A stretch of DNA of 64,000 nucleotides from IMG/VR virus record IMGVR_UViG_3300042484_002457, positions 145,544-209,543 of that record. The stretch is one strand, 5' to 3'. The notes under the pieces were generated by a model. The model made no database searches. It was given only the letters and a program-made list of their open reading frames with translations, and was not told the DNA's origin. Positions 1 through 64,000 of this stretch are shown here, in pieces (position 1 is the first letter of the stretch; each line of letters starts with the position of its first letter). This DNA is from a virus. The position numbers and the translations under genes are program-made.

Positions 1-105
1 AGTCATGGCAGCAATACAGCAACACTGCCCGTAATGTCAGTAGATCACTTGACACCAACGACTGTAAGTAGTATAATAATCACTGTAACTCAAGGAGCTT
101 TATGA
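1..105 (+). CDS. 3' end of an upstream reading frame (partial)
   Basis: Frame 1 is open from the first base to a TGA at 103-105 that overlaps the ATG of the Clp gene (ATGA), the coupling style used throughout this genome. The 34 visible residues are Thr/Val/Ser rich and show no motif. A consensus sigma70 promoter lies inside it, so the frame could also be fortuitous. No function can be given. Confidence 0.4.
   Translation, partial: SHGSNTATLPVMSVDHLTPTTVSSIIITVTQGAL
49..77 (+). promoter_or_regulatory. sigma70-type promoter before the Clp gene
   Basis: TTGACA at 49-54, a 17-base spacer and TATAAT at 72-77 match the bacterial consensus exactly. A transcript would start near 84, and AAGGAG sits just before the ATG at 102. 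This suggests immediate-early expression by host RNA polymerase. Confidence 0.8.
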
Positions 106-2366
106 ATCCCACCGCCGAAATTGAACACATTGTTGAACAATCTGTAGCAATTGCTCAAACATTTCAACACGAATATGTCACAACCGAGCACCTGCTGCTG
201 GCCATGGTTCGATATGCACCATTTCGAAAAACACTGGAGAATTTTGGTGTAGAAATTGACATGCTGGATCAAGACCTAACCAGTTATCTGAGTGGGTTAC
301 AAAATCTTGTTAAAGAAAATTCAGATCTAACACCCAAAAAGACCACGGCTCTGGAGCGTATTTTTAATCGTGCCAATGTGCAGGTGATGTTTACCGGGCG
401 TAGACAAATGTCCCTGATTGATGTTTATCTTTCAATCATGGCTGAAGGCCACAGTCACGCACAGTACTATCTCATGAGATACGGTGTGAAGAAAGTGGAA
501 TTTGTGGAGTTCTGGCAAAAGAACTATTCTGCCCAGGCCAGTGCCACTGGCATGAGTGTGAATCAAGCCAATGACATTCTCAACGAGTACTGCGTTGATC
601 TCAGTGGTCGTGCTGCCAAGAACGAACTTGAGCCCATGATTGGTCGAGACACTGAACTACAGGAAATGGTCACTGTGCTGGCACGACGCTTCAAGGCCAA
701 CGTGCTCATGGTAGGCGATCCTGGCGTGGGCAAGACTGCCATCATTGAAGGCCTGGCCCAGGAAATTCAAGCCGGTCGTGTGCCTGAGTTTCTCAAGGGT
801 CACGAAGTATGGAGTTTGGAAATTGGCTCGCTGCTGGCAGGATCAAAGTATCGTGGTGATTTTGAGGAAAAGTTCAAGGCCGTGGTGTCAGCACTGGAAG
901 CCAAGAAAAACTGTATCTTGTTTGTGGACGAAGCGCACACCATGAAGGGTGCTGGTGCAGGATCTAGCTCTAGCCTGGACTTTGCCAACATGCTGAAGCC
1001 GGCTATTACCAAGGGCAGTTTAAAAATCATTGCGTCAACCACCTGGGAAGAGTATTACGAAAGCTTTGAAAAGGATCGTGCCCTGATGCGACGTTTCTAT
1101 CGTCTCAGCATTGACGAACCTGATGCTGCGACCACAGAAAAGATTCTTATTGGACTCAGTCCACGCCTGGAACAGTTCCACAATGTGTTGATTGACACTG
1201 AAGCTATTACTGCTGCTGTGGACTTGGCCAATCGCTACATTCATGATCGCAAGAACCCTGACAAAAGTATTGACTTGATTGATGCTGCTTGTGCTCGGGA
1301 ACGTGTGAAAGATGCAGGCTTGACAACCATCAACAAAGGCATGATTGAAGAACAGCTGAGCCGTGTGACCAGTGTGCCTGTAGACAAGTTACAGAACGAG
1401 CGCAGTGCCAAGATTGTGGAGCTAGAAGGCAATATCAAGCAACGGCTGTATGGACAGGATTCAGCTGTGGACACTGTGCTGGAACGTGTGTACATTAACT
1501 TTGCTGGTATTGGCAACGAGCGACGCCCCATGGCATCATTCCTGTTCTTGGGCCCCACAGGCACAGGCAAAACTGAATTGGCTCGACTGCTGGCCGACAA
1601 CTTGGACATGAAGCTGTTGAAATATGACATGAGCGAGTTCCAAGAGCGTCACAGTGTGAGTGGACTTATTGGTGCTCCCCCAGGTTACGTGGGCTTTGAA
1701 GACGGCAACATCGGCGGCGGCAAGCTGATTGCAGACATCAGCAAGAATCCTTTTTCAATTATCTTGTTTGACGAGATTGAAAAGGCACACCCTGACGTTG
1801 CCAACATCATGCTGCAAATGCTAGACGATGGTGTGCTGACCAGTTCAAATGGCAAGAAAGTCAGCTGCAAGAACACCATTATCATCATGACGTCTAACCT
1901 GGGCGCACGTGATAGTGAAAGCAATGCAATTGGCTTTGGATCACAAGAAAAAACTGGTGAGGACGATCGTGCACTCAAAGAGCACTTCCGCCCCGAACTG
2001 CGAAATCGTATTGATGCTATCTGCAAGTTTGGGCGCCTGGACCAACTGGCCATTAAAAAGATTGTGCTGAAGTTTGTGGCTGAATTGCAAACCAGTCTTG
2101 GCAACAAAAACATACGACTCACTGTGACCGAAGCCATGGTAGAACACTTGGCCGAAAAAGGTTATGATCCCAAGATGGGTGCGAGGCCTCTGGGTCGCAA
2201 GATTGACGAGTTACTGCGTGTGCCACTCAGCAAGCGTATCTTGTTTGATCGCCTGGACAACTGTGATATCACAGCTGACTTGGTGGAAGGTGGGGTCAAG
2301 TTTGATATTGCAACACACGAGACCAGCTTGCTAGACAGTGACGGAATTATTCGTTTCCCAGCATGA
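102..2366 (+). CDS. clpA: ClpA-like double AAA+ unfoldase
   Basis: A 754-residue Clp/Hsp100 ATPase, close to ClpA in length (about 758). Residues 1-145 form a Clp-N-like helical domain. AAA1 has Walker A GDPGVGKT near 205 and Walker B LFVDEAH near 273; AAA2 has GPTGTGKT near 484 and ILFDEIEKAHPD near 554. The long coiled-coil middle domain of ClpB is absent, so this is an unfoldase of the ClpA/ClpC kind rather than a disaggregase. An IGF tripeptide near 609 sits where ClpA and ClpX carry the loop that docks on ClpP. It could feed proteins to host ClpP during infection (inference). SD AAGGAG; own sigma70 promoter; ATGA overlap with the next gene. Confidence 0.9.
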   Translation: MNPTAEIEHIVEQSVAIAQTFQHEYVTTEHLLLAMVRYAPFRKTLENFGVEIDMLDQDLTSYLSGLQNLVKENSDLTPKKTTALERIFNRANVQVMFTGRRQMSLIDVYLSIMAEGHSHAQYYLMRYGVKKVEFVEFWQKNYSAQASATGMSVNQANDILNEYCVDLSGRAAKNELEPMIGRDTELQEMVTVLARRFKANVLMVGDPGVGKTAIIEGLAQEIQAGRVPEFLKGHEVWSLEIGSLLAGSKYRGDFEEKFKAVVSALEAKKNCILFVDEAHTMKGAGAGSSSSLDFANMLKPAITKGSLKIIASTTWEEYYESFEKDRALMRRFYRLSIDEPDAATTEKILIGLSPRLEQFHNVLIDTEAITAAVDLANRYIHDRKNPDKSIDLIDAACARERVKDAGLTTINKGMIEEQLSRVTSVPVDKLQNERSAKIVELEGNIKQRLYGQDSAVDTVLERVYINFAGIGNERRPMASFLFLGPTGTGKTELARLLADNLDMKLLKYDMSEFQERHSVSGLIGAPPGYVGFEDGNIGGGKLIADISKNPFSIILFDEIEKAHPDVANIMLQMLDDGVLTSSNGKKVSCKNTIIIMTSNLGARDSESNAIGFGSQEKTGEDDRALKEHFRPELRNRIDAICKFGRLDQLAIKKIVLKFVAELQTSLGNKNIRLTVTEAMVEHLAEKGYDPKMGARPLGRKIDELLRVPLSKRILFDRLDNCDITADLVEGGVKFDIATHETSLLDSDGIIRFPA

Positions 2367-3004
2367 CACTAGTATACCAACCACAGCCAAGAGACCGACT
2401 CTACTACGATCAGTATCAGTACTGCTTGACTTTTCAGCTCAGTCATTCTGGTCGCAGTCGCAGCCTGGACCCTGAAAAGATTCGCTCAGCTATTCATTTT
2501 GCCAATCTTTTGAAGTGGACCAATTCAAAAATCAGTGATGAACAAGAGAAAAATTTACTAGAGTGCGCCAAAATATTTAGAGAATGTAACCAGCCACACA
2601 AACGAATTGTGTATGCCAACTGGCAGTATGTTTATACCAATCATGAAAGTCTACTGGCACAATTGCACAGTCTTGACTTTGTAAAACATTCCAAACTCAC
2701 TGAAGCCGCAGTGACTCTGCCCCGGGATGTGGTAGTGCTTAAAAACAGCCAGTATCAGTTTAGAAGCTATTTCAGCAGTCGCTGGTTCAATCGAGAAGAA
2801 GTTGCTGCAATAAAGAACTTTCTGGTAAGCCGTGGCACTCAGTTTAGAACCACACTTGGTGTTCAGTCTCGATTAAATGGCCGATTCTTTTATCCCAACG
2901 ACTGGATGTTTGTGGATCACAATGACGAAAAAGATGCATTGTTGCTCAATCTTGTAGCAAGTCAGTGTATTAGAAAAACGCTGCCCATACAGATTGCTAA
3001 ATAA
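2363..3004 (+). CDS. conserved-type phage protein, unknown function
   Basis: A 213-residue soluble protein starting in the ATGA overlap with the Clp gene, so probably translationally coupled to it. It is rich in Tyr, Arg and Gln, with no signal peptide, membrane segment or recognisable catalytic motif. I do not recognise the family. Coupling to the unfoldase hints at an adaptor or substrate role, but this is only positional. Confidence 0.7.
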   Translation: MTLVYQPQPRDRLYYDQYQYCLTFQLSHSGRSRSLDPEKIRSAIHFANLLKWTNSKISDEQEKNLLECAKIFRECNQPHKRIVYANWQYVYTNHESLLAQLHSLDFVKHSKLTEAAVTLPRDVVVLKNSQYQFRSYFSSRWFNREEVAAIKNFLVSRGTQFRTTLGVQSRLNGRFFYPNDWMFVDHNDEKDALLLNLVASQCIRKTLPIQIAK

Positions 3005-3010
3005 TTTACT

Positions 3011-3178
3011 ATGGCAAAAATACACGAAGAAACAGTTGTGATCACACTGAGCAAGTTGATCAAAGAACGAGACACTGAAGAACAGTATCTTGCTACCAAT
3101 GACATCTGCGATGCATTGCAATCAGTAGCAGAAGAACTCCTGGGTCAAGGTGTATTGGTTGAAGTTGTGAGAGCATAA
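3011..3178 (+). CDS. small acidic protein, 55 aa
   Basis: ATG at 3011, stop TAA at 3176-3178 sharing TAATG with the next gene. The 55 residues are amphipathic and acidic (starts MAKIHEETVVITLSKLIKER), probably helical. Its compactness and the stop/start overlap argue for a real gene. It resembles in style small conserved proteins found beside structural genes in marine T4-like phages; no function known. Confidence 0.65.
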   Translation: MAKIHEETVVITLSKLIKERDTEEQYLATNDICDALQSVAEELLGQGVLVEVVRA

Positions 3179-3546
3179 TGACCCCCACAACACAAACCAT
3201 TCTGGGCACCACAATCTACGGTGAAGCTGCGGGCAACTACGACGGCAGCAGCCAGGATTGGTTCAGTGTGGCTCGCAAAGCTGCTGACTACTATCGTGGA
3301 TACGGTGGTGTTCAAACTGTGACAATATCAGTTGCTGGGTTTGAAGGCATCATGTACATCGAAGCCACTCTGGATTCTGACCCTGACTCTGCGGCCTGGT
3401 TTCCAACCTATACCTATGGTGACGGATCTAGCACACCTGTCACCGACTATCATCCTGCTACCATTACCGGAAACTTTACATGGATACGTGTAAGAGTTGA
3501 GGGATTTTCAGGTGGCACAATAAACTCAGTAACCATAACATACTAA
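3178..3546 (+). CDS. beta-sandwich virion-type protein
   Basis: A 122-residue protein dominated by alternating hydrophobic/Thr-Ser-Gly stretches (VTISVAGFEGIMYIEATLD, FTWIRVRVEGFSGGTINSVTITY) typical of a jelly-roll or Ig-like sandwich. No signal peptide or catalytic motif. It sits between small genes linked by overlapping stops and starts (TAATG before, ATAC/TAATGA after). Likely a head decoration or fibre accessory protein; this is inference from composition. Confidence 0.6.
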   Translation: MTPTTQTILGTTIYGEAAGNYDGSSQDWFSVARKAADYYRGYGGVQTVTISVAGFEGIMYIEATLDSDPDSAAWFPTYTYGDGSSTPVTDYHPATITGNFTWIRVRVEGFSGGTINSVTITY

Positions 3547-3980
3547 TGAACCCTGACAAAATTTCTTTTGAATTTGATGTGGAGCGCACCCCTGCTGAGC
3601 CTGCCTTGGCTTTTCGTGTGCTGCATAACAATGTAGTGGTACACACCATGACGTCAGATCAAGAGTCTGTGAAATTTGACATTGACGACAGTAATGGCGT
3701 GCATCAAATAACATTTGAATTGCAGGGCAAGACCCAGGTTCATACTCATGTTGATGATCAAGGACAGATCACACAGGATGCAGTGATCAACATCAAAAAC
3801 ATCACAGTTGACGGGATTGAGGTTGGTCTTTTGATTTTTAATCATGCTGAATACACACATGACTTTAATGGCAATGGGCAACCAGTTGTTGAAAAATTTT
3901 ACGGTACCATGGGCTGTAATGGTTTGGCCACTGTGGAACTCACCACACCCATTTACCTGTGGCTTTTGGAAAACATGTAA
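3546..3980 (+). CDS. possible carbohydrate-binding-module-like virion protein
   Basis: A 144-residue protein whose first 90 residues follow a beta pattern of the CBM36/60 kind (AFRVLHNNVVVHT, HQITFELQGKTQ, INIKNITVDGIEV), where 'ItVdGiev' resembles the last strand of xylan-binding modules. The remainder is aromatic and ends TPIYLWLLENM. The ATG overlaps the previous stop. The protein at 17699-18001 has the same plan, so the phage may carry two related sugar-binding decorations. Fold assignment is by eye. Confidence 0.55.
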   Translation: MNPDKISFEFDVERTPAEPALAFRVLHNNVVVHTMTSDQESVKFDIDDSNGVHQITFELQGKTQVHTHVDDQGQITQDAVINIKNITVDGIEVGLLIFNHAEYTHDFNGNGQPVVEKFYGTMGCNGLATVELTTPIYLWLLENM

Positions 3981-3981
3981 G

Positions 3982-4650
3982 TTATCTCGACTTGCAATGG
4001 TCCCCGTGCCATCTACCAAAGTGTCCGGGAGCAAATGATTTTTGGCAGTATACACATGAGATTCGTTCAGAGTGAGCAAATGCGTATTTTTCTTTTTGCT
4101 CTGTGGTTCTATTCAACTGCTGCTGCCTGATTATTTCTCTACGTTCAGGAGTCATTTGATCAATAGTTTTTTGTCTCAGTATTTGTTTCAGCTCGTTACT
4201 AATTGGGCCACGCTTGTGTCCAGTATTGCCAGATGTTTTACCTCGGCGAGCAATAGCTGCTTGATGGTTTTTTCTAACCTCAGGATCGTGCATTGGGTTG
4301 TTTGTTTTTGTGTGTATTGATTTAATTCTACTATATTGCTGCCTTAATAACTCGTATGTTCTTCCAGTTATTTTGTGTCGTTGTTGATTCTGGTTTTCTA
4401 AATTCGCCATAGTCCAGGCAGCATAGATCATCTTTTCTTTGTGAGGGCTAACAACCATTTTAGTCAGTAACCAATGACAAACAAAGTGTTCTCGTGCAGT
4501 TAAATCCACCAAATTTTCTTTGAGATTTGACCCATCTAAACTTCGTGGTATAATATGATGTCGTTCTTTGTATTCTGTTAGAGATCTTGTTTTTGCTCGT
4601 TGAACAATGTTGTTATACCATGTGGTATATTTGTTGTCAATAAATATCAT
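3982..4650 (-). CDS. HNH homing endonuclease
   Basis: A free-standing HNH endonuclease on the strand opposite its neighbours. The HNH core is HHIIPRSLDGSNLKENLV followed by LTAREHFVCHWLL; the C-terminus has a zinc-finger-like CVYCQKSFAPGHFGRWHGDHC pattern probably used for DNA binding. The ATG at 4650 is chosen because AAAGGAG lies 8 bases upstream; an upstream TTG would add six residues that encode the ribosome-binding site. It has its own late promoter and a structured leader shared with the GIY-YIG gene at 22477-23112. Close relative of the HNH gene at 47200-47955. Confidence 0.9.
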   Translation of the reverse strand: MIFIDNKYTTWYNNIVQRAKTRSLTEYKERHHIIPRSLDGSNLKENLVDLTAREHFVCHWLLTKMVVSPHKEKMIYAAWTMANLENQNQQRHKITGRTYELLRQQYSRIKSIHTKTNNPMHDPEVRKNHQAAIARRGKTSGNTGHKRGPISNELKQILRQKTIDQMTPERREIIRQQQLNRTTEQKEKYAFAHSERISCVYCQKSFAPGHFGRWHGDHCKSR

Positions 4651-4710
4651 TGCTGGTGCTCCTTTCAAGCATTAGAGTAGTTGGATATGTCCAGTATCGC
4701 GAACTACACC
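4651..4710 (-). promoter_or_regulatory. structured mRNA leader of the HNH gene
   Basis: Read on the minus strand, the leader has an outer 6-bp stem (GTAGTT with AACTAC), then CGCGAU, then a hairpin GGA-CATA-UCC, and ends UCUAAUGCUUGAAAGGAG, which holds the SD. The same layout with a largely different outer stem precedes the GIY-YIG gene at 22477-23112, which supports a conserved RNA fold. Function unknown; control of translation is the simplest guess. Confidence 0.6.
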
Positions 4711-4712
4711 TT

Positions 4713-4724
4713 TATTTATAAATA
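4713..4724. promoter_or_regulatory. overlapping divergent T4-type late promoters
   Basis: The palindrome around 4711-4726 contains TATAAATA on the plus strand (4717-4724, toward the nucleotidyltransferase) and TATAAATA on the minus strand (4713-4720, toward the HNH gene). TATAAATA is the T4 late promoter box read by the gp55/gp33/gp45 system. Confidence 0.65.
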
Positions 4725-4745
4725 AACGAACAAAGATTTAACTAA

Positions 4746-5807
4746 ATGGGCAAAACAATAGTGATTCAACCGGGTGGTTATCATCCCTTTCACGCGGGCC
4801 ATCTCGCGCTTTATCAAAGTGCACGCCGTGCTTTTCCTGATGCCGAAGTGTTTGTGGCCGCCACCAACGACACATCAACACGACCTTTTCCGTTTGCTGT
4901 GAAAGAAAAACTGGCCAAGTTGGCCGGAGTTGAGCCTGGACATTTTGTGCAGGTCAAGTCGCCATTTAGAGCTGAAGAAATCACCAGCAGATTCAATCCT
5001 GAACAAGACGTCCTGATTTTTGTGCGCAGCGAAAAAGACGAAAATAAACCTCCGCAAGCTGGCGGCGTTAAAAAAGATGGTGCACCTGCATACTTGCAAC
5101 GGCTGGAAGATGCGCAGAGGCTGGAACCATTTGCCCGGCATGCATACATGGCTTACTTGCCCACAGTGGAGTTTGGTCCCGGAATGACGTCAGCTACAGA
5201 GATTCGTGCAGCATGGCCCAAGCTGAATGAAAAGCGCAAGACAGCTCTTGTGATGAGCTTGTATCCTGACACACAGCGAAATCCAGCCTTGGCAGCAGTA
5301 GTGGTCAAGATGTTGGACACTGCCATTGGTAGCACAGTGGACGAAAATCAAGGCTGGGCTGCTACATACACCAATGAAGGTAACAAGAATAAAAATTACG
5401 AAGCTGATCCTGAACTAAAACAATCAAAACTATTTGCTAAACAGCATTATTCGCAACACACCAATGATCCTGATATGGCTTTTGACAAGTGGGTACAGCG
5501 CAGCCTCATGCACAGCAAGCAAGACGATGTACAGCAGGATCAAATATTAAAACGTCTAACACAAAAAGTGGACATTCTAGCACGTCGTCTACAACAAGCA
5601 CAGTTGCCCGTGGGCGAAAATGCTGGACAAATGGCCGGAACACCAGCTGTGGGTGGTATGTGGGCCGGTTATCAGCAGCGTGAAAATCAGCCCGTGGACG
5701 AAGACTACGTTGAAGAAAAATGGAGCGCAAAATACAAGAGCAGTATCAATTGTGCCAATCCTAAGGGATTTAGTCAACAAGCTCACTGTGCAGGTCGCAA
5801 AAAATAA
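4746..5807 (+). CDS. cytidylyltransferase-like nucleotidyltransferase with virion-type C-terminus
   Basis: Residues 1-150 form a HIGH-superfamily nucleotidyltransferase: IQPGGYHPFHAGHLALYQSA carries the HxGH signature, and GMTSATEIR near 156 plays the part of the ISSTxIR motif. This fold transfers nucleotides (NadM, CTP:phosphate cytidylyltransferases). The C-terminal 150 residues are charged and low in complexity, ending with YKSSINCANPKGFSQQAHC and a basic tail, a Cys-containing tail seen in other phage proteins. Late promoter upstream. The enzyme may be packaged or virion associated (inference); its substrate cannot be told from sequence. Confidence 0.75.
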   Translation: MGKTIVIQPGGYHPFHAGHLALYQSARRAFPDAEVFVAATNDTSTRPFPFAVKEKLAKLAGVEPGHFVQVKSPFRAEEITSRFNPEQDVLIFVRSEKDENKPPQAGGVKKDGAPAYLQRLEDAQRLEPFARHAYMAYLPTVEFGPGMTSATEIRAAWPKLNEKRKTALVMSLYPDTQRNPALAAVVVKMLDTAIGSTVDENQGWAATYTNEGNKNKNYEADPELKQSKLFAKQHYSQHTNDPDMAFDKWVQRSLMHSKQDDVQQDQILKRLTQKVDILARRLQQAQLPVGENAGQMAGTPAVGGMWAGYQQRENQPVDEDYVEEKWSAKYKSSINCANPKGFSQQAHCAGRKK

Positions 5808-5825
5808 CACAGTCGTTTATAATCC

Positions 5826-5832
5826 GTAAATA
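5826..5832 (+). promoter_or_regulatory. possible T4-type late promoter
   Basis: GTAAATA lies 24 bases before the ATG at 5856; a start about 7 bases downstream would leave a leader with ACGGAG as SD. It deviates from TATAAATA at one or two bases. Confidence 0.4.
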
Positions 5833-5855
5833 CTACATCTTATTACGGAGAAAAC

Positions 5856-6749
5856 ATGGCTGACGCCCAACCCACAACTACACCCCCAACAGATCCCAAC
5901 GCACAAGAACAAATGAACATTCAAGTTGATTTGGACTATTTGCGTACAACTCGTGTGCACATCTGTATGCCCTGCTATGGCGGCCAGCTTACAGAATCAA
6001 CATTCATGAGTTTTATCAAATGGGCCAACATGGCTCGTCAATTAAGCATTGACTGGACCGTGGAAACCATGACCAACGAGAGCTTGATTTCACGTGCTAG
6101 AAACACGCTCACTGCCAAGTTCTTGCACACCGAAGGCTCCACACACTTGATGTTTATTGACGCTGACATTGGCTGGGAACCCTGGCACTTGTTGGTGTTG
6201 TTGAACCGCAAGGTTGATGTAATTGGTGGACTTTACCCCATGAAGAGCATGCCCATCAAGTGGTGTGTAAACGGCATTCCCGGCAAAGAAGATGGCGAAG
6301 ACAATCTTGTAGAAGTCACCAAAACTGGCACAGGCTTCTTGTTGATCAAGCGCGAGGTGTTTGACAAGCTAGACGCACACCCTGCTGTGCGAGCCTTTGC
6401 TAATGACATTGGTTTGCCCCCTGAACTCAACAAGTACATGAAAACCTACTTTGACACTGCTGTGCGCGAAGGTCGTTACTACTCAGAAGACTGGACATTC
6501 TGCGAAAATTGGCGCGACATTGGTGGGCAAGTGTTTGTGGACAAACGTGTGTTGCTCAAGCACACAGGCACATATGTGTTTGACGCTACCACACAGGACA
6601 AACTGTACTTTGAACTTGATGCTATTGCCAAGGCCAATACACAAAAAATCACACAAATGGTACCGCAGGGTGGACACGAAGTTGCTGCGGACATTCTTGT
6701 CCCGGCAGCTGAACCTGAAGTGCTGGCCAGTTCTGACAACAGCAAATAA
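5856..6749 (+). CDS. GT-A type glycosyltransferase-like protein
   Basis: A 297-residue protein with GT2/GT-A features: VHICMPCYGGQ near 30 starts the nucleotide-sugar fold, and HLMFIDADIGWEP near 105 carries the DxD-type metal motif. GGLYPMKSMPIKW and GTGFLLIKREVF follow the pattern of phage GT-A proteins. N-terminal 25 residues are Thr/Pro rich. SD ACGGAG; a strong terminator follows. It may glycosylate phage DNA, capsid or another acceptor; the acceptor is not visible from sequence. Confidence 0.75.
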   Translation: MADAQPTTTPPTDPNAQEQMNIQVDLDYLRTTRVHICMPCYGGQLTESTFMSFIKWANMARQLSIDWTVETMTNESLISRARNTLTAKFLHTEGSTHLMFIDADIGWEPWHLLVLLNRKVDVIGGLYPMKSMPIKWCVNGIPGKEDGEDNLVEVTKTGTGFLLIKREVFDKLDAHPAVRAFANDIGLPPELNKYMKTYFDTAVREGRYYSEDWTFCENWRDIGGQVFVDKRVLLKHTGTYVFDATTQDKLYFELDAIAKANTQKITQMVPQGGHEVAADILVPAAEPEVLASSDNSK

Positions 6750-6765
6750 CAGCACAACAGCCACC

Positions 6766-6788
6766 AGCGCCGGTTCCGCCGGCGCTTT
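6766..6788 (+). terminator. rho-independent terminator
   Basis: Eight-base perfect stem AGCGCCGG/CCGGCGCT with loop TTCCG, followed by TTTCATTT. It closes the transcription unit of the glycosyltransferase. CTAAATA at 6799-6805 lies too close to the next ATG to be an ordinary late promoter for it. Confidence 0.8.
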
Positions 6789-6811
6789 CATTTGTCCGCT
6801 AAATACACATT

Positions 6812-9800
6812 ATGAATATCGAAGAGTTAGATTCCTTCAATCTTGCAGACGCTGTGAAGTTTCACAATCAGTTAAATCCCCGATTGTGGGATCAGCGTGA
6901 ACATCTCAAGCCTGATGTGCACGCCAAGCTCATGGAAATTGCTAGAGATTTCCAAGAGTTTCTGGGCGTTCCTGACCTTGAAGTCAAGGACATCACAGTA
7001 TCTGGCTCAAATGCTGCATACAATTACACACCGCACAGCGATGTAGATCTACACCTTGTGGTGGATATGCCTGACGCTAAAAACAGCGAAGTGTTTCGCG
7101 AGCTGTTTGACGCCAAGAAATTCCAGTACAACGCTGAACATGACATTCGTATTGGCGGCTATGATGTAGAACTGTATGTGCAAGATGCTGAACAAGAGCA
7201 TCACTCACAGGGCATTTACAGCCTGTTGCAAAACCGTTGGATCAGTGTGCCCAAGAGACGCAAACCTGATGTAGATGATATCAGTGTGAAAAGCAAATAC
7301 CAAGATGTGGGACACAGAATTGAAGCTGCTATCCGTGGCGGTGACGCTGCACAAATGGAAGATGTTTGGAACAAACTACGTGTGATGCGCAAGCAGGGTC
7401 TTGAGCGTGAAGGCGAGTTTGCCCCAGAAAACATTGTGTTCAAGATGCTGCGCAACAACGGCACCATTGGCAACCTCAAACAAGCAAGACAGGCTGTGCG
7501 TGATCGAGAGCTGAGTCTTGCTGAAGTCAACCGCCCCAAGCAACGTGTGCATTATGGCTTTGTAAGTGAAAGCCCCGATGGTGTAAATCCCAGTACCAAG
7601 ATGTTTCTTGAAGAAGATGATGCCGAAAGTCTTGTAACTGAATTTATTTTTACCACGGCTGACAAGCTGGGCATTAAACGTATACCAAAAATTCATATAC
7701 ACACCAATGATGACTGGAGCAGAGAAAACAACAGTTTTGGAATGTTTGTTCCTGACACATATGAACTGCATGTGAGTTTGATAAATCGCCATCCCATGGA
7801 TGTGATGCGCACCATTGCGCACGAACTAGCACATGTCCGTCAACACGAGATCAAGCCGGTCAAACCCGGTGATGGAGAAACTGGAAGTGATGTTGAAAAC
7901 GAAGCGCATGCCATAGCTGGTATTGTCATGCGAGACTTTGCCAGCAGCCATCCTGAATATTTTGAAAAGCCTGCTGTGAGCGAAAGCTCGGGATACATTC
8001 CTACCCGAGCACAGGCTCAAGATCCTCGCTTTAAAATGGCCCTGACTGTGGACATCAAGCCAGGACAAACTGGTAAGGAAGCCAACAAGCTGGCCTTGCA
8101 AACAGATGCACAAGGCCGTCCAGCACTGTTGATGAAAACAGCAAACCTGCGTGAAGGCCGGATGCCGCAGCCCAGCCAAGGGCAGGGCCAGTATAGAGAT
8201 TTAAACAAGCCCCTGGGTCCAGAAACACCTCCTACCATGCCCGCAGGCACTGTCAAGGTAGATGTGAGTGATGTGTATGACTGGTACAAGCTGGGCAGTC
8301 ATATCAGCAACCTCAAAGGTCTGGGCAAACACGACTTTGGCGCAGGACCTCCTAGTACTATCATCAGTTTTGGTGATGAGGAAACTGAACACAAGTACAT
8401 CCAAGACCTTGAAAAAACTGGACTCACTACCACAGATATTGACCCCAAGGATCCCAAGCAGCCTCCAGGAATGAAACGTCAAAAGACTGATCCCACCTAC
8501 AACGTGGCAGAAGATGACATTGTAGAAAGCCTGCGTCAAGAATTTGCTTTGCTGGAAGACGAGTACATCAGCGAAATCAAAATGACCGGAAAGAACCTGC
8601 GAGCCGAAGCTGCTCAAACAGGTGCGCAGGCTGGCATGGAATTTGAAATGATTGTGCCCAACGTTGAGACCGAAGAGCTAGACCCTGAATACGAACCAGA
8701 CTGGGATCAGGATCAGCGTACTAGAAGCTTCAGTGACATTCGAGACTTTTTCCACGATGGAGACTACAACGGTCGTCGCGAAGCAGACAACCTAATGGAA
8801 GAAATACAAAACGAGTATGAAGAATGGCAAGCAGAACAAACTGACGAAGCCTGGGCTCGAGATGGAGTAGATTACATGCGTGACTTTGTTGAAGTCAATG
8901 ACTTGTTTGATCGTGAAGAAGCTATAGACACTGCTCGAGACGAGGTCATTGACGCTAACCCTGACTTGCCACCTGAAAGCAAAGACTTCCAGGACCTGCT
9001 TCGTGCCAGACTCGATGAACTACAAGAACAGTTTGTGCTAGAATCGTTTGAAGATCAAGGCCGCATCTACAATGACGCATTGCAAGCGTTTGCAGAAGAG
9101 CAAAGAGACGAATACGACGAACGCAGTTTCTTGGATGACAAGTATCCCATGATGACAGATATTCAAAGCAACTTTGATATTTCATGGCCCCACTACTACA
9201 ACATCAACGATGGTCAAGACAGTGGAGAAGTGGATGTAGATCAAGTAGCTGATGAGTTTGGCTCATACATGGGCAAACCTGTGAATGCCAGCAGACAATA
9301 CCATGGCGGTCGTCGCGAAGCAGGAACCTATGTAGTAGAACCCGACGGCAGCTTAGAAGGTGACAACCCAGGTGATGGTGGCCTTGAGTTTGTTAGTCCG
9401 CCCATGCCCATAGATGAAATGATTTCAGACTTGAACAAGGTCAAGGCCTGGGCAGACAAGACTGGTTGCTATACCAACGACTCTACAGGCTTGCACATCA
9501 ATATCTCAGTGCCCAATTATTCAATTGACAAACTGGACTATGTAAAATTGGCCATCCTCATGGGCGACGAATACATTCTGGACTTGTTTGGTCGCTCAGG
9601 CAACACCTATGCCAAATCAGCCATGGGCAAGATCAAGTCAGCACTGAAACAAAAACCCGAAGCGTCAGCACAAATCATGGACTTGATGAAACAAGGACTG
9701 GACGGTGCTGCAACCAAGGCCATACACACAGGTATCACAGACAAGTACACGTCAATCAACACCAAGACTGGCTATATTGAATTCCGTAGCCCCGGTGGTG

Positions 9801-10933
9801 ACTGGCTGGACAGCAATTTTGACAAGATTGAAAACACCCTGTTGCGTTTTACTGTGGCCCTGAGTGCTGCTATCAATCCAGAAGCATACCGCAAAGAATA
9901 CTTGACCAAGCTGTACAAGTTGTTGTCCGAAGGCATGGCGGACAAGAGTGACGTAAACATTATTCAGTTGTTCTCCAACTACTCAGCTGGTGAACTGGAC
10001 AAAGCTGCTCTAATCCGTCAAGTGCGTCAAAAGCAACTGGCTCGCAATGTTGCCAAGGGCAAGGCCACAGGCAAGATGTGGTGGAATGTTTCTAGACCAG
10101 GATACATGGGCAGCATCGAAGTTGTTGCTAACAGCAAAGAAGAAGCCATTGATGTTGCATTACAGCCGAGCAATTATCCAAACTGGGCAAGTGCTAGAAA
10201 TACATTACAGGCTAAACCATTACGTCCATACCAAGAAAAGCCAAGCGCACCTGCACAACCTGCTGCGGACAATCAAGGCAACTGGGGTATCTGGTTGGAT
10301 GCTGCAGAACGCTTTGTCCGAATACCTCGCACCGAAACTGGTGGCGACGGGCAAGCCTTGCGTAGATTCTCTAGCCAAGCGGCTGCAATGGCGTTCTTGG
10401 AGCGAACTCGAGAAGAGAATCCACTAATGAGAAGAGACATCAGCATTCGCGAAATCCCTGCAGACTATCAGTGGCCACCCGTTGCACCGGCTGTTAACCG
10501 CAATACGCTGACACCAACCGGTCCTGGACCTTGGGAAGTGTTTAGAATCAGTGACGGGTCAAGTGTAGCAGAGCTGGGGCAGACCAACCGCATGAGTGCT
10601 GAAGTAGAAGCTCGCGGAGTGATTGATCAACGTGGCGAAGCACCTGAACTGTATGGAGTAAGAACTCGTCAGTCTGACGCAGCACAAGGTGGCACAGTTG
10701 ATGTAGGGGGAGAAACACCTGCAACAGCACCGCAGACACTGACTCGTCCCGGACAAGGCCAACAACAGTTCACAGGCACATGGCGAGTGTTAGATCCTGA
10801 AGACCGTGAGATCTATCGCTTTAGTGGTGTGGGCAACAACCAATCAGATGCCAATCGTGTGGCCCTGAACTGGATGCGTCAAAATCCTGGTCGCATGCAA
10901 GCAGGTGTCACAGTGGTCCCGGAGATGACCTAA
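6812..10933 (+). CDS. giant multidomain protein: nucleotidyltransferase + HExxH peptidase + amidoligase-like
   Basis: 1373 residues. Near 63-84, VSGSNAAYNYTPHSDVDLHL matches polymerase-beta-type nucleotidyltransferases (GS..N / DxD). At 337-341 HELAH with a downstream Glu/His-rich ENEAHAIAG segment is a zinc metallopeptidase site. From about 600 to 1000 an amidoligase-like region shows AGMEFEMIVPN, GGLEFVSPPMP, STGLHINISV and YIEFRSPGGDW, the pattern of the glutamine-synthetase-fold COOH-NH2 ligases. From about 1090 to the end, three or four short repeats start with W-x-V/I strands. Family knowledge: such enzymes transfer nucleotides, cut peptides and form amide bonds. Inference: a packaged multifunctional protein acting on host targets or peptidoglycan. 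A single frame covers it, so it is a fusion, not a cluster. Confidence 0.75.
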   Translation: MNIEELDSFNLADAVKFHNQLNPRLWDQREHLKPDVHAKLMEIARDFQEFLGVPDLEVKDITVSGSNAAYNYTPHSDVDLHLVVDMPDAKNSEVFRELFDAKKFQYNAEHDIRIGGYDVELYVQDAEQEHHSQGIYSLLQNRWISVPKRRKPDVDDISVKSKYQDVGHRIEAAIRGGDAAQMEDVWNKLRVMRKQGLEREGEFAPENIVFKMLRNNGTIGNLKQARQAVRDRELSLAEVNRPKQRVHYGFVSESPDGVNPSTKMFLEEDDAESLVTEFIFTTADKLGIKRIPKIHIHTNDDWSRENNSFGMFVPDTYELHVSLINRHPMDVMRTIAHELAHVRQHEIKPVKPGDGETGSDVENEAHAIAGIVMRDFASSHPEYFEKPAVSESSGYIPTRAQAQDPRFKMALTVDIKPGQTGKEANKLALQTDAQGRPALLMKTANLREGRMPQPSQGQGQYRDLNKPLGPETPPTMPAGTVKVDVSDVYDWYKLGSHISNLKGLGKHDFGAGPPSTIISFGDEETEHKYIQDLEKTGLTTTDIDPKDPKQPPGMKRQKTDPTYNVAEDDIVESLRQEFALLEDEYISEIKMTGKNLRAEAAQTGAQAGMEFEMIVPNVETEELDPEYEPDWDQDQRTRSFSDIRDFFHDGDYNGRREADNLMEEIQNEYEEWQAEQTDEAWARDGVDYMRDFVEVNDLFDREEAIDTARDEVIDANPDLPPESKDFQDLLRARLDELQEQFVLESFEDQGRIYNDALQAFAEEQRDEYDERSFLDDKYPMMTDIQSNFDISWPHYYNINDGQDSGEVDVDQVADEFGSYMGKPVNASRQYHGGRREAGTYVVEPDGSLEGDNPGDGGLEFVSPPMPIDEMISDLNKVKAWADKTGCYTNDSTGLHINISVPNYSIDKLDYVKLAILMGDEYILDLFGRSGNTYAKSAMGKIKSALKQKPEASAQIMDLMKQGLDGAATKAIHTGITDKYTSINTKTGYIEFRSPGGDWLDSNFDKIENTLLRFTVALSAAINPEAYRKEYLTKLYKLLSEGMADKSDVNIIQLFSNYSAGELDKAALIRQVRQKQLARNVAKGKATGKMWWNVSRPGYMGSIEVVANSKEEAIDVALQPSNYPNWASARNTLQAKPLRPYQEKPSAPAQPAADNQGNWGIWLDAAERFVRIPRTETGGDGQALRRFSSQAAAMAFLERTREENPLMRRDISIREIPADYQWPPVAPAVNRNTLTPTGPGPWEVFRISDGSSVAELGQTNRMSAEVEARGVIDQRGEAPELYGVRTRQSDAAQGGTVDVGGETPATAPQTLTRPGQGQQQFTGTWRVLDPEDREIYRFSGVGNNQSDANRVALNWMRQNPGRMQAGVTVVPEMT

Positions 10934-11919
10934 TGAGAGCACAAGAATTTGTAACAGAACTGTTTGAGCCAGGCAAAAAGTGGCAGTGGAGTTTTACTGG
11001 CAGTGAAGAAGCAGTAGCAGTATTTCATGTTGGTGAAGTGCCTTACATGTTCCATGCATATGGCGCCGTCGGTGAATGGGAAGCAGAGTTCAAGCGGTAT
11101 GGTAACAAACTAGATCGATCGCAAAAGTTTGGACTAACTGGCACTGGTAACTCAGCAGAAGTCATGAGCACAGTGGTTGACATCATGCGAGCGTTCTTGG
11201 AAAAATACAAGGACAAGATACAAGTGCTGACATTCAGTGCCAAGGAAGATTCCCGTCAGGGTCTATATGCCCGAATGGTCAAACGACTGCTGCCCGACTG
11301 GACCATGAAACAATCCGGTGAGCACTTTGTTCTTGTGGCTCCCAAACAAGATGTCACAGAAACATGGGGTGTTGAAAAGTATCCTATTCCGCTGCCAATT
11401 GGGCAGTACCTTGCTGTTGGTAGTGATGAGTTTGCTCCGCCGGGCAACTATGCCAGTGCAGACGATCTTGTGGATGATGTGTACGACTTGATAGATGCAG
11501 GTGTTGAGCCCACAGTGGTTGCAGTTGATCCCAAGACTCTGTTGGCCACACAAGACTGGCTTAGTAACGAAGGCGGCGGCGATCCCTTGTTTGACGAGTA
11601 CCCGGACAAGCCTGTGATATACAAGAAGGCAGGCAAGCTGTACATCCTTGACGGGCATCACAGAACCACACGAGCTTGGAAAGCTGGTAGACCTATTTCA
11701 GTATACCTGTTTGGGGACGATCAACAAAACGAACTGGACGAAAACTTTGCAGATGGCCGAAACCCACAAGACAAAGGTGATTCAAAGCGTCACGGTATCA
11801 ATACCAAAGCATCAGTTAGTAGTCTACGCAAAACTGCCAAACAAGGCGGCCGCAAAGGACAACTGGCACACTGGCTGGCTAACATGAAGTCTGGTAGAGC
11901 AAAGGCCAAACGAAAATGA
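10933..11919 (+). CDS. ParB-like-domain protein with possible capsid-targeting N-terminus
   Basis: 328 residues. It starts MRAQEFVTELFEPG, like the T4 internal-protein targeting peptide (MKTYQEFIAE, cut after Glu). Residues 30-125 may be an acetyltransferase-like or ligand-binding fold. Residues 225-265 (IYKKAGKLYILDGHHRTTRA) carry the GHHR signature of ParB/sulfiredoxin-type domains, which bind CTP or ATP and can have nuclease or kinase activity. The last 60 residues are strongly basic (GDSKRHGIN..., ending GRAKAKRK) and probably bind DNA. Overlaps the stop of the giant protein (TAATG). Likely packaged with DNA. Confidence 0.65.
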   Translation: MRAQEFVTELFEPGKKWQWSFTGSEEAVAVFHVGEVPYMFHAYGAVGEWEAEFKRYGNKLDRSQKFGLTGTGNSAEVMSTVVDIMRAFLEKYKDKIQVLTFSAKEDSRQGLYARMVKRLLPDWTMKQSGEHFVLVAPKQDVTETWGVEKYPIPLPIGQYLAVGSDEFAPPGNYASADDLVDDVYDLIDAGVEPTVVAVDPKTLLATQDWLSNEGGGDPLFDEYPDKPVIYKKAGKLYILDGHHRTTRAWKAGRPISVYLFGDDQQNELDENFADGRNPQDKGDSKRHGINTKASVSSLRKTAKQGGRKGQLAHWLANMKSGRAKAKRK

Positions 11920-12377
11920 GCGCATATCGACTTGATCCTTTTTATGGCATTGGTGCTGTTTCCTTGAATGCAAACACCGCTAGAGCTCAGATAGAGCTGC
12001 GACCCAGTATGTTTTTGAATTTGGCACACAGACTTGATGCCAACAGTGAATGTGCACTCCGTATAATACCCTACATCAGAACCAGATTGCAGTCAAGAGG
12101 TATTGGATATCCAATACTGCACATTGCGCCGCCTTTGGAATGGCGTAATAACGATTTTTCCAAACCTTGTCAAGTTATTGAAAGCAACGGACGCCATCGT
12201 ATGCATGCAATTATGGAGGTTCAAGGCGATGAACCTATTCCAGTATTGTTGGTACCTTGGCAAGATATTACACAACAAGAGTTAAATACATGGCTACCTC
12301 GCATGCGTGAGCAAATGCTCAGTCAGGATGGCGAGTTGGTATCAGGTCAATTATGGGATCAAACACATGAGAGCTAA
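11916..12377 (+). CDS. ParB-like small protein
   Basis: A 153-residue protein; PCQVIESNGRHRMHAIMEVQ near 85-105 is the GRHR-xxA signature of ParB/Srx-type domains, followed by PIPVLLVPW. It overlaps the gene before (ATGA) and the gene after (11 bases). Two ParB-like genes in a row suggest a shared process such as processing of ejected DNA or nucleotide sensing (inference). No HTH is visible, so a partition role is unlikely. Confidence 0.6.
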   Translation: MSAYRLDPFYGIGAVSLNANTARAQIELRPSMFLNLAHRLDANSECALRIIPYIRTRLQSRGIGYPILHIAPPLEWRNNDFSKPCQVIESNGRHRMHAIMEVQGDEPIPVLLVPWQDITQQELNTWLPRMREQMLSQDGELVSGQLWDQTHES

Positions 12378-12567
12378 AGAGTTTGTTAATGAAAGTGTTG
12401 CGCCGGGCTTTCACGTGTATCAAGCACGAGTCAAAGTCAACAATCCTCTTTACTCTAACAGTATTGATGTTGCAGTGTTTGCCAAAGGTCCGGCTATGGC
12501 TCGCGCTCTGTTACAGGCACAGTACGGCAAAGATAGTGTTGTGACCAACGTTACACAAATTGCATAA
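12367..12567 (+). CDS. small protein with capsid-targeting-like N-terminus
   Basis: 66 residues starting MRAKEFVNESVAPG, nearly identical at the start to the protein at 10933 (MRAQEFVTE). The remainder is a small alpha/beta unit (YQARVKVNNPLY, AMARALLQAQYG). Cleavage after Glu9 would leave a small packaged peptide. The ATG lies inside the end of the previous gene. Confidence 0.6.
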   Translation: MRAKEFVNESVAPGFHVYQARVKVNNPLYSNSIDVAVFAKGPAMARALLQAQYGKDSVVTNVTQIA

Positions 12568-12570
12568 TTC

Positions 12571-12591
12571 TCTGTGGCGCAAAGCCACAGA
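12571..12591 (+). terminator. hairpin after the 66-aa gene, without T-tract
   Basis: Perfect 8-bp stem TCTGTGGC/GCCACAGA with loop GCAAA, placed directly after the stop. No run of T follows, so it may be a processing or mRNA-stability hairpin rather than a terminator. Confidence 0.5.
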
Positions 12592-12601
12592 TACATAAGT
12601 G

Positions 12602-13441
12602 ATGATAGACATTGTTACTGTTGTTTTCCAAGAAGAAATTCCAATTTTAAAAGTACAAGCAGAGTCAGTTGCACGATACTGCCAAAATATTGGTATCCGT
12701 AATATCTATGTGGTAGTCAATGATGACGAAGACACCATACACAAAATTGATGCTGGTTGGTGGGGTGACTTGGCCAATCATGTGTTGGTAGTACCGCGTT
12801 CAGCGTTTAGCACACAGTTTATAGATAATGGTTGGGTCAGTCAGCAGGCTCTTAAATTGCTAGCGGCTGCTATGAGCCATAACACCTGGAGCATGGTACT
12901 AGATGCCAAAACAGTATTTGTGCGTGAGCTGCAACTGACTGATTTATTGGACTGTGATGGCCGTGCACGAGTAGGCACATTACCAGTGTTCCCAGTGTTT
13001 GAACCCACACGACTCATGATCAATGAGTTGTACAACATAGACATGAAAGATCAACTGGGGCCAGGCGGCGTGCCCTTTTTCTTTCAAAATGATGTAGTGC
13101 GACTCATGATTGCAGAAACAACATTCTTGGCCAAGAAAAGTTTTCCCATATGGTTTCAAGCAAAAGGACGCATCACTGAGTTTATGCTGTACTCAGGATA
13201 CTTGCAATATAGATTTGGCGGATACGATACATTTTACTCGTCTGACTCAGCATTTGGTGCAGTGAACATCAGCCATGGCGAAGTTGATCAATTCAACACC
13301 AAGCTCAAGCAAATGCAAGATCCACGTACTCTTACAGTGAGTATACATCGTGGCGCCTGGAGTCAACTCAGCGCAGACCAACGCCAAGAATATCAGTTTA
13401 GATTAATTGAAGCAGGCCTAATAGGAGCACACAGTTTATGA
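12602..13441 (+). CDS. glycosyltransferase-like protein
   Basis: About 280 residues. The N-terminus IDIVTVVFQEEIPILKVQAE and the segment WSMVLDAKTVFVREL (with an Asp-Ala-Lys in place of a classic DxD) resemble GT-A-like glycan proteins of the DUF6492 type. ATG at 12602 preferred over the GTG three bases earlier. It overlaps the next gene by ATGA. Together with the PIG-L-like and SGNH-like genes downstream it looks like a small glycan-modifying operon (inference). Confidence 0.55.
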   Translation: MIDIVTVVFQEEIPILKVQAESVARYCQNIGIRNIYVVVNDDEDTIHKIDAGWWGDLANHVLVVPRSAFSTQFIDNGWVSQQALKLLAAAMSHNTWSMVLDAKTVFVRELQLTDLLDCDGRARVGTLPVFPVFEPTRLMINELYNIDMKDQLGPGGVPFFFQNDVVRLMIAETTFLAKKSFPIWFQAKGRITEFMLYSGYLQYRFGGYDTFYSSDSAFGAVNISHGEVDQFNTKLKQMQDPRTLTVSIHRGAWSQLSADQRQEYQFRLIEAGLIGAHSL

Positions 13442-13950
13442 AAGCCCTGTGCTTGGTTGCACATCCCGACGACTGTGTTATATTTGCCTACAGCTATATT
13501 CATAACCATCCTGAACTGGATTGGACGATTGGCTATTTGACCTACACTGCTGACAGTGAACGTGGTGTTGAGTTATCAGCATTTTGGCAACGACGAAACA
13601 TACCTTGTGTGTTCCTTGGCTTTGTTGATGACTACCGAGATCAGGAGCAGCAACAATTGTTACAATGGTACGGTATTGATGCCATGGCCGAGTGTGCCAA
13701 TCTTGCCCGACAATACGACTTAGTTTTGACCCACGATGAACACGGTGATTACGGGCACATACATCATCAAGTGGTGCACGATGCAGTAAAACTCCATCCA
13801 CGTTTGATTACATTTGCCAAGCCTGGTCAAGGTACAACATACACAGTACCGCCAGGCACATACACTCTTGATGAATTGCCCATGCACGGTGAAATTGTTG
13901 CCAGCTTTCATAGCCATGAACACAAAAACAGTTACAAGGAATCAAAATGA
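13438..13950 (+). CDS. PIG-L/LmbE-like deacetylase
   Basis: 170 residues. LVAHPDDCVIFAYSYI at 6-21 matches the AHPDDE zinc motif of N-acetylglucosamine deacetylases, except that the acidic residue after HPDD is Cys. LVLTHDEHGDYGHIHHQVVHDAV around 97-120 supplies the second conserved His set. The family removes acetyl groups from GlcNAc-type sugars; the Cys change may alter metal binding or activity. ATGA overlaps on both sides. Confidence 0.75.
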   Translation: MKALCLVAHPDDCVIFAYSYIHNHPELDWTIGYLTYTADSERGVELSAFWQRRNIPCVFLGFVDDYRDQEQQQLLQWYGIDAMAECANLARQYDLVLTHDEHGDYGHIHHQVVHDAVKLHPRLITFAKPGQGTTYTVPPGTYTLDELPMHGEIVASFHSHEHKNSYKESK

Positions 13951-14759
13951 AATTGATGGTAGCAGGATGCAGCTTTAGTGCTGTGAGTCAAAAGCATCCA
14001 GGCACAGCCTGGAGCGAAGTTCTAGCACAACGCCTGGGCTGGGACTTGGAAAATCTAGCACGCCAAGGATGCAGCAATGGCGGTATCCGCGTGCAGATTG
14101 AAGAAATTATTAGACAACGACCAGACTTTGCAATTGTGACTCCTACGTTTTGGGACCGGATGGAAATCCCTGCAACTGCTGCACCATTTGACTGGAAGAA
14201 AAGCACAGGCGGTTGGAATCCTGAAATTCAAAAACACCTACAGGATCGCACATTAAAAAATGGGTATAATCGTGCTGATGGTATCAACAATGTCAACTAT
14301 GGCAACAACAACTACAACATGATTTGCGAGACCATCTATACCTTGGCAGAGAACTTTAGTCACCCCTATCGGTCAGGCCTGATCAGCAAGGTATCACAAA
14401 ACGCAGTGCGTTACTACATTGATGCCATCTATGATTCAGAATGGAAGAAGCAACAAGACGAGTGGTTGATCAAAGAAGGTATATTTGAGCTGTATCATGC
14501 CGGCATAGACTTCTTGTTTGTGCCTGTACTGCTGTGGCCCTTTGATCCTGTACTGGGCCAACAACAGTGGCGCAACGTGATTACCACGGCTATACCTGAT
14601 CGCAATGTGATGTTCAATGAACCAGAATCAGTACTGCCCATTTGTGGCAACAATCCGTTTACGGGCGAAGATCCTGGATATCATAGCGGTGCACAAGGGC
14701 AAAAGATCATTGCTGAAAACTACTATCGCAGAATCACTCAAGACTTTGGGCTGACTTAA
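13947..14759 (+). CDS. SGNH/GDSL-like hydrolase
   Basis: 270 residues. MKLMVAGCSFSAVS carries the GCSFS form of the GDSL block, WDLENLARQGCSNGGI matches block II (Gly and Asn), and the C-terminal ...YHSGAQGQKIIAENYY holds the His of the DxxH region. SGNH enzymes de-acylate sugars or lipids. Three other proteins here share this plan (39990, 41791, 43585). It follows the PIG-L-like gene by ATGA overlap, consistent with sugar ester/amide editing. Ends convergently with the minus-strand cassette (26-base overlap). Confidence 0.65.
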   Translation: MKLMVAGCSFSAVSQKHPGTAWSEVLAQRLGWDLENLARQGCSNGGIRVQIEEIIRQRPDFAIVTPTFWDRMEIPATAAPFDWKKSTGGWNPEIQKHLQDRTLKNGYNRADGINNVNYGNNNYNMICETIYTLAENFSHPYRSGLISKVSQNAVRYYIDAIYDSEWKKQQDEWLIKEGIFELYHAGIDFLFVPVLLWPFDPVLGQQQWRNVITTAIPDRNVMFNEPESVLPICGNNPFTGEDPGYHSGAQGQKIIAENYYRRITQDFGLT

Positions 14760-15804
14760 ACAACTGCTGCATTTGGTGCTTGACTTCAGGCACCATTTCC
14801 AGCAACCTGGCATGATTGTGATCCAGTACTGACTGCAATTGATTTTGCACAGCCACAGGATCTTGTTGGCTGAGATACACCACTTGCTGCATAGCAAGAT
14901 CAAACCGCTCAAAATCCAAGGGACTATTGTCGTAGCTTTCATCTATCACACTACCAAACGTTTGGAATCCTTGATCTCTCAAACGTTTTAAATGATGCTG
15001 ATTTCCGAACAGAACAAATATGCGTTTGGCAAACAAGGCTTTGATACTTTTTTCACTCATGAAGAATCCGCCACCAGTGCCTAGGGTTTCGGTCAAGATA
15101 CTATAGTATGTGCGTTGATAAATGCGTTCAGGTACAATAAAACTTATTTGATTGTTGATATTTTGCGCAACCTCCCACGCAGGATCAAGATGCGGACTCA
15201 CATAAGGATACAGCAAAGGTGTGTCTTTAAATATTTCAGCAAACTCTTGATTTTGATGATTGATCACACCACCTGGAAAACAATCACGATATGTAACAAT
15301 GCACTGATCCAACAAGTTGTTTTTTGCTAGACCCAGTATCACATAGTCTCTGTTGGGCCTGCGAGCACCTAGCAGTGCATCAAACATATAGTGCTTGTGG
15401 TCATTGCGTGTGTCCACAAAGGTATTTGTATCAACAAAGCGTTCAATGTAAAAATTGCGATACAACATTCGACCAGGATCTAACACATTGTTTTGATGGG
15501 TGCCGCCCAGTGCAATCAAGTAGTTGTTGATGCGATTATCACGACACCACTGTTCAATTTGCGGCTGCGAAAAATATTCAGGATCACTTATCAACACAAG
15601 ATCAAACTGGTCAAGTTGGATATTGGCAATTAATGCATCGTAACTAAAGATCCAGGCACAATTATAAAAGGGTCGTACTGCTGCTACACGATATGGTTGT
15701 GCTAGAGCTGTCTCTAAATCAGTTGTGGTTTGGTCAGGCGTAAAACCCCAGTCATGTGCACAGTTTACACTTTGCCAGCAGGGGTTATAAACTTTGAATT
15801 GCAT
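14734..15804 (-). CDS. glycosyltransferase-like protein (fucosyltransferase-type C-terminal pattern)
   Basis: 356 residues, last gene of a minus-strand cassette. The segment VPERIYQRTYYSILTETLG then FMSEKSIKALFAKRIFVLFG resembles the donor-binding half of alpha-1,3-fucosyltransferase-like phage proteins, followed by LRDQGFQTFGSVIDESYD. No signal peptide. Overlaps the upstream gene by 20 bases. Acceptor unknown. Confidence 0.6.
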   Translation of the reverse strand: MQFKVYNPCWQSVNCAHDWGFTPDQTTTDLETALAQPYRVAAVRPFYNCAWIFSYDALIANIQLDQFDLVLISDPEYFSQPQIEQWCRDNRINNYLIALGGTHQNNVLDPGRMLYRNFYIERFVDTNTFVDTRNDHKHYMFDALLGARRPNRDYVILGLAKNNLLDQCIVTYRDCFPGGVINHQNQEFAEIFKDTPLLYPYVSPHLDPAWEVAQNINNQISFIVPERIYQRTYYSILTETLGTGGGFFMSEKSIKALFAKRIFVLFGNQHHLKRLRDQGFQTFGSVIDESYDNSPLDFERFDLAMQQVVYLSQQDPVAVQNQLQSVLDHNHARLLEMVPEVKHQMQQLFKSAQSLE

Positions 15805-16666
15805 GACATTTCTCTTTTACTTTGGCAAGGTGCCGATTAAAGTTGGCTATGGTCAAGGTGTCCCAATCCATTTGCATACTGAGACTGAGATCAGGTATGG
15901 CATCGCATATGGAATTGTGCGCGGAACCAAATCCAGCAATGTTGCTCAAGGTATTGTATTCGTAACGATGTTGTGCTTGGTATGTTACACTGCCCTGGGA
16001 CACTGCCCAGTTACCCAGTAGCTCGTATTCACTGAACCATTTGATAATGTTGCCTGTACCCCAAGGCGGAACTGTGGGCATCCCTGGTACCGCATCAATA
16101 ATTGCATCCAACCAGTGCTTGTTGGGCCAACGCTGTTGCAGATGTTCACGAAGTTTTACAAAATCTTTTTTTCTAACTGCACATAATTCAGTAACAAAGC
16201 AATGTGGTGATTGATGGCGCAACCCTGTGATGGCTTCAAACACCCCATTGTAACTGCCTTGGGTGGTGTTCATTAGTGACAACAAATTTAACTGATTGTT
16301 GGGATAGGGATTGTATGGCTCAAGCATAAATGTATCAGCATCGTGCATGAGAAAAACATCATGCTCCAATATGTCAAGATATGCTAACTTGATAGCTTGC
16401 TGGCGCAACCACCAGCCACGGTAGTCATCTGGAAACACCCAGTTGTTGACTTCAGGGTATTGTTTATATATTATGCTATCGTTAATGTATTCAAAGCGAC
16501 TGCTGTCAATATTGTATTTGTGCCAGACTGGCTCAAGTTCGTCCCGTGTCATTGGACTAGCAATCACTGTGGTATCAATACCTTTAAGGTTGTGATCCCA
16601 CTGCATAGCAAATGCTGCATGAGGCACACGATACTTGGCCAAAAACAAAACTCTTGCAACTGTCAT
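15785..16666 (-). CDS. GT-A-like glycosyltransferase
   Basis: 293 residues. VARVLFLAKYRVPHAAFAM opens the fold; LEHDVFLMHDADTFMLEP near 105 carries a DAD metal motif, and PWGTGNIIKWFSEYELLGNW follows. Resembles the protein at 12602 in plan. Four-base overlap (ATGA) with the radical SAM gene ahead of it, so the two are likely co-translated. Confidence 0.65.
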   Translation of the reverse strand: MTVARVLFLAKYRVPHAAFAMQWDHNLKGIDTTVIASPMTRDELEPVWHKYNIDSSRFEYINDSIIYKQYPEVNNWVFPDDYRGWWLRQQAIKLAYLDILEHDVFLMHDADTFMLEPYNPYPNNQLNLLSLMNTTQGSYNGVFEAITGLRHQSPHCFVTELCAVRKKDFVKLREHLQQRWPNKHWLDAIIDAVPGMPTVPPWGTGNIIKWFSEYELLGNWAVSQGSVTYQAQHRYEYNTLSNIAGFGSAHNSICDAIPDLSLSMQMDWDTLTIANFNRHLAKVKEKCHAIQSL

Positions 16667-17682
16667 GTTTGATTACAACTGTTGACACAGGCATATAACC
16701 TGCCTGTGGAAATACTAGTGTTTTGCCAAGATGCTTCCACCTGATCAAACCACTCCATACAATGCTCTAGACTATGCTCAAGAGCATTGTTTTCACGAAC
16801 CATGTCAGTTAATTGGCTGTTTCCTGGATGTGTCATTTGTCCAGGATAGAATCCCAAATAGCAACAGGGATAAACAGATCCATCGGCGGCCAAATATATT
16901 TCTCTATTGACTTTGTGTTGACATCTCAAATTCAATTGCTCAGTATCTTTTTGTAGTTGTATTGTTTTGGCATCAAACCATGTGACATGACTGTGAAGCA
17001 AAGCGTCAATAGGTGGCGGTGTTGATGCAGGGCCCAACCAATGCGAAAAGGTGCCATCTCGGGCATACACTGGCCCTGCATCGCGGCCATCATAGATGTT
17101 TTCAAACCGCGCAAACCCCCACTCCTGGGCCAATCTTTTGCATTCAGCTTCTTGGTGACGATTGTGATCAAACGGTACAAATCTCCAAAGTGCTTGCCCC
17201 CCAGCATTGATATAGGCACGAGCATTTTCTGTTACTCGATTCCAATCTGTATCTTGACGGTACAGTGCGTGGGTGTCAGCAAGGCCGTCCAGAGCAAAGC
17301 CTATAGTGACCAAGGGATGGGCCATCTGTGCCCACCAATCAGGGGTTCTTGCTCCCCCATTGGTGTTGATGTTTACTTGTATGCCCTGACTGCTCAACCA
17401 CTGCACAATTTCTGCTCCGTCTCGGGCCAGTGCAAAATCTCCAAGATTGCCGTTGAAATTTACAGCATAGTTGGAATTGAGTTTTAGTTGGGGTATCAAG
17501 GGCTCAATAATATGTTTAAACTCAGGTAGCCTAAGCTCGCATGTGGGATATCCTGAGTTGTAATCTACCCCGCGGTAGTTTCTTGGGCACATTGGACACC
17601 TGGCATTACACCGTGTTGTGAGTTCAACATGAACACGACGTATATCGCTAACTTTCAGCATTGGATATTTATAGGCATACAT
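16663..17682 (-). CDS. radical SAM protein with SPASM-type C-terminus
   Basis: 339 residues. VELTTRCNARCPMCPRNYRG near 20-39 gives the CxxxCxxC cluster that binds the 4Fe-4S/SAM centre. VYPCCYLGFYPGQM near 268 plus LEHCMEWF and the terminal CVNSC supply the extra cysteines of a SPASM/twitch domain. Such enzymes modify peptides or sugars by radical chemistry. It heads a three-gene minus-strand cassette with two glycosyltransferase-like genes in a plus-strand neighbourhood, suggesting acquisition as a unit. No leader-peptide gene was recognised beside it. Confidence 0.8.
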   Translation of the reverse strand: MYAYKYPMLKVSDIRRVHVELTTRCNARCPMCPRNYRGVDYNSGYPTCELRLPEFKHIIEPLIPQLKLNSNYAVNFNGNLGDFALARDGAEIVQWLSSQGIQVNINTNGGARTPDWWAQMAHPLVTIGFALDGLADTHALYRQDTDWNRVTENARAYINAGGQALWRFVPFDHNRHQEAECKRLAQEWGFARFENIYDGRDAGPVYARDGTFSHWLGPASTPPPIDALLHSHVTWFDAKTIQLQKDTEQLNLRCQHKVNREIYLAADGSVYPCCYLGFYPGQMTHPGNSQLTDMVRENNALEHSLEHCMEWFDQVEASWQNTSISTGRLYACVNSCNQT

Positions 17683-17698
17683 TTTGCTAAATATTATT

Positions 17699-18001
17699 AT
17701 GCAAGCTGAATTTATTATTGCCGTGGTAGATGTTTATTGCAAATGGACTGGCGAGCACCCACGCTATCGCTGCTATGTTAATGATGAGCTATTTGCCGAG
17801 CGCACATGGATATGGCACAACGAGTACCTTGAAGAAGAATTTCAAATTCAAGCGCCACCAGGTAACTATAAAATCAGATACGAGCTGGTTGATCCAGCCA
17901 ATGCCAAGTTAAAAATTCGCAATGTTAGAGTGTGTGTGGGTCCAGCAGTGGTAGACCCAAATGGCATAGTTCAAATATACACGCCGGAGAAACCACAATG
18001 A
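17699..18001 (+). CDS. carbohydrate-binding-module-like small protein
   Basis: 100 residues. The pattern HPRYRCYVNDELFAER, EEEFQIQAPPGNYKIRYELV and KLKIRNVRVC follows CBM36/60 modules (ligand-binding beta sandwich ending in an 'l.i.nv.v' strand). ATG at 17699; an in-frame TTG at 17684 is less likely. Overlaps the next gene by ATGA. Probably a virion decoration that binds glycans (inference). Confidence 0.55.
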   Translation: MQAEFIIAVVDVYCKWTGEHPRYRCYVNDELFAERTWIWHNEYLEEEFQIQAPPGNYKIRYELVDPANAKLKIRNVRVCVGPAVVDPNGIVQIYTPEKPQ

Positions 18002-18201
18002 GACTGCGGGAAATTACTGAAAACGTCAGCACTGTAGCAGGATCTTTTGCTCCAGTCGTTATGCCCATGGGCACTGTGTCAAGAAACGGCGGAGGCTTGC
18101 TTTCAGGTAAATATACAACTGATCCTACGCCTAACACGCCCAAGGAATACAAAAGGAACAAAAATGCTCGCGGACGCTTTAAAAACTCTCCTGGCAACTG
18201 A
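17998..18201 (+). CDS. small basic protein with capsid-targeting-like start
   Basis: 67 residues, starts MRLREITENVSTVAG, then a Gly/Met/Pro-rich stretch (FAPVVMPMGTVSRNGGG) and a basic tail (EYKRNKNARGRFKNSPGN). The I-T-E sequence at 6-8 fits a T4-type prohead protease site (I/L-x-E). Its 3' end overlaps the dps start by 38 bases. Likely a head-packaged peptide; not proven. Confidence 0.6.
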   Translation: MRLREITENVSTVAGSFAPVVMPMGTVSRNGGGLLSGKYTTDPTPNTPKEYKRNKNARGRFKNSPGN

Positions 18202-18607
18202 ATACGCATTCGTAATCAAGGCCCAGCTATTTCACTGGAATGTGGAGGGTCCAGACTTTGCTCAACTGCACAAGTTCTTTGGCAAGATCTACGACGAAGT
18301 GTACGAAAATTCTATAGATCAAACCGCAGAGTTTATCCGCATTTTAGATGACTACACTCCTGGCAGCTTTGAACGTTTTGGTGAGCTGTCTACAATTTCT
18401 GGCCAAACCAAGATTCCGCGTGCTCGACTCATGATTGAAGAGTTGTATGCCAACAACGATCAAATGATAGACTTACTGAACAAAACATTCCAAATTGCTG
18501 AACAAGAAAATCAGCAAGGCATCATGGACTTCCTGGCCGCTCGCATTGACGCACACGGCAAGCACGGTTGGATGTTGAGAAGTTTTTTGAAAGACGCTAG
18601 AGCATGA
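18164..18607 (+). CDS. dps: Dps-like ferritin
   Basis: 147 residues. AFVIKAQLFHWNVEGPDFAQ near 14-33 is the Dps/bacterioferritin-like signature with the His of the ferroxidase site; YDEVYENSIDQTAEFIRILD carries the D/E partners. The family oxidises and stores iron and shields DNA. ATG at 18164 is preceded by AAAAGGAAC. Its position among putative head-packaged proteins suggests protection of phage DNA in the head or cell (inference). Confidence 0.8.
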   Translation: MLADALKTLLATEYAFVIKAQLFHWNVEGPDFAQLHKFFGKIYDEVYENSIDQTAEFIRILDDYTPGSFERFGELSTISGQTKIPRARLMIEELYANNDQMIDLLNKTFQIAEQENQQGIMDFLAARIDAHGKHGWMLRSFLKDARA

Positions 18608-19341
18608 GTTCATCAGACATTAGAGATATACTAAGCCGACTGTCATCACTGGAGGAGTCTCAATTGACTCCAACTTCGGTTCGGCACGGATTAAATCCAC
18701 AACAGAAAAAAGCAGGGCAACTACCTGCACTGTTCAAACCCAAGGATATAAGTCCCACACTTACAAAGAAACCCTATCAAAAGCATCCCATGGACGGCAA
18801 GCTGGTTGGCGACAGTGTAGAGCCAAAAAAGAATCCGCTTGAAGAAGCCATGCAAGAAGTTGAAGAAGACATGCTCAGCAAGGTCAAATCAACTTTTGTT
18901 GATTATCTTGAGCAATTAGAAGATAAAAACAAAATTGACAGTCGCTTGGTGCGCAAAGCCAAGGCTGAACTCAACATTGATGACGATCCACAAACTGAAG
19001 AAGTTGATGGCGGCGCAACCTGGGACGCTGATGTGGCCCCCCCAAGTGATCCTGGTGATACAGAAACTGCACACGGGCTGGAAGATCATATAGCCGCTGC
19101 GGTGAGTCAGCCAGCAGCACCTGTTGCAACCATGGAAATGGTTGCACAATTTGAAGGTCACGATGGTATCCCGTTTGAATGCTGGGGCGACAACGATCAA
19201 GGATACGAAATACGACGCCAAGACAAAGCATTACCCACACGCTTTAAATCGCCAGGCGAGGCAGAAGTAGCAGTAAAGTTGTTTCAACAAAGAAGAAAGA
19301 AGCAACAGGACTTGAGTCAAGATTATATAGAAGAACGCTGA
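18604..19341 (+). CDS. charged phage protein, possible head-core protein
   Basis: 245 residues, strongly charged. N-terminus MSSSDIRDILSRLSSLEESQ is amphipathic; a helical stretch around 80-125 (EEAMQEVEEDMLSKVKSTFVDYL...) looks like a coiled coil; the C-terminal 65 residues (FECWGDNDQGYEIRRQDKAL) form a small beta unit. Starts in the overlap with dps. I do not recognise the family; scaffold or packaged protein are both possible. Confidence 0.55.
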   Translation: MSSSDIRDILSRLSSLEESQLTPTSVRHGLNPQQKKAGQLPALFKPKDISPTLTKKPYQKHPMDGKLVGDSVEPKKNPLEEAMQEVEEDMLSKVKSTFVDYLEQLEDKNKIDSRLVRKAKAELNIDDDPQTEEVDGGATWDADVAPPSDPGDTETAHGLEDHIAAAVSQPAAPVATMEMVAQFEGHDGIPFECWGDNDQGYEIRRQDKALPTRFKSPGEAEVAVKLFQQRRKKQQDLSQDYIEER

Positions 19342-19342
19342 T

Positions 19343-22048
19343 ATGTACATTACACAACTATTACCACAACAAACGTCTAGCATTCGTAGACTAGACGAAA
19401 GTGTCCTATTAGAAGATCCAGTATACCGCAAGTTCAAGACTGTGGGTCGTTACATTGCTGAACGCCGCATGAGCGAAAAAGAAATTCTACAAGTATTTGC
19501 AGACGCCGAAGCAGGCATGACTGACAAAGCTACCGGAGCCAACCGTACTATGTTAGGCCGTGGCAAAGATACCACCATGGACTTTGCTGGCGGTGTAAAA
19601 GACGCAGTGTCTAGTGTACTCAACAGCATACAGAATTCAGTTCCTGTTGCCGCAGTAGATGTTGCTTATGACCAAGCCACTGACGCTTTGGCCAATATGG
19701 CTGGCGGACAAAAAGGCAAAGTCATGCAGGCCATCAAAGGCTATCGCAACTTGGTCAAACAGTATCCTAAAACAGCAGGCTTTGCCAAAGCAGCCTTGGT
19801 TGCTATCGCTGGTCTAGCCACAGGCGGTGCAGGGTTGCCTGCTATTGCAGGTTTGACCTATGCACTGGATTCGGCTATCCGTGGAGATAAACTATCCAGC
19901 GTTCTTGGCAAAGGTGCTGGCGCTACTGCTGTTACTTGGGGCGGTCAACAAGTGGCCGGTGCTTTGGGCGGTGGAGATGCTGCTACTCCTGATTCAAATT
20001 CTCAAGGTCCAAATGTTGATGATAGAATTGATGCTGCTAGAGCAAGAGTTGACGCAGCCAATTCCAAATTAGGAATAGACGGGTCTGCACAGAACTACGA
20101 TGTTACAGGTAATGTCAGTCAGGCTGCCGGAGTTGATACACCTTTGCCACAAGGTGCCACAGTAAGATGCCCGTTGGGATCATGCAATGGTGATGCATGG
20201 CAAGTGAAGCCTGGCGAAACTTTTAGCGATATTGCACAACAAATTGGTGTGCCACCAGAAGAGCTAGTTAAACTGAATCCTGGGCTTGCTGGACCTGGCG
20301 GCACTTATACTGTGATGAAAGGTGACCAACTGGGATTTATTGCTCAAGCGCAAGGAACAACACCCGAAGCAATTCGCGCAGCAAATCCAGATATTAATTT
20401 TTCCAAGGCATTGCAGCAAGGACAAGAAATCAATTTACCTGCTGCTGGTACTCCTGGTCAAGGCAGTGTGTGGGCAGATTACAAGGGCGGCATGTATGGA
20501 GACAAAGCAGCCGCGCAAACAGCAGGTTCTGGCACAGGATCTGTTGGACCAACAAATCTTGGACCAAATTTTAATCCGGACAATGTTCCTGCAGGTTGGA
20601 CAATGAAACAAGCACCTAGTCCAATAGACACAACTGCTGGAACTACTCAACGTTATATTCCACAGTCTGATGGTACTTGGATTGATGCTAGCACGGGCAA
20701 AGTTGCAGATGCTGCTAAACTACAAGCATCGCAGGACGCTGTGAGAAATGCGTTGCGCACAGGATTTAAAGAATCTATCAAGTTTAAAACACTGCCAGTT
20801 GACAAATTAATTGATCACAAACTCACTGTAATGTCTTGGGCACTAAATGAAAGTGTAGGCAAACCACAAGGTCAAAGCGTACAGCTGACCACTGCTGGTA
20901 CCTACACAGTGTTTGAAAACGTTGACCGATATCGCAAGGCCGTCATGGAACTCAAAGGTGTGCCAGGCAGCACACGCCCAGCTCAATATCGACCAGACAT
21001 GTCCGGCGGCGCCGGCGTGAAATCCAAGCCAGGGATTGTTGGCAAAGGCCTTAACTGGTTAGACAAAACTGCAGGCAAAGTAGGCGGAGCACTGAGCAAT
21101 TTTGGACATCAGTTTACTACTAACGTCACAAAAGAAAAACTCAAGATGAACTGGCACCAGGCCGGCAAGCCCAGTGATTCAGATCAATTGGCTGCTTGGT
21201 TAGCCAAACAAGGTGTGCCACAAGACGTTGTTACCAGTGTGTATAGCAAGATGGGTATTCCTGTTAGTGCGCCAAGTCCAGTCCCAACACCTGAGCCTGC
21301 GCCAATGGATACTAATCCCGCACCAACACCGTCTCCAACACCTGTATCGATAAATCGTTCAGGCATTGGAAGAATAGCAGGATCAACTGAAGTTGCGTCA
21401 GGCTTGATAAATCCCAAAACTAAAAAACCATACACTTATCAAGAACTCAGAGCCATGGGCAGCGAACCAGAGACTGCACCAACTACTCCAACTACGCCAA
21501 GTACAACACCAACAGTTGCCCCAGTAGGTTACAACGCCAAGAACGTTATGAACCTGCCAGGCATGGAAAAATATGCCAAGCAGCCTGCAGCGCCGGCCAA
21601 GACAGCCAACTTTGGCGTACCCAATGCATACAGCAAAACTACTACCACAGTTAAACCCATGGCTGGGGTACCTGGTGCCAAGACTGCTACACCAGCAGCA
21701 CCTGTTGCACCAGCAGCACCTGCAGCGCCTGGCGTACCAGCAGCACCTACAATGAAAATTGGTGGCCAGGCCTTGAATCCAAAGAATCCCGCCGATAAAA
21801 AGATCATTGACAAAGTACAAGCACAGGCTGAAAAAGTAGCAGAAGCTCTTGAAATACCTGTGTCCAAAATGCTAGACCTAGTTGAGACAAAAGAAGATGT
21901 GCGCCAGATTAAAAATTTCATTGATCAGACCTTTGTAAAATATGGTATGATAGGCGAAAGTGCATTTGTTGTTCGTAACAAATTGATTGAGCACGTGACA
22001 CATGTTGGCGCACAACGCCGTAGAGAGTTTGCCCGCAAGAACAGCTGA
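19343..22048 (+). CDS. large LysM-repeat virion-type protein
   Basis: 901 residues. Two LysM units (GETFSDIAQQIGVPPEELVK from about 291, GDQLGFIAQAQGTTPEAIRA from about 327) would bind peptidoglycan. A hydrophobic, Ala/Gly-rich stretch at about 148-176 may insert in a membrane. Residues 640-800 are Pro/Thr/Ala-rich linkers with repeated PTP and AAP units. The end (VAEALEIPVSKMLDLVETKEDVRQIK) is helical. This layout suits an ejected or tail-associated cell-wall protein. No lysozyme active site is seen. A structured region and terminator follow. Confidence 0.7.
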   Translation: MYITQLLPQQTSSIRRLDESVLLEDPVYRKFKTVGRYIAERRMSEKEILQVFADAEAGMTDKATGANRTMLGRGKDTTMDFAGGVKDAVSSVLNSIQNSVPVAAVDVAYDQATDALANMAGGQKGKVMQAIKGYRNLVKQYPKTAGFAKAALVAIAGLATGGAGLPAIAGLTYALDSAIRGDKLSSVLGKGAGATAVTWGGQQVAGALGGGDAATPDSNSQGPNVDDRIDAARARVDAANSKLGIDGSAQNYDVTGNVSQAAGVDTPLPQGATVRCPLGSCNGDAWQVKPGETFSDIAQQIGVPPEELVKLNPGLAGPGGTYTVMKGDQLGFIAQAQGTTPEAIRAANPDINFSKALQQGQEINLPAAGTPGQGSVWADYKGGMYGDKAAAQTAGSGTGSVGPTNLGPNFNPDNVPAGWTMKQAPSPIDTTAGTTQRYIPQSDGTWIDASTGKVADAAKLQASQDAVRNALRTGFKESIKFKTLPVDKLIDHKLTVMSWALNESVGKPQGQSVQLTTAGTYTVFENVDRYRKAVMELKGVPGSTRPAQYRPDMSGGAGVKSKPGIVGKGLNWLDKTAGKVGGALSNFGHQFTTNVTKEKLKMNWHQAGKPSDSDQLAAWLAKQGVPQDVVTSVYSKMGIPVSAPSPVPTPEPAPMDTNPAPTPSPTPVSINRSGIGRIAGSTEVASGLINPKTKKPYTYQELRAMGSEPETAPTTPTTPSTTPTVAPVGYNAKNVMNLPGMEKYAKQPAAPAKTANFGVPNAYSKTTTTVKPMAGVPGAKTATPAAPVAPAAPAAPGVPAAPTMKIGGQALNPKNPADKKIIDKVQAQAEKVAEALEIPVSKMLDLVETKEDVRQIKNFIDQTFVKYGMIGESAFVVRNKLIEHVTHVGAQRRREFARKNS

Positions 22049-22049
22049 A

Positions 22050-22100
22050 CACACCTTAGGACCGGTACTTGTTACCGTAAGTGTGAGGCGGCTGCTGCCT
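22050..22100 (+). other. two-hairpin structured region after the LysM gene
   Basis: CACAC-TTA pairs with TAA-GTGTG (one bulged C) and encloses CGGTA/TACCG; a second hairpin AGGC/GCCT with loop GGCTGCT follows. The region to 22150 is non-coding and could be a 3' UTR element or small RNA. No family recognised. Confidence 0.4.
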
Positions 22101-22155
22101 TGGAATTGAACGATTCGCTACCTAGTAAATTCCTAAAACGAGCATATACATCCCG

Positions 22156-22183
22156 CAGCGGCTTGACCAAGGCCGCTGTTTTC
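22156..22183 (+). terminator. rho-independent terminator
   Basis: CAGCGGC/GCCGCTG stem (22156-22162 with 22172-22178) and loop TTGACCAAG, followed by TTTTC. It ends the 6.8-22 kb structural-type block. Confidence 0.75.
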
Positions 22184-22192
22184 ATTTATACT
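22163..22192 (+). promoter_or_regulatory. sigma70-type promoter overlapping the terminator
   Basis: TTGACC in the terminator loop, an 18-base spacer and TATACT at 22187-22192, ahead of AGGAGG and the ATG at 22216. The -35 box and the terminator share bases, so one compact element both ends and starts transcription. Confidence 0.5.
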
Positions 22193-22215
22193 AGTACTTT
22201 ACAACAGGAGGTCCT

Positions 22216-22476
22216 ATGTCGGACAAAACTTTTAACGGCGATCAAAAAATCAAACTGATAACTATCATCAATGAGGGCATGGCAGTCATGCACGAAATTG
22301 AAACACTGCAAGGTGGCCTCAATGACACCATCAAAGCTGTGGCCGAAGAACTGGAAGTCAAGCCAGCTATTCTCAAGAAGGCAATCAAACTTGCACACAA
22401 AGCTGAATTTGGCAAAGAGAAACAAGACCACGAAACTCTAGAAACTATTCTTGAAACAGTGGGGCGCACATTGTAA
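22216..22476 (+). CDS. dsbA: DsbA-like small dsDNA-binding protein (T4-type)
   Basis: 86 residues, all helical: LITIINEGMAVMHEIETLQG, then LNDTIKAVAEELEVKPAILK and a charged C-terminus. This matches the plan of T4 DsbA, a small double-stranded-DNA-binding protein linked to late transcription. SD AGGAGG. It sits directly upstream of a homing endonuclease and the DNA polymerase. Call is by pattern, moderate certainty. Confidence 0.6.
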   Translation: MSDKTFNGDQKIKLITIINEGMAVMHEIETLQGGLNDTIKAVAEELEVKPAILKKAIKLAHKAEFGKEKQDHETLETILETVGRTL

Positions 22477-23112
22477 TTAATTTTTAGAAGCAGCTCTTCT
22501 CTGGTGTGCTAGTCTCATACGTTCTTTGGTCTCCGCAGAATGCGTTTTTCCTAGCATGCCCGACACTTTAGGTTTTTTACTGTATGTCTCTCTAAGAGAC
22601 TCTTTAATTTTCTTTTTTGTTTCTTCCGATCGCATCGATTTGCTACGCGAATTTCCAATTAGTGATTTACTAATTTTTTCCTTAGTTTCATCACTGGTTA
22701 TTTGCAAGGCTCGTTTATTGCGAATTTTTTGTTTGATTTTCTCAGATAGCATTTTGCCTGTTTGAGCAAGACGAATACTATTCTTGTGTTCTTCACTAAG
22801 TGATTCGCACTTGAATCGATTTTTTCCGTGAAAACAAGATCGATTCAATAGTAAATTGCTACCCCAGTTTTCAAATATCAATTGCTGTTCAAAATCGTAT
22901 GCATCATTGCCAGTATAAAACTCTGCAATAATATACCATACATAATCATCAAAGTTGTTAGAAACAATAAGGGATGATGTTTTATAATACATAAAATCTA
23001 CATTAGATGGTAATGTGTTGGCTTCTCTGTAGCCGATATAAAATTCTTTTGATTCTTTATGAATGCACATATAAACATACGGCATTGCCTTCGTTGATGG
23101 ATAAGTATTCAT
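22477..23112 (-). CDS. GIY-YIG homing endonuclease
   Basis: About 211 residues. YVYMCIHKESKEFYIGYREA is the GIY-YIG block. NUMOD3-type repeats follow (LSEEHKNSIRLAQTG, SDETKEKISKSL, SEETKKKIKESL, SAETKERMRLAH) and bind DNA. ATG at 23112 chosen because AAAAGGAG precedes it; the in-frame upstream start would translate the ribosome-binding site. Minus strand, own late promoter, and a structured leader like that of the HNH gene at 3982. Inserted between the DsbA-like gene and DNA polymerase. Confidence 0.9.
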   Translation of the reverse strand: MNTYPSTKAMPYVYMCIHKESKEFYIGYREANTLPSNVDFMYYKTSSLIVSNNFDDYVWYIIAEFYTGNDAYDFEQQLIFENWGSNLLLNRSCFHGKNRFKCESLSEEHKNSIRLAQTGKMLSEKIKQKIRNKRALQITSDETKEKISKSLIGNSRSKSMRSEETKKKIKESLRETYSKKPKVSGMLGKTHSAETKERMRLAHQRRAASKN

Positions 23113-23173
23113 GCTGATTGCTCCTTTTAGCATTAGAGCCGGTGGATGCGTCCAACATCGCGACTGGCAACTT
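23113..23173 (-). promoter_or_regulatory. structured mRNA leader of the GIY-YIG gene
   Basis: On the minus strand: outer stem GCCAGU/ACCGGC (one A-C mismatch), CGCGAU, hairpin GGA-CGCA-UCC, then UCUAAUGCUAAAAGGAG with the SD. Same order and invariant bases as the leader at 4651-4710, with compensating changes in the outer stem. Confidence 0.6.
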
Positions 23174-23181
23174 TATTTATC
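23174..23181 (-). promoter_or_regulatory. T4-type late promoter (GATAAATA)
   Basis: GATAAATA on the minus strand, at the same distance from the structured leader as TATAAATA in the HNH copy at 4713-4720. Confidence 0.5.
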
Positions 23182-23188
23182 TTTTAAA

Positions 23189-23217
23189 TTGTATTTAGAC
23201 TGCGTTTAGTTTATACT
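23189..23217 (+). promoter_or_regulatory. possible sigma70-type promoter for DNA polymerase
   Basis: TTGTAT, 17-base spacer, TATACT at 23212-23217; a transcript would start near 23225, just ahead of TGGAG. The -35 box is weak, the -10 box good. Confidence 0.5.
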
Positions 23218-23242
23218 CTTAACTTAATATTGGAGAATTATC

Positions 23243-25906
23243 ATTAGCTACGTAGACAGTTTATTTGATCGTGAGCACGATCGCATTCATGTTGTTGAGC
23301 GCCGTGATGGTGTTCGCAAATATCAAGAATACCCGGCCAATTATGTTTTTTATTACGACGACCCACGTGGCAAGTTCAAAAGCATTTATAGTACGCCAGT
23401 ATCAAGATTCAGCACACGCAACAACAAAGAGTTTCGCAAAGAAGTTCGCATGCATTCCGGCAAGCAACTTTACGAAAGCGACATCAACCCTATCTTTAGG
23501 TGCTTGGAAGAAAACTACAAAGATGTCGATGCTCCAGAACTGCACACAGCATTTTTCGACATTGAAGTAGATTTTGATAAAGTTCGGGGTTTTAGTCCTG
23601 TTGAAGATCCATTCAATCCTATCACTGCAATTTCTGTTTATCTAGATTGGTTGGATCAGTTAATAACCTTGGCGGTGCCGCCCAAGGGCCTGAGTTGGGA
23701 AACTGCGCAAGATTTGGTCAAAGAATTTGATAATACTATTCTGTTTGATAACGAAGCAGACATGATCAAAACTTTTCTTGATCTCATTGACGATGCAGAC
23801 GTACTGTCAGGTTGGAACTCGGAAGGTTATGACATTCCGTACACTGTAAACAGAACCATACGTATTCTCAGCAAAGACGATACTCGTAAGTTTTGTTTAT
23901 GGGGGCAGTTGCCCAAGAAGCGCATGTTCGAACGCTTTGGTGCTGAACAAGAAACTTATGACTTGGTGGGCCGTGTTCACATGGACTATATGCAGTTGTA
24001 CCGCAAGTACACTTATGAAGAACGGCACAGCTACAGCTTGGACGCCATTGCTGAATACGAGCTAGGTGAACGCAAAACACAGTTTGAAGGTACACTGGAT
24101 TCCTTGTATAATCAACACTTCAAGACATTTATTGAATACAACCGTCAAGATACCTTGTTGTTAAACAAGCTGGACAAGAAATTGCGATTCCTGGAACTGG
24201 CCAGCGAACTGGCACATGCCAACACTGTGCTACTACAGACCACCATGGGCGCTGTGGCAGTTACCGAACAGGCCATTATCAACGAAGCACACGAACGTGG
24301 CATGGTTGTGCCCAATCGCAAACAGCGACTGGACAGTGAAGACACACAAGCAGCTGGAGCATATGTTGCATATCCCAAAAAAGGCATGCACGAGTGGGTG
24401 GGATCAGTAGACATTAACTCACTGTATCCGTCGGCCATTCGAGCCATGAACATGGGCCCCGAGACTGTGATTGGACAGTTGCGACCCATCATGACTGACA
24501 GGTATATTGCAGACAAAATGGCCAAGAACCGTGGCAACTTTGCTGACGCCTGGGAAGGCTTGTTTGGATCGCTTGAATACACTGCTGTGATGGAACAGAA
24601 TCGTGGCACTGAAATCATCATCGACTGGGAGTCAGGCCAAGAAACCAAGCACAGTGCCGCTGAAGTTTGGAACTTGATGTTTGACAGTAACCAGCCTTGG
24701 ATTTTGACTGCAAACGGTACTATTCTAAGTTTTGAGAAACGAGGTATCATTCCTGGTTTGCTGGAGCGTTGGTATAGTGAACGTAAAGAAATGCAGGCCA
24801 AGAAAAAAGATGCCACTGATCCCAAAGAGATTGCGTTCTGGGACAAGCGACAACTGGTCAAAAAGATTAACTTGAACAGCTTGTATGGTGCTATTTTGAA
24901 TCCAGGTTGCAGATTCTTTGACAAACGCATTGGACAGTCAACCACACTCACTGGTCGAGCAATTGCTAGACACATGGATGCTTACATCAATGAATGTGTA
25001 ACTGGCAAGTACGACCACCTGGGCGAAGCAGTGATTTATGGTGACACAGACTCATGCTATTTCTCAGCCTGGCCGGTGCTACAGAAGGAAGTTGAACAAG
25101 GACGTATGGAGTGGAGCAAGGAAACTTGTATTGCACTGTATGATTCAATTGCAGACCAAGTCAACGAAAGCTTTCCTACATTCATGGAACAGGCATTTCA
25201 TTGTCCCAGAGACATGGGCTCATTGATCAAGTGTGGTCGAGAAATGGTTGCAGATCGCAGTTTGTTTATCACAAAGAAACGCTATGCCGTAAACATCATT
25301 GATCTAGAAGGCAAACGACTAGATGTCAATGGCAAGATTGGCAAGACCAAGGCCACTGGCTTGGACTTGAAACGTAGTGATACACCCAAAGTTATTCAAG
25401 ACTTCTTGTTGGAAATTCTAAATAGTCTGTTGGCAGGCGCTGACAAAGATACTATTGTAGAAAAAATTCGTGAGTTCAAATACAAGTTTATGGAACGCCC
25501 GGGTTGGGAAAAAGGCTCACCCAAGCGTGTGAACAACTTGACCAAGTACGCTGCTGACGAAGCACGTGAAGGCAAAGCAAACATGCCTGGTCATGTGCGA
25601 GCAGCACTGAACTGGAACAACCTGCGTAGAATGAACTCGGACAACTACAGTATGCAGATTGTGGATGGTATGAAAACCATTGTGTGCAAGCTCAAGAGCA
25701 ATGCACTGGGCTGGACGTCAATTGGTTATCCCACAGATGAACAACGTTTGCCTGCTTGGTTTACAGAATTGCCGTTTGATAACGACCTCATGGAAGCCAC
25801 TGTTGTGGACAAAAAAGTTGACAACTTGTTGGGTGTACTAGAATGGGATCTAGCCTCAGCAACCAATACTGAAAATACATTTACATCATTGTTTAGCTTT
25901 GAATGA
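23243..25906 (+). CDS. 43: family B DNA polymerase (T4 gp43-like), apparent ATT start
   Basis: 887 residues if read from ATT at 23243. Exonuclease motif FFDIEVDFD lies near residue 95; polymerase motifs are DINSLYPSAIRAMN, KKINLNSLYG and YGDTDSCYFS. The C-terminus SLFSFE is a likely clamp-binding peptide. From the upstream in-frame stop (23225) to the ATG at 23450 there is no ATG, GTG or TTG, yet the 69 residues in between are clear polymerase N-terminus (SYVDSLFDREHDRIHVVERR) and TGGAG sits 7 bases before the ATT. Starting at ATG 23450 would remove conserved sequence. Overlaps the next gene by ATGA. Confidence 0.93.
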   Translation: MSYVDSLFDREHDRIHVVERRDGVRKYQEYPANYVFYYDDPRGKFKSIYSTPVSRFSTRNNKEFRKEVRMHSGKQLYESDINPIFRCLEENYKDVDAPELHTAFFDIEVDFDKVRGFSPVEDPFNPITAISVYLDWLDQLITLAVPPKGLSWETAQDLVKEFDNTILFDNEADMIKTFLDLIDDADVLSGWNSEGYDIPYTVNRTIRILSKDDTRKFCLWGQLPKKRMFERFGAEQETYDLVGRVHMDYMQLYRKYTYEERHSYSLDAIAEYELGERKTQFEGTLDSLYNQHFKTFIEYNRQDTLLLNKLDKKLRFLELASELAHANTVLLQTTMGAVAVTEQAIINEAHERGMVVPNRKQRLDSEDTQAAGAYVAYPKKGMHEWVGSVDINSLYPSAIRAMNMGPETVIGQLRPIMTDRYIADKMAKNRGNFADAWEGLFGSLEYTAVMEQNRGTEIIIDWESGQETKHSAAEVWNLMFDSNQPWILTANGTILSFEKRGIIPGLLERWYSERKEMQAKKKDATDPKEIAFWDKRQLVKKINLNSLYGAILNPGCRFFDKRIGQSTTLTGRAIARHMDAYINECVTGKYDHLGEAVIYGDTDSCYFSAWPVLQKEVEQGRMEWSKETCIALYDSIADQVNESFPTFMEQAFHCPRDMGSLIKCGREMVADRSLFITKKRYAVNIIDLEGKRLDVNGKIGKTKATGLDLKRSDTPKVIQDFLLEILNSLLAGADKDTIVEKIREFKYKFMERPGWEKGSPKRVNNLTKYAADEAREGKANMPGHVRAALNWNNLRRMNSDNYSMQIVDGMKTIVCKLKSNALGWTSIGYPTDEQRLPAWFTELPFDNDLMEATVVDKKVDNLLGVLEWDLASATNTENTFTSLFSFE

Positions 25907-26847
25907 AATTAAGTGAAATAGTTGCATATCTAAACTTGCTGGACACCCTGGACGTTGAGGCCGAGGGTGCCGAAACTCTGCGTCGTTTACAAGCAATTGC
26001 TCATGTGATTGAGACTAATCAGATACAGATAAAAAGTCATACCAAGGACATGAAAGACAGTATTGATTCCATCAACTACTATGTTGGTAAATTTTCAGAA
26101 TCAATGCAACAACTCAAACAAGAACTAAAACAACAGGTTGCAGAACAAGAACCCAGTTACTTGCATGACAGTTACAGGGTGTTTGAACATGAAATGGTAT
26201 TTGAGAACAACGATTACATTCTCAACCGTAGGCTCAAGATTGACGATGACAGCAATATTTTGTTAAGAACAAAACTAAGAAATTTGTCTGATTGGCGGTT
26301 GCCTGGTTTAATTTTTAGACCAGGACTTGAAGACTTTGTTGAAGACCTAGTGCCACTTGATCCATTGTACCTGGTGGACCAACACCAAGATCTATTGGCG
26401 CCGTCAGTTCGCAAGTTTACCCCCGAATATCAACGACGGCTTCGCGAATATGTAGTTGATGACAGACAACCCAACGCCATATTAGAAAAACTGCCCAACA
26501 ACCAATTTGGCTTTGTGTTTGCCTACAACTATTTTAATTACAAGCCCTTGGAAATTCTAAATAGGTATATTGCAGAACTTGCTGTAAAACTGAGACCAGG
26601 TGGAACACTGTTGATGACCTATAACAATTGTGATCAAGCACAGGGCGTGGGTCTTGCTGAACGGGCCTGGATGATGTATCAGCCTCAACGCTTGGTTGTT
26701 GCACAGGTTGAACAGTCGGGACTAGAAGTTGCTGGTGCCTATGATGGACCTGGCGACATAAGCTGGCTGGAAATACGCAAGCCTGGCAATATTGAAACAC
26801 TTCGTGGTGGCCAGACTCTGGCCAAAATTGTTGCACTTTCGCAATAA
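25903..26847 (+). CDS. coiled-coil protein with methyltransferase-like C-terminus
   Basis: 314 residues. Residues 1-90 are helical and likely coiled coil (MKDSIDSINYYVGKFSESMQ, LKQELKQQVAEQE). The C-terminal 110 residues (IAELAVKLRPGGTLLMTYNN, then a C-terminal strand pair) resemble the second half of class I SAM methyltransferases; a clear SAM-binding GxGxG loop is not visible, so activity is doubtful. Coupled to the polymerase gene by ATGA, suggesting a replication role. Confidence 0.5.
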   Translation: MKLSEIVAYLNLLDTLDVEAEGAETLRRLQAIAHVIETNQIQIKSHTKDMKDSIDSINYYVGKFSESMQQLKQELKQQVAEQEPSYLHDSYRVFEHEMVFENNDYILNRRLKIDDDSNILLRTKLRNLSDWRLPGLIFRPGLEDFVEDLVPLDPLYLVDQHQDLLAPSVRKFTPEYQRRLREYVVDDRQPNAILEKLPNNQFGFVFAYNYFNYKPLEILNRYIAELAVKLRPGGTLLMTYNNCDQAQGVGLAERAWMMYQPQRLVVAQVEQSGLEVAGAYDGPGDISWLEIRKPGNIETLRGGQTLAKIVALSQ

Positions 26848-26859
26848 AATCTATATAAT
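26831..26859 (+). promoter_or_regulatory. sigma70-type promoter before the clamp gene
   Basis: TTGCAC, 17-base spacer, TATAAT at 26854-26859; SD AAGGAG precedes the ATG at 26877. It overlaps the end of the previous gene. Confidence 0.65.
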
Positions 26860-26876
26860 GTATACAAGGAGCACTT

Positions 26877-27599
26877 ATGAGAGATCATCTTTTAGATTTA
26901 GTAGAACACACTTTTGACCTTGGTTGTATTGACCTAGTTAAAATTACCGGCGACGATACCAGTACACAAATTGCCGGCCTGGCCGAAGATTTAAGTGTGG
27001 TAATTCAAGCCAACTTCCACAATCCTGTGGCAGACTTTATTGGCACATTTGGCATGCCAAACTTGGCCAAACTCAAGACCTTGCTTAATCTGCAAGAGTA
27101 CAAAGAACATGCCAAGCTTACCATTACACGCAAAGTCACAGGCGAACCTGATGGTATCAATTTTGAAAACAAAGCTGGCGACTTTAAAAACAACTACAGA
27201 TTCATGGCCAGTGAGATTGTAAACGACAAACTCAAAACTGCCAAGTTCAAAGGTGTTAACTGGCACATTGAATTTGAGCCCACAAACGCCAGTATCCAAA
27301 GACTCAAGTGGCAAATGAGCGCCAACACTGAAGAGCCTAACTTTCAAGCCAAGACTGAAAACGGTGATCTCAAGTTCTTCTTTGGTGATCACTCAACTCA
27401 TGCTGGTAACTTTGTGTTCCAAGCTGGTGTTACAGGACAGTTGAAACGTGCATGGTCGTGGCCAGCAGCTCAGGTTGCTAGCATCCTGAGCCTTACAGGT
27501 GACAAAGTTGTGCGCATCAGCGACGACGGTGCTGCACAGATCACAGTGGATTCTGGCTTGGCCGTGTACAACTACATCTTACCAGCACAAAGCAAGTAA
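26877..27599 (+). CDS. 45: sliding clamp (gp45-like)
   Basis: 240 residues, the usual clamp length. IQANFHNPVADFIGTFGMPNL and LKTLLNLQEYKEHAKLTITR follow the T4-like/cyanophage gp45 pattern; GLAVYNYILPAQSK closes it. The trimeric clamp tethers polymerase to DNA and, in T4, activates late transcription with gp33 and gp55, which fits the late promoters in this window. Ends in TAATG shared with dpdA. Confidence 0.85.
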   Translation: MRDHLLDLVEHTFDLGCIDLVKITGDDTSTQIAGLAEDLSVVIQANFHNPVADFIGTFGMPNLAKLKTLLNLQEYKEHAKLTITRKVTGEPDGINFENKAGDFKNNYRFMASEIVNDKLKTAKFKGVNWHIEFEPTNASIQRLKWQMSANTEEPNFQAKTENGDLKFFFGDHSTHAGNFVFQAGVTGQLKRAWSWPAAQVASILSLTGDKVVRISDDGAAQITVDSGLAVYNYILPAQSK

Positions 27600-29233
27600 T
27601 GAGCGAACCAATCAGTCAAGATGATCTCACAGCCAAGCAGTTGACCTATGCTGTGTTCCTTCCGGCTATAAGTGGTTTCTATGCTACATTTGTGGGCCGC
27701 CAAAGAAATGAACCGTATGTGGATCCTGCAAGATTTCCACAGGGTCTTAAGGATATGGAACAGCTTAACTGGCTCAACTCTAGCAAGGCCCTGTTTCCTT
27801 ATCGATGGAGCCTCTACTCAGGCGGTCATGCCAACTTGGATCTCTCAAAGCAGGATTGGTCAGAGGACATGGTACGAAGTCGGGAGCCTGGGAATTTTAT
27901 ACTGGGAGACTCGGGCGGCTTTCAGATTGCCAAGGGACTATGGGAAGGTGACTGGAAAGCCAACTCAGGTTGTGCCAAGGCACAGAAAAAACGAGACGGT
28001 GTCCTAAAGTGGTTGGATAACATTGCTGATTACGGCATGATTCTTGATATTCCCACCTGGGTTATTCATGACAAGAAGTCTAGCCAGGCTTGCGGAATTT
28101 CTACCTTGGATCAAGCATTTGAAGCCACCAAGTTCAACAACGAATATTTCATTGCCAATCGCCGAGGCAAAGAAAATGGCGGTGCCAAATTCCTAAACGT
28201 GTTACAAGGTGATAATCATACCTCAGCAGAGATTTGGTATCAAGAGATGAAGAAATTTTGTGATCCTGCTCAATACCCTGGACGTCACTTTGATGGTTGG
28301 GCCATGGGCGGACAGAACATGTGCGATGTACACCTGGTGTTGAAACGCCTGGTGGCATTGCGTTATGATAACTTGCTGCAAGAAGGTGTGCATGATTGGA
28401 TGCACTTTTTGGGAACCAGCAAGCTAGAGTGGGCAGTTCTCTTAACTGTTATTCAACGAGCCGTAAGGAAATATGTCAATCCAGCGTTTACCATCTCTTT
28501 TGATTGCGCCAGCCCATTCCTCGCAACAGCGAACGGACAGGTCTACTATGAAAATGTCTTCCCGCAAGACGGCAAATGGTCGTATCGCATGGCTCCTTCA
28601 GCCGATGACAAAAAATACTCCACTGACACACGAAAGTGGAATACAGGAGTAATTGCTGATGGTATCTATCCGCGTTGGCAAGATAGTCCCATAAGTGATA
28701 TGTTGACCATGAAGGATGTTTGCATCTACAAAGATGGTATACCCAAGGCTGGTGTTACTATTACCGAAGAAAATTTTAAAGATCCTGCGCTATACGATGT
28801 ATTGCCAGATCAAAACAAAAATGGTAAATGGGGCAAAACAAGCTGGGATAGTTTTAGCTATGCCTTGCTCATGGGTCACAATGTGTACATGCACTTGACT
28901 GCTGTGCAAGAAGCCAATCGACGTTTTGATGCAGGAGAGCATCCTGCCATGATGCGTCGAGATGGTGGCAATTATGAGTATTTTGAACACATTGTAGAAG
29001 CCATTTTTGCTGCACCAGATAGGCAAACTGCTGATGCCATAATTGAACAATACAGTTCATACTGGATGCAAATTGTGGGCACACGCGGATTCAAAGGCAA
29101 AAAAGCCATGAATGCACGTACACAGTTCAACGCACTGTTTGATTTAGAAGAAACTGCGGTTGAAGACGAATTGGATGATAGTGTACAATTAGACAACAAC
29201 AAACTTGATCAACTAGAACAGGACCAGCAATGA
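27599..29233 (+). CDS. dpdA: DpdA-type DNA 7-deazaguanine transglycosylase
   Basis: 544 residues of the tRNA-guanine transglycosylase superfamily. FILGDSGGFQIAKG near 100-113 contains the catalytic DSGGFQ block; TISFDCASPF near 297 matches the FDC nucleophile motif of TGT. AKFLNVLQGDN and FDGWAMGGQN are the substrate-binding segments. It lacks the usual bacterial TGT zinc site and is longer, as in phage DpdA enzymes that exchange guanine in DNA for a 7-deazaguanine. FolE, QueD-like and QueE genes in the same window supply precursor. Immediately follows the clamp gene. Confidence 0.85.
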   Translation: MSEPISQDDLTAKQLTYAVFLPAISGFYATFVGRQRNEPYVDPARFPQGLKDMEQLNWLNSSKALFPYRWSLYSGGHANLDLSKQDWSEDMVRSREPGNFILGDSGGFQIAKGLWEGDWKANSGCAKAQKKRDGVLKWLDNIADYGMILDIPTWVIHDKKSSQACGISTLDQAFEATKFNNEYFIANRRGKENGGAKFLNVLQGDNHTSAEIWYQEMKKFCDPAQYPGRHFDGWAMGGQNMCDVHLVLKRLVALRYDNLLQEGVHDWMHFLGTSKLEWAVLLTVIQRAVRKYVNPAFTISFDCASPFLATANGQVYYENVFPQDGKWSYRMAPSADDKKYSTDTRKWNTGVIADGIYPRWQDSPISDMLTMKDVCIYKDGIPKAGVTITEENFKDPALYDVLPDQNKNGKWGKTSWDSFSYALLMGHNVYMHLTAVQEANRRFDAGEHPAMMRRDGGNYEYFEHIVEAIFAAPDRQTADAIIEQYSSYWMQIVGTRGFKGKKAMNARTQFNALFDLEETAVEDELDDSVQLDNNKLDQLEQDQQ

Positions 29234-29757
29234 ATCGAGAAGGTCATGACAACGTCAACTTTTTTGTGGGAACAGAAGTTGAGCGTACACCAGCATTTGG
29301 AAAGCGCACACTATTTGTGGTAGGAGTGCAACCGGTTGCAGAAATTCAAGACTGGCTGGATGACTTAAACAGCTACGAAGATCAATCCAAGCACGTCAAG
29401 CATATCTTCTTTGGTGCCAATCACAGTTTTTGCCCAGACAACAACTCAGAATGGGCACAATGGGAAGGCATGATTGGGCACTTTCTTAAAAAAGGTCACA
29501 TGTGCAGTCTTGATATTCCTGTCAAGTGTGTGGAAGAATTTAACGATTCGGGCTTGTGCGAGTATCGTAACTTTGTTCCGCAGATTCGAGTAAGCATTCC
29601 GTATGTGCGGCTATGGAACTACAACACCATGATCAAGATTGACGACAACAATTTTGATGCAACCAACCCAGGAGTGTGGACTCACAGTTTGCACAGCCTG
29701 ATGTCAAGACGAACATTCACTGACTGGGATCAGTACAACGAGGACAAACCTGTATGA
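29230..29757 (+). CDS. DpdA-linked protein, unknown function
   Basis: 175 residues, coupled to dpdA by ATGA. Features: KRTLFVVGVQPVAEIQDWLD, KHIFFGANHSFCPDN, YVRLWNYNTMIKIDDNNFD. Looks like an alpha/beta domain; no known motif. Its fixed place after dpdA suggests a part in the modification, its specificity or its regulation. Confidence 0.6.
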   Translation: MNREGHDNVNFFVGTEVERTPAFGKRTLFVVGVQPVAEIQDWLDDLNSYEDQSKHVKHIFFGANHSFCPDNNSEWAQWEGMIGHFLKKGHMCSLDIPVKCVEEFNDSGLCEYRNFVPQIRVSIPYVRLWNYNTMIKIDDNNFDATNPGVWTHSLHSLMSRRTFTDWDQYNEDKPV

Positions 29758-30182
29758 ATCAACAACAAAGAGAAACCGTGGAAAGAATTAAAAGTGCAGC
29801 AAAACGACAAATCTGGGTCACCTTTCAACGTGCCGGATTTCATCGTTATCCAGCAGCTAGCGAAGATCCAAAATTAAGTGACGTAAGCTATCTTGGATCT
29901 CGGCATAGACACCTGTTTAAATTTAAGGTAGAGATTGAAATTTTTCATAACGATCGTGAGTTAGAATTCCATCAGGTCCTAAATTATTGCGAATCTCTTT
30001 ACAAAGACACCCATCTCGAAATAGATTACAAAAGTGTTGAAATGCTTGCAGATGATCTGTATCTACAATTAGCCAGTAGATATCCAGGAAGATTCATGTC
30101 CATTGAAGTAAGTGAAGACGGCGAGTGCGGATGTAGGATTGAATACAAAACTCAACAACCAAATTTGATGGTCAAGATTTAA
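29754..30182 (+). CDS. T-fold-like phage protein
   Basis: 142 residues, ATGA overlap with the gene before. The order HRHLFKFKVEIEIFH, LEIDYKSVEMLADDLYLQL, YPGRFMSIEVSEDGECG resembles the T-fold used by QueD and FolE-type enzymes (strand pair, helix with Ser/Glu, strand with Glu), but zinc ligands are not certain. Could be a variant pterin/deazaguanine enzyme or a tRNA/DNA-modification accessory. Low certainty on function, good certainty as a gene. Confidence 0.55.
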   Translation: MNQQQRETVERIKSAAKRQIWVTFQRAGFHRYPAASEDPKLSDVSYLGSRHRHLFKFKVEIEIFHNDRELEFHQVLNYCESLYKDTHLEIDYKSVEMLADDLYLQLASRYPGRFMSIEVSEDGECGCRIEYKTQQPNLMVKI

Positions 30183-30201
30183 GATTGATATGGAATATAT
30201 G

Positions 30202-30208
30202 CTAAATA
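30202..30208 (+). promoter_or_regulatory. T4-type late promoter (CTAAATA)
   Basis: CTAAATA with an expected start near 30215 leaves a short leader with AGAGGAA before the endonuclease ATG at 30226. Confidence 0.5.
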
Positions 30209-30225
30209 TCCGTAGAGGAAATGCT

Positions 30226-30942
30226 ATGAAATATTATGTGTATATACTATCTGACCCAAGAAACAACGTTCCTTTTTATATAGGTAAGGGCAAAGGCAAA
30301 AGATCTATGTCCCACCTTAAGGAAACAAAAGAAACTACAATCAACATTAGAAAATATAATAAGATACAATCAATTTTCAGTGAAGGTCTGACACCCTTGA
30401 TTTCTTACTATGCCACTGACTTGTCTGAGCAAGATGCTTATGAATTAGAAGCTTCTCTTATTAAACAATACGGACGCAAAGATTACGATGCTAACGGAAT
30501 CTTACTTAACATTTGTGAAAACAATCGCCCTCCTGGGCACGATAATTTTTTAACCAACAACCCTGGATTGAGGATGAAAGGGAAAACGTATGAGGAGATC
30601 TACGGTGAAGAAAAAGCCAAACAGTTAAAACTTCAAAGAACATTATCTTCTTCTGTAAGAGAAGTTACACAAGAGACTAAAGACAGAATGAAAGAATCTG
30701 CCCTTGTCAAGATGGCTAATGGATACAAAATGCCGTCAAGAAAAGGAAAGAGAGATTCTGAAGAGACACGTTTGAAAAAATCTTTGGCACACAGAGGCAA
30801 AATTAAGCCGTCGATGAGCGAAGAGACAAAGAAAAAAATTTCAGACACAAAGCGAAAAAATAGTAAAAAATTTTTAAACATTCAATATTTAAGGAAGTAC
30901 CATGGCCAAGCCTACATTCAAACCCAACCAGCGCCTGACTGA
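30226..30942 (+). CDS. GIY-YIG homing endonuclease
   Basis: About 238 residues. YYVYILSDPRNNVPFYIGKG is the GIY-YIG block. The C-terminal half has NUMOD3-like repeats (SEETRLKKSLAHRGK, SEETKKKISDTKRK). ATG at 30226 chosen for its AGAGGAA; the upstream in-frame ATG at 30190 has no SD and lies over the late promoter. The last 41 bases run into the next gene, typical of an endonuclease inserted in a tight gene pair. Confidence 0.88.
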   Translation: MKYYVYILSDPRNNVPFYIGKGKGKRSMSHLKETKETTINIRKYNKIQSIFSEGLTPLISYYATDLSEQDAYELEASLIKQYGRKDYDANGILLNICENNRPPGHDNFLTNNPGLRMKGKTYEEIYGEEKAKQLKLQRTLSSSVREVTQETKDRMKESALVKMANGYKMPSRKGKRDSEETRLKKSLAHRGKIKPSMSEETKKKISDTKRKNSKKFLNIQYLRKYHGQAYIQTQPAPD

Positions 30943-31129
30943 GATCTTTGAAGATCTTGAAGTGTTCTTGGAATTCTGCCAAGACTTTGGGTATCGTTAC
31001 AACGAGAGCGATCTCTACAACTTCAAGAGCTATGCTTGGCAACAGTTTACCAAGCATAGCACCGGCAAGAACGCCAAGAACATGTGGAGTGAAGACGCTC
31101 GACGCTTTGCAGGATACCGTCCAGCATGA
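30902..31129 (+). CDS. small conserved-type phage protein
   Basis: 75 residues: MAKPTFKPNQRLTEIFEDLE, FGYRYNESDLYNFKSYAWQQ, then KNMWSEDARRF. SD AAGGAAG. This pattern recurs in T4-like marine phages next to replication genes; function unknown. Its start is overlapped by the inserted endonuclease. Confidence 0.7.
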   Translation: MAKPTFKPNQRLTEIFEDLEVFLEFCQDFGYRYNESDLYNFKSYAWQQFTKHSTGKNAKNMWSEDARRFAGYRPA

Positions 31130-31380
31130 GCGCCGCTCGAGAGAAAGACCAAGCGGACTTTGATCTCGAGCGATTCGTTGACATGTTCGACGAGGCCCTG
31201 ACCAGTCAGGATCCGCGAGTGATTGAAACGCTACGCAATCTCTTGATGATGGTAACACTAACACGACCGGAAACTCGCGAGGAACACGGTCGTAGGTCTG
31301 GACCGCTGAGAAGATTGTTTGAGGACGTGAACGATCTAAATAGAAGCATGAGTCGCATGCAGGAAGAAGTTTTACTATAA
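31126..31380 (+). CDS. small helical protein, unknown
   Basis: 84 residues, charged and helical (FDLERFVDMFDEALTSQDPR, then VNDLNRSMSRMQEEVLL). Coupled by ATGA to the gene before. No motif recognised. Confidence 0.6.
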   Translation: MSAAREKDQADFDLERFVDMFDEALTSQDPRVIETLRNLLMMVTLTRPETREEHGRRSGPLRRLFEDVNDLNRSMSRMQEEVLL

Positions 31381-31398
31381 TCAAACAAAGGAAGTTTT

Positions 31399-32613
31399 AT
31401 GCGAAAGTTAATTTATATGGGACTCGAACAACTGGAGTCAAGATACACACTACAGCTAACTGAGTGGAATCGACGGGTATTTGATCGTCGAGGGCTCGAT
31501 GTTGTCTATGTCCCTGGGCTAAACATTGATAATACTAAACAGATTTCTGTTGGACAAGTTTTAGATGCTCATGGTCGAAGTTATTTTTCTATGAGCCAGA
31601 TGATGAACTTAGTTCAGATGATGCGTAATGGAGAAATTACAAACGAAGATGTAGTGTATTTCGAGGACATGTTTACTCCTGGCTTCGAAAGTCTTGGTTA
31701 CATCATGAATCAGATTCCCCGCGAGCAGTGCCCACGCATCTATGTTCGCTGTCTAGCACAAGCTATTGATCCTGATGACTTTGTGCATGTTTGGGGCATG
31801 GCTCGATGGATGAACTTGTATGAACAAATGGTCAATGAGATGGTGGTTTTCTCGGGGGGTGCAGTATTGGCAACCAATGAGGAAATGGTCGCGCACATGC
31901 GCATCGCTGGATGGACTGCTCCAATCTACAACATTTCTGGGTTGGCATTTGGAAAAACAGAAGTACTGGAGCGGATCGGTGGGAAAGAAAACATCCGGCC
32001 GTTTGATTCGCGTCCGCGGAGGGTGGGTTTCGCAGCTAGGTTCGACCAAGAGAAACAGCCTGGTTTTTTCATGGACCTTATTGAAATGTACGGTGAGCTC
32101 ACCAATGAACCATGTGAGTTTGCAATTTTCAGTGGGGGGCCACTCAGGTCTAATAATCCAGAGTACGTGGAGAGAGCCCGCCGCATGGAATCCAAAGGCA
32201 AACTCCAGATTTACGAAAATCTAAACAAGAATCAGTATTATGATTTACTTAACAATACTCGTGTTCTCTTTAATTGTGCTCTTCAAGACTGGGTATCTAA
32301 CACTGTATCCGAAGCCGACACTGTGGGGTGCAATGTTCTTTACCCTGCATATCGTAGCTTTCCTGAAACTTTTGCAAATGATCCTAACCGACTATATGTT
32401 CCTTGGAGCATAGATGACGCTTATCATAAGATACAAAATTTATTGCGAGAACCGCATCACAACATGGGTCTCATCTCGGATTGGAACAACGCCACTATTG
32501 ACCGTATTGTTGATATTATTACTGGTCGAGGTGAGCAATGGAATCGGGCGGGCAATCGATATCGTGACCACGTTGCTCACGAAAAATATCAAGTTGTAAA
32601 GATTGAGGAATGA
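31399..32613 (+). CDS. GT-B type glycosyltransferase
   Basis: 404 residues. RRVGFAARFDQEKQPGFFMD near 216 is the start of the C-terminal Rossmann domain of GT4-like enzymes; NKNQYYDLLNNTRVLFNCAL and NTVSEADTVGCNVLYPAYR supply the acceptor/donor loop with the conserved Glu. SD AAAGGAAG. ATGA overlap with galE, so sugar activation and transfer are linked. The acceptor (DNA base, virion protein or envelope) is unknown. Confidence 0.75.
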   Translation: MRKLIYMGLEQLESRYTLQLTEWNRRVFDRRGLDVVYVPGLNIDNTKQISVGQVLDAHGRSYFSMSQMMNLVQMMRNGEITNEDVVYFEDMFTPGFESLGYIMNQIPREQCPRIYVRCLAQAIDPDDFVHVWGMARWMNLYEQMVNEMVVFSGGAVLATNEEMVAHMRIAGWTAPIYNISGLAFGKTEVLERIGGKENIRPFDSRPRRVGFAARFDQEKQPGFFMDLIEMYGELTNEPCEFAIFSGGPLRSNNPEYVERARRMESKGKLQIYENLNKNQYYDLLNNTRVLFNCALQDWVSNTVSEADTVGCNVLYPAYRSFPETFANDPNRLYVPWSIDDAYHKIQNLLREPHHNMGLISDWNNATIDRIVDIITGRGEQWNRAGNRYRDHVAHEKYQVVKIEE

Positions 32614-33554
32614 GCACCGTAGTTGTAACAGGAGCTTCTGGATATATTGGAGGGCAATGTGCTCTCCAATTGCACGATGCTGGCCACCAGGTGGTTGGCA
32701 TTGATCGCAGGCCGCTGCCTTTGCAGTTGAAGGGCATGATACAGTTTGTGCAGGCTGACTTTGACAGTGACGAGTCGTTTAGAAAAATCATTGAGCTAAG
32801 ACCCAGTGCCATAATTCACTGTGCCGGTACTAGTCTTGTGGGACCAAGCATCCGGCATCCATCAGACTACTACAACAACAACGTGGTCAAGACCTTGCAC
32901 CTGTTGGGTATAATTGTGTCAGCTGTGCCCCGGACTAGATTTATTTTTAGTAGCAGTGCAGCCACATACGGAGTTCCCGCAGCCAGCTTGCCCTGCCAAG
33001 AAACTGATGCGCTAAAGCCTATCAGTCCATACGGTGAAAGCAAGCAGATGGTAGAACAAATCCTTAAATCATACCATCGTGCTTACAATTTAGACTATGT
33101 GGCATTTCGTTATTTCAATGCTTGCGGGGCTGATCCACAACAACGACATGGGCAAGAGCCTGGTGCCACACACATTATTGCTCGTGTGCTAGAAAGCATT
33201 AGAGACCAACAGGAGTTTACGTTGTATGGTAACGATTACGATACACGAGACGGGACTTGTGTTCGCGACTATGTTCATGTTGGTGATATTGCGCAGGCAC
33301 ATGTTGCAGCCCTGTCTAATAAAATTCCTGCGGGCATCTACAATCTCGGATCTAGCACTGGAACCAGCAACCAAGAAATAATTGCTGCGGCTGAACGTAT
33401 CACTGGGCAAAAGGTCCAGCTGCATCACAGTGCTAGGCGCGAGGGTGATCCTGACGTGTTAGTAGCTGATGCTGCTCGGTTTAATCAGCTGGTACACTGG
33501 CAACGTTTTGATCTAGATCACATGATTCAACATGCATGGAACTGGTATGTTTGA
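32610..33554 (+). CDS. galE: UDP-glucose 4-epimerase-like SDR enzyme
   Basis: 314 residues. VVVTGASGYIGGQCALQLHD is the NAD-binding GxxGxxG; SSSAATYG and SPYGESKQMVEQIL give the catalytic Ser and YxxxK; FRYFNACGADP is the typical extended-SDR substrate motif. Converts UDP-sugars between gluco and galacto forms. Couples the GT-B enzyme and the DegT-like protein. Confidence 0.85.
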   Translation: MSTVVVTGASGYIGGQCALQLHDAGHQVVGIDRRPLPLQLKGMIQFVQADFDSDESFRKIIELRPSAIIHCAGTSLVGPSIRHPSDYYNNNVVKTLHLLGIIVSAVPRTRFIFSSSAATYGVPAASLPCQETDALKPISPYGESKQMVEQILKSYHRAYNLDYVAFRYFNACGADPQQRHGQEPGATHIIARVLESIRDQQEFTLYGNDYDTRDGTCVRDYVHVGDIAQAHVAALSNKIPAGIYNLGSSTGTSNQEIIAAAERITGQKVQLHHSARREGDPDVLVADAARFNQLVHWQRFDLDHMIQHAWNWYV

Positions 33555-34134
33555 TAAAATTTTAAAATTTGAACAAGAGCTAGCAGAGTTTACAGGTGCG
33601 CCCTATGCCATCATGACTGACTGCTGCACTCATGCCATAGAATTGTGCCTGCGTCATGAACGAGTGCAAGAAGTTGTAATGACTCCTTACACCTACTTGA
33701 GCATTCCTATGACCATGCACAAGTTGGACATTCGTTACTACTATCGAGAAGAAGAGTGGACTGGAGAATATCAGTTTCATGGCACACGCATCTGGGATTC
33801 AGCACGTAGACTGGAACCCAACATGTATCGAACTGGACAAATGCAATGCTTGAGTTTTGGGCATGACAAGCCTTTACACATAGGCCGTGGTGGTGCTATA
33901 CTACTAGATAACGAGTCAGCATATCGTCGACTAATTCGTATGAGGTACGATGGTCGCGATCTAAATATATCGCCCTGGGCAACACAAAAGGAATTTGAGG
34001 TTGGATATCATTACAAGCCCACTCCCGAAGAAGCTGTGCAAGGACTTGCACAGCTGGAAGGTTTGCGTGAGTTTTGTGCTCCTCCGCGAGCAGTTGTGTA
34101 TCCAGATTTAAGAACCATCACTATCAAGAACTAA
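33547..34134 (+). CDS. short DegT/DnrJ-like aminotransferase
   Basis: 195 residues from ATG 33547, about half the usual 370. LAEFTGAPYAIMTDCCTHAI and VVMTPYTYLSIPMTM match the PLP-binding half; CLSFGHDKPLHIGRGGAILL carries the PLP lysine motif (SF..xK....G.GG). The C-terminal domain is missing, so it is either a minimal sugar aminotransferase or a non-catalytic relic. The start overlaps the galE stop. Confidence 0.65.
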   Translation: MFDKILKFEQELAEFTGAPYAIMTDCCTHAIELCLRHERVQEVVMTPYTYLSIPMTMHKLDIRYYYREEEWTGEYQFHGTRIWDSARRLEPNMYRTGQMQCLSFGHDKPLHIGRGGAILLDNESAYRRLIRMRYDGRDLNISPWATQKEFEVGYHYKPTPEEAVQGLAQLEGLREFCAPPRAVVYPDLRTITIKN

Positions 34135-34135
34135 T

Positions 34136-34837
34136 ATGACAGATACAAGCAAACACCTATCACAAGCAATCCGCGAGCGTATGAAATCCGACGGCAAGAG
34201 ATTCTGGGCCGGGGACAACATTAGTGAATACATCAAACCAGAAGAACGCAGACTGCTAATCGACGAGGCTGCAGAAGCATTTGAAGTAGTACTGGACCGA
34301 CTACTGATTGATCGAGAAACAGATCCCAACTCAAAGGGCACAGCCCGTAGGTTGGCCAAAATGTACTACAATGAAATAATGGCAGGTAGATATGAACAAG
34401 CACCAGATGCAACAGCATTTCCAAACGATTCGCAGGACCGCTACGAAGGTATGCTCGTGGTTCGCAGTGAACTTCGTAGTATGTGTAGTCATCATCACCA
34501 ACCCGTTGCTGGGGTTGCTTATATTGGCATTATTGCGGCAGAGAAATTAATTGGCCTCAGCAAGTACACCCGAATCGCACAGTGGTGCGCCCGCCGTGGT
34601 ACACTACAAGAAGAACTATGTAATGACATTGCTCGCGAGATTAGCAAGGCTACTGAATCAGAAAACGTAGCAGTATATGTGCAGGCAATTCATGGTTGTT
34701 GTGAGAATCGTGGTATTATGGCTCACAGTAGTCTTACACAGACCACAGTTCTTAGAGGCGCTTTCAAAGAAGATCAAAGTGTCAAGAAAGAGTTCTTTGA
34801 CAACATCAAGTTGCAGCAGGACTTTGCACCACGTTAA
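34136..34837 (+). CDS. folE: GTP cyclohydrolase I
   Basis: 233 residues. RSMCSHHHQPVAGVAYIGII carries the zinc Cys and the HH pair; KLIGLSKYTRI and HGCCENRGIMAHSSLTQTTV (second zinc Cys, RGI, TxT) are diagnostic of FolE. It opens GTP to dihydroneopterin triphosphate, the first step to 7-deazaguanines. The N-terminal 60 residues are an extension. First gene of the deazaguanine set with QueD-like, QueE and DpdA. Confidence 0.9.
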   Translation: MTDTSKHLSQAIRERMKSDGKRFWAGDNISEYIKPEERRLLIDEAAEAFEVVLDRLLIDRETDPNSKGTARRLAKMYYNEIMAGRYEQAPDATAFPNDSQDRYEGMLVVRSELRSMCSHHHQPVAGVAYIGIIAAEKLIGLSKYTRIAQWCARRGTLQEELCNDIAREISKATESENVAVYVQAIHGCCENRGIMAHSSLTQTTVLRGAFKEDQSVKKEFFDNIKLQQDFAPR

Positions 34838-34879
34838 ATTTATCTAACTAAATATAATTTCAATCAAGATGATACACTA

Positions 34880-35698
34880 ATGTTTTTAGCGTTAGAACAA
34901 GATTTACCCAACAATAAAATTATTCCATTGCCCCAGTTTAACAATCAAGTCAGCATTGTTAACACTGAGCAATACCGCCTTATATCCAACATTTGTCCGC
35001 ATCAGAACTCCAAAATTGCAAAATCTGCTACGGAGCATTTGCGCTGCCCTTATCATGGCATGACATTTGACTGTCAGGGCAAAGGTACCAACAACAACTA
35101 TGAATTGAAAACATGGGACACCTATCGAACACAGACCATGTTGTTTGATAAGCCTGTTGACCATTTTCCAATTGCAACGCATAACATGACCTTGGTTGAA
35201 CATCGACAAGATTATGTGAATGCATCAACGCACGTTATCATGGATGTGTTTCTTGATATTGATCATATACCTGTTGCGCATCAAGGTGTATATGACCAGG
35301 TGGGTATTCATAGCGTGGACAATGTATCGTGGACCATATTTGAGAATGGAAGCATACAATATGTACCAGCACAAGATACTGATCACATACTTGAGTCAGA
35401 CAAGATCTACAATCTTGGTGCAGTATGGATGGCTGTTTATCCCGGTAGCATGATTGAGTGGCAGCCTGGTGCATTGTTTGTAACCGTTGCATGCAAACGC
35501 GGTTTGGGCAGTGCTGTACAAGTCTACAAGTATCGGGATACCAGGTACGATCAGAACAGTTGGGATCTTAATGAACAAGTATGGGAACTGGCTTGGTCAC
35601 AAGATCGAGCACTGGCAGAAGGTATCTGCTTGCTGGCAGAAAACAACCTAGACGATTTAAAAAAACATTACAGAAACTGGATCAATCATGCTGTGTAA
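34880..35698 (+). CDS. Rieske-type non-heme iron oxygenase
   Basis: 272 residues. ISNICPHQNSKIA and LRCPYHGMTFDCQGKG give the C-x-H...C-x2-H ligands of a Rieske 2Fe-2S centre near 40-65. MDVFLDIDHIPVAHQGVYDQ near 118 resembles the D-x2-H-x3-4-H mononuclear iron site. The family hydroxylates or demethylates small substrates. It lies between folE and the PP-loop gene, so a role in tailoring the deazaguanine or a sugar is plausible but unproven. No ferredoxin reductase is seen nearby. Confidence 0.75.
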   Translation: MFLALEQDLPNNKIIPLPQFNNQVSIVNTEQYRLISNICPHQNSKIAKSATEHLRCPYHGMTFDCQGKGTNNNYELKTWDTYRTQTMLFDKPVDHFPIATHNMTLVEHRQDYVNASTHVIMDVFLDIDHIPVAHQGVYDQVGIHSVDNVSWTIFENGSIQYVPAQDTDHILESDKIYNLGAVWMAVYPGSMIEWQPGALFVTVACKRGLGSAVQVYKYRDTRYDQNSWDLNEQVWELAWSQDRALAEGICLLAENNLDDLKKHYRNWINHAV

Positions 35699-36551
35699 AG
35701 ATAACTGGATTGAGATGTCCTGGGACGGATTGCCTGCTAGACAAGGTCCTGAGAACCTGTCAGTCAATATCAATCGCAAGGCCAAAGAGCTTTTGCCCTT
35801 TGACACTGCTTGCAGTCGCGTAGCAGAAGAAATATATAGCACACATAAAAATTTATACATTGCCATGAGTGGCGGCAGTGACAGTGAAAACGTTGCCAAC
35901 ACGTTTTTACGCATGGGTATTCCGTTTACCCCAATCATGATAACATACGATGTAACTCGCCACAATGATCAAAAATTAGAAATGTGGTGGGCGCAACAAT
36001 GGTGCAAAAAACACAACATAGAACCTCTTGTAGTTGATGTGGGTAATTATGCCAACAGTAAAACAGAAAAACAATATACTTCAATTGTTAAACCGCGACT
36101 TGGCAATGGCACAGTAACTCATGGACTAATCTTAGACACTGTACAACAACTAAACGGGCATATAGTATCTGGTTTCCAACTTGAATACTATCCTGACCAC
36201 GAACAGATGGAATACCTAACACCAGTGCTGGGAAACTACAATGGCTTTGTAATGGAAGAAGCTGACCTCTATGTAGAAACCTTGGTGCCAAATCAACATC
36301 CCTGGGCGTTTTATTATTGGAACGCCGAAGTCATGGCCAGTTTTGTGTCAGAGTGGGATACTAATCTTACTATGCAGGAAAACAAAGCCAAAATTTACGG
36401 CACTGTGCATAGACCAAAATTTGTTTACCATCAAGATGTGTTTGAACCAACCATTAAAAAAATTCGAGACCGATGTAAACAGCATTGGGGAACCAGAGAT
36501 TGTGCATTGTTGGGCTCTAGAGAACAACTACTTGCACAATTACTTGGGTAA
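35688..36551 (+). CDS. PP-loop ATPase, possible QueC stand-in
   Basis: 287 residues. NLYIAMSGGSDSENVANTFL near 53-72 is the SGGxDS pyrophosphate loop of N-type ATP pyrophosphatases. It sits between FolE/Rieske and QueD, where queC is often found, but the four-Cys zinc motif of QueC is absent; only CKQHWGTRDC near the end has spaced cysteines. It could adenylate CDG or another carboxylate. More distant from the three PP-loop proteins at 52-60 kb. Overlaps the previous gene by 11 bases. Confidence 0.65.
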   Translation: MLCKDNWIEMSWDGLPARQGPENLSVNINRKAKELLPFDTACSRVAEEIYSTHKNLYIAMSGGSDSENVANTFLRMGIPFTPIMITYDVTRHNDQKLEMWWAQQWCKKHNIEPLVVDVGNYANSKTEKQYTSIVKPRLGNGTVTHGLILDTVQQLNGHIVSGFQLEYYPDHEQMEYLTPVLGNYNGFVMEEADLYVETLVPNQHPWAFYYWNAEVMASFVSEWDTNLTMQENKAKIYGTVHRPKFVYHQDVFEPTIKKIRDRCKQHWGTRDCALLGSREQLLAQLLG

Positions 36552-36632
36552 ATAGTTCTTTACAGCGGTCTTCGGTCATCATCCCGCTATACAAACTCTG
36601 CTGCCTATGCTACAATAACATAGGAGAATAAC

Positions 36633-37130
36633 ATGCAACCAGTAGTTTACAAATACACAAGTACTAAAGAATATCACGATGCGTTTCCGTGTGCTTATCG
36701 ACAATGGCGGGCCGACAGCCATTGCAATCTAATTCACGGATACAGCTTCTCAATGAAGTTCTATTTTGGCACCAACGATCTTGATGTTCGCAATTGGGCA
36801 GCTGATTACGGTGGCCTCAAGGAACTAAAGAAAATATTAGAAGACCAATTTGATCATACACTGATCGTGGCACAAGATGACCCTGAACTAGAAACCTTCA
36901 AGCTTTTACAAGAGCGCAAGATGGCCAAGATTGTTGTGTTGCCAAAGCTGGGCTGCGAAGGACTGGCTGACCAACTGTACAAGTTTGTGAACGGCATCTA
37001 TATTCCTGAAAACTGGGGACCTGGAGAAGCCGAACGCTTGTGGTGCTATCGTGTGGAAGTTCGCGAAACACAGGCAAACATGGCTTTCCGTGAAGGCCAC
37101 CGTGAATGGAACGAAGATTTATTTGCCTAA
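36633..37130 (+). CDS. queD: QueD-like 6-carboxytetrahydropterin synthase (variant)
   Basis: 165 residues. SHCNLIHGYSFSMKFYF, LKKILEDQFDHTLIV, GCEGLADQLYKFV and WCYRVEVRETQANMAF follow the QueD order (catalytic Cys, DH, E, E). Two of the three usual zinc histidines appear replaced: AaH is AYR and HGH is HGY. Either this subfamily binds metal differently or it is not a standard QueD. Sits in the deazaguanine gene set. SD AGGAG. Confidence 0.75.
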   Translation: MQPVVYKYTSTKEYHDAFPCAYRQWRADSHCNLIHGYSFSMKFYFGTNDLDVRNWAADYGGLKELKKILEDQFDHTLIVAQDDPELETFKLLQERKMAKIVVLPKLGCEGLADQLYKFVNGIYIPENWGPGEAERLWCYRVEVRETQANMAFREGHREWNEDLFA

Positions 37131-37131
37131 T

Positions 37132-37986
37132 ATGGAACAAACAGTACAAGAACCCAAATTTGACATTGCAATATTGCTGGCCACACGTGGTCGCACAGAC
37201 TCGGTAAGTCGCAGTATTCGCAGCCTAGTTGACCTTGCTGACAACATCAAAAGTGTACAAATCATGTTTGCTTTTGACAAGGATGACAGTGTGGGCCCGT
37301 CACACTTTTTGACAGACATCAAACCCATGTTGGATCAGGCTGGTGTATCATACACTGCCATGAACTTTGAACCCATGGGTTATGTGAACTTGCACAAGTA
37401 CAACAATGCCATGGCCGCAAGGACCAACAGCCGATGGTTGGTTATCTGGAATGACGACGCTGTGATGCAGACCAAGGGCTGGGACAGCAAGATCATGGGT
37501 TATCATGAGCAATTCAAGTTGCTGGCATTTCGCACACACAATCTGCATCCGTATAGTATTTTTCCAATTGTGCCAAGAAAGTGGTATGACTTGTTGGGTT
37601 ACATCAGTCCGCACCCCACACAGGATGGTTGGGTAAGTCAACAAGCATATCTGTTGGACATATATGAGCGCATTGACGTAGATGTATTGCACGACCGCTA
37701 TGACTTGACTGGCAACAACAACGACGAAACATTCCGCAATCGCCCCATGCTAGAAGGCAAACCCAACGATCCCAATGATTTTCACAGTGAGAACATGATT
37801 GATTTACGGCACCGTGATGCTGCAAAACTGGCTACATGGATGCGGGGACAAAGTATCAGTACCAAGTTCTTTGAAGCGGTGTTTGCCGGAACACAAGACC
37901 CCTGGGAAAAACTAGCCCAGAACGATGTGAATCAGTTAATGGTACAATTTGCCAACCCACACAAGCACTTCTCTGACAGTAAATAA
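37132..37986 (+). CDS. GT2-like glycosyltransferase
   Basis: 284 residues from ATG 37132. FDIAILLATRGRTDSVSRSI opens the fold and NSRWLVIWNDDAVMQTKGWD near 103-122 gives the DD metal motif; a DPNDFHSENMIDLRHRDA segment follows. Start chosen two bases after the queD stop, since the longer frame overlaps queD. May glycosylate modified DNA or virion proteins (inference). Confidence 0.65.
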   Translation: MEQTVQEPKFDIAILLATRGRTDSVSRSIRSLVDLADNIKSVQIMFAFDKDDSVGPSHFLTDIKPMLDQAGVSYTAMNFEPMGYVNLHKYNNAMAARTNSRWLVIWNDDAVMQTKGWDSKIMGYHEQFKLLAFRTHNLHPYSIFPIVPRKWYDLLGYISPHPTQDGWVSQQAYLLDIYERIDVDVLHDRYDLTGNNNDETFRNRPMLEGKPNDPNDFHSENMIDLRHRDAAKLATWMRGQSISTKFFEAVFAGTQDPWEKLAQNDVNQLMVQFANPHKHFSDSK

Positions 37987-37989
37987 CAA

Positions 37990-39990
37990 ATGAAAAACAA
38001 AATTGCCTGGGTTCAACCCAACTTTCAGCAAGGTCCCAAAGAGTTTAATGCTTATTATCTTCCTTACTCTGCAGGTGTAGTATGGAGTTACAGTCTAGCT
38101 GATCCAGCCATACGTGAACGATTTGAAGCCACTGACTGGATCTGGCGCCGAGATGCACTGGAGCCAACAGCACAACGCCTGGCACTCAATAACATTGTGA
38201 CTTTCAGTACCTATGTATGGAATCACCGCTATAACTATGAGTTGGCCCGCCGAATCAAAGAAATCAATCCCACGGTATTGACTGTGTTCGGGGGTCCTGA
38301 GCCGGCAATAACTGACCCAGATCTGTTTCGCAAAGAACCTTTCATGGACCTGGTGATCTGTTACGAAGGCGAAATCACATTCAAAAGAGTGCTGGAACAC
38401 TTTGAAACTGCTGACTGGGAATCGGTGCCAGGACTGTTGATCAATCGCAACGGTGAGGCTGTGAAAACCCAAGACGCTGAACGTATTGAAAGTCTTGAGC
38501 AGGTAGCTAGTCCTTACTTGTCGGGCATATTTGATCAAATGATGGCGGACCATCCTGAAGTAACATGGCAAGGCACCCTGGAAACCAATCGTGGTTGTCC
38601 GTTTGCCTGTACTTTTTGTGACTGGGGTAGTCTAACTTACAACAAGGTCAAGCAGTTTGAACTCACTCGAGTGTTCCACGAACTTGAATGGATGGCCCAA
38701 CGCAACTTCGATTGGATCTCAATCACCGATGCCAACTTTGGCATGTTTCCCGAACGTGATGGCATGATTGCAGACAAGATCATTGAGATGCAGGAAAAGT
38801 ACGGATCACCGCGCACCTTCTCAGTGGCCTGGGCCAAGAATCAAAAGAAGGAAGTGATTGACATTGTGAAAAAACTGCTGGATGCTCGAGGCTTCAATCA
38901 AGGTCTCACGCTGAGTGTACAGAGTCTTGACTTGGATGTGCTGGAAAATATTCGCAGAAAAAACATGGAAATGAACAAACTAAACGAAGTGTTTGAACTG
39001 TGTGATCAACGCAATATTCCTGCCTATACCGAGCTGATCCTTGGCTTGCCCGGGGAAACGTTAGAGACCTGGAAGAAAAATTTCTATGCATTGTATGATC
39101 TAAATCAGCACACTGGTATCACTGTGTTCCAAGCCCAGCTGTTGGAAAATGCTGAGATGAATCTACTACAGAAAAAACTGTTCAAGATCACTAGCCAACC
39201 AGTTACCGATTACTTTGCTGGCTCATACAGTGTGGAACACATTGAAGAAAGCATTGACGTTATAACTGGCACCAAAGACATGCCCACCCCTGTGATGTTG
39301 GATGCACAGATTTTTTCGTGGTTCCAAACTACTATGCACATCAATGGATTTGCTACTATAGTGGCCAGGTTTATCAACAAGTATCTAGGCATCAGTTACC
39401 ACAACTACTATGAAGACCTGTTTGCATATGCCATGACTCATGACTGGTTGAAGAAAGAAGCAGACGAAGCTAGAACGTATTTTTCTAACTGGATGGATAC
39501 TGGCCGGATCAACCATCCCAAGATTGGTGTGGAGATTCATGGTTGGAACATCATACATCGTACATCAATGAACATGCACCAAGAAGACCGTGTGGATGAC
39601 TTGTATGATTTCTTGGAAACTTTCTTAGAGCGTTACAACTTGCCCAAAAATCTATTAGCCAGCCTCATGCGTCTCCAACGCAGTTACTACATCAAGTATG
39701 ATGACAGAAATGCCTATCCCATGAATTTGACTCTAGACTATAATATTTGGGAATACCTCAGTTTTAACCGACCCTTGGTCAATGAACCCACAGTGTATCG
39801 TTTGGATTTTCCTGAAGACAAGACCATGAGCCTCAATAGATTTTTGGAATTGTTTTATTTTGCTCGACGTCGCAACTTTGGCAAAGCCACAGTTGATTTA
39901 GTAGGCAAAGTTGACAGCAAAGCAAGTCAGCGCGGCAAAGGTGCTGCCAAGGCACAAGGTTCATTCTCAATCAAACAACTAGCAGCCTAA
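37990..39990 (+). CDS. B12-binding-type radical SAM protein
   Basis: 666 residues. Residues 1-150 form a cobalamin-binding-like Rossmann domain (PTVLTVFGGPEPAI) without the His of the DxHxxG motif. NRGCPFACTFCDWGS near 201-215 is the CxxxCxxC cluster. ELILGLPGETLETWKKNF is the typical HemN/Elp3-like strand. The C-terminal 200 residues are family-specific, ending Lys/Ala rich. Class B-like enzymes methylate or rearrange unactivated carbons; the substrate is unknown. Joined to the SGNH gene by TAATG. Confidence 0.8.
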   Translation: MKNKIAWVQPNFQQGPKEFNAYYLPYSAGVVWSYSLADPAIRERFEATDWIWRRDALEPTAQRLALNNIVTFSTYVWNHRYNYELARRIKEINPTVLTVFGGPEPAITDPDLFRKEPFMDLVICYEGEITFKRVLEHFETADWESVPGLLINRNGEAVKTQDAERIESLEQVASPYLSGIFDQMMADHPEVTWQGTLETNRGCPFACTFCDWGSLTYNKVKQFELTRVFHELEWMAQRNFDWISITDANFGMFPERDGMIADKIIEMQEKYGSPRTFSVAWAKNQKKEVIDIVKKLLDARGFNQGLTLSVQSLDLDVLENIRRKNMEMNKLNEVFELCDQRNIPAYTELILGLPGETLETWKKNFYALYDLNQHTGITVFQAQLLENAEMNLLQKKLFKITSQPVTDYFAGSYSVEHIEESIDVITGTKDMPTPVMLDAQIFSWFQTTMHINGFATIVARFINKYLGISYHNYYEDLFAYAMTHDWLKKEADEARTYFSNWMDTGRINHPKIGVEIHGWNIIHRTSMNMHQEDRVDDLYDFLETFLERYNLPKNLLASLMRLQRSYYIKYDDRNAYPMNLTLDYNIWEYLSFNRPLVNEPTVYRLDFPEDKTMSLNRFLELFYFARRRNFGKATVDLVGKVDSKASQRGKGAAKAQGSFSIKQLAA

Positions 39991-40670
39991 TGAAGAGACT
40001 GTTCACTTTTGGGTGTAGCTTCACTAACTACAGATGGAGCACCTGGGCTGACTGTCTAGCACCCGAATTTGACTACTTTGAAAATTGGGGTCAGAGCGGC
40101 GGTGGCAACGGCTATATCATGAACTCAGTGATGGAAGCCGATCAACGCAATCGATTTGGTCCAAATGACACTGTGGTTGTGTGCTGGACCAGTCACACGC
40201 GAGATGATCGATATGCCAATCGAAAGTGGCAGACTTTGGGAAATATTTTTACTTGCCCCATATACGATCCTGCGTATTTGAAAACTCATGTTGATGATCG
40301 TGGTTACATGATACGTGATCTTGCGTATGTCAAGGCTGTAAAAACTTTATTGGAATCTCGGCCTGGACTGACCTGGAGATTTATCAGCATGACCACCTGG
40401 GGGTCAGTATCATTTTATAGTGACGCTGTTGAGCTGTATAAAGATTGTGTTGATATTATTTCCAAAGGCTACGATCAAGTGCTTTACCCCAACGGCTGGC
40501 CCAATCGAGAAGATCCACACCCTAGCCCTGCTGAGCATTTGGCCTATTTGGATGCAGTATTGCCTGGTTGGGTTACAAAACAATCTACTCGTGTTATAAT
40601 GCATGATGAAAGCGTCAATCTAAATAAAGATCCCCGTAAGTCGGGTATGGCAAAAGTAACAAGACTATGA
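39990..40670 (+). CDS. SGNH-like protein
   Basis: 226 residues. LFTFGCSFTNYRWSTWADCL (GCSFT block), ENWGQSGGGNGYIMNSVM (Gly/Asn block) and PHPSPAEHLAYLDAVL (D/H-xxH block) match the plan of the proteins at 13947, 41791 and 43585. Likely an esterase/deacylase fold; catalytic Ser inferred in GCSF. ATGA with the MazG-like gene. Confidence 0.65.
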   Translation: MKRLFTFGCSFTNYRWSTWADCLAPEFDYFENWGQSGGGNGYIMNSVMEADQRNRFGPNDTVVVCWTSHTRDDRYANRKWQTLGNIFTCPIYDPAYLKTHVDDRGYMIRDLAYVKAVKTLLESRPGLTWRFISMTTWGSVSFYSDAVELYKDCVDIISKGYDQVLYPNGWPNREDPHPSPAEHLAYLDAVLPGWVTKQSTRVIMHDESVNLNKDPRKSGMAKVTRL

Positions 40671-40942
40671 CACCACAACACAAAGAGATTCTAGATATCA
40701 CACAAGAAGAGTGTGCTGAGGTAATTGTTGCCGTCAGCAAAATTAACCGTTTTGGTCTAGACAATGTCAAGCCTGGCAAACCATTGACCAATAGGCAACA
40801 CCTGGCAGAAGAACTAGGGGACTTGCAGGCCATGATTGATTTGTGCACTGACTTCGACCTTGTGAGTCGCGAGGAGGTGCTTGCTGCTGCCAGCAACAAG
40901 ATTACCAAACTAAAACAGTGGTCAAACATTTTTAAGGACTAA
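40667..40942 (+). CDS. MazG-like nucleotide pyrophosphohydrolase
   Basis: 91 residues, all helical. TQEECAEVIVAVSKINRFGL and HLAEELGDLQAMIDLC give the EExxE...ExxD metal motif of all-alpha NTP pyrophosphatases. It may clear non-canonical nucleotides or remove unmodified dGTP-type substrates. Lies directly ahead of queE. Confidence 0.75.
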   Translation: MTPQHKEILDITQEECAEVIVAVSKINRFGLDNVKPGKPLTNRQHLAEELGDLQAMIDLCTDFDLVSREEVLAAASNKITKLKQWSNIFKD

Positions 40943-40943
40943 C

Positions 40944-41789
40944 ATGAAATTAAAAGTAAGTGAACTATTTTATTCTGCACAAGGCGAAGGCCGCTATGTA
41001 GGCGTTCCTTCAATTTTCCTCCGCACATTTGGTTGTAACTTCACCTGTTCAGGCTTTGGTTGTAAGCCTGGAGAAAAAAGCACAGGTGCTGACGAAGTTG
41101 CCAAGACTGTGCATTTATACAAGACTTTTGAAGAACTGCCATTAGTAGATACTGGCTGCGACAGCTATGCTAGTTGGCATCCAGACTTCAAACATCTAAG
41201 CCCCACATACACTCCTGAAGAACTTGTGGAAAAGATGGCAGCATTGTTGCCTAACAATAACTGGCAACAACCCAACGGCAACCCTGTACACTTGGTTATC
41301 ACTGGTGGCGAGCCATTGCTGGGCTGGCAGCGAGCATATCCTGAGTTGTTGGACCTGTTGCACGAACGTGGTTTGCGACACATTACATTTGAAACCAATG
41401 GTACTCAAGAACTCACACGTGACTTCAAACAGTATCTGGCAAACTGGCACGGTGAGATCACATTCTCAGTAAGCCCCAAGCTGAGTGTATCAGGTGAGAC
41501 TTGGGCAGATGCAATCAAGCCAGATATTGTATGGGATTACGAAACACATGGCATCACTTACTTGAAGTTTGTGGTAGACAAGATTGAAGACTTCGACGAG
41601 CTGGATCGTGCTGTGGATGAGTATCGACTGCGTGGTTTCAGTGGCCCCGTGTTCGTGATGCCAGTGGGCGGTGTGGTTAGCGTATATGACAGCAATAGAA
41701 TTCATGTTGCAGACGAAGCACTCAAACGCGGTTACTGGTATACCCCAAGATTGCATGTGGATCTTTGGGGCAATGGCTGGGGGAAATAA
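40944..41789 (+). CDS. queE: 7-carboxy-7-deazaguanine synthase
   Basis: 281 residues. ELFYSAQGEGRYVGVPSIFL followed by RTFGCNFTCSGFGC is the QueE N-terminus with a modified Cys spacing; LVITGGEPLLGW is the SAM-binding GGEP motif. Converts 6-carboxytetrahydropterin to CDG. The insertion at 55-90 between cluster and barrel is long. SD AAGGAC. Confidence 0.88.
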   Translation: MKLKVSELFYSAQGEGRYVGVPSIFLRTFGCNFTCSGFGCKPGEKSTGADEVAKTVHLYKTFEELPLVDTGCDSYASWHPDFKHLSPTYTPEELVEKMAALLPNNNWQQPNGNPVHLVITGGEPLLGWQRAYPELLDLLHERGLRHITFETNGTQELTRDFKQYLANWHGEITFSVSPKLSVSGETWADAIKPDIVWDYETHGITYLKFVVDKIEDFDELDRAVDEYRLRGFSGPVFVMPVGGVVSVYDSNRIHVADEALKRGYWYTPRLHVDLWGNGWGK

Positions 41790-41790
41790 C

Positions 41791-42498
41791 ATGTTTGATT
41801 GTGTACTGGTTAATGGTGACAGCTATTCTGCAAAGAACAGCTCGACTCATGTTTACAGCGATTTTTTAAAAAAAGAGCTAGACTTACCAGTACACAACAT
41901 AGCAGCAATTGGTGCAAACAATCAAAGAATTATAAGAAGTACGATAGAAAAAGCACTAGAGTTAAAATATCAAGGTAACATGCCATTGATATTGATTGGT
42001 TGGAGTTTTATTCGGCGTATAGAAGTTTGGTATTATGGCAACAAACCTGGAGTGTTAAATCGAATTCCAGATTCTCTAGTAGGTAACGAACATAAAAATC
42101 CAAAGTTTGTTACACTCGATGTGTTGTTGAAGGAGAACGAAGCTACCTTAGAACAGAAATGTTTAATCAACAACGACATGTTTGTACACTCACAATTGAC
42201 TAATTTTTATACCAGTCTTTTTATGCTTGCAAACACCTTAGAAGCATTGGGGCTTGAATATCGATTTTTTTCTGCTGCTAAAAACACTGAGATCCCAGTA
42301 AATAGTTTTCCCTACATTGAATCTTTACAACAAGTGCAATGGTGTATTAACAATAAGAATTTTTATCAGTTGCATAATTTTTGTGTGCTAGATTGGGCCA
42401 AAGACAATGATCCTAATGCTCATCAAGTCACTGGGCATCTAAGTACAGAAGGGCACAAAAAGTTTGCAAAATTTTTACAAGGTATTATATATGTTTGA
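41791..42498 (+). CDS. SGNH-like protein
   Basis: 235 residues from ATG 41791, one base after queE. DCVLVNGDSYSAKNSSTHVY is a true GDS block; LPVHNIAAIGANNQRII is the Gly/Asn block; VTGHLSTEGHKKFAKFL gives the terminal His. Paralogous in plan to 13947, 39990 and 43585. Confidence 0.65.
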   Translation: MFDCVLVNGDSYSAKNSSTHVYSDFLKKELDLPVHNIAAIGANNQRIIRSTIEKALELKYQGNMPLILIGWSFIRRIEVWYYGNKPGVLNRIPDSLVGNEHKNPKFVTLDVLLKENEATLEQKCLINNDMFVHSQLTNFYTSLFMLANTLEALGLEYRFFSAAKNTEIPVNSFPYIESLQQVQWCINNKNFYQLHNFCVLDWAKDNDPNAHQVTGHLSTEGHKKFAKFLQGIIYV

Positions 42499-42883
42499 TT
42501 GGTTTAAGAAAAAGCCCAAAGCAACAGCAGAGCCAAAGCCTGCTAAAGAGCCCCGCGTCAAGGCACCTGTCAAGACTGACAAGGACATTGCTACAGAAAA
42601 CAAAGAGCCTTATGTGGCCATGATCCGCATGGACATTGATCCCAACAATTTGCACCAAGGTGCATTTGAACTGGACTGGAACGATATTTTTGTAGCAAGG
42701 CTGGTCAAGGCTGGCTACATGATGAAGCCTGAAGATACTGATGCTGAAATTGTAGATCGCTGGTTCCAGAACGTGTGCAGACATGTTGTGATGGAAACAT
42801 GGGAACAAGAACAAGCCATGCGCAAATCAGGCGTATGGGTCAAGAGCACCGACATTGGTGGCGGACGAAGTGAGGTATCATGA
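42491..42883 (+). CDS. conserved-type phage protein
   Basis: 130 residues from ATG 42491 (MFDWFKKKPKATAEPKPAKE, basic linker) then a compact domain: YVAMIRMDIDPNNLHQGAFE, LDWNDIFVARLVKAGYM, DRWFQNVCRHVVMETW, ending DIGGGRSEVS. The pattern is familiar from T4-like marine phages; no function assigned. Eight-base overlap with the gene before and ATGA with the one after. Confidence 0.7.
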   Translation: MFDWFKKKPKATAEPKPAKEPRVKAPVKTDKDIATENKEPYVAMIRMDIDPNNLHQGAFELDWNDIFVARLVKAGYMMKPEDTDAEIVDRWFQNVCRHVVMETWEQEQAMRKSGVWVKSTDIGGGRSEVS

Positions 42884-43371
42884 TTTTTAACCATATTAAA
42901 GAACTCAAAGCACAAGGCAAACGAATTGGCATCACATTCAGTCAATTTGACATGCTGCATGCTGGACACATTGCCATGTTAGCCGAAGCTAAAAACCACT
43001 GCGACTATCTTATTGCAGGGCTACAAACTGACGCCAGCATTGATCGTCCGGGCATTAAAAATGCTCCAGTACAAAGCATTGTGGAGAGACAGATACAATT
43101 GAGTGCCTGTAGATTTGTAGACGAGATTGTGGTGTACACTACAGAGCGAGACTTGATTGACTTGATTCTTACCTTGCCCATTGATGTACGCATCCTGGGC
43201 CAAGAGTACGAAGACACAAATTTTACTGGACGCAACGAAGGCACCGGCCTGGGAATAGAGCATGTGTTCAACAGCAGAGATCACTCGTTCTCCAGCAGCA
43301 GCTTACGCAAACGTGCAGCAGCAGCCGAAGCTGAAAAGGAACTCTCAAATGGAACCAATAACGCCGCCTAA
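42880..43371 (+). CDS. cytidylyltransferase-like nucleotidyltransferase
   Basis: 163 residues. GITFSQFDMLHAGHIAMLAE carries the HxGH motif; VQSIVERQIQLSACRFVDEI and HSFSSSSLRKR (ISSTxIR equivalent) match the glycerol-3-phosphate cytidylyltransferase/HldE-C family. Likely activates a sugar or polyol phosphate for the glycosyltransferases nearby (inference). Confidence 0.8.
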   Translation: MIFNHIKELKAQGKRIGITFSQFDMLHAGHIAMLAEAKNHCDYLIAGLQTDASIDRPGIKNAPVQSIVERQIQLSACRFVDEIVVYTTERDLIDLILTLPIDVRILGQEYEDTNFTGRNEGTGLGIEHVFNSRDHSFSSSSLRKRAAAAEAEKELSNGTNNAA

Positions 43372-43588
43372 GACTTTCAAGGTCTATACTCTGATCAAGC
43401 AAACAGGCTTGAACATGACCTATGTGTACGGTACAGGCGCCAACATTACATTTGGGCCAGGTTTTTATCAATCAAAAGATGAAGCTGAGCAGTATCGTAC
43501 CCTAGAAGTTCTCAAAGACACTGCTAATCCAAAATCCAACTATCTTGTGTTTGAACTTGAAGTTCCTAATCCTGCATATCACGAATGA
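43349..43588 (+). CDS. small phage protein
   Basis: 79 residues from ATG 43349 (SD AAAAGGAA), starts MEPITPPKTFKVYTLIKQTG, then YQSKDEAEQYRTLEVLKDTA. A small alpha/beta protein; no family recognised. Starts inside the end of the cytidylyltransferase gene. Confidence 0.65.
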   Translation: MEPITPPKTFKVYTLIKQTGLNMTYVYGTGANITFGPGFYQSKDEAEQYRTLEVLKDTANPKSNYLVFELEVPNPAYHE

Positions 43589-44355
43589 TATTGTACGTAA
43601 ACGGCGATAGTCATGCCGCAGCCGCTGAAGCTGCGGTGCCACATGCTTGGGCACAAGATGACGAATTTCTTTGGGGTATGGGCTGCCAGGCGCATCCTGC
43701 CAATGTTCGTGTGAGTTTTGGTTGTGAGTTAGCCAATCATTTGTTTGCTATCCTGGATCTGGATGCACAAGCTGGCGGTAGTAACGCTCGAATCATGCGT
43801 ACCACTCGTGCCTGGATTGAACGCAATCGTGGCAATTTAGATGATACTTTTATGTTGATACAGTGGAGCACCTGGGAGCGTGAGGAATGGTTCTATGACG
43901 ATGAATGGTGGCAAGTAAATGCTTCTGGCATTGATCAGGTGCCACCCGAGTTGGAACAACGTTACAAACAGTTTGTGGTTGATGTAGATTGGCCCAGTTG
44001 TACACGTCAAGCCCATGAAGAAATCTGGAACTTTCACCAGGAGCTGGAGCAACAGAATATTCGTCATTTGTTCTTTAGTGCAAACAGTCACTTTGCCATG
44101 CCAGTGCTAAATTCTCAAAATCTCATGGAACCGGTTATCTTACCCCAAGACCAAAAGGACTGGGGCGCCAGCTACCTAGGACCATATGATGCTGCACAGA
44201 CCTACAACAGTGTGCTAAAAAACAACGGATTTGAGTACAAAAATCCTTCAAGTTACCATTTTGGTGCGGATGCCCATTGCTTTTGGGCTGAATACCTGTT
44301 ACAATACATTAAACGTAACCAACTATTAAGACCACATGAAATACCTGCTGATTGA
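43585..44355 (+). CDS. SGNH-like protein
   Basis: 256 residues. MILYVNGDSHAAAAEAAVPH (GDS), LDAQAGGSNARIMRTTRAW (Gly/Asn block) and YHFGADAHCFWAEYLLQYI (D-x-H) complete an SGNH plan. Fourth member of this group in the window. Coupled on both sides (ATGA before; 20-base overlap after). Confidence 0.65.
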   Translation: MILYVNGDSHAAAAEAAVPHAWAQDDEFLWGMGCQAHPANVRVSFGCELANHLFAILDLDAQAGGSNARIMRTTRAWIERNRGNLDDTFMLIQWSTWEREEWFYDDEWWQVNASGIDQVPPELEQRYKQFVVDVDWPSCTRQAHEEIWNFHQELEQQNIRHLFFSANSHFAMPVLNSQNLMEPVILPQDQKDWGASYLGPYDAAQTYNSVLKNNGFEYKNPSSYHFGADAHCFWAEYLLQYIKRNQLLRPHEIPAD

Positions 44356-45412
44356 TACTAGCAACATGTTTTTCCGTGCACGCCACCAAGCACATCGTGC
44401 TAGTGACACATGGACCAAACTGGGCTTTGCATTGCATCTTACTTTTATGAGTGCAAACAAAGTGGCTCGCAGATTTGGTGCCGATCATGTGGTTTTCGCA
44501 CTGGAAGGTCGTAGCTGGCGCAAAGATGCCTACAAGCCCTACAAGGCCAATCGTGCTGTGGCACGTGGTGCCATGACAGAAACTGAAGCAGAAGAAGACA
44601 AGCTGTTCTGGGAAACCTATGATGAGATGACCAAATATTTGTCTGCAAAAACAAATTGCAGTGTTATCCGTTGTGCCACAGCCGAAGCTGATGACATCAT
44701 TGCTCGTTGGATCGCACTGCACCCCCAAGATGAAAATGTTATTGTCAGCTCTGATTCAGACTTTGTGCAATTGGTTGCACCCAATGTGCAACTCTACAAT
44801 GGCATAAATGATCACTTGTTCAGTGTTGATGGTGTTACTGACGACAAAGGACGCAAGTTGAGTTTTACTGTTGAAAGCAACAGCAAGATCAAGGTTGGCA
44901 AGGCCAATAGTGATTTTGAATCTCCTACTGATTATCAAAAGTGGGTGCTGTTCTTGAAGTGCATGCGCGGCGATCCTGGTGACAATGTGTTTAGTGCCTA
45001 TCCTGGTGTGCGTATAAAAGGCACAAAAAACAGTGTGGGTTTGACCGAAGCGTTTGAAGATCGCGATCGTCGCGGCTACAACTGGAACAACCTCATGCTG
45101 CAACGTTGGACCGATCATGAAAGTGCCGAGCACCGAGTGCTTGACGACTATGAACGCAATCGCACACTAATTGATCTTACTGCGCAACCTGATGACATCA
45201 AGCTGGCTGTGGACACTGCTATTGCAGAACAAATTTCACACAAAGATATTGGACAGGTGGGTGCACACTTTCTAAAATTTTGCGGAAAGTACGAACTCAA
45301 CAAACTCAGTGACCATGCTGAACAAATTGGTCGCTGGCTCAATATAACTTACAAGGGAGTTTTAGATGATCTTAGCCAAGCCCGTGGTAGCGAATCAGTA
45401 TTGGATTCTTAA
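44336..45412 (+). CDS. rnh: 5'-3' exonuclease / RNase H (FEN family, T4 Rnh-like)
   Basis: 358 residues. YLLIDTSNMFFRARHQA, VFALEGRSWRKDAYKPYKAN, TAEADDIIARWIA, VSSDSDFVQLV and KCMRGDPGDNV supply the metal-binding acids of the PIN/FEN fold. In T4 this enzyme removes RNA primers. An unusual 47-base overlap with the next gene. Confidence 0.85.
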   Translation: MKYLLIDTSNMFFRARHQAHRASDTWTKLGFALHLTFMSANKVARRFGADHVVFALEGRSWRKDAYKPYKANRAVARGAMTETEAEEDKLFWETYDEMTKYLSAKTNCSVIRCATAEADDIIARWIALHPQDENVIVSSDSDFVQLVAPNVQLYNGINDHLFSVDGVTDDKGRKLSFTVESNSKIKVGKANSDFESPTDYQKWVLFLKCMRGDPGDNVFSAYPGVRIKGTKNSVGLTEAFEDRDRRGYNWNNLMLQRWTDHESAEHRVLDDYERNRTLIDLTAQPDDIKLAVDTAIAEQISHKDIGQVGAHFLKFCGKYELNKLSDHAEQIGRWLNITYKGVLDDLSQARGSESVLDS

Positions 45413-45809
45413 AAAAGACGATCGCAAAATTGGTCAAGTAGAAGCTGTTGAAGATGGCTATACTGTAAAAATTCTCGATCGAGTTGCCAGATACAAAACC
45501 ATCAAGATGGCCGGCCGTGAAGCCAACATTGAATTTGAAAAGCCAGAAAAAACAAAAACAGTACCACGCAATCTAGTGCATGGTTACGAAGTAGCTGGCC
45601 GTGTGTATAACCCACTGTGGAATGTGCAACTCCGGTTGCCACTGTTTACCAAAGATGCCAAAAGCAAGAGTTGGTATGCTGCTGGATGGTACCGTGTGAA
45701 ACAACACCGTACCTGGAAAGTCATGCAAAATCCCAAGTTAATTACACTGCAACGCTATCAGTATCAAGGACCATTTCATACCAAGGAACAAACCAATGAA
45801 TCCGTTTAG
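45366..45809 (+). CDS. conserved-type phage protein
   Basis: 147 residues, beta-rich: NQYWILKKDDRKIGQVEAVE, YEVAGRVYNPLWNVQLRLPL, SWYAAGWYRVKQHRTWKVM. Basic and Trp/Tyr rich, so possibly nucleic-acid binding. Start is supported by AAGGGAG despite the 47-base overlap with rnh. Confidence 0.65.
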   Translation: MILAKPVVANQYWILKKDDRKIGQVEAVEDGYTVKILDRVARYKTIKMAGREANIEFEKPEKTKTVPRNLVHGYEVAGRVYNPLWNVQLRLPLFTKDAKSKSWYAAGWYRVKQHRTWKVMQNPKLITLQRYQYQGPFHTKEQTNESV

Positions 45810-46152
45810 GGACCAAGAAAAATTTATGCGGGCTTGCGACCAAAGTGTCACAGGAGATCAAGCACAGTTTGATATGTATATGGCATTAATCGATGAGGAA
45901 TACAAAGAACTTAAAGATGCTCCAGATGATGTTGAAACACTAGACGCTCTTATTGACATCTTAGTTGTTACTATTGGTGCTATCCACAGTGCTGGATGGG
46001 ATGCTGAGGGGGCCTGGAAAGAAGTCATGAGTACAAACTTTGCCAAGATTGATCGAGAAACAGGCAAGGTTCGCAAGCGTGAAGATGGCAAGGTACTCAA
46101 GCCTGTGGGCTGGACACCACCAGACCTTGAACCTTATGTTAATAAATCATGA
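45796..46152 (+). CDS. MazG/HisE-like NTP pyrophosphohydrolase
   Basis: 118 residues. ALIDEEYKELKDAPDDVE and LDALIDILVVTIGAIHSAG form the EExxE...D/ExxD helices; MSTNFAKIDRETGKVRKRED and KPVGWTPPDLEP are typical of phage members. Probably dephosphorylates a nucleotide triphosphate. Second enzyme of this fold here (with 40667). Confidence 0.8.
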   Translation: MNPFRDQEKFMRACDQSVTGDQAQFDMYMALIDEEYKELKDAPDDVETLDALIDILVVTIGAIHSAGWDAEGAWKEVMSTNFAKIDRETGKVRKREDGKVLKPVGWTPPDLEPYVNKS

Positions 46153-46367
46153 GCTTGCATATAAATCGTTTTGTTGACAGTATCAAAGCACACGAGTCTC
46201 GTGGGCAACGCGAATTCACCATGACCTTGCGTGACGCCAAAGACCTGCATGCCGACATCACCAAGCTGTTGTTGACGCTGGAAACCATGCGATCCAGCGT
46301 CAACACATCTACTGAAGAACAAGTTATCACAGTTGAACTCAGTGGCGGAAGCTTTAAAACCACGTAG
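46149..46367 (+). CDS. small helical phage protein
   Basis: 72 residues; MTLRDAKDLHADITKLLLTL is a helix, followed by a short beta tail (VITVELSGGSFKTT). ATGA with the gene before. Its stop codon lies in the left arm of the hairpin at 46363-46389. Confidence 0.65.
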   Translation: MSLHINRFVDSIKAHESRGQREFTMTLRDAKDLHADITKLLLTLETMRSSVNTSTEEQVITVELSGGSFKTT

Positions 46368-46389
46368 TTTTTGGCATAAATAAACTACG
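46363..46389 (+). promoter_or_regulatory. hairpin with late promoter in its loop
   Basis: CGTAGTTT (46363-46370) pairs perfectly with AAACTACG (46382-46389); ATAAATA at 46376-46382 spans the loop and the first base of the right arm. Read-through RNA would fold next to the GGAG at 46389-46392; RNA started from the late promoter lacks the left arm. This is the control known for T4 late-translated genes. Confidence 0.55.
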
Positions 46390-46398
46390 GAGATTACG

Positions 46399-46959
46399 AT
46401 GAATGCCATCAAGCCAACTTGGTTATACATAAAACAGCACAATGTTACTGGGTTAAAATACTTTGGTAAAACTACTCAACAGGATCCTTGCAAATACAAA
46501 GGGTCCGGTATTCGATGGACCAGGCATTTAAAAAAGCACGGGAATGATGTAACTACGTTGTGGTGTCAATTGTTTGACGACAAAACAGAATTAGTCAACT
46601 TTGCTACAAAATTTAGTCAAGAAAATCAAATTGTTGTGTCCGAGCAATGGGCTAATGTTCGGTCCGAAGATGGTCTAATGGGCGGCGATACTGGCATATC
46701 AATCGAAGGTCGTAAAATAATTAGTGAAAAATCTAAAAATTTCAGGCACACCGAAGAAACAAAATTACGGATCAAAGAGGCTCGAGCAAAACAAACAAAT
46801 CTTCGTACAGGGCAAAAGCATTCTCCCGAAACCATAGAAAAAATTAAGGCTGCTCGCGCCCTACAAATAATGCCAACGGGACAAAAACTGTCCGACGAGA
46901 CAAGAAAAAAGATTTCTGAGTCTCAAAAAATTAGAATGGCAAAAAGGAAAATATCGTGA
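46399..46959 (+). CDS. GIY-YIG (Seg-like) homing endonuclease
   Basis: 186 residues. WLYIKQHNVTGLKYFGKTTQ is the Seg/Hef form of GIY-YIG (LYIK...TGLKYFGKT). NUMOD3-like repeats end the protein (HTEETKLRIKEARAK, SPETIEKIKAARAL, SDETRKKISESQK). It sits between two small genes and shares GTGA with the next start. Confidence 0.88.
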   Translation: MNAIKPTWLYIKQHNVTGLKYFGKTTQQDPCKYKGSGIRWTRHLKKHGNDVTTLWCQLFDDKTELVNFATKFSQENQIVVSEQWANVRSEDGLMGGDTGISIEGRKIISEKSKNFRHTEETKLRIKEARAKQTNLRTGQKHSPETIEKIKAARALQIMPTGQKLSDETRKKISESQKIRMAKRKIS

Positions 46960-47243
46960 GTCGTCCCAAACCACAAGTGCTGATTGAGCACACAAACAAA
47001 CAAACCTACAAGACCGAGCAAGTGCTGGCATCTGAGGGAGTGTGGGCGGTGTTCTACGACTCAAAACCCATCAATCTCAAAACATCTAATTTGTTGACGC
47101 AGTACCCGGGACCCAAATACAAGAAGGTTTCGTTCTCAAATAAGGGACACGCAATCAACCTAGCCCGAAAACTCAATGCCCAGTTCAAGACAGATAAGTT
47201 TACGGTTGTTCTAATGACTGCTGGAACCCAGATATTTCCTTGA
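46956..47243 (+). CDS. small phage protein
   Basis: 95 residues, GTG start overlapping the endonuclease stop. MSRPKPQVLIEHTNKQTYKT, VWAVFYDSKPINLKTSN, HAINLARKLNAQFKTDKFTV. Basic alpha/beta protein, no known motif. Its 3' end overlaps the converging HNH gene by 44 bases. Confidence 0.65.
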   Translation: MSRPKPQVLIEHTNKQTYKTEQVLASEGVWAVFYDSKPINLKTSNLLTQYPGPKYKKVSFSNKGHAINLARKLNAQFKTDKFTVVLMTAGTQIFP

Positions 47244-47955
47244 GTTTACAGTTATTACCGTGCCATCTAGCAAACATAGCAACGGTAGTTTCTCTTCCGC
47301 AATGCTCGCAAGTTTTTCTAGGATGAACTATTCCAAGTTTTGATTGTCGCATCTTTTCTTTTGTTTCGTTGGATCTCTTTAGATTTAGGCCTAACAATGT
47401 TGCCGACGTTTTTTCTTTTGTTAGTTGATTAGGGATTCGAAGTTTCCCTACTTCAGACAGTCGTTCTCTAGTCTGTTTAGAGTGTGTCTTGCCCTTCATT
47501 GGACTGGTCCTACCTTTAAAATTTTCTATATGTTCTTCTGTATAAGACCACTTTCGTCTAGATTCTGACATCTTCTTTCGTGTTTTTTCTGTATGCTTCT
47601 TACCAAAAAAACTATTGTTTGATCCGCGGGTCGTTTCACTTAGATATTGTGCTCGCTCACGCTTTATCAGAGCATATATTTTGGAGTTGATGCAGCGTCC
47701 TTTATGATCGTTAGCAAGTCGCAGTGCTGCATTTACCATTTTTGCCTTATCTTGTCCTTCGGTCATTTTGGTCAAAAGCATATGACAAATAAAGTGTTCT
47801 CTAGGGGTTAGCCTAGCAATATTTTGTAATAGGTTTGTGCCGCCTAGCGATTTAGGAATGATGTGATGGCGCTCAAATCCTTCTGTAAGGTGTCTAGATT
47901 TTGCGTTCTCTATTATGAGATTATACCATTTGGAATATTTGTTAATTAAATACAT
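47200..47955 (-). CDS. HNH homing endonuclease
   Basis: About 251 residues on the minus strand. ERHHIIPKSLGGTNLLQNIA and LTPREHFICHMLLTKM form the HNH core; NUMOD-like repeats are in the middle (HTEKTRKKMSESRRK, SKQTRERLSEVGK); CEHCGRETTVAMFARWHGNN near the end matches the zinc-finger tail of the HNH protein at 3982. ATG 47955 chosen for AAGGAAC. Late promoter upstream but without the structured leader. Confidence 0.9.
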   Translation of the reverse strand: MYLINKYSKWYNLIIENAKSRHLTEGFERHHIIPKSLGGTNLLQNIARLTPREHFICHMLLTKMTEGQDKAKMVNAALRLANDHKGRCINSKIYALIKRERAQYLSETTRGSNNSFFGKKHTEKTRKKMSESRRKWSYTEEHIENFKGRTSPMKGKTHSKQTRERLSEVGKLRIPNQLTKEKTSATLLGLNLKRSNETKEKMRQSKLGIVHPRKTCEHCGRETTVAMFARWHGNNCKLKEISGFQQSLEQP

Positions 47956-47976
47956 ACGAGGTTCCTTAAACATACT

Positions 47977-47984
47977 TATTTATA
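47977..47984 (-). promoter_or_regulatory. T4-type late promoter (TATAAATA)
   Basis: Exact TATAAATA on the minus strand, about 22 bases before the HNH start codon; a transcript starting near 47970 keeps the SD. Confidence 0.6.
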
Positions 47985-47987
47985 CAA

Positions 47988-48338
47988 ATGTCAAGTAAAC
48001 TAGACCTCACTAAAAAACTAACTGCCCAGTCTGATATATGGACGGTGGAAGATGCTATGCAATACTGGTGGCAAAATCCCAATGGCGGCTGGCGACTAAC
48101 CTATGATGGGTTTAAAGCGTTTGAACAATACAATCTTGAGCATTGGGACTTTGAGGTGCCTGTATCTGTGCAAGCCACACCTGGCATACTGCTCACGCTG
48201 GATCGAAAACTTACTACACCGTACTATTTCAAACTAGGTAAAAAACCTTTACTGTGTTTCTTTGACAGCAAGTACGCAACCATGTACGCATTATATAATG
48301 ATTTCAAACGGTTTGTTGCAAGTTTACAACACTATTAA
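47988..48338 (+). CDS. phage protein, unknown
   Basis: 116 residues: WTVEDAMQYWWQNPNGGWRL, GFKAFEQYNLEHWDFEVPVS, LGKKPLLCFFDSKYATMYAL. Trp/Tyr rich and compact. No motif assigned. ATG lies only 4 bases from the minus-strand late promoter. Confidence 0.65.
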   Translation: MSSKLDLTKKLTAQSDIWTVEDAMQYWWQNPNGGWRLTYDGFKAFEQYNLEHWDFEVPVSVQATPGILLTLDRKLTTPYYFKLGKKPLLCFFDSKYATMYALYNDFKRFVASLQHY

Positions 48339-48343
48339 AACGG

Positions 48344-48372
48344 TTGACCAAAAATTCAAAATCGCTTATACT
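48344..48372 (+). promoter_or_regulatory. sigma70-type promoter
   Basis: TTGACC, 17-base spacer, TATACT at 48367-48372. Drives the 63-residue gene at 48414 (SD AAAGGAG). Confidence 0.75.
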
Positions 48373-48413
48373 GTAATTGTAGTAGTTGATAACCCAAGCG
48401 AAAGGAGCCCAAG

Positions 48414-48605
48414 ATGGCAGAAGTCAAACTTTCCGGACTGTATAAAGTCACAGTGACAGAATACGATTGCGGTGCTCAACGTGTTGACCCCGGCGACACT
48501 CGCTTCTACTCCACACTGGAAGAAGCCCAGGCCTACAAGGCACACTGGGAAACAGGCGGTAGTCGTGAGTGCTATTGGCGTGCTAGTATTGAAAAAGTAA
48601 GCTAA
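48414..48605 (+). CDS. small early-type protein
   Basis: 63 residues: MAEVKLSGLYKVTVTEYDCG, then TRFYSTLEEAQAYKAHWETG. One-domain alpha/beta peptide behind its own sigma70 promoter, as expected for a host-takeover protein; function unknown. Confidence 0.65.
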   Translation: MAEVKLSGLYKVTVTEYDCGAQRVDPGDTRFYSTLEEAQAYKAHWETGGSRECYWRASIEKVS

Positions 48606-48626
48606 AAGTAGTACATTTTACCCCAC

Positions 48627-48643
48627 AAAAAGTAGTACTTTTT
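48627..48643 (+). terminator. weak terminator-like hairpin
   Basis: AAAAAGT/ACTTTTT stem with a 3-base loop, followed by few extra T. The sequence AAAAGTAGTAC is also repeated 20 bases upstream. Could equally be a simple repeat. Confidence 0.35.
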
Positions 48644-48658
48644 CGTGTGCAAAAACGG

Positions 48659-48687
48659 TTGACTCAAAATGCCCAATTTGCTATAAT
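48659..48687 (+). promoter_or_regulatory. sigma70-type promoter
   Basis: TTGACT, 17-base spacer, TATAAT at 48682-48687, only 6 bases before the ATG at 48694, so a transcript would be leaderless or use GTG/ATG internally. The flanking bases (AAACGGTTGAC) repeat those of the promoter at 48344. Confidence 0.7.
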
Positions 48688-48693
48688 ATACAC

Positions 48694-49032
48694 ATGAACA
48701 CAAAAACAGTAGCCCGTAAAAAGCGTACAGATCGTACTCATGTAATCTACATGATCGAGTCGGGTTCAGACTTTTACATTGGTGTTACTGCCAAGACCGC
48801 TTCAACTGTGAAGCTGAGTGTTATGACTCGGTGCCGCAAGCACCTGTATCGCTCGCGTAGCGAAGACAAGTCGTGGATGTTGTACCAAGTTCTGCGTGAG
48901 CGCGGTGTTGGTGCTTTTACTGTTCGCGTCTTGGACGTGGTGCGTGGCAAAACTGATGCACACGCCGCAGAGCGTGAGTTGATACGCAACCTTCGTCCCA
49001 ACTTGAACACCGACATGCGCGGAGTTGTTTAA
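48694..49032 (+). CDS. single-domain GIY-YIG protein
   Basis: 112 residues. THVIYMIESGSDFYIGVTAK is the GIY-YIG block; RCRKHLYRSRSEDKSW has the catalytic Arg region, HAAERELIRNLRPNLNTD the Glu. No NUMOD DNA-binding repeats, so unlike the homing endonucleases; may be a small nuclease made early against host DNA (inference). ATG is very near the promoter. Confidence 0.75.
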   Translation: MNTKTVARKKRTDRTHVIYMIESGSDFYIGVTAKTASTVKLSVMTRCRKHLYRSRSEDKSWMLYQVLRERGVGAFTVRVLDVVRGKTDAHAAERELIRNLRPNLNTDMRGVV

Positions 49033-49036
49033 GTGT

Positions 49037-49065
49037 TTGACCAAATAATCCCAAACTGTTATAAT
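49037..49065 (+). promoter_or_regulatory. sigma70-type promoter
   Basis: TTGACC, 17-base spacer, TATAAT at 49060-49065; heads the run of small genes to 51.6 kb. SD AAAGGAA before ATG 49090. Confidence 0.75.
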
Positions 49066-49089
49066 AAGACTTAATTGAAAGGAACACAC

Positions 49090-49263
49090 ATGGCTGGCAA
49101 AGCAACATCAATTTATCTTAGCATTGTTCCCAAAGGTGATTTCAAAGCGGTGTTCAGAAAGACATTCTTTGAAGCCAAGGCCTACAATGAATACATCCGG
49201 TCTGAAGAGTTCAAGACTCAGTGGCCCGAAAGCGAGTACACTGTTATAAAAGAAACATACTGA
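49090..49263 (+). CDS. small early-type protein
   Basis: 57 residues from ATG 49090: MAGKATSIYLSIVPKGDFKA, FEAKAYNEYIRSEEFKT. Start chosen for the SD AAAGGAA. No motif known. Confidence 0.6.
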   Translation: MAGKATSIYLSIVPKGDFKAVFRKTFFEAKAYNEYIRSEEFKTQWPESEYTVIKETY

Positions 49264-49274
49264 CTGCACAGTGA

Positions 49275-49322
49275 CTGGCCAAATTGACGCCAGAAGAAAA
49301 GAAAGTATTGGGATTAAAATGA
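49275..49322 (+). pseudogene. duplicated 3' tail of the gene at 49531
   Basis: Reading from 49275 gives LAKLTPEEKKVLGLK and a stop that overlaps the next ATG (AAAATGA). The gene at 49531-49782 ends LAKLSEAEKKVLGLK with the same AAAATGA junction. An in-frame stop just upstream (49272) shows the rest of this copy is gone. It seems kept because it couples translation to the next start. Confidence 0.7.
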
Positions 49323-49534
49323 CAAAATTCGTACACATCGTTCAAGTCCACCCTGTAGAACTGGGCAAGCCCAACCTGCATAAGGTTGTTGCCGAGAATG
49401 AATTTGAAAACAAGGCCGATGCTGATTGGTGGATTGAAACTTACAACCTTCGTGGCGCAACTAATCGACATGGCGATAATACTAAGGCAGTCTACTACGG
49501 CTGTGTCAACGATCTAACCGGAGAACTGGTATGA
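49319..49534 (+). CDS. small early-type protein
   Basis: 71 residues: MTKFVHIVQVHPVELGKPNL, then DADWWIETYNLRGATNRHGD. ATG 49319 overlaps the stop of the relic tail and its own stop overlaps the next ATG. Function unknown. Confidence 0.65.
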   Translation: MTKFVHIVQVHPVELGKPNLHKVVAENEFENKADADWWIETYNLRGATNRHGDNTKAVYYGCVNDLTGELV

Positions 49535-49782
49535 AAATCATTAAATGCTGGGATATTCAAACTTGGGACGGGGGTGATCGTCACAACCACAAGTATTATG
49601 TAGCAACCAAAGAAGCTGCCGATGCCTGGAAGGCAAAGCACAAGTATGATGAAGTCTATGAAAAAGAATTTGTTATCCTTGACAGTTTGGATGAATTGAC
49701 AGAGTACGAAAACGGTGAACTCCGCAAACGGGCCCTGGCTAAACTGTCAGAAGCAGAAAAGAAAGTATTGGGGCTAAAATGA
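49531..49782 (+). CDS. small early-type protein
   Basis: 83 residues: MKIIKCWDIQTWDGGDRHNH, KEAADAWKAKHKYDEVYEKE, ending LAKLSEAEKKVLGLK. Probably parent of the truncated copy at 49275. Coupled on both sides by ATGA. Confidence 0.7.
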   Translation: MKIIKCWDIQTWDGGDRHNHKYYVATKEAADAWKAKHKYDEVYEKEFVILDSLDELTEYENGELRKRALAKLSEAEKKVLGLK

Positions 49783-49964
49783 ACATCCAAACCGTAGCAA
49801 CCAATCTGCGTAAAACAATCGCCGGCAAGGAAGAACTGTTGGCTGATCTTAAAGGACGGCGTATTCCACCCGAAGTATCAATTCATTACCTTGAAATCAA
49901 CATTGACGAACTCAAGCGAGTCTTGCAGGATGTGGAACAGTGTATTGAAAAGGTGGAAGTATGA
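49779..49964 (+). CDS. small helical protein
   Basis: 61 residues, two likely helices: QTVATNLRKTIAGKEELLAD and INIDELKRVLQDVEQCIEKV. Coupled by ATGA to both neighbours. Function unknown. Confidence 0.65.
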   Translation: MNIQTVATNLRKTIAGKEELLADLKGRRIPPEVSIHYLEINIDELKRVLQDVEQCIEKVEV

Positions 49965-50710
49965 GCATTATCACAGCATACAAATCAGACGCTGACGGCA
50001 AGATTTTTGAAGACAAATCAAAGTATGTTGCCCACCTACGCACCCTGGCCCGACATCGTAATGCTCAACGTCGACTGCAAATTGCCGAAGCTGCCAAAGA
50101 CGCTGCCTGGGCCGAACTGTACGAGCGTGAGCAAAGCATCAATGACTGGTGCCAAATGGTGATAGATAACCAGCACCTGTTCTGGGCCGAAGCTGCCGCA
50201 GGCGATCCATACGACTGGGACTGCGTTGGCAAAAAGATCAGTCGACGCAAAGATGCTCAGGTTGTGCCTGTGCCACGTGTTCTGAAGATTACGAATAACC
50301 TGCGCTGGAGCGACAGTGTCAGCAACAGTCACTCATGCCCTGTGGGCGGTGTGCAATGCTTCAGCAGCTACGAAGCCCGAGACGGTCGCCCGCGTGGCTA
50401 CCCAGGTTGGACTGGACGCATTGAGTGGCTGGTTGAATGGCCCAAGGAACTGGACAGTTACTACCTTGGCAGTGACTTGTTTAGCCGTGGTACGTTCCAC
50501 TCAGGTCGACAACGTGCTCACACTGGCACCGGAGGCGGGGGCGGCGGACACTTCAACAAAGAGTTTGACACCTGGTGCCAGCGTCCCGGATACGATTTCC
50601 GTATCTATGCCTCGGATTGGCCGGGCTTGGCTCGTTACTATGAGAAGCGCAAGATGTGGGCTGCACTCAGCAACCGTCAGACCACACTCAGCAACCGGGA
50701 TTTTGCATGA
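49961..50710 (+). CDS. phage protein, unknown
   Basis: 249 residues. A basic helical start (LRTLARHRNAQRRLQIAEAA), then a Trp-rich domain (WTGRIEWLVEWPKELDSYYL) and a glycine run (GTGGGGGGHF) before the C-terminal helix region. No enzyme motif seen. Within the early-type operon. Confidence 0.65.
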   Translation: MSIITAYKSDADGKIFEDKSKYVAHLRTLARHRNAQRRLQIAEAAKDAAWAELYEREQSINDWCQMVIDNQHLFWAEAAAGDPYDWDCVGKKISRRKDAQVVPVPRVLKITNNLRWSDSVSNSHSCPVGGVQCFSSYEARDGRPRGYPGWTGRIEWLVEWPKELDSYYLGSDLFSRGTFHSGRQRAHTGTGGGGGGHFNKEFDTWCQRPGYDFRIYASDWPGLARYYEKRKMWAALSNRQTTLSNRDFA

Positions 50711-50976
50711 ACAAACGATTAAGAGAACTTGCTGAACAGGCTACTAGTATTGTAGAAATGGTTGGCCCACAAGGTTATGCCAGCAGTTATGCCAACTTTG
50801 ATAGAGAAAAGTTCGCTCAACTGCTGGTAAGCGATGTGCTTCGAGAAGTCGACACCCGTGCATACGTTTCTGGTGACCGTGCCTGGAGCGATGAAGTAGA
50901 TCGCCCCTGGATTGAACTGGAGTACGGCTTTGGCCAGCTAGCCGATGCACAACGTCAAGCAGGAAAGATCAAATGA
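50707..50976 (+). CDS. small phage protein
   Basis: 89 residues from ATG 50707 (ATGA with the gene before): MNKRLRELAEQATSIVEMVG, REKFAQLLVSDVLREVDTRA. Helical; no family known. Confidence 0.6.
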   Translation: MNKRLRELAEQATSIVEMVGPQGYASSYANFDREKFAQLLVSDVLREVDTRAYVSGDRAWSDEVDRPWIELEYGFGQLADAQRQAGKIK

Positions 50977-51086
50977 CCTATATTGCCAACTACAACAACA
51001 CCATTCAGTTGCCTTGGGAGCCGGGCTTGTTGGAATGGTTGCAAACACGCTATCCACACTCCAGTTACAGGATTGTGACACAATGA
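50973..51086 (+). CDS. 37-aa peptide gene
   Basis: ATG 50973 to TGA 51084-51086, ATGA overlaps at both ends; MTYIANYNNTIQLPWEPGLL is followed by a short basic tail. The exact overlap pattern supports it as a real small gene. Function unknown. Confidence 0.55.
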   Translation: MTYIANYNNTIQLPWEPGLLEWLQTRYPHSSYRIVTQ

Positions 51087-51280
51087 AACCTGAAACAGAC
51101 ACAATACTGGGCTATGCCCAACTGCCCGATGGTGGGTGGGAACCAATCCTGCCTGCTGAGCCGGGCTACATTTACACCCAGGCTTTCATACTTTGTCAGC
51201 AGTGCCAAACTGCTATCCGCCCACAAGGTGGTCCCAGCTATAACTCACTTTGCCCCACTTGTTATGAACAAAATACCTAA
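51083..51280 (+). CDS. small zinc-ribbon protein
   Basis: 65 residues from ATG 51083. FILCQQCQTAIRPQGG and SLCPTCYEQNT give a CxxC...CxxC ribbon. Likely binds zinc; may contact nucleic acid or host polymerase. Overlaps the next gene by 17 bases. Confidence 0.65.
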   Translation: MKPETDTILGYAQLPDGGWEPILPAEPGYIYTQAFILCQQCQTAIRPQGGPSYNSLCPTCYEQNT

Positions 51281-51581
51281 TCGATTCCGTCCCAGCTCTA
51301 GCATGGACACTAGAACTATCATGAAGATGCGCCGAGTGCATGGTCGTACAGACAGCTACAACTGGCAACGCCGTGTTGAGTGGTATCCTGCGGGGTTCCG
51401 ACTCAATCGCAAGACCATCTTCAAGCAGTTTGGTCAACTTCATTATCTTGCTTGTCACAGTCCCGAACCTGTTCAAAAGAAGTGGAAACATGCGTACGAT
51501 ACTTTCCATGCTCGACATTTTGGCTCATTCAACGCAAGTATGCGATATCTCAACAACTGGAGCTGTCACGCATGGTTGTAA
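51264..51581 (+). CDS. small basic protein
   Basis: 105 residues from ATG 51264: MNKIPNRFRPSSSMDTRTIM, KMRRVHGRTDSYNWQRRVEW, KWKHAYDTFHARHFG. Very basic and rich in aromatic residues, so nucleic-acid binding is possible. Start choice uncertain. Confidence 0.55.
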   Translation: MNKIPNRFRPSSSMDTRTIMKMRRVHGRTDSYNWQRRVEWYPAGFRLNRKTIFKQFGQLHYLACHSPEPVQKKWKHAYDTFHARHFGSFNASMRYLNNWSCHAWL

Positions 51582-51679
51582 AAACAAAACCTCCGATCCA
51601 ACATTCGGATCTGTTTGGTCAACCCTTGGATGACATATTTACGATTGACCAACTAAGAAAGTTATCGTATAATAAGTAA
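51572..51679 (+). CDS. 35-aa peptide gene
   Basis: ATG 51572 inside the end of the previous gene, stop at 51677-51679: MVVKTKPPIQHSDLFGQPLD, then DIFTIDQLRKLSYNK. Last small gene of the operon; carries the tRNA promoter in its 3' half. Moderate evidence only. Confidence 0.45.
   Translation: MVVKTKPPIQHSDLFGQPLDDIFTIDQLRKLSYNK
51645..51673 (+). promoter_or_regulatory. sigma70-type promoter for the first tRNA pair
   Basis: TTGACC, 17-base spacer, TATAAT at 51668-51673; a start near 51680 is only 7 bases before tRNA-Met. Confidence 0.75.
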
Positions 51680-51686
51680 ATTAAAC

Positions 51687-51760
51687 GCCTTGCAAGTTCT
51701 ACAGGGGAACAGCCGACTCATAATCGGTCGGGGTGGGAGCATTACCCACGCGAGGTACCA
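51687..51760 (+). tRNA. tRNA-Met(CAT)-like, unusual T-loop
   Basis: 74 bases with encoded CCA. Acceptor GCCTTGC/GCGAGGT (two wobbles), D-stem GTTC/GAAC, anticodon stem GCCGA/TCGGT with loop CTCATAA (anticodon CAT), T-stem GTGGG/CCCAC. The T-loop is AGCATTA instead of TTCRANY (A54, C56, T58, A60). It lacks initiator features; elongator Met or Ile2 (after lysidine) are both possible. Confidence 0.8.
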
Positions 51761-51766
51761 AACATT

Positions 51767-51841
51767 CTGGCGTTCGTATAATGGATAATACAGGGGATTT
51801 CTACTCCCTAAATAGCGGTTCGATTCCGTTACGCTGGACCA
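51767..51841 (+). tRNA. tRNA-Arg(TCT)
   Basis: 75 bases with CCA. Acceptor CTGGCGT/ACGCTGG, anticodon stem GGGGA/TCCCT with loop TTTCTAC (anticodon TCT), T-stem AGCGG/CCGTT and canonical T-loop TTCGATT. Reads AGA/AGG. Confidence 0.9.
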
Positions 51842-51854
51842 AACTACTACAAAA

Positions 51855-52412
51855 ATGAATAGCAGTACTGATCGTCGCACTTTTCAGCTCAAGTCTTACA
51901 TCCAACGATGCAAGGACGATGGCAAAGAACCACAGGAAGAATATATGAAACTGTATCAAGACGAGGCTGACCGCGCCCGGGAAAATGAAGCCAGCGAGGA
52001 GTGGAAAAAATACAATCTAGAACACGACCTGCGTAGTACTAGTTGGATCTGCGACAAAGTCAAGTCACGCGAAGAGTATGCTCAAAACATCTATGCTGCC
52101 TTGTGCAACAACAAATTTGTGAAAAATGATGTTTGGCCCTTGCTCCAGGAACAACGCTGGTCATGCTCGTGGCGCTATGCCGGGGGCATTGTGGCTGACA
52201 TGCTCGAACAAGGTGATTACATTGACTGGTACTGTTCGGGCATCCGCGGCAGCGTCACACAAGAAGATTTCAAGGACATGACCCCTGAACAAATTGAAAA
52301 ACATCAGTGGATGAACAAGCATTTTGTGGGAGAAAGCTATGTTACTGATGAAGTACAAGAAGATCTGTTCAAGCTGGGCTGGATAGTAGTGGACAAGGAC
52401 CAAGACCATTGA
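51855..52412 (+). CDS. phage protein, unknown
   Basis: 185 residues, acidic: RTFQLKSYIQRCKDDGKEPQ, ICDKVKSREEYAQNIYAALC, RWSCSWRYAGGIVADMLEQG, DWYCSGIRGSVTQEDF. The pattern is shared by phage proteins of T4-like marine viruses; function unknown. Follows the tRNA pair directly. Confidence 0.7.
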   Translation: MNSSTDRRTFQLKSYIQRCKDDGKEPQEEYMKLYQDEADRARENEASEEWKKYNLEHDLRSTSWICDKVKSREEYAQNIYAALCNNKFVKNDVWPLLQEQRWSCSWRYAGGIVADMLEQGDYIDWYCSGIRGSVTQEDFKDMTPEQIEKHQWMNKHFVGESYVTDEVQEDLFKLGWIVVDKDQDH

Positions 52413-53686
52413 CTTATACTCTCAACGACAAAGATCGGTATGGCTACTACACTGTAGGCAACCAAAAAACCTACAGCAAGTTAGAAGCCATTGAATTTTA
52501 CGGCCAAAGCCGGCAGCCTATTCAGTGGCATTACAATACCCAAGTGTATGGCCAATTCAACTGGGGCCAGGACCCCCCGGGCAATTTAGAATTTTGGTAC
52601 CGTGCTAGAGCTGAACAGATTCGCAACGACTATGACTATATTGTGTTGTGGTATTCTGGCGGTGCTGACTCGTCCAATATACTCAATACTTTTGTAAAAA
52701 ACAATATCTTTGTTGATGAAATTGCGCAGTATACCACAGTAGATGGTACTCAAAACAAGCAAGATTACCTCAATGGCGAAATATATGCTACTGCTATACC
52801 ACAGACACAGACACTGTTAGAAAACAATCCGTTGTACAAAAACACAGTGCACAGAGTCATCGACATAACTGACCTCAATGCAAAGTTAATGACTGTAAGC
52901 GACAATCGATGGGACTTTTTCTATCACGTCAATCAATACTACTCATTCAGTGCGTTGAGTCGCAGTTACATAAGAGAAACTGTGTCTGCGTATCGTGAAT
53001 TGATCGAATCGGGCAAAAAAGTTTGTTTTGTATGGGGAGTGGAAAAACCTGATGTGTTCCAACAAAATAATCAATATTATTTACGTTTTGGCGATGGGCA
53101 GGATCATGCCGTAACTGCTCTTGCTCAGCAGCTGAATCGACCAGGAGAATACGATGAATTTTTTTATTGGGCACCAGACATGCCCGCATTACCGGCAAAA
53201 CAAGCTCATATCATATGCAGGTACTTAAACAATCTTACTGCCACAGATGTTGATGGTATTCATGTGCTAGATAATCACGGATACGAGGATACAGTTTACG
53301 GCACCACTTGCCCTGATCCTTATCTAACCAAGCCTTTGATCAAAATCACTAGATCAGGTCGTCCCTATGCTCTAAGCATGCGAGGCTTGCACAGGCTGAT
53401 ATATCCCGACTGGAATCCTAATTTAATTGTTGCCGGCAAACCTCATGGCCATATGTTTGCTCTTAAAGATACCTGGTTGCTTTGCAACTCGGCACCTGAT
53501 TGTGGACAACGATACTACACCAATGGGGTACCGGCACTGCGACAAAAAGTAAAACAAATTGACCCTAATCTTTGGCGGGAATACAAATTTGATCCCAAGC
53601 GAGCTCCATATATCGGCGGGGTGCATCGTTTTTACAATAACTATTGCTTGGGCAACGTAACAGCATTTGATCATGATAAAAATTGA
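52409..53686 (+). CDS. PP-loop ATPase paralogue 1
   Basis: 425 residues, TTG start overlapping the previous stop (TTGA). Begins with RYGYYTVGNQKTYSKLEAIE, a block shared with the two paralogues (GxYxVGxxKxxxK). YIVLWYSGGADSSNILNTF near 75 is the PP-loop. A domain of about 300 residues follows, with EFFYWAPDMPALPAKQAHII also common to all three. PP-loop enzymes adenylate carbonyls or carboxylates (QueC, asparagine synthetase, TilS). Substrate unknown. Confidence 0.7.
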   Translation: MTYTLNDKDRYGYYTVGNQKTYSKLEAIEFYGQSRQPIQWHYNTQVYGQFNWGQDPPGNLEFWYRARAEQIRNDYDYIVLWYSGGADSSNILNTFVKNNIFVDEIAQYTTVDGTQNKQDYLNGEIYATAIPQTQTLLENNPLYKNTVHRVIDITDLNAKLMTVSDNRWDFFYHVNQYYSFSALSRSYIRETVSAYRELIESGKKVCFVWGVEKPDVFQQNNQYYLRFGDGQDHAVTALAQQLNRPGEYDEFFYWAPDMPALPAKQAHIICRYLNNLTATDVDGIHVLDNHGYEDTVYGTTCPDPYLTKPLIKITRSGRPYALSMRGLHRLIYPDWNPNLIVAGKPHGHMFALKDTWLLCNSAPDCGQRYYTNGVPALRQKVKQIDPNLWREYKFDPKRAPYIGGVHRFYNNYCLGNVTAFDHDKN

Positions 53687-54857
53687 AAACAACCCCAAAT
53701 TGGGATTTTACACAGTAGGCCAAGAGAAATTTTTCAGCAAGCCCATGGCCTTGATGGAAGCGACAAAAACCAACCAGTTTCCCAAATGGAACTTTAATGA
53801 CGAAGTGTTTGGCACAATTAACTGGCACGATGAGCCTTCCCCTCATATAAATGAGCTATATCGTATTAGAGCACAACAGTTGCGCAACAAGTACGATTAT
53901 ATTCGTTTAGAGTTTAGTGGTGGCTCAGACTCAACTACTGTGTTGTACAGTTTTGTAAATAACAACATTCACATTGATGAAGTGGTTTTTCGTTATCCCA
54001 AGACTGGTGAAAAAAATGTCAACGATGACCCGTTCAACTACAAATGCGAGAACACTTTAAGTGAGGCAAAGTACGCGGCATTTCCAATTCTGAATTGGTT
54101 AACAACAGCTTCTCCACGTACTAAGATTACGTTGCATGACTATAGCGAAGACATGCTCAATAGTTCTTACGATGAATCTTGGGTATATCGTTCTAAAGAT
54201 TATTTTCAGCCCGGACACAGTTTCAAGCATTCTAAAATAGGGCACCATGATCACAAATTGCAAGCAGACTCAGGACGTAATATTTGTATCTTATATGGAG
54301 TAGACAAACCTAAAATTTGTATCAAGGATAGCAAGTGGTATGCGTACTTCATTGACATTATTGCCAATCACTCAGTAACTGATGCTGGAGAGTACAGCAA
54401 TCTTACTACTGAGTATTTTTATTGGAGTCCGGACTTGCCCGAAATGCTTGTAAAACAAGCCCACGTGCTCCGACGTTGGTTTGATCTCCCAGAGAATCGA
54501 ATGTTGCAGTATGTTTGCAGATGGCCCAACTACAGTTACACTCATCGCAATGCGTATGAATCTATTTTGAAACCGTTGATTTATCCTGACTACGATCCTG
54601 CTACGTTTCAAACCAACAAGGCCTCAAACAGTTTTTACAATGAAATGGATTTTTGGTTTTACCAAAACTTCAAAGAAACTCAGCAGTTTAAGATTTGGCG
54701 TGCTGGACTTGACCACCTAATAAATAGCATTGATCCCAAATATTTCAACTACGAAATGAAACAACCTGTGGGCTTTGTGGGATTTATCAGCCCATTCTAT
54801 TATCTTGGTGATGCTAGTTACACAGACACTGGCATCAACTCACACTTTAAATTCTAA
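53673..54857 (+). CDS. PP-loop ATPase paralogue 2
   Basis: 394 residues from ATG 53673. KLGFYTVGQEKFFSKPMALM and YIRLEFSGGSDSTTVLYSF near 73 repeat the plan of paralogue 1; EYFYWSPDLPEMLVKQAHVL is the shared C-terminal block. Overlaps paralogue 1 by 14 bases. Probably arose by tandem duplication. Confidence 0.7.
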   Translation: MIKIENNPKLGFYTVGQEKFFSKPMALMEATKTNQFPKWNFNDEVFGTINWHDEPSPHINELYRIRAQQLRNKYDYIRLEFSGGSDSTTVLYSFVNNNIHIDEVVFRYPKTGEKNVNDDPFNYKCENTLSEAKYAAFPILNWLTTASPRTKITLHDYSEDMLNSSYDESWVYRSKDYFQPGHSFKHSKIGHHDHKLQADSGRNICILYGVDKPKICIKDSKWYAYFIDIIANHSVTDAGEYSNLTTEYFYWSPDLPEMLVKQAHVLRRWFDLPENRMLQYVCRWPNYSYTHRNAYESILKPLIYPDYDPATFQTNKASNSFYNEMDFWFYQNFKETQQFKIWRAGLDHLINSIDPKYFNYEMKQPVGFVGFISPFYYLGDASYTDTGINSHFKF

Positions 54858-54864
54858 GGACCAT

Positions 54865-55773
54865 ATGAAAAAACTTTTAACTATATTATTATTGACATTG
54901 TCGTTGACTGCACACAGTCGAGAAAACGTTACAATTGCTTATAGTTGGGCCGCAAGCGATCCTGCCGCAAACTTTGATCGTGCGATCATCAACGAAGCCA
55001 ACCGTATTCAAGATCGATTTACATTTATTTTTGAAGCAAAGCCAGGCGCTGGTGGCACAGTTGCCGCAAACTTTGCGTTAACTAATGCAAACACAGTACT
55101 AGCAACCAGTTCTGCATTTTTTATTCGTCCCAATTTTTATCCAAACGACAGTCACGACGTTGGTGCCTTTAGAGAGATTATGCCCAAGTGTGTGGTCCCT
55201 GCATTGATCACCAGTGTAAAATACAATCGTTGGCAAGATGTTCCGCATGATCGTTACTTGACCATTGGAGTGAGTGGCTTGGGCACTACTACTCATTTGA
55301 TTGCTGAACAGTTGCGGTTAAAGTACCCAGATATACAAGTAATTCCATTCAAGAGCACTAGCGAAAGTTTAGTAAATATGCTCGCAGGACAAATTGATTT
55401 GTCAGTTAATTTTATTGGTGACGTTGAAAGTTGGGCTCGAGAAAATCACACAAAGAAAACTGTAAATCTATTAGGTGTAACTGGTACACAAACATTTGAA
55501 AATGTTCCTACTTTAATTAGTCAGGGGTTTAGTCCTAACTTGGCGTTTATGAGCCCGCCGCACCAGTACTTGGTTTCTGCCCGCATAGATCAAGGGCGTT
55601 TTCAAGAATTGCGTAGCATTCTTGCAAAGGCTGCAGATACTCCAAGAGTACGTGCGGCTTATTACATTGATCGTTGCCAACCTATAACTATCAAGGATAC
55701 CCAACTAGACCAATACTACCAAGATCAAATTATCAAGTGGAAAAAATTTAGTGCTGGAGTTAAAATTAATTAA
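54865..55773 (+). CDS. tctC: Bug/TctC-type periplasmic binding protein 1
   Basis: 302 residues from ATG 54865 (SD AAGGAC). Signal peptide MKKLLTILLLTLSLTAHS. EAKPGAGGTVAANFALTN is the Bug-family ligand loop; TIGVSGLGTTTHLIAEQL and VNMLAGQIDLSVNFIGDVES are typical. Bug proteins bind dicarboxylates, aromatic acids or amides for tripartite transporters and are abundant in Burkholderiales. No membrane subunit genes lie nearby, so host transporters would be needed. Confidence 0.82.
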   Translation: MKKLLTILLLTLSLTAHSRENVTIAYSWAASDPAANFDRAIINEANRIQDRFTFIFEAKPGAGGTVAANFALTNANTVLATSSAFFIRPNFYPNDSHDVGAFREIMPKCVVPALITSVKYNRWQDVPHDRYLTIGVSGLGTTTHLIAEQLRLKYPDIQVIPFKSTSESLVNMLAGQIDLSVNFIGDVESWARENHTKKTVNLLGVTGTQTFENVPTLISQGFSPNLAFMSPPHQYLVSARIDQGRFQELRSILAKAADTPRVRAAYYIDRCQPITIKDTQLDQYYQDQIIKWKKFSAGVKIN

Positions 55774-55782
55774 GGAATCGTT

Positions 55783-56370
55783 ATGCAACCTTGGACTTAT
55801 ATTGTTTTAAAAGATTTCCCGCTGCCGCCTCGCGATCTACTAGAGCAAATTGATCTATCGCTTACTCCCGAAGTAAACAACACAGGCTATTTGCAAACCG
55901 AACCACTGATCAACTGGAATGGATATTCTGGTCCAGCGGCTCTGAATGTACGTGTATTGTTTAATAACGACTATACTGAATGGTTGAAAAAACATGTTAC
56001 TACTGAATTTGAAAATGCAAGTTTAAATTATGTTACAGGGCCGCCACAAATAAAAACCACAGCACCGCATCGAGATTTTACTCGAGACTACGTGTTAATC
56101 TACAATGTAGATACCGGGGGCGATGATGTTAAATTACAATTTTGGAGGGAAACTGGACACGAAGTTGTTCGCGAGCCCGGTGCGGCTTGCGGGCGCAGAG
56201 CTGATCTTGAACTGTTAGATACGGTATCGGGTCCACCAAATTGCTGGTATCTAACAAATGCTACTATTTTACACAGTACTGATAATATGGTTAGACAGCG
56301 TGTAAATTTACAAGTTAGTTTTAAGCAAGGCAACAAATTTGTAGAAAATATTATAAATCAGCATAAATAA
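55783..56370 (+). CDS. 2OG-Fe(II) oxygenase-like protein
   Basis: 195 residues. TAPHRDFTRDYVLIYNVDTG gives the HxD, and ATILHSTDNMVRQRVNLQVS the distal His and Arg of a double-stranded beta-helix dioxygenase. Substrate unknown. Lies between two binding-protein genes; phage members often hydroxylate proteins or nucleic acids. Confidence 0.65.
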   Translation: MQPWTYIVLKDFPLPPRDLLEQIDLSLTPEVNNTGYLQTEPLINWNGYSGPAALNVRVLFNNDYTEWLKKHVTTEFENASLNYVTGPPQIKTTAPHRDFTRDYVLIYNVDTGGDDVKLQFWRETGHEVVREPGAACGRRADLELLDTVSGPPNCWYLTNATILHSTDNMVRQRVNLQVSFKQGNKFVENIINQHK

Positions 56371-56497
56371 CAATAGCAACGCCAGCAGATGCTGACGTCG
56401 GATTATAAGGACGCATGGGATTGTCCCTTTACTAGATGTCATCTAGAACGCCCACCGTAGCAGACAACTGCAAGCAAAACTCACACAAGGAAAAAAC
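56371..56497 (+). other. structured leader before the DctP-like gene
   Basis: Non-coding stretch with three hairpins: CAGCA-GA-TGCTG, GGGA-TTG-TCCC and CTAGATG-T-CATCTAG. No promoter box is clear. SD AAGGA before the ATG at 56498. Could be a leader or the 3' end of the previous message. Confidence 0.35.
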
Positions 56498-57448
56498 ATG
56501 CAACCTAAATTAGTAAAATGGGTTTTGGCGCACGAGCCCATTGATATTTTTATCAAAGCCGCCGAAAAATTTACCGAAGTCATTGACAAGTTGGCCCCAG
56601 GTCAACTCAAAATAGAAGTTATGACTCTGAGCGAGTACGCAAATCGATACAACAACGGCAAAAAAATTACCAAGCACGATTTATTGCAATTAATGGAAGA
56701 CGATCTCATTGAGATGAGCCAGACATACAGTTATGTGTTAGGTAACAAATACGCACCTGACATGCATGTTGTAGACATGCCTTTTTTATTTCGTGACCAT
56801 GATCATGCTGCCAACGTATTTGAGGGCAAAATTGGTGCTAAGTTGTTAGACAGCTACGGTCATAATAGCAACTTACAAGGTTTAGCGTTTACATATTCGG
56901 GCGGTTTTAGAAATATTCCGTTTAGCAAAAATGTTGCAACACTAAACGACTTGGCCGGAGCTCGTGTGCGGGTGACTTCCAATCCAATTTGCGAAGCAAT
57001 TTTTGAAAGTATTGGTGCTACTCCGGTTACGTTTGATATTGAAGATTTGGCTGATCGCATGGAAGATGGAACTGTAGAAGGCGGCGAAAGCTCGTGGCCA
57101 CGCATTTATGCTTGCCGTCAAAACGAAGTAAGTAATGTAATTTTTGACACCGAACACAATCTGTTGACCACTAATATCATTGCCAACAAACAATGGATGC
57201 AAGGCTTGCCGGTTGAGTTACAAGCCAAAATTAAACAAGCCGCAATTGAAGCGGCACGCCATGAGCGTGACATTAGTGTTGCAGATGTCGAGCGTGTGGG
57301 ATCTCTTGCTCGTGCTGATGGCATTCGTGTTATCAAGTTTTCTGAAGAAGATCAAACTCACTTTAAGAAAGCAACAGAATCAGTTTACACCAAGTTTGAA
57401 GACTACTTTACACCAGGGTTGGTTGACAGCATTCGCACTTTACAGTAA
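56498..57448 (+). CDS. dctP: DctP-like TRAP binding protein without signal peptide
   Basis: 316 residues. KLVKWVLAHEPIDIFIKAAE aligns with the start of the mature domain of DctP proteins; GARVRVTSNPICEAIFESIG carries the R-VR ligand-binding helix, and VEGGESSWPRIYACRQNEVS the second lobe. There is no N-terminal signal and no in-frame hydrophobic extension upstream, so the product should stay in the cytoplasm. It may be a cytoplasmic ligand sink or a repurposed sensor; secretion cannot be expected. Confidence 0.75.
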   Translation: MQPKLVKWVLAHEPIDIFIKAAEKFTEVIDKLAPGQLKIEVMTLSEYANRYNNGKKITKHDLLQLMEDDLIEMSQTYSYVLGNKYAPDMHVVDMPFLFRDHDHAANVFEGKIGAKLLDSYGHNSNLQGLAFTYSGGFRNIPFSKNVATLNDLAGARVRVTSNPICEAIFESIGATPVTFDIEDLADRMEDGTVEGGESSWPRIYACRQNEVSNVIFDTEHNLLTTNIIANKQWMQGLPVELQAKIKQAAIEAARHERDISVADVERVGSLARADGIRVIKFSEEDQTHFKKATESVYTKFEDYFTPGLVDSIRTLQ

Positions 57449-57451
57449 ACT
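57423..57451 (+). promoter_or_regulatory. possible tmRNA promoter
   Basis: TTGACA, 17-base spacer, TAAACT at 57446-57451, inside the end of the DctP-like gene. The -10 box is poor; the position is right for the tmRNA. Confidence 0.4.
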
Positions 57452-57474
57452 ACAGTTTATTGCTGTATGAAGCA

Positions 57475-57725
57475 AAGAGAAAAGGATCCAAGACCCGGGG
57501 GCAGTTCCCGGCATCTCCACCTAAGTGTATGTTGTATATTTAGGTGGGGATGACATAGATATCGATTGGGTCAAGAGTAACAGAGTGGACAGCTCGGCAA
57601 TGTGAAAGCCGTAGGATTGGGGTCTCCCGGTCGTAGAAGCAAAAAACGTAAATGCAAACGACGAACAGTTCGCTTTAGCCGCCTAAACTCGGCTTAGGGT
57701 AGGAAATACCTCGTAACAGAAACCC
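57475..57725 (+). ncRNA. ssrA: circularly permuted two-piece tmRNA
   Basis: Acceptor piece first: GATCCAA (57485-57491), T-stem CCGGG/CCCGG, CATCTCC, A, CC ending 57521. After a 24-base spacer the coding piece starts GGGGATGACATAG (57546). GGGGATG pairs with CATCTCC (one wobble) and TTGGGTC (57566-57572) with GATCCAA, building the tRNA-like domain across the split. The tag frame, resume codon GCA at 57639, reads AKNVNANDEQFALAA then TAA at 57684; helix 5 (CTAA..TTAG) holds the stop in its loop. Permuted tmRNAs are known from some betaproteobacteria, alphaproteobacteria and cyanobacteria. Exact mature ends are uncertain. Confidence 0.9.
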
Positions 57726-57727
57726 CC

Positions 57728-57755
57728 AAAAAGGGGCTTGGCCCCTTTTTCTTTT
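57728..57755 (+). terminator. rho-independent terminator of the tmRNA
   Basis: Perfect 10-bp stem AAAAAGGGGC/GCCCCTTTTT with a 3-base loop, followed by CTTTTT. Confidence 0.9.
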
Positions 57756-57801
57756 TACACCTCTAGTAGAAATAAGTATGTGCCTGTATAGAAATCATCA
57801 A

Positions 57802-58683
57802 ATGAAAAAAATATTATTATCTTTGTTGGCAACGATTTGTGTGTCAGCATCTGCTGACACTGTTCCAACAGATTTTTCAGTCATTGCTCGACTACCAACC
57901 GGAGTATTACCCACACTGTGCCGCAGTGTTTTTGCGGCATACGCTCGGGAATACAAGAGCAACGTCAACATTGTTATCAAGCCCGGAGCTGATGGCATTT
58001 TGGCAGTAGAAGATGTGACGTCGTCGGATAAATTTACTGTGCTCTGTGCTTCATCAACTGAGCTGGTTTTTAACTTTTTTGAATACCCCCAACATGTAAA
58101 GATACACAGCGACCTACAACCGACAAATATTTTATCCACAACCATAGTGTCTTTTACATCTAGTCCCACAAGCAAGTATCAAAATCTAGTTGAATTGATT
58201 GCTGACAAAAAATCTATCACTGTGGGCTTTGCTGGCAGTGCTCACGGGTTCATTGCTAAAAAAATGTTCAACGAAAAACAACTGGTGCTAGTTCCTTTTA
58301 AAGCAGCACAACAGGCAATTCCGTCATTGCTAGACGGAACTCTTGATGTGTATCTGTCTGGCGGCGCATTTGAAGAACTGCACCGAGATGGCAAGCTTAA
58401 ACCAATGGGACATCTGCATGGTCGACCAACATCATTGGGTCCAGCACTGGATCAACATTTTTCCGAGGCATTAAAATTTCCTTCATTTGTTGCTCTGGCA
58501 ATTAGCAAAAAAACATCACCAGATGTTGCAAGAGAATTTAGCCGGCGCATTGCATTGATCATGAAAACACCCGAAGTACAACAAACAATTCAAGATCTCA
58601 ATGGTAACTATACGCCCAACACCCTACAACAGGCCACTGTGTTTGTAGAAAAAATAAAAACTGACGCTAAGAAAAGTTATTGA
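57802..58683 (+). CDS. tctC: Bug/TctC-type periplasmic binding protein 2
   Basis: 293 residues from ATG 57802. Signal peptide MKKILLSLLATICVSASA. VIKPGADGILAVEDVTSSDK is the Bug ligand loop; SITVGFAGSAHGFIAKKMFN and IPSLLDGTLDVYLSGGAFEE follow the family. The SD is weak; an in-frame ATG at 57778 would spoil the signal peptide. Differs enough from the first copy to bind another ligand. Confidence 0.8.
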   Translation: MKKILLSLLATICVSASADTVPTDFSVIARLPTGVLPTLCRSVFAAYAREYKSNVNIVIKPGADGILAVEDVTSSDKFTVLCASSTELVFNFFEYPQHVKIHSDLQPTNILSTTIVSFTSSPTSKYQNLVELIADKKSITVGFAGSAHGFIAKKMFNEKQLVLVPFKAAQQAIPSLLDGTLDVYLSGGAFEELHRDGKLKPMGHLHGRPTSLGPALDQHFSEALKFPSFVALAISKKTSPDVAREFSRRIALIMKTPEVQQTIQDLNGNYTPNTLQQATVFVEKIKTDAKKSY

Positions 58684-59822
58684 TGTTTGATTTTCAAAAT
58701 TTCGAAGACGGACCAAGGCCTACCCGACACGGATTTTACTGTGTAGGGGACAAAAAATTTTACTACAAAGCAAGTGCGTTAGTACATGCATCAACACAAA
58801 AATTGCCAGTGACCTGGGAGTTCAACAATGATGTATTTGCTGAGCAGGTGGCCAAACCAAGGTTGCCAATATCACTGCCAGAGCTGTATCGATTGCGATG
58901 CCAGCAAATAAGAGATCAGTATGACTATGTTATATTGGCCTACAGTGGAGGTGCCGACAGCAATACTATACTCCGGTCATTCCTTGACAACAACGTCAGA
59001 CTGGATGAAGTTTGGTTCGATCAACCGTTTGAGTTTATTGAAAAAAGCAACTATACTCCTACATTATCAACTGATCCTAGAAATCTAGTCAGTGAGTGGT
59101 TTTTTGTTGTCAAGCCAGACTTTGAACAACTGCAAGTATCAAATCCAGAAATAAAAATACACGTATCAGACGCATGTAAAGATCCCAGCATCGAAGACTA
59201 CGAAGATACTTTTCAGCATACATTTGCTTATACCTACAATGGCATCAAACGTTGGAGGTACATGAAAAATTACATTGAAAAATTACAAGAGCGCCACAAG
59301 AAAGTATGTGTTATTTTAGGAACTGACAAGTGCATTACTTTTTATCACCAAGGCAGCTATGGATTTTCTTTTAAGGACAGTCCCACAAATATCAAACACT
59401 CGTTTATTGAATATTTTTACTGGACACCTAGCATGCCAGAAATTGCAGTTCAGCAGGCCTACGAAGTTTGGGATCAGCTGCAACACAATACCAAGTTACT
59501 GGTACAAAAAAAGATGAGTCTCAAAAAAGACCCCAATGATTATATCCGTCGAGATCAGTACGATCAATTTATCAAATCAGTAATCTATCCAACCTGGGAC
59601 CCGAACAGACATCAAGTCGACAAGATGACAATATTTTTAGGCAAAGGCTTCAGTGTATTTGTTGATCGATGGTCGCAAGAACGTTTCTATCAAAGTTGGG
59701 CCAGCAACGTTCAACATACTTTTAAATCCATAGATCCTGCGATGTACACAAACGGGCGAGATCCAACAGATGATTTTAAATCGTTTGCGGTGAACTACAC
59801 GCTTGGTAAAAATTCCACATAA
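58683..59822 (+). CDS. PP-loop ATPase paralogue 3
   Basis: 379 residues from ATG 58683 (TGATG with the gene before). RHGFYCVGDKKFYYKASALV and YVILAYSGGADSNTILRSF repeat the plan of the proteins at 52409 and 53673; EYFYWTPSMPEIAVQQAYEV is the shared block. The three copies alternate with the uptake genes. Confidence 0.7.
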   Translation: MFDFQNFEDGPRPTRHGFYCVGDKKFYYKASALVHASTQKLPVTWEFNNDVFAEQVAKPRLPISLPELYRLRCQQIRDQYDYVILAYSGGADSNTILRSFLDNNVRLDEVWFDQPFEFIEKSNYTPTLSTDPRNLVSEWFFVVKPDFEQLQVSNPEIKIHVSDACKDPSIEDYEDTFQHTFAYTYNGIKRWRYMKNYIEKLQERHKKVCVILGTDKCITFYHQGSYGFSFKDSPTNIKHSFIEYFYWTPSMPEIAVQQAYEVWDQLQHNTKLLVQKKMSLKKDPNDYIRRDQYDQFIKSVIYPTWDPNRHQVDKMTIFLGKGFSVFVDRWSQERFYQSWASNVQHTFKSIDPAMYTNGRDPTDDFKSFAVNYTLGKNST

Positions 59823-59836
59823 AACCATCGTTTTCG

Positions 59837-59866
59837 TTGACTGAACCAACACTTGTACTATATACT
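59837..59866 (+). promoter_or_regulatory. sigma70-type promoter for the porin
   Basis: TTGACT, 18-base spacer, TATACT at 59861-59866; SD AAAAGGAAA before ATG 59911. Confidence 0.7.
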
Positions 59867-59910
59867 TGAGTATGGGCATTTTGTACCATACTTTCAAAAG
59901 GAAATTTTAA

Positions 59911-60792
59911 ATGAAGAAAATTATAATTACAGCCGCTTTGTTGGCTACTTGCGCCCTGGCTTCTGCTCAGACCACTATGTACGGTCGTGTCAACGCCACT
60001 GTTGACAGCACTAAAACTGGTGCTATTCGTGCAGACAGCATTGTCAATGACATCAGTCACATTGGCTTCAGCGTCAAAGAAGACCTCGGAGGCGGATTGT
60101 CAGCTCGTGCTGTGATCGAAACCTCTGTGGCCACCCAAGACCCCACCACTGGTGGCAACACTCAATTGGGCAACCGCCAAAGCACAGTTGGCTTGGCCAG
60201 CAAGTTAGGCAGCATTGATGTTGGCCGCAACGTGCATGGTTTGTTTACCACAGCTGGACAAGGCGACGCTTTTGGTGCATTGTATGGCAGCATCGCTGGA
60301 GATGTTCATGACCTGCGTGGTCTGCGACTCAGCAACGGCGTGTTCGCTCGTGTCAACGGCCCATTGGGTACTACCTTGGGTGCTGATCGTACCTACACCG
60401 CTGCAGGCACAGAAACCACTGTTTACAGTGCAACTGGCAAATTAGGCCCTGTCAACGCTGGCGTGGCTCAATTTGAGCAAGGTGCCGAGAAATCAACTGT
60501 GGTCAGTGCCAGCACCAAGCTTGGCAACACTGGCGTGTTCTACAGCTACAGTGACAACCAAGGTGCTGTTGCTGCCAGAGGCAACCTAGTGGGCGTGAGC
60601 CAGAAAGTCGGTGCTTACACTGTGAAAGCTAGCTACGGTGATACCAACACAGCCGTCAAGGCTTACAACGTTGGCGCTGAGTATGCTCTCAGCAAGCGCA
60701 CTGACGTATTGGTCAGCTATCGCAACGTTGACAAGACTGGCACTGCCAATGACATCAAGCAAGTTGGCGTAGGTGTTACACATCGCTTCTGA
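59911..60792 (+). CDS. Gram-negative porin (Burkholderiales type)
   Basis: 293 residues. Signal peptide MKKIIITAALLATCALASA, then TTMYGRVNATVDSTKTGA, the start typical of betaproteobacterial general porins. Alternating beta strands run to the end (KQVGVGVTHRF), whose terminal Phe is the outer-membrane assembly signal. Shorter than host porins (340-380), with reduced external loops. Codon use looks GC-richer than its neighbours, a sign of recent capture. Own promoter and terminator make it a moron-like unit. Confidence 0.88.
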   Translation: MKKIIITAALLATCALASAQTTMYGRVNATVDSTKTGAIRADSIVNDISHIGFSVKEDLGGGLSARAVIETSVATQDPTTGGNTQLGNRQSTVGLASKLGSIDVGRNVHGLFTTAGQGDAFGALYGSIAGDVHDLRGLRLSNGVFARVNGPLGTTLGADRTYTAAGTETTVYSATGKLGPVNAGVAQFEQGAEKSTVVSASTKLGNTGVFYSYSDNQGAVAARGNLVGVSQKVGAYTVKASYGDTNTAVKAYNVGAEYALSKRTDVLVSYRNVDKTGTANDIKQVGVGVTHRF

Positions 60793-60808
60793 TCCAAGCA
60801 ATGTAATC

Positions 60809-60835
60809 AAAAGGCACCAAATTGGTGCCTTTTTT
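60809..60835 (+). terminator. rho-independent terminator of the porin
   Basis: 12-bp stem AAAAGGCACCAA/TTGGTGCCTTTT with a minimal loop, followed by more T. Confidence 0.9.
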
Positions 60836-60871
60836 GTTGACTTTTATTTCCAAGGCATATATACTAACACT

Positions 60872-60967
60872 ATGATGCAAAACATCCTGTTCACGTTAGC
60901 CAGCATACTGTCATTGAGCAATGACCTCTATGCCTACGAGCGTGAAGATTCAGGAGGTCTTTGTTGA
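60872..60967 (+). CDS. 31-aa peptide, possible leader or toxin-like
   Basis: ATG 60872 to TGA 60965-60967: MMQNILFTLASILSLSNDLY plus a short charged tail. Hydrophobic start resembles a signal or membrane peptide. GACCTC and GAGGTC inside it can pair. A terminator follows within 40 bases, so it may be a self-contained small transcript. Weak evidence as protein. Confidence 0.35.
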   Translation: MMQNILFTLASILSLSNDLYAYEREDSGGLC

Positions 60968-61000
60968 ACTAGTATTACTTTAGTATTACATCAACAAAGA

Positions 61001-61027
61001 CCCTGCAACTAGCAGGGTTTTCCTTTT
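61001..61027 (+). terminator. rho-independent terminator
   Basis: CCCTGC/GCAGGG with loop AACTA, then TTTTCCTTTTT. Confidence 0.85.
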
Positions 61028-61032
61028 TGTAG

Positions 61033-61061
61033 TTGACCAGTATTGCACTCAGTGTTATACT
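61033..61061 (+). promoter_or_regulatory. sigma70-type promoter
   Basis: TTGACC, 17-base spacer, TATACT at 61056-61061. Expected start near 61068, directly at the small structured RNA. Confidence 0.75.
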
Positions 61062-61066
61062 AGTGG

Positions 61067-61116
61067 CTTAGTTGGGAAAGACGACAACTGCTCCGGAAAC
61101 GGTAGCACTGCTAAGA
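61067..61116 (+). ncRNA. small structured RNA (three-helix)
   Basis: CTTA/TAAG closes the fold; inside are GTTG/CAAC and GCTCCG-GAAA-CGG-T-AGC, a hairpin with a GNRA tetraloop. It begins where the promoter at 61033 should start and ends just before the next promoter. No protein frame. Not a tRNA; family unknown. Confidence 0.45.
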
Positions 61117-61129
61117 GACACAGCAGCAG

Positions 61130-61158
61130 TTGACAGATATTTCCAACAGTGTTATAAT
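61130..61158 (+). promoter_or_regulatory. strong sigma70-type promoter of the tRNA array
   Basis: TTGACA, 17-base spacer, TATAAT at 61153-61158, an exact consensus. Drives the 61.3-63.3 kb RNA array. Confidence 0.85.
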
Positions 61159-61216
61159 AAACACTTGCAGCAAACGATCGAGTAGCTGTGTAGAATTCCT
61201 TAAAAATTTACTTTTG

Positions 61217-61332
61217 TATAGTGATCCAGATTTAATTCTGGACACTATATGCAAACGCACTAGATCCCTTTTAGCATACGTTCGCCCGGCGCTCTTGTGT
61301 GTTAGATCCCTTTTAGTGCGTTTGCATATAGT
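61217..61332 (+). repeat. nested palindromic element
   Basis: A 13-bp hairpin (61217-61249, one bulged A) overlaps a 19-bp perfect inverted repeat, ACTATATGCAAACGCACTA at 61244-61262 and its complement at 61314-61332. Inside lie two direct copies of TAGATCCCTTTTAG (61261-61274 and 61303-61316) flanking a GC-rich spacer. No protein frame. The left hairpin and the large stem compete for the same bases. Confidence 0.75.
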
Positions 61333-61341
61333 TGAAACTAT

Positions 61342-61426
61342 GCTCGAGTGGTGAAATCGGTAGACACAAGAGACTTAAAATCTCTCGCTGCAAGGTGTGC
61401 CGGTTCGATTCCGGCCTCGAGCACCA
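61342..61426 (+). tRNA. tRNA-Leu(TAA)
   Basis: Acceptor GCTCGAG/CTCGAGC, anticodon stem AGAGA/TCTCT with loop CTTAAAA, long variable arm, T-loop TTCGATT, encoded CCA. Class II Leu tRNA reading UUA/UUG. Confidence 0.93.
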
Positions 61427-61431
61427 AACAT

Positions 61432-61508
61432 GCCCTGGTGACGGAATTGGTATACGTGTTGGTCTTAGAAGCCAAATTTTGGGAGTTCGAGTCTCCCCTG
61501 GGGCACCA
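61432..61508 (+). tRNA. tRNA-Leu(TAG) with collapsed variable arm
   Basis: Acceptor GCCCTGG/CTGGGGC, Leu-type D-arm, anticodon stem TTGGT/GCCAA with loop CTTAGAA (TAG), T-loop TTCGAGT, CCA. The variable region is only about 5 bases (ATTTT) where Leu tRNAs normally have a long arm. Confidence 0.85.
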
Positions 61509-61734
61509 AGATACTAAGATGATACTTAGTAAGATGAGTAGATGGAAACCGACCCGGGAGAGACTTCCCGGGCTTCAGCAGCATCTGAGGTGGCTGACGA
61601 ACGATAGGCAAAGTCGGTCCAGTAGGGGTAAGAAAAGTATCATCAGCGGAAAGAGCTGCTGGAGGACAGAAGTTTGGGCACATCCTCGGAGGGGGTGGTT
61701 AGTCTTAACGCCGTGTAATCCTCTAAGAATTTAT
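61509..61734 (+). ncRNA. unassigned structured RNA domain A
   Basis: GATGATACTT (61518-61527) pairs perfectly with AAGTATCATC (61635-61644). Inside, ACCGAC pairs with GTCGGT, enclosing CCCGGGA/TCCCGGG and CAGC/GCTG hairpins. Downstream, CAGC-GGAAAGA-GCTG and GAGGA/TCCTC form more stems. No convincing protein frame. It lies between two tRNAs and looks like a folded RNA of 110-190 bases. Confidence 0.55.
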
Positions 61735-61809
61735 ACTGGGTTCGTCTATCGGTTAGGACAGCTGGTTTTCAACCAGCCAAGACGGGTTCGATTCCCGTAC
61801 CCAGTACCA
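61735..61809 (+). tRNA. tRNA-Glu(TTC), copy 1
   Basis: Acceptor ACTGGGT/ACCCAGT, anticodon stem GCTGG/CCAGC with loop TTTTCAA (TTC), T-loop TTCGATT, CCA. Confidence 0.92.
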
Positions 61810-61873
61810 AGTTTATGAGTTCGTCTAGAAACCGGTAAATTGTAGTTTGGTCTACAAGCTCGTAATTAATTTT
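61810..61873 (+). other. spacer with hairpin, possible tRNA relic
   Basis: GAGTTCGTCTAGAAACCGG resembles a D-arm region, followed by a TTGTAG/CTACAA hairpin (61840-61857) and GCTC that could pair with GAG(T). It does not fold as a full tRNA; a decayed tRNA is one reading. Confidence 0.3.
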
Positions 61874-61948
61874 GCCATAGTAGTCCTCGGGGAGGGCAAC
61901 GGATTGTCTATCCGTACCAGGTGGGTTCGAGTCCCATCTATGGCGCCA
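61874..61948 (+). tRNA. tRNA-Asp(GTC), copy 1
   Basis: Acceptor GCCATAG/CTATGGC, anticodon stem ACGGA/TCCGT with loop TTGTCTA (GTC), T-loop TTCGAGT, discriminator G, CCA. Confidence 0.92.
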
Positions 61949-61950
61949 AT

Positions 61951-61997
61951 ATATTCGAACTCTGCTAAATACTATGGTATTAGATGGAGTTCGATAT
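61951..61997 (+). promoter_or_regulatory. SD-sequestering hairpin with late promoter in the loop
   Basis: ATA(T)TCGAACTC (61951-61962) pairs with GAGTTCGATAT (61987-61997), covering part of the GGAG and the AU of the start codon. CTAAATA at 61965-61971 lies in the loop; RNA started from it lacks the left arm. So array read-through RNA should be silent and late RNA active. Confidence 0.6.
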
Positions 61998-62472
61998 GAA
62001 AAAAGTTTGTCCCAAATGCGGCACATTACATGAAAAGAATGGTAATTTTTGCTCAAGAAGTTGTGCAAATTCCAGGTCCTGGACTGTTGATGCAAAGCAG
62101 AAAAAAAGTAAAGCATTGAAGAAATTCATTGCAGAAAACCCAATCTGGGAGGAGCAGCGCCTTGCTGCTATGCCCAAAATGATTGAAAATTTGAAACAAA
62201 CTTTGCTTGAAAAAAACAACCTTAGGTTTTCTGAAGGAAAAATAACAAGCAGAGAAGCCATTAAGAAACAACTAATTGCATTACACGGAGAAATCTGTAG
62301 CGTATGCAGTCTTAGTGCTCATTGGCATGGGCACTTCTTATCGTTGCATGTTGATCATGTTGATGGTAATAGTAAAAATAATATGCCAGATAACGTTAGA
62401 CTACTGTGCCCAAATTGTCATAGTCAGACTGATACGTATGCTGGAAAGAAGCATAGAAAGATTAAGATCTAA
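61996..62472 (+). CDS. HNH endonuclease in the tRNA array
   Basis: 158 residues from ATG 61996 (GGAG 7 bases upstream). KVCPKCGTLHEKNGNFCSRS is an N-terminal zinc finger; CSVCSLSAHWHG, SLHVDHVDGNSKNNMPDNVR and LLCPNCHSQTDTY form a Cys-HNH core. Unlike the two other HNH proteins here. Placed between tRNA-Asp and tRNA-Tyr with its own late promoter. Confidence 0.85.
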   Translation: MKKVCPKCGTLHEKNGNFCSRSCANSRSWTVDAKQKKSKALKKFIAENPIWEEQRLAAMPKMIENLKQTLLEKNNLRFSEGKITSREAIKKQLIALHGEICSVCSLSAHWHGHFLSLHVDHVDGNSKNNMPDNVRLLCPNCHSQTDTYAGKKHRKIKI

Positions 62473-62562
62473 ATTAGATCCACCAGTTTTATAGGAGAGT
62501 CGCTGCGAAGCGAATTCTTAAACGACCCGTAGAACTCCCGGGCGTCCTGTAGTTAGTATTTT
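62473..62562 (+). other. short structured spacer
   Basis: TCGCT-GCGA-AGCGA (62500-62513) is a GNRA-capped hairpin, enclosed by GGAG and CTCC. No gene seen. It separates the endonuclease from tRNA-Tyr. Confidence 0.4.
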
Positions 62563-62648
62563 GGAGTCGTAGGAAAATTGGTAACCCCAGTGGACTGTAA
62601 ATCCGCCGCCCTAGTGCATTGCTGGTTCAACTCCAGCCGGCTCCACCA
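62563..62648 (+). tRNA. tRNA-Tyr(GTA)
   Basis: Acceptor GGAGTCG/CGGCTCC, anticodon stem GTGGA/TCCGC with loop CTGTAAA (GTA), class II variable arm, T-loop TTCAACT, CCA. Confidence 0.92.
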
Positions 62649-62653
62649 ATTTA

Positions 62654-62729
62654 GGTCTTAAAGTGTTCATGGACGCACGATGGCTTGTCACGCCATAAGA
62701 GTGGGGATCGTTACCCCCTAAGACCGCCA
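62654..62729 (+). tRNA. tRNA-Asp(GTC)-like, copy 2, unusual T-loop
   Basis: Acceptor GGTCTTA/TAAGACC, D-stem GTGT/GCAC, anticodon stem ATGGC/GCCAT with loop TTGTCAC (GTC), discriminator G, CCA. T-stem TGGGG/CCCCC has one mismatch and the loop is ATCGTTA (A54, T58, A60). Confidence 0.8.
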
Positions 62730-62732
62730 AGT

Positions 62733-62942
62733 TTTGAAAGTGTCAGCAAGTGAAGTCACGTTATGCAGTATTCTTCGAAGGTACTGAGTAATAGAAGGCA
62801 AGCGGGTTCGACTCCCGACCGATCGGAAGATCGGTGTAGCATGGTTACCACGCTGGATGAATCCCAAGTGACGTACCGAACCCCGTCCGGACTTGTTAAA
62901 TCGGGTGAATGGTGCCTATAACAGGGTGGCACTACTTTCAAA
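62733..62942 (+). ncRNA. unassigned structured RNA domain B
   Basis: TTTGAAAGTGTC (62733-62744) pairs with GGCA-(CTA)-CTTTCAAA (62928-62942), a 12-bp closing stem with three bulged bases. Inside are ACCGATC-GGAA-GATCGGT (62818-62835), CAGTA/TACTG and a T-arm-like CGGG-TTCGACT-CCCG. About 210 bases, no protein frame, no tRNA cloverleaf. Confidence 0.6.
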
Positions 62943-62951
62943 TTCAACAAT

Positions 62952-63029
62952 GGGCTGTGACTGTGTAAATGGCTAACAGCAACCAGTAACTCTGGTTGGT
63001 CAGCGGTTCGACTCCGCTACAGTCCACCA
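62952..63029 (+). tRNA. tRNA with anticodon AAC (Val?)
   Basis: Acceptor GGGCTGT/ACAGTCC, D-stem CTGT/ACAG, anticodon stem AACCA/TGGTT with loop GTAACTC, T-loop TTCGACT, CCA. The anticodon is formally AAC (Val), rare in bacteria because of A34, and position 37 is T. The amino acid is uncertain. Confidence 0.75.
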
Positions 63030-63035
63030 ATTTTT

Positions 63036-63110
63036 GTCGCATTAGACTTCTGGTGAGGTCATCACCCTTTCAAGGTGACCAGACGGGATCGTAACCCGTA
63101 TGCGACTCCA
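63036..63110 (+). tRNA. tRNA-Glu(TTC)-like, copy 2, unusual T-loop
   Basis: Acceptor GTCGCAT/ATGCGAC, D-stem GACT/GGTC, anticodon stem TCACC/GGTGA with loop CTTTCAA (TTC), T-stem ACGGG/CCCGT with loop ATCGTAA (A54, T58, A60), discriminator T, CCA. Confidence 0.8.
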
Positions 63111-63200
63111 TTGATAAACACACTCACAGATCCGCCCGAGTAGTAAGGGAGACAGCGACTAACCGTTGAAGGACTGTTTAAAAGTGTGTTTTTCAATGGG
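63108..63200 (+). ncRNA. unassigned structured RNA domain C
   Basis: CCATTGA-T-AAACACACT (63108-63124) pairs with AGTGTGTTT-T-TCAATGG (63184-63200). Inside, ACAG(A)TCC/GGACTGT carries CCC/GGG and CAGCG/CGTTG hairpins. The closing stem uses the CCA of the tRNA before and the first bases of the tRNA after, so tRNA processing and this fold compete. Confidence 0.6.
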
Positions 63201-63299
63201 AGTGTTGCTAATACTGGCCTAAGGGCGAGATTTATATCCTCGTAAGCACCGTCTAGATAAGGCGGCGAATGTGGGTTCAATTCCCACCACTCCTACCAA
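63199..63299 (+). tRNA. class II tRNA with anticodon TAT
   Basis: Acceptor GGGAGTG/CACTCCT, anticodon arm CGAGA/CCTCG (last pair A-C) with loop TTTATAT (formally TAT), variable-arm stem CCGTC/GGCGG, T-stem GTGGG/CCCAC with loop TTCAATT, CCA. The body looks like a Leu tRNA; TAT would read the Ile codon AUA. Identity uncertain. Confidence 0.7.
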
Positions 63300-63300
63300 T

Positions 63301-63489
63301 TAAACTGATCAGCCTGCGTCTAAAACTCAATGACGATGGGCCCAACTACCGGGGACACCTGTTACTCCACTGCCTCTGGGGATTAAGTTACCAGACTGCT
63401 AGTCACAGTTGTGCTATGTTGGTGGAAGGAAGTGAGCGCAGAGATGCGTTCAGCACCTTTAAACGCAGGGTAGTAGGCGGATCAGTTTA
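63301..63489 (+). ncRNA. unassigned structured RNA domain D
   Basis: TAAACTGATC-A-GCC (63301-63314) pairs with GGC-G-GATCAGTTTA (63476-63489); the helix continues TGCGT-C-TAAA with TTTA-A-ACGCA. Inside are GAGCGCA-GAGA-TGCGTTC and GACT-GCT-AGTC hairpins. A frame of about 100 codons crosses it but starts inside a tRNA and has no SD, so I take it as RNA. From 63490 to 63675 I see nothing definite. Confidence 0.6.
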
Positions 63490-63675
63490 TCCAAAACTGT
63501 TTGACAAGCAAAGAAGTTTGTCTTACAATAGATACTTACTTGATATTGTTGAGCACATTAGGAGTTTGTCTGGGAACCAGTAGAGTAATCTATCCAGAAC
63601 GGAGCAACGTGGGCAAGTTGGTTCTTGCTACGCCGACAGTGTGTTCAACAATATGAAGTTTGGTAAAATTAGTTG

Positions 63676-63704
63676 TTGACAAGTTCAGCAGTTGATGTTA
63701 CAAT
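63676..63704 (+). promoter_or_regulatory. sigma70-type promoter
   Basis: TTGACA, 17-base spacer, TACAAT at 63699-63704. Expected start near 63711, with no start codon and SD in the right place downstream. Confidence 0.75.
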
Positions 63705-63710
63705 AAGATT

Positions 63711-64000
63711 CCGGGGCAGTTTAATGTCCTACTAGGCAGCTTGCTGTCTAGTGAAGAATAACTGTGGTGACACAGCCAAAGGAGGTATGCCTACATAACT
63801 CCGCCAGCAATGGTTCGTTTAGACAAGCCTGCTCAGATCCGCGAGGATCCCTTCACTGATAAGACCGGTGGAGGTAACAATGACGCTGGATGTTGTGGAA
63901 AGAATTAGTGGCTCAAGCGCCTGCAAGGGTAACGCAAGTCATTAGAGAGTAACAGGTGGTGCTGACCTCACAACAAAACCAGTCCAGTTAATTGGTATGA
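63711..64000 (+). ncRNA. start of a large structured RNA (runs off the window)
   Basis: A chain of hairpins: ACTAGGCAG-CTTG-CTGTCTAGT (63731-63752), CTGTG-GTGA-CACAG (63762-63775), GGAG-TATG/CATA-CTCC (63781-63802) and GATCC-GCGA-GGATC (63836-63849). Two have GNRA loops, a sign of tertiary contacts. No protein frame. Position beside phage tRNAs recalls GOLLD RNA, but identity is unproven and the 3' part is outside the window. Confidence 0.5.

Follow-up and report, generated by a model that had tools for sequence, protein, structure and literature searches.

Homology and covariation point to a truncated GOLLD 5' domain behind a phage tRNA island

The end of the window belongs to a GOLLD RNA

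The window, which is the whole stretch of 64,000 nt analysed here, represents bases 145,544-209,543 of the 209,543-bp viral contig G000 (IMG/VR IMGVR_UViG_3300042484_002457), and its base 64000 is the last base of this contig, where the assembly stops. We are almost certain that positions 63711-64000 (plus strand) hold part of a GOLLD RNA, namely the first two-thirds (~290 of ~425 nt) of its 5' ("cap") domain. With the promoter, the location where a tRNA island ends and the large phage included, the complete reading, a GOLLD RNA of ~880-900 nt with its own promoter of which this portion of the 5' domain is present, is also held with high confidence. It is based on homology, on conserved secondary structure and on the fixed place that the domain takes in relatives, where a bona fide GOLLD 3' domain follows it. 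The copy is an additional representative of a known family and is cut by assembly; the rest of the RNA is absent from G000 because the assembly ends at 64000. The original prediction had proposed the 5' part of a large non-coding RNA, possibly GOLLD-like, without an open frame, and both parts of this proposal stood: no ORF of >35 aa and no tRNA occurs at 63711-64000, and the GOLLD model RF02032 matches at a fixed distance downstream in related contigs, as described below.

Rfam analysis of the window itself gave no such match. At gathering thresholds, cmscan of the window returned nothing at 63711-64000, and when 61000-64000 was searched to E<=5, only tRNAs or overlapping tRNA-like genes were matched and none at 63711-64000; models of ROOL, OLE, HEARO and other large Rfam RNAs also had no match in this region to E<=5. 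The rest of contig G000 was searched with RF02032 in case the 3' half was located at the other end, and no match was obtained. RF02032 comprises 416 positions and represents the GOLLD 3' region only. The window therefore scores nothing with this model because the contig is truncated and the model covers the 3' region alone, and a GOLLD 5' fragment is invisible to it. It had been suggested that a clean miss of the GOLLD model would point to a new RNA; for the reason given, this conclusion does not apply.

Homologues are followed by the GOLLD 3' domain

Out of nearly 600 matching stretches in IMG/VR, 80 contigs were retained, whose DNA polymerases are 82–88% identical to that of the phage. In the relative G013 (L034; 364,404 bp), positions 63753-64000 are found at 83% identity, after which the sequence continues, and directly downstream RF02032 matches over its full length (positions 1-416, 204 bits; the relative is also given as L099). 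Further homologue loci were gathered with two DNA patterns. Homologues of the stretch occur in ~100 loci in viral contigs, at 67–100% identity. An exact pattern across promoter and domain start was found in no other contig, and an exact 18-mer had 19 scattered matches in GTDB genomes. Blastn against INPHARED, near and distant, with the J region or the complete 5' domain yielded no relevant match, and INPHARED isolates were reached by the 3' domain only.

The GOLLD-model search that had been proposed for the bases downstream could be answered in relatives, as G000 ends at 64000. RF02032 was present in 48 of the 50 homologue records searched (46 above the gathering score) and in none of 14 control genomes. 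All 48 matches were on the same strand and started 121–139 nt past the position equivalent to 64000, which identifies the stretch as the 5' domain of GOLLD. In homologues this domain is 410–436 nt long, and the total GOLLD length in relatives is 874–903 nt, apart from three shorter cases. That Rfam gave no match here even when the threshold was relaxed to E<=5 would also fit a new large ncRNA that is unrelated to GOLLD and resembles it in context by chance. However, in nearly all records GOLLD follows on the same strand and with fixed spacing, and the two without a match, L123 and L106, are truncated at the window's own last base. An unrelated RNA is thus already refuted for the relatives, and for the window we regard it as extremely unlikely.

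The end of L123, the start of L106 and the end of the window are the same base. Three contigs ending exactly at the equivalent of 64000 could mean that the GOLLD gene of the window phage is a remnant, truncated or interrupted at this position. Against this, the sequence common to the window and L106 consists of exactly the last 127 bases, beyond which the two diverge, and these 127 bases are also found in further contigs, which run on normally. Such a pattern is the signature of an assembly-graph junction. We infer a junction with k = 127 inside a conserved RNA gene, at which three contigs stop at one base because the last 127 bases are common to strains. A remnant is accordingly given hardly any weight, and the copy is read as an assembly-truncated GOLLD.

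Covariation supports the structure of the domain

The stretch was originally described as a succession of perfect hairpins, two of them with GNRA tetraloops, and this description was borne out. Folding and alignment place a 10-bp hairpin 1 at 63730-63753. Hairpin 2 (5 bp, 63762-63775) carries the GNRA loop GUGA at 63767-63770, hairpin 3 occupies 63781-63802, and hairpin 4 (5 bp, 63836-63849) carries the GNRA loop GCGA at 63841-63844. All five pairs of hairpins 2 and 4 covary, as does the closing stem of hairpin 3, and both loops remain GNRA in 48/48 homologues. A 9-bp hairpin with the loop AUAAGAC (63850-63874; folding and alignment) is followed by a long branched stem at 63877-63996, in which 63877-63898 pairs with 63968-63996 and which encloses hairpins at 63906-63944 and 63953-63964. 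All these elements are on the plus strand.

By folding energy alone, the stretch stands out only mildly (z = -1.94; 5 of 200 shuffles equally good). In the 5'-domain alignment A2 (48 sequences; the window row is partial), the consensus structure has 111 pairs, 72 with compensatory changes, and 98.7% of the alignment cells are paired. Double-change cells numbered 839, compared to 242 ± 14 in shuffles, and fell to 62–98 when partners were slid by one to three columns. Of the pairs, 73 lie wholly within the window, where all are canonical, and 53 of them show a compensatory double change in relatives. It is this covariation, not the folding energy, that decisively establishes the structure as real.

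As the 5' and 3' regions of GOLLD are separately folding domains with different evolutionary rates (PMC12286853), the 5' domain might be a separate RNA gene that neighbours GOLLD and is transcribed or processed apart. The spacing of 121–139 nt is, however, nearly constant and filled by covarying helices up to the 3' model, and columns 83-84, close to the start of the domain, are predicted to pair with columns 458-459, although this pairing hardly varies. In addition, GOLLD env-38 is a single chain, with its 5' region at residues 1-420 (PMC12286853). We therefore consider a separate gene very unlikely and treat the domain as the 5' part of one GOLLD RNA.

Promoter and tRNA island

The promoter that had been predicted to feed the hairpins was identified as a sigma70-type sequence at 63676-63704 (plus strand; TTGACA-17-TACAAT, 11 of 12 consensus positions) with an extended -10 (TG before the -10 element) and a predicted transcription start at ~63711. 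Close relatives, among them L201, L182, L114 and L099, have a similar promoter 14–19 nt ahead of the point where the domain begins. A promoter with a score of at least 11/12 occurred within 60 nt upstream in 16 of 51 non-redundant homologues, compared to 12 of 2000 random segments. In many other homologues no such promoter was detected, and tRNA-like sequence reaches the domain start; GOLLD may therefore be processed out of a tRNA precursor in these cases. Another, upstream promoter is located at 63501-63529 (plus strand). The surrounding stretch 63486-63538 is 92% identical to the one that drives GOLLD in G013, so that in the window a small structured element (63530-63665) and a second promoter intervene between this upstream promoter and GOLLD.

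The tRNA-associated context that the original prediction had compared to GOLLD was confirmed as well. A tRNA island with an HNH endonuclease ORF (61342-63298, plus strand) lies directly upstream and contains genes for Leu, Leu, Glu, Asp, Tyr, Asp, Glu and an Ile-like tRNA; the ORF at 61984-62472 is a putative HNH endonuclease, named from its translation. A location beside tRNAs and an HNH gene is typical of GOLLD (PMC12286853, PMC6582537), and the phage origin beside tRNA genes that characterizes the family is found in the window.

Comparison with isolates and published GOLLD RNAs

Full RF02032 matches, all above the cut-off, were obtained in three isolates, Phaeobacter phage MD18 (170 bits), DSS3_MAL1 (161 bits) and Xanthomonas phage XacN1 (227 bits). 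Two covariance models were used for comparison, R2 representing the first ~85-nt core of the domain (window 63751-63835) and R1 the inner branched part (window 63827-64000). R2 gave the top match in the 5' region of the GOLLDs of MD18, DSS3_MAL1 and XacN1 (rough E-values of 0.0006, 0.002 and 0.08), at 337–368 nt upstream of the 3' domain, where ~385 nt would be expected for the window type. R1 had no match in these three GOLLDs. The isolates thus share with the window type, weakly but in register, the ~85-nt core near the domain start, whereas the inner branched stem is unrecognisable. Across GOLLDs, the beginning of the 5' domain is probably widely shared and more widely conserved than the interior, which appears to diverge; the published GOLLD 5' region is likewise the less conserved one (PMC12286853). 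A tRNA in the linker is annotated as Arg in the marine isolates MD18 and DSS3_MAL1, while none was found in XacN1.

GOLLD RNAs are characterized as non-coding RNAs of >800 nt with a universally conserved 3' region and a variable linker in which a tRNA sometimes occurs. Judged by the published description, the window type resembles env-38 and the RF02032 GOLLDs in having a ~420-nt 5' domain followed by a conserved 3' domain, a location in a phage tRNA island, a (pseudo-)tRNA in the linker of relatives and a total length of ~880–900 nt. It differs in that the interior of its 5' domain was recognised only in these environmental phage contigs and is unmodelled by Rfam, and in that the window copy is cut before the 3' domain. 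Mycobacterial GOLLD, also compared by description, shares with the window type the setting in a tRNA cluster that includes an HNH endonuclease, and the presence of a pseudo-tRNA, but its location is a bacterial chromosome; no expression of the mycobacterial pseudo-tRNA was detected (PMC6582537). As Rfam annotation sees only the 3' half of GOLLD, a covariation-backed 5' model with ~100 variants makes 5' fragments recognisable.

Linker pseudo-tRNA and possible function

ARAGORN identified a tRNA in the 3'-domain linker of 36 of 44 relatives. Among these 36 were 22 Asn (21 GTT, 1 ATT), 12 Lys (TTT or CTT), 1 Ile and 1 unclear case, and only one of them ended in CCA. Of the eight ARAGORN-negative linkers, inspected by eye, seven contained a tRNA-like stretch, with a GTT anticodon loop in six cases and a TTT loop in one, and the eighth contained none. 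An Asn (GTT) or Lys (YTT) anticodon is thus present in ~40 of the 44 relatives, a count that applies to this group only and to loci that are not independent. The existence of a GOLLD pseudo-tRNA is already known from the mycobacterial work cited above.

A rise in expression during lysis is counted among the traits of GOLLD RNAs. In the window phage, the RNA would be transcribed from its own promoter at 63676-63704, at the end of the tRNA island. GOLLD is among the very few natural RNAs known to form protein-free cages, and the cryo-EM structure of env-38 is a closed 14-mer RNA nanocage (PMC12286853). By analogy with env-38, such a 14-mer would have two caps made of 5' domains and rings made of 3' domains, with the linker inside (PMC12286853). 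That the RNA of the window phage forms a cage is, on this analogy, rather probable. As to the role of a cage, our likeliest guess, a tentative one, is that it may hold back or display RNA or parts of the translation machinery late in infection. Since the linker pseudo-tRNA is almost always Asn or Lys in this group, the question of a cargo is testable. We assign a low probability to the idea that the cage is built round a mostly CCA-less pseudo-tRNA which, enclosed in it, would act as a decoy for, or trap, anticodon nucleases of the host or tRNA-processing enzymes; an example of an anticodon nuclease is AriB of PARIS, which cleaves tRNA-Lys (PMC11455837).

Other structured elements in the window

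A second structured RNA, referred to as RNA D, is located between tRNAs at 62728-62945 (~212–232 nt). It had no Rfam match to E<=5, a weak overlapping tRNA-like match ending before D, and no convincing match in INPHARED; homologues were found in at least 120 viral (phage) contigs. Its structure comprises 46 pairs, 32 of them compensatory, with 136 double-change cells compared to 38 in shuffles, and holds a T-arm-like GGGTTCRANNCCC hairpin. GOLLD was present in one of 35 further D-bearing contigs, indicating that D occurs mostly independently of GOLLD. RNA D appears to represent a new family of RNAs carried by environmental phages.

Three more elements, at 63299-63491, 63108-63199 and 63530-63665, are closed by long near-perfect stems and have no Rfam match; ~9, 6 and a few related loci were found, respectively. 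Strong folding (-71 and -22 kcal/mol) was also observed at 61509-61734 and 62473-62562, both between tRNAs and with few homologues.

The tRNA-Ile-like gene at 63196-63300 was missed by ARAGORN and scored 41 bits with Rfam. Two readings are open to it, Ile(GAU), in which the D arm would be very long, and Ile(UAU), in which the variable arm would be long; Klebsiella phage KP13-26 has a 72% match to it where nothing is annotated. At 62946-63030, a tRNA-like gene with CCA but without a normal D arm gave a weak match to a tmRNA model (18.8 bits). A permuted (two-piece) phage tmRNA is located at 57461-57686 (115.7 bits); a tmRNA also occurs in the relatives G012, G013, G015 and G024, and near GOLLD in MD18, DSS3_MAL1 and XacN1.

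Judging from translations, the products of predicted genes in 54775-60792 resemble solute-binding proteins of the TctC and DctP types and, at 59911-60792, a porin of betaproteobacterial type; these genes suggest a betaproteobacterial host.
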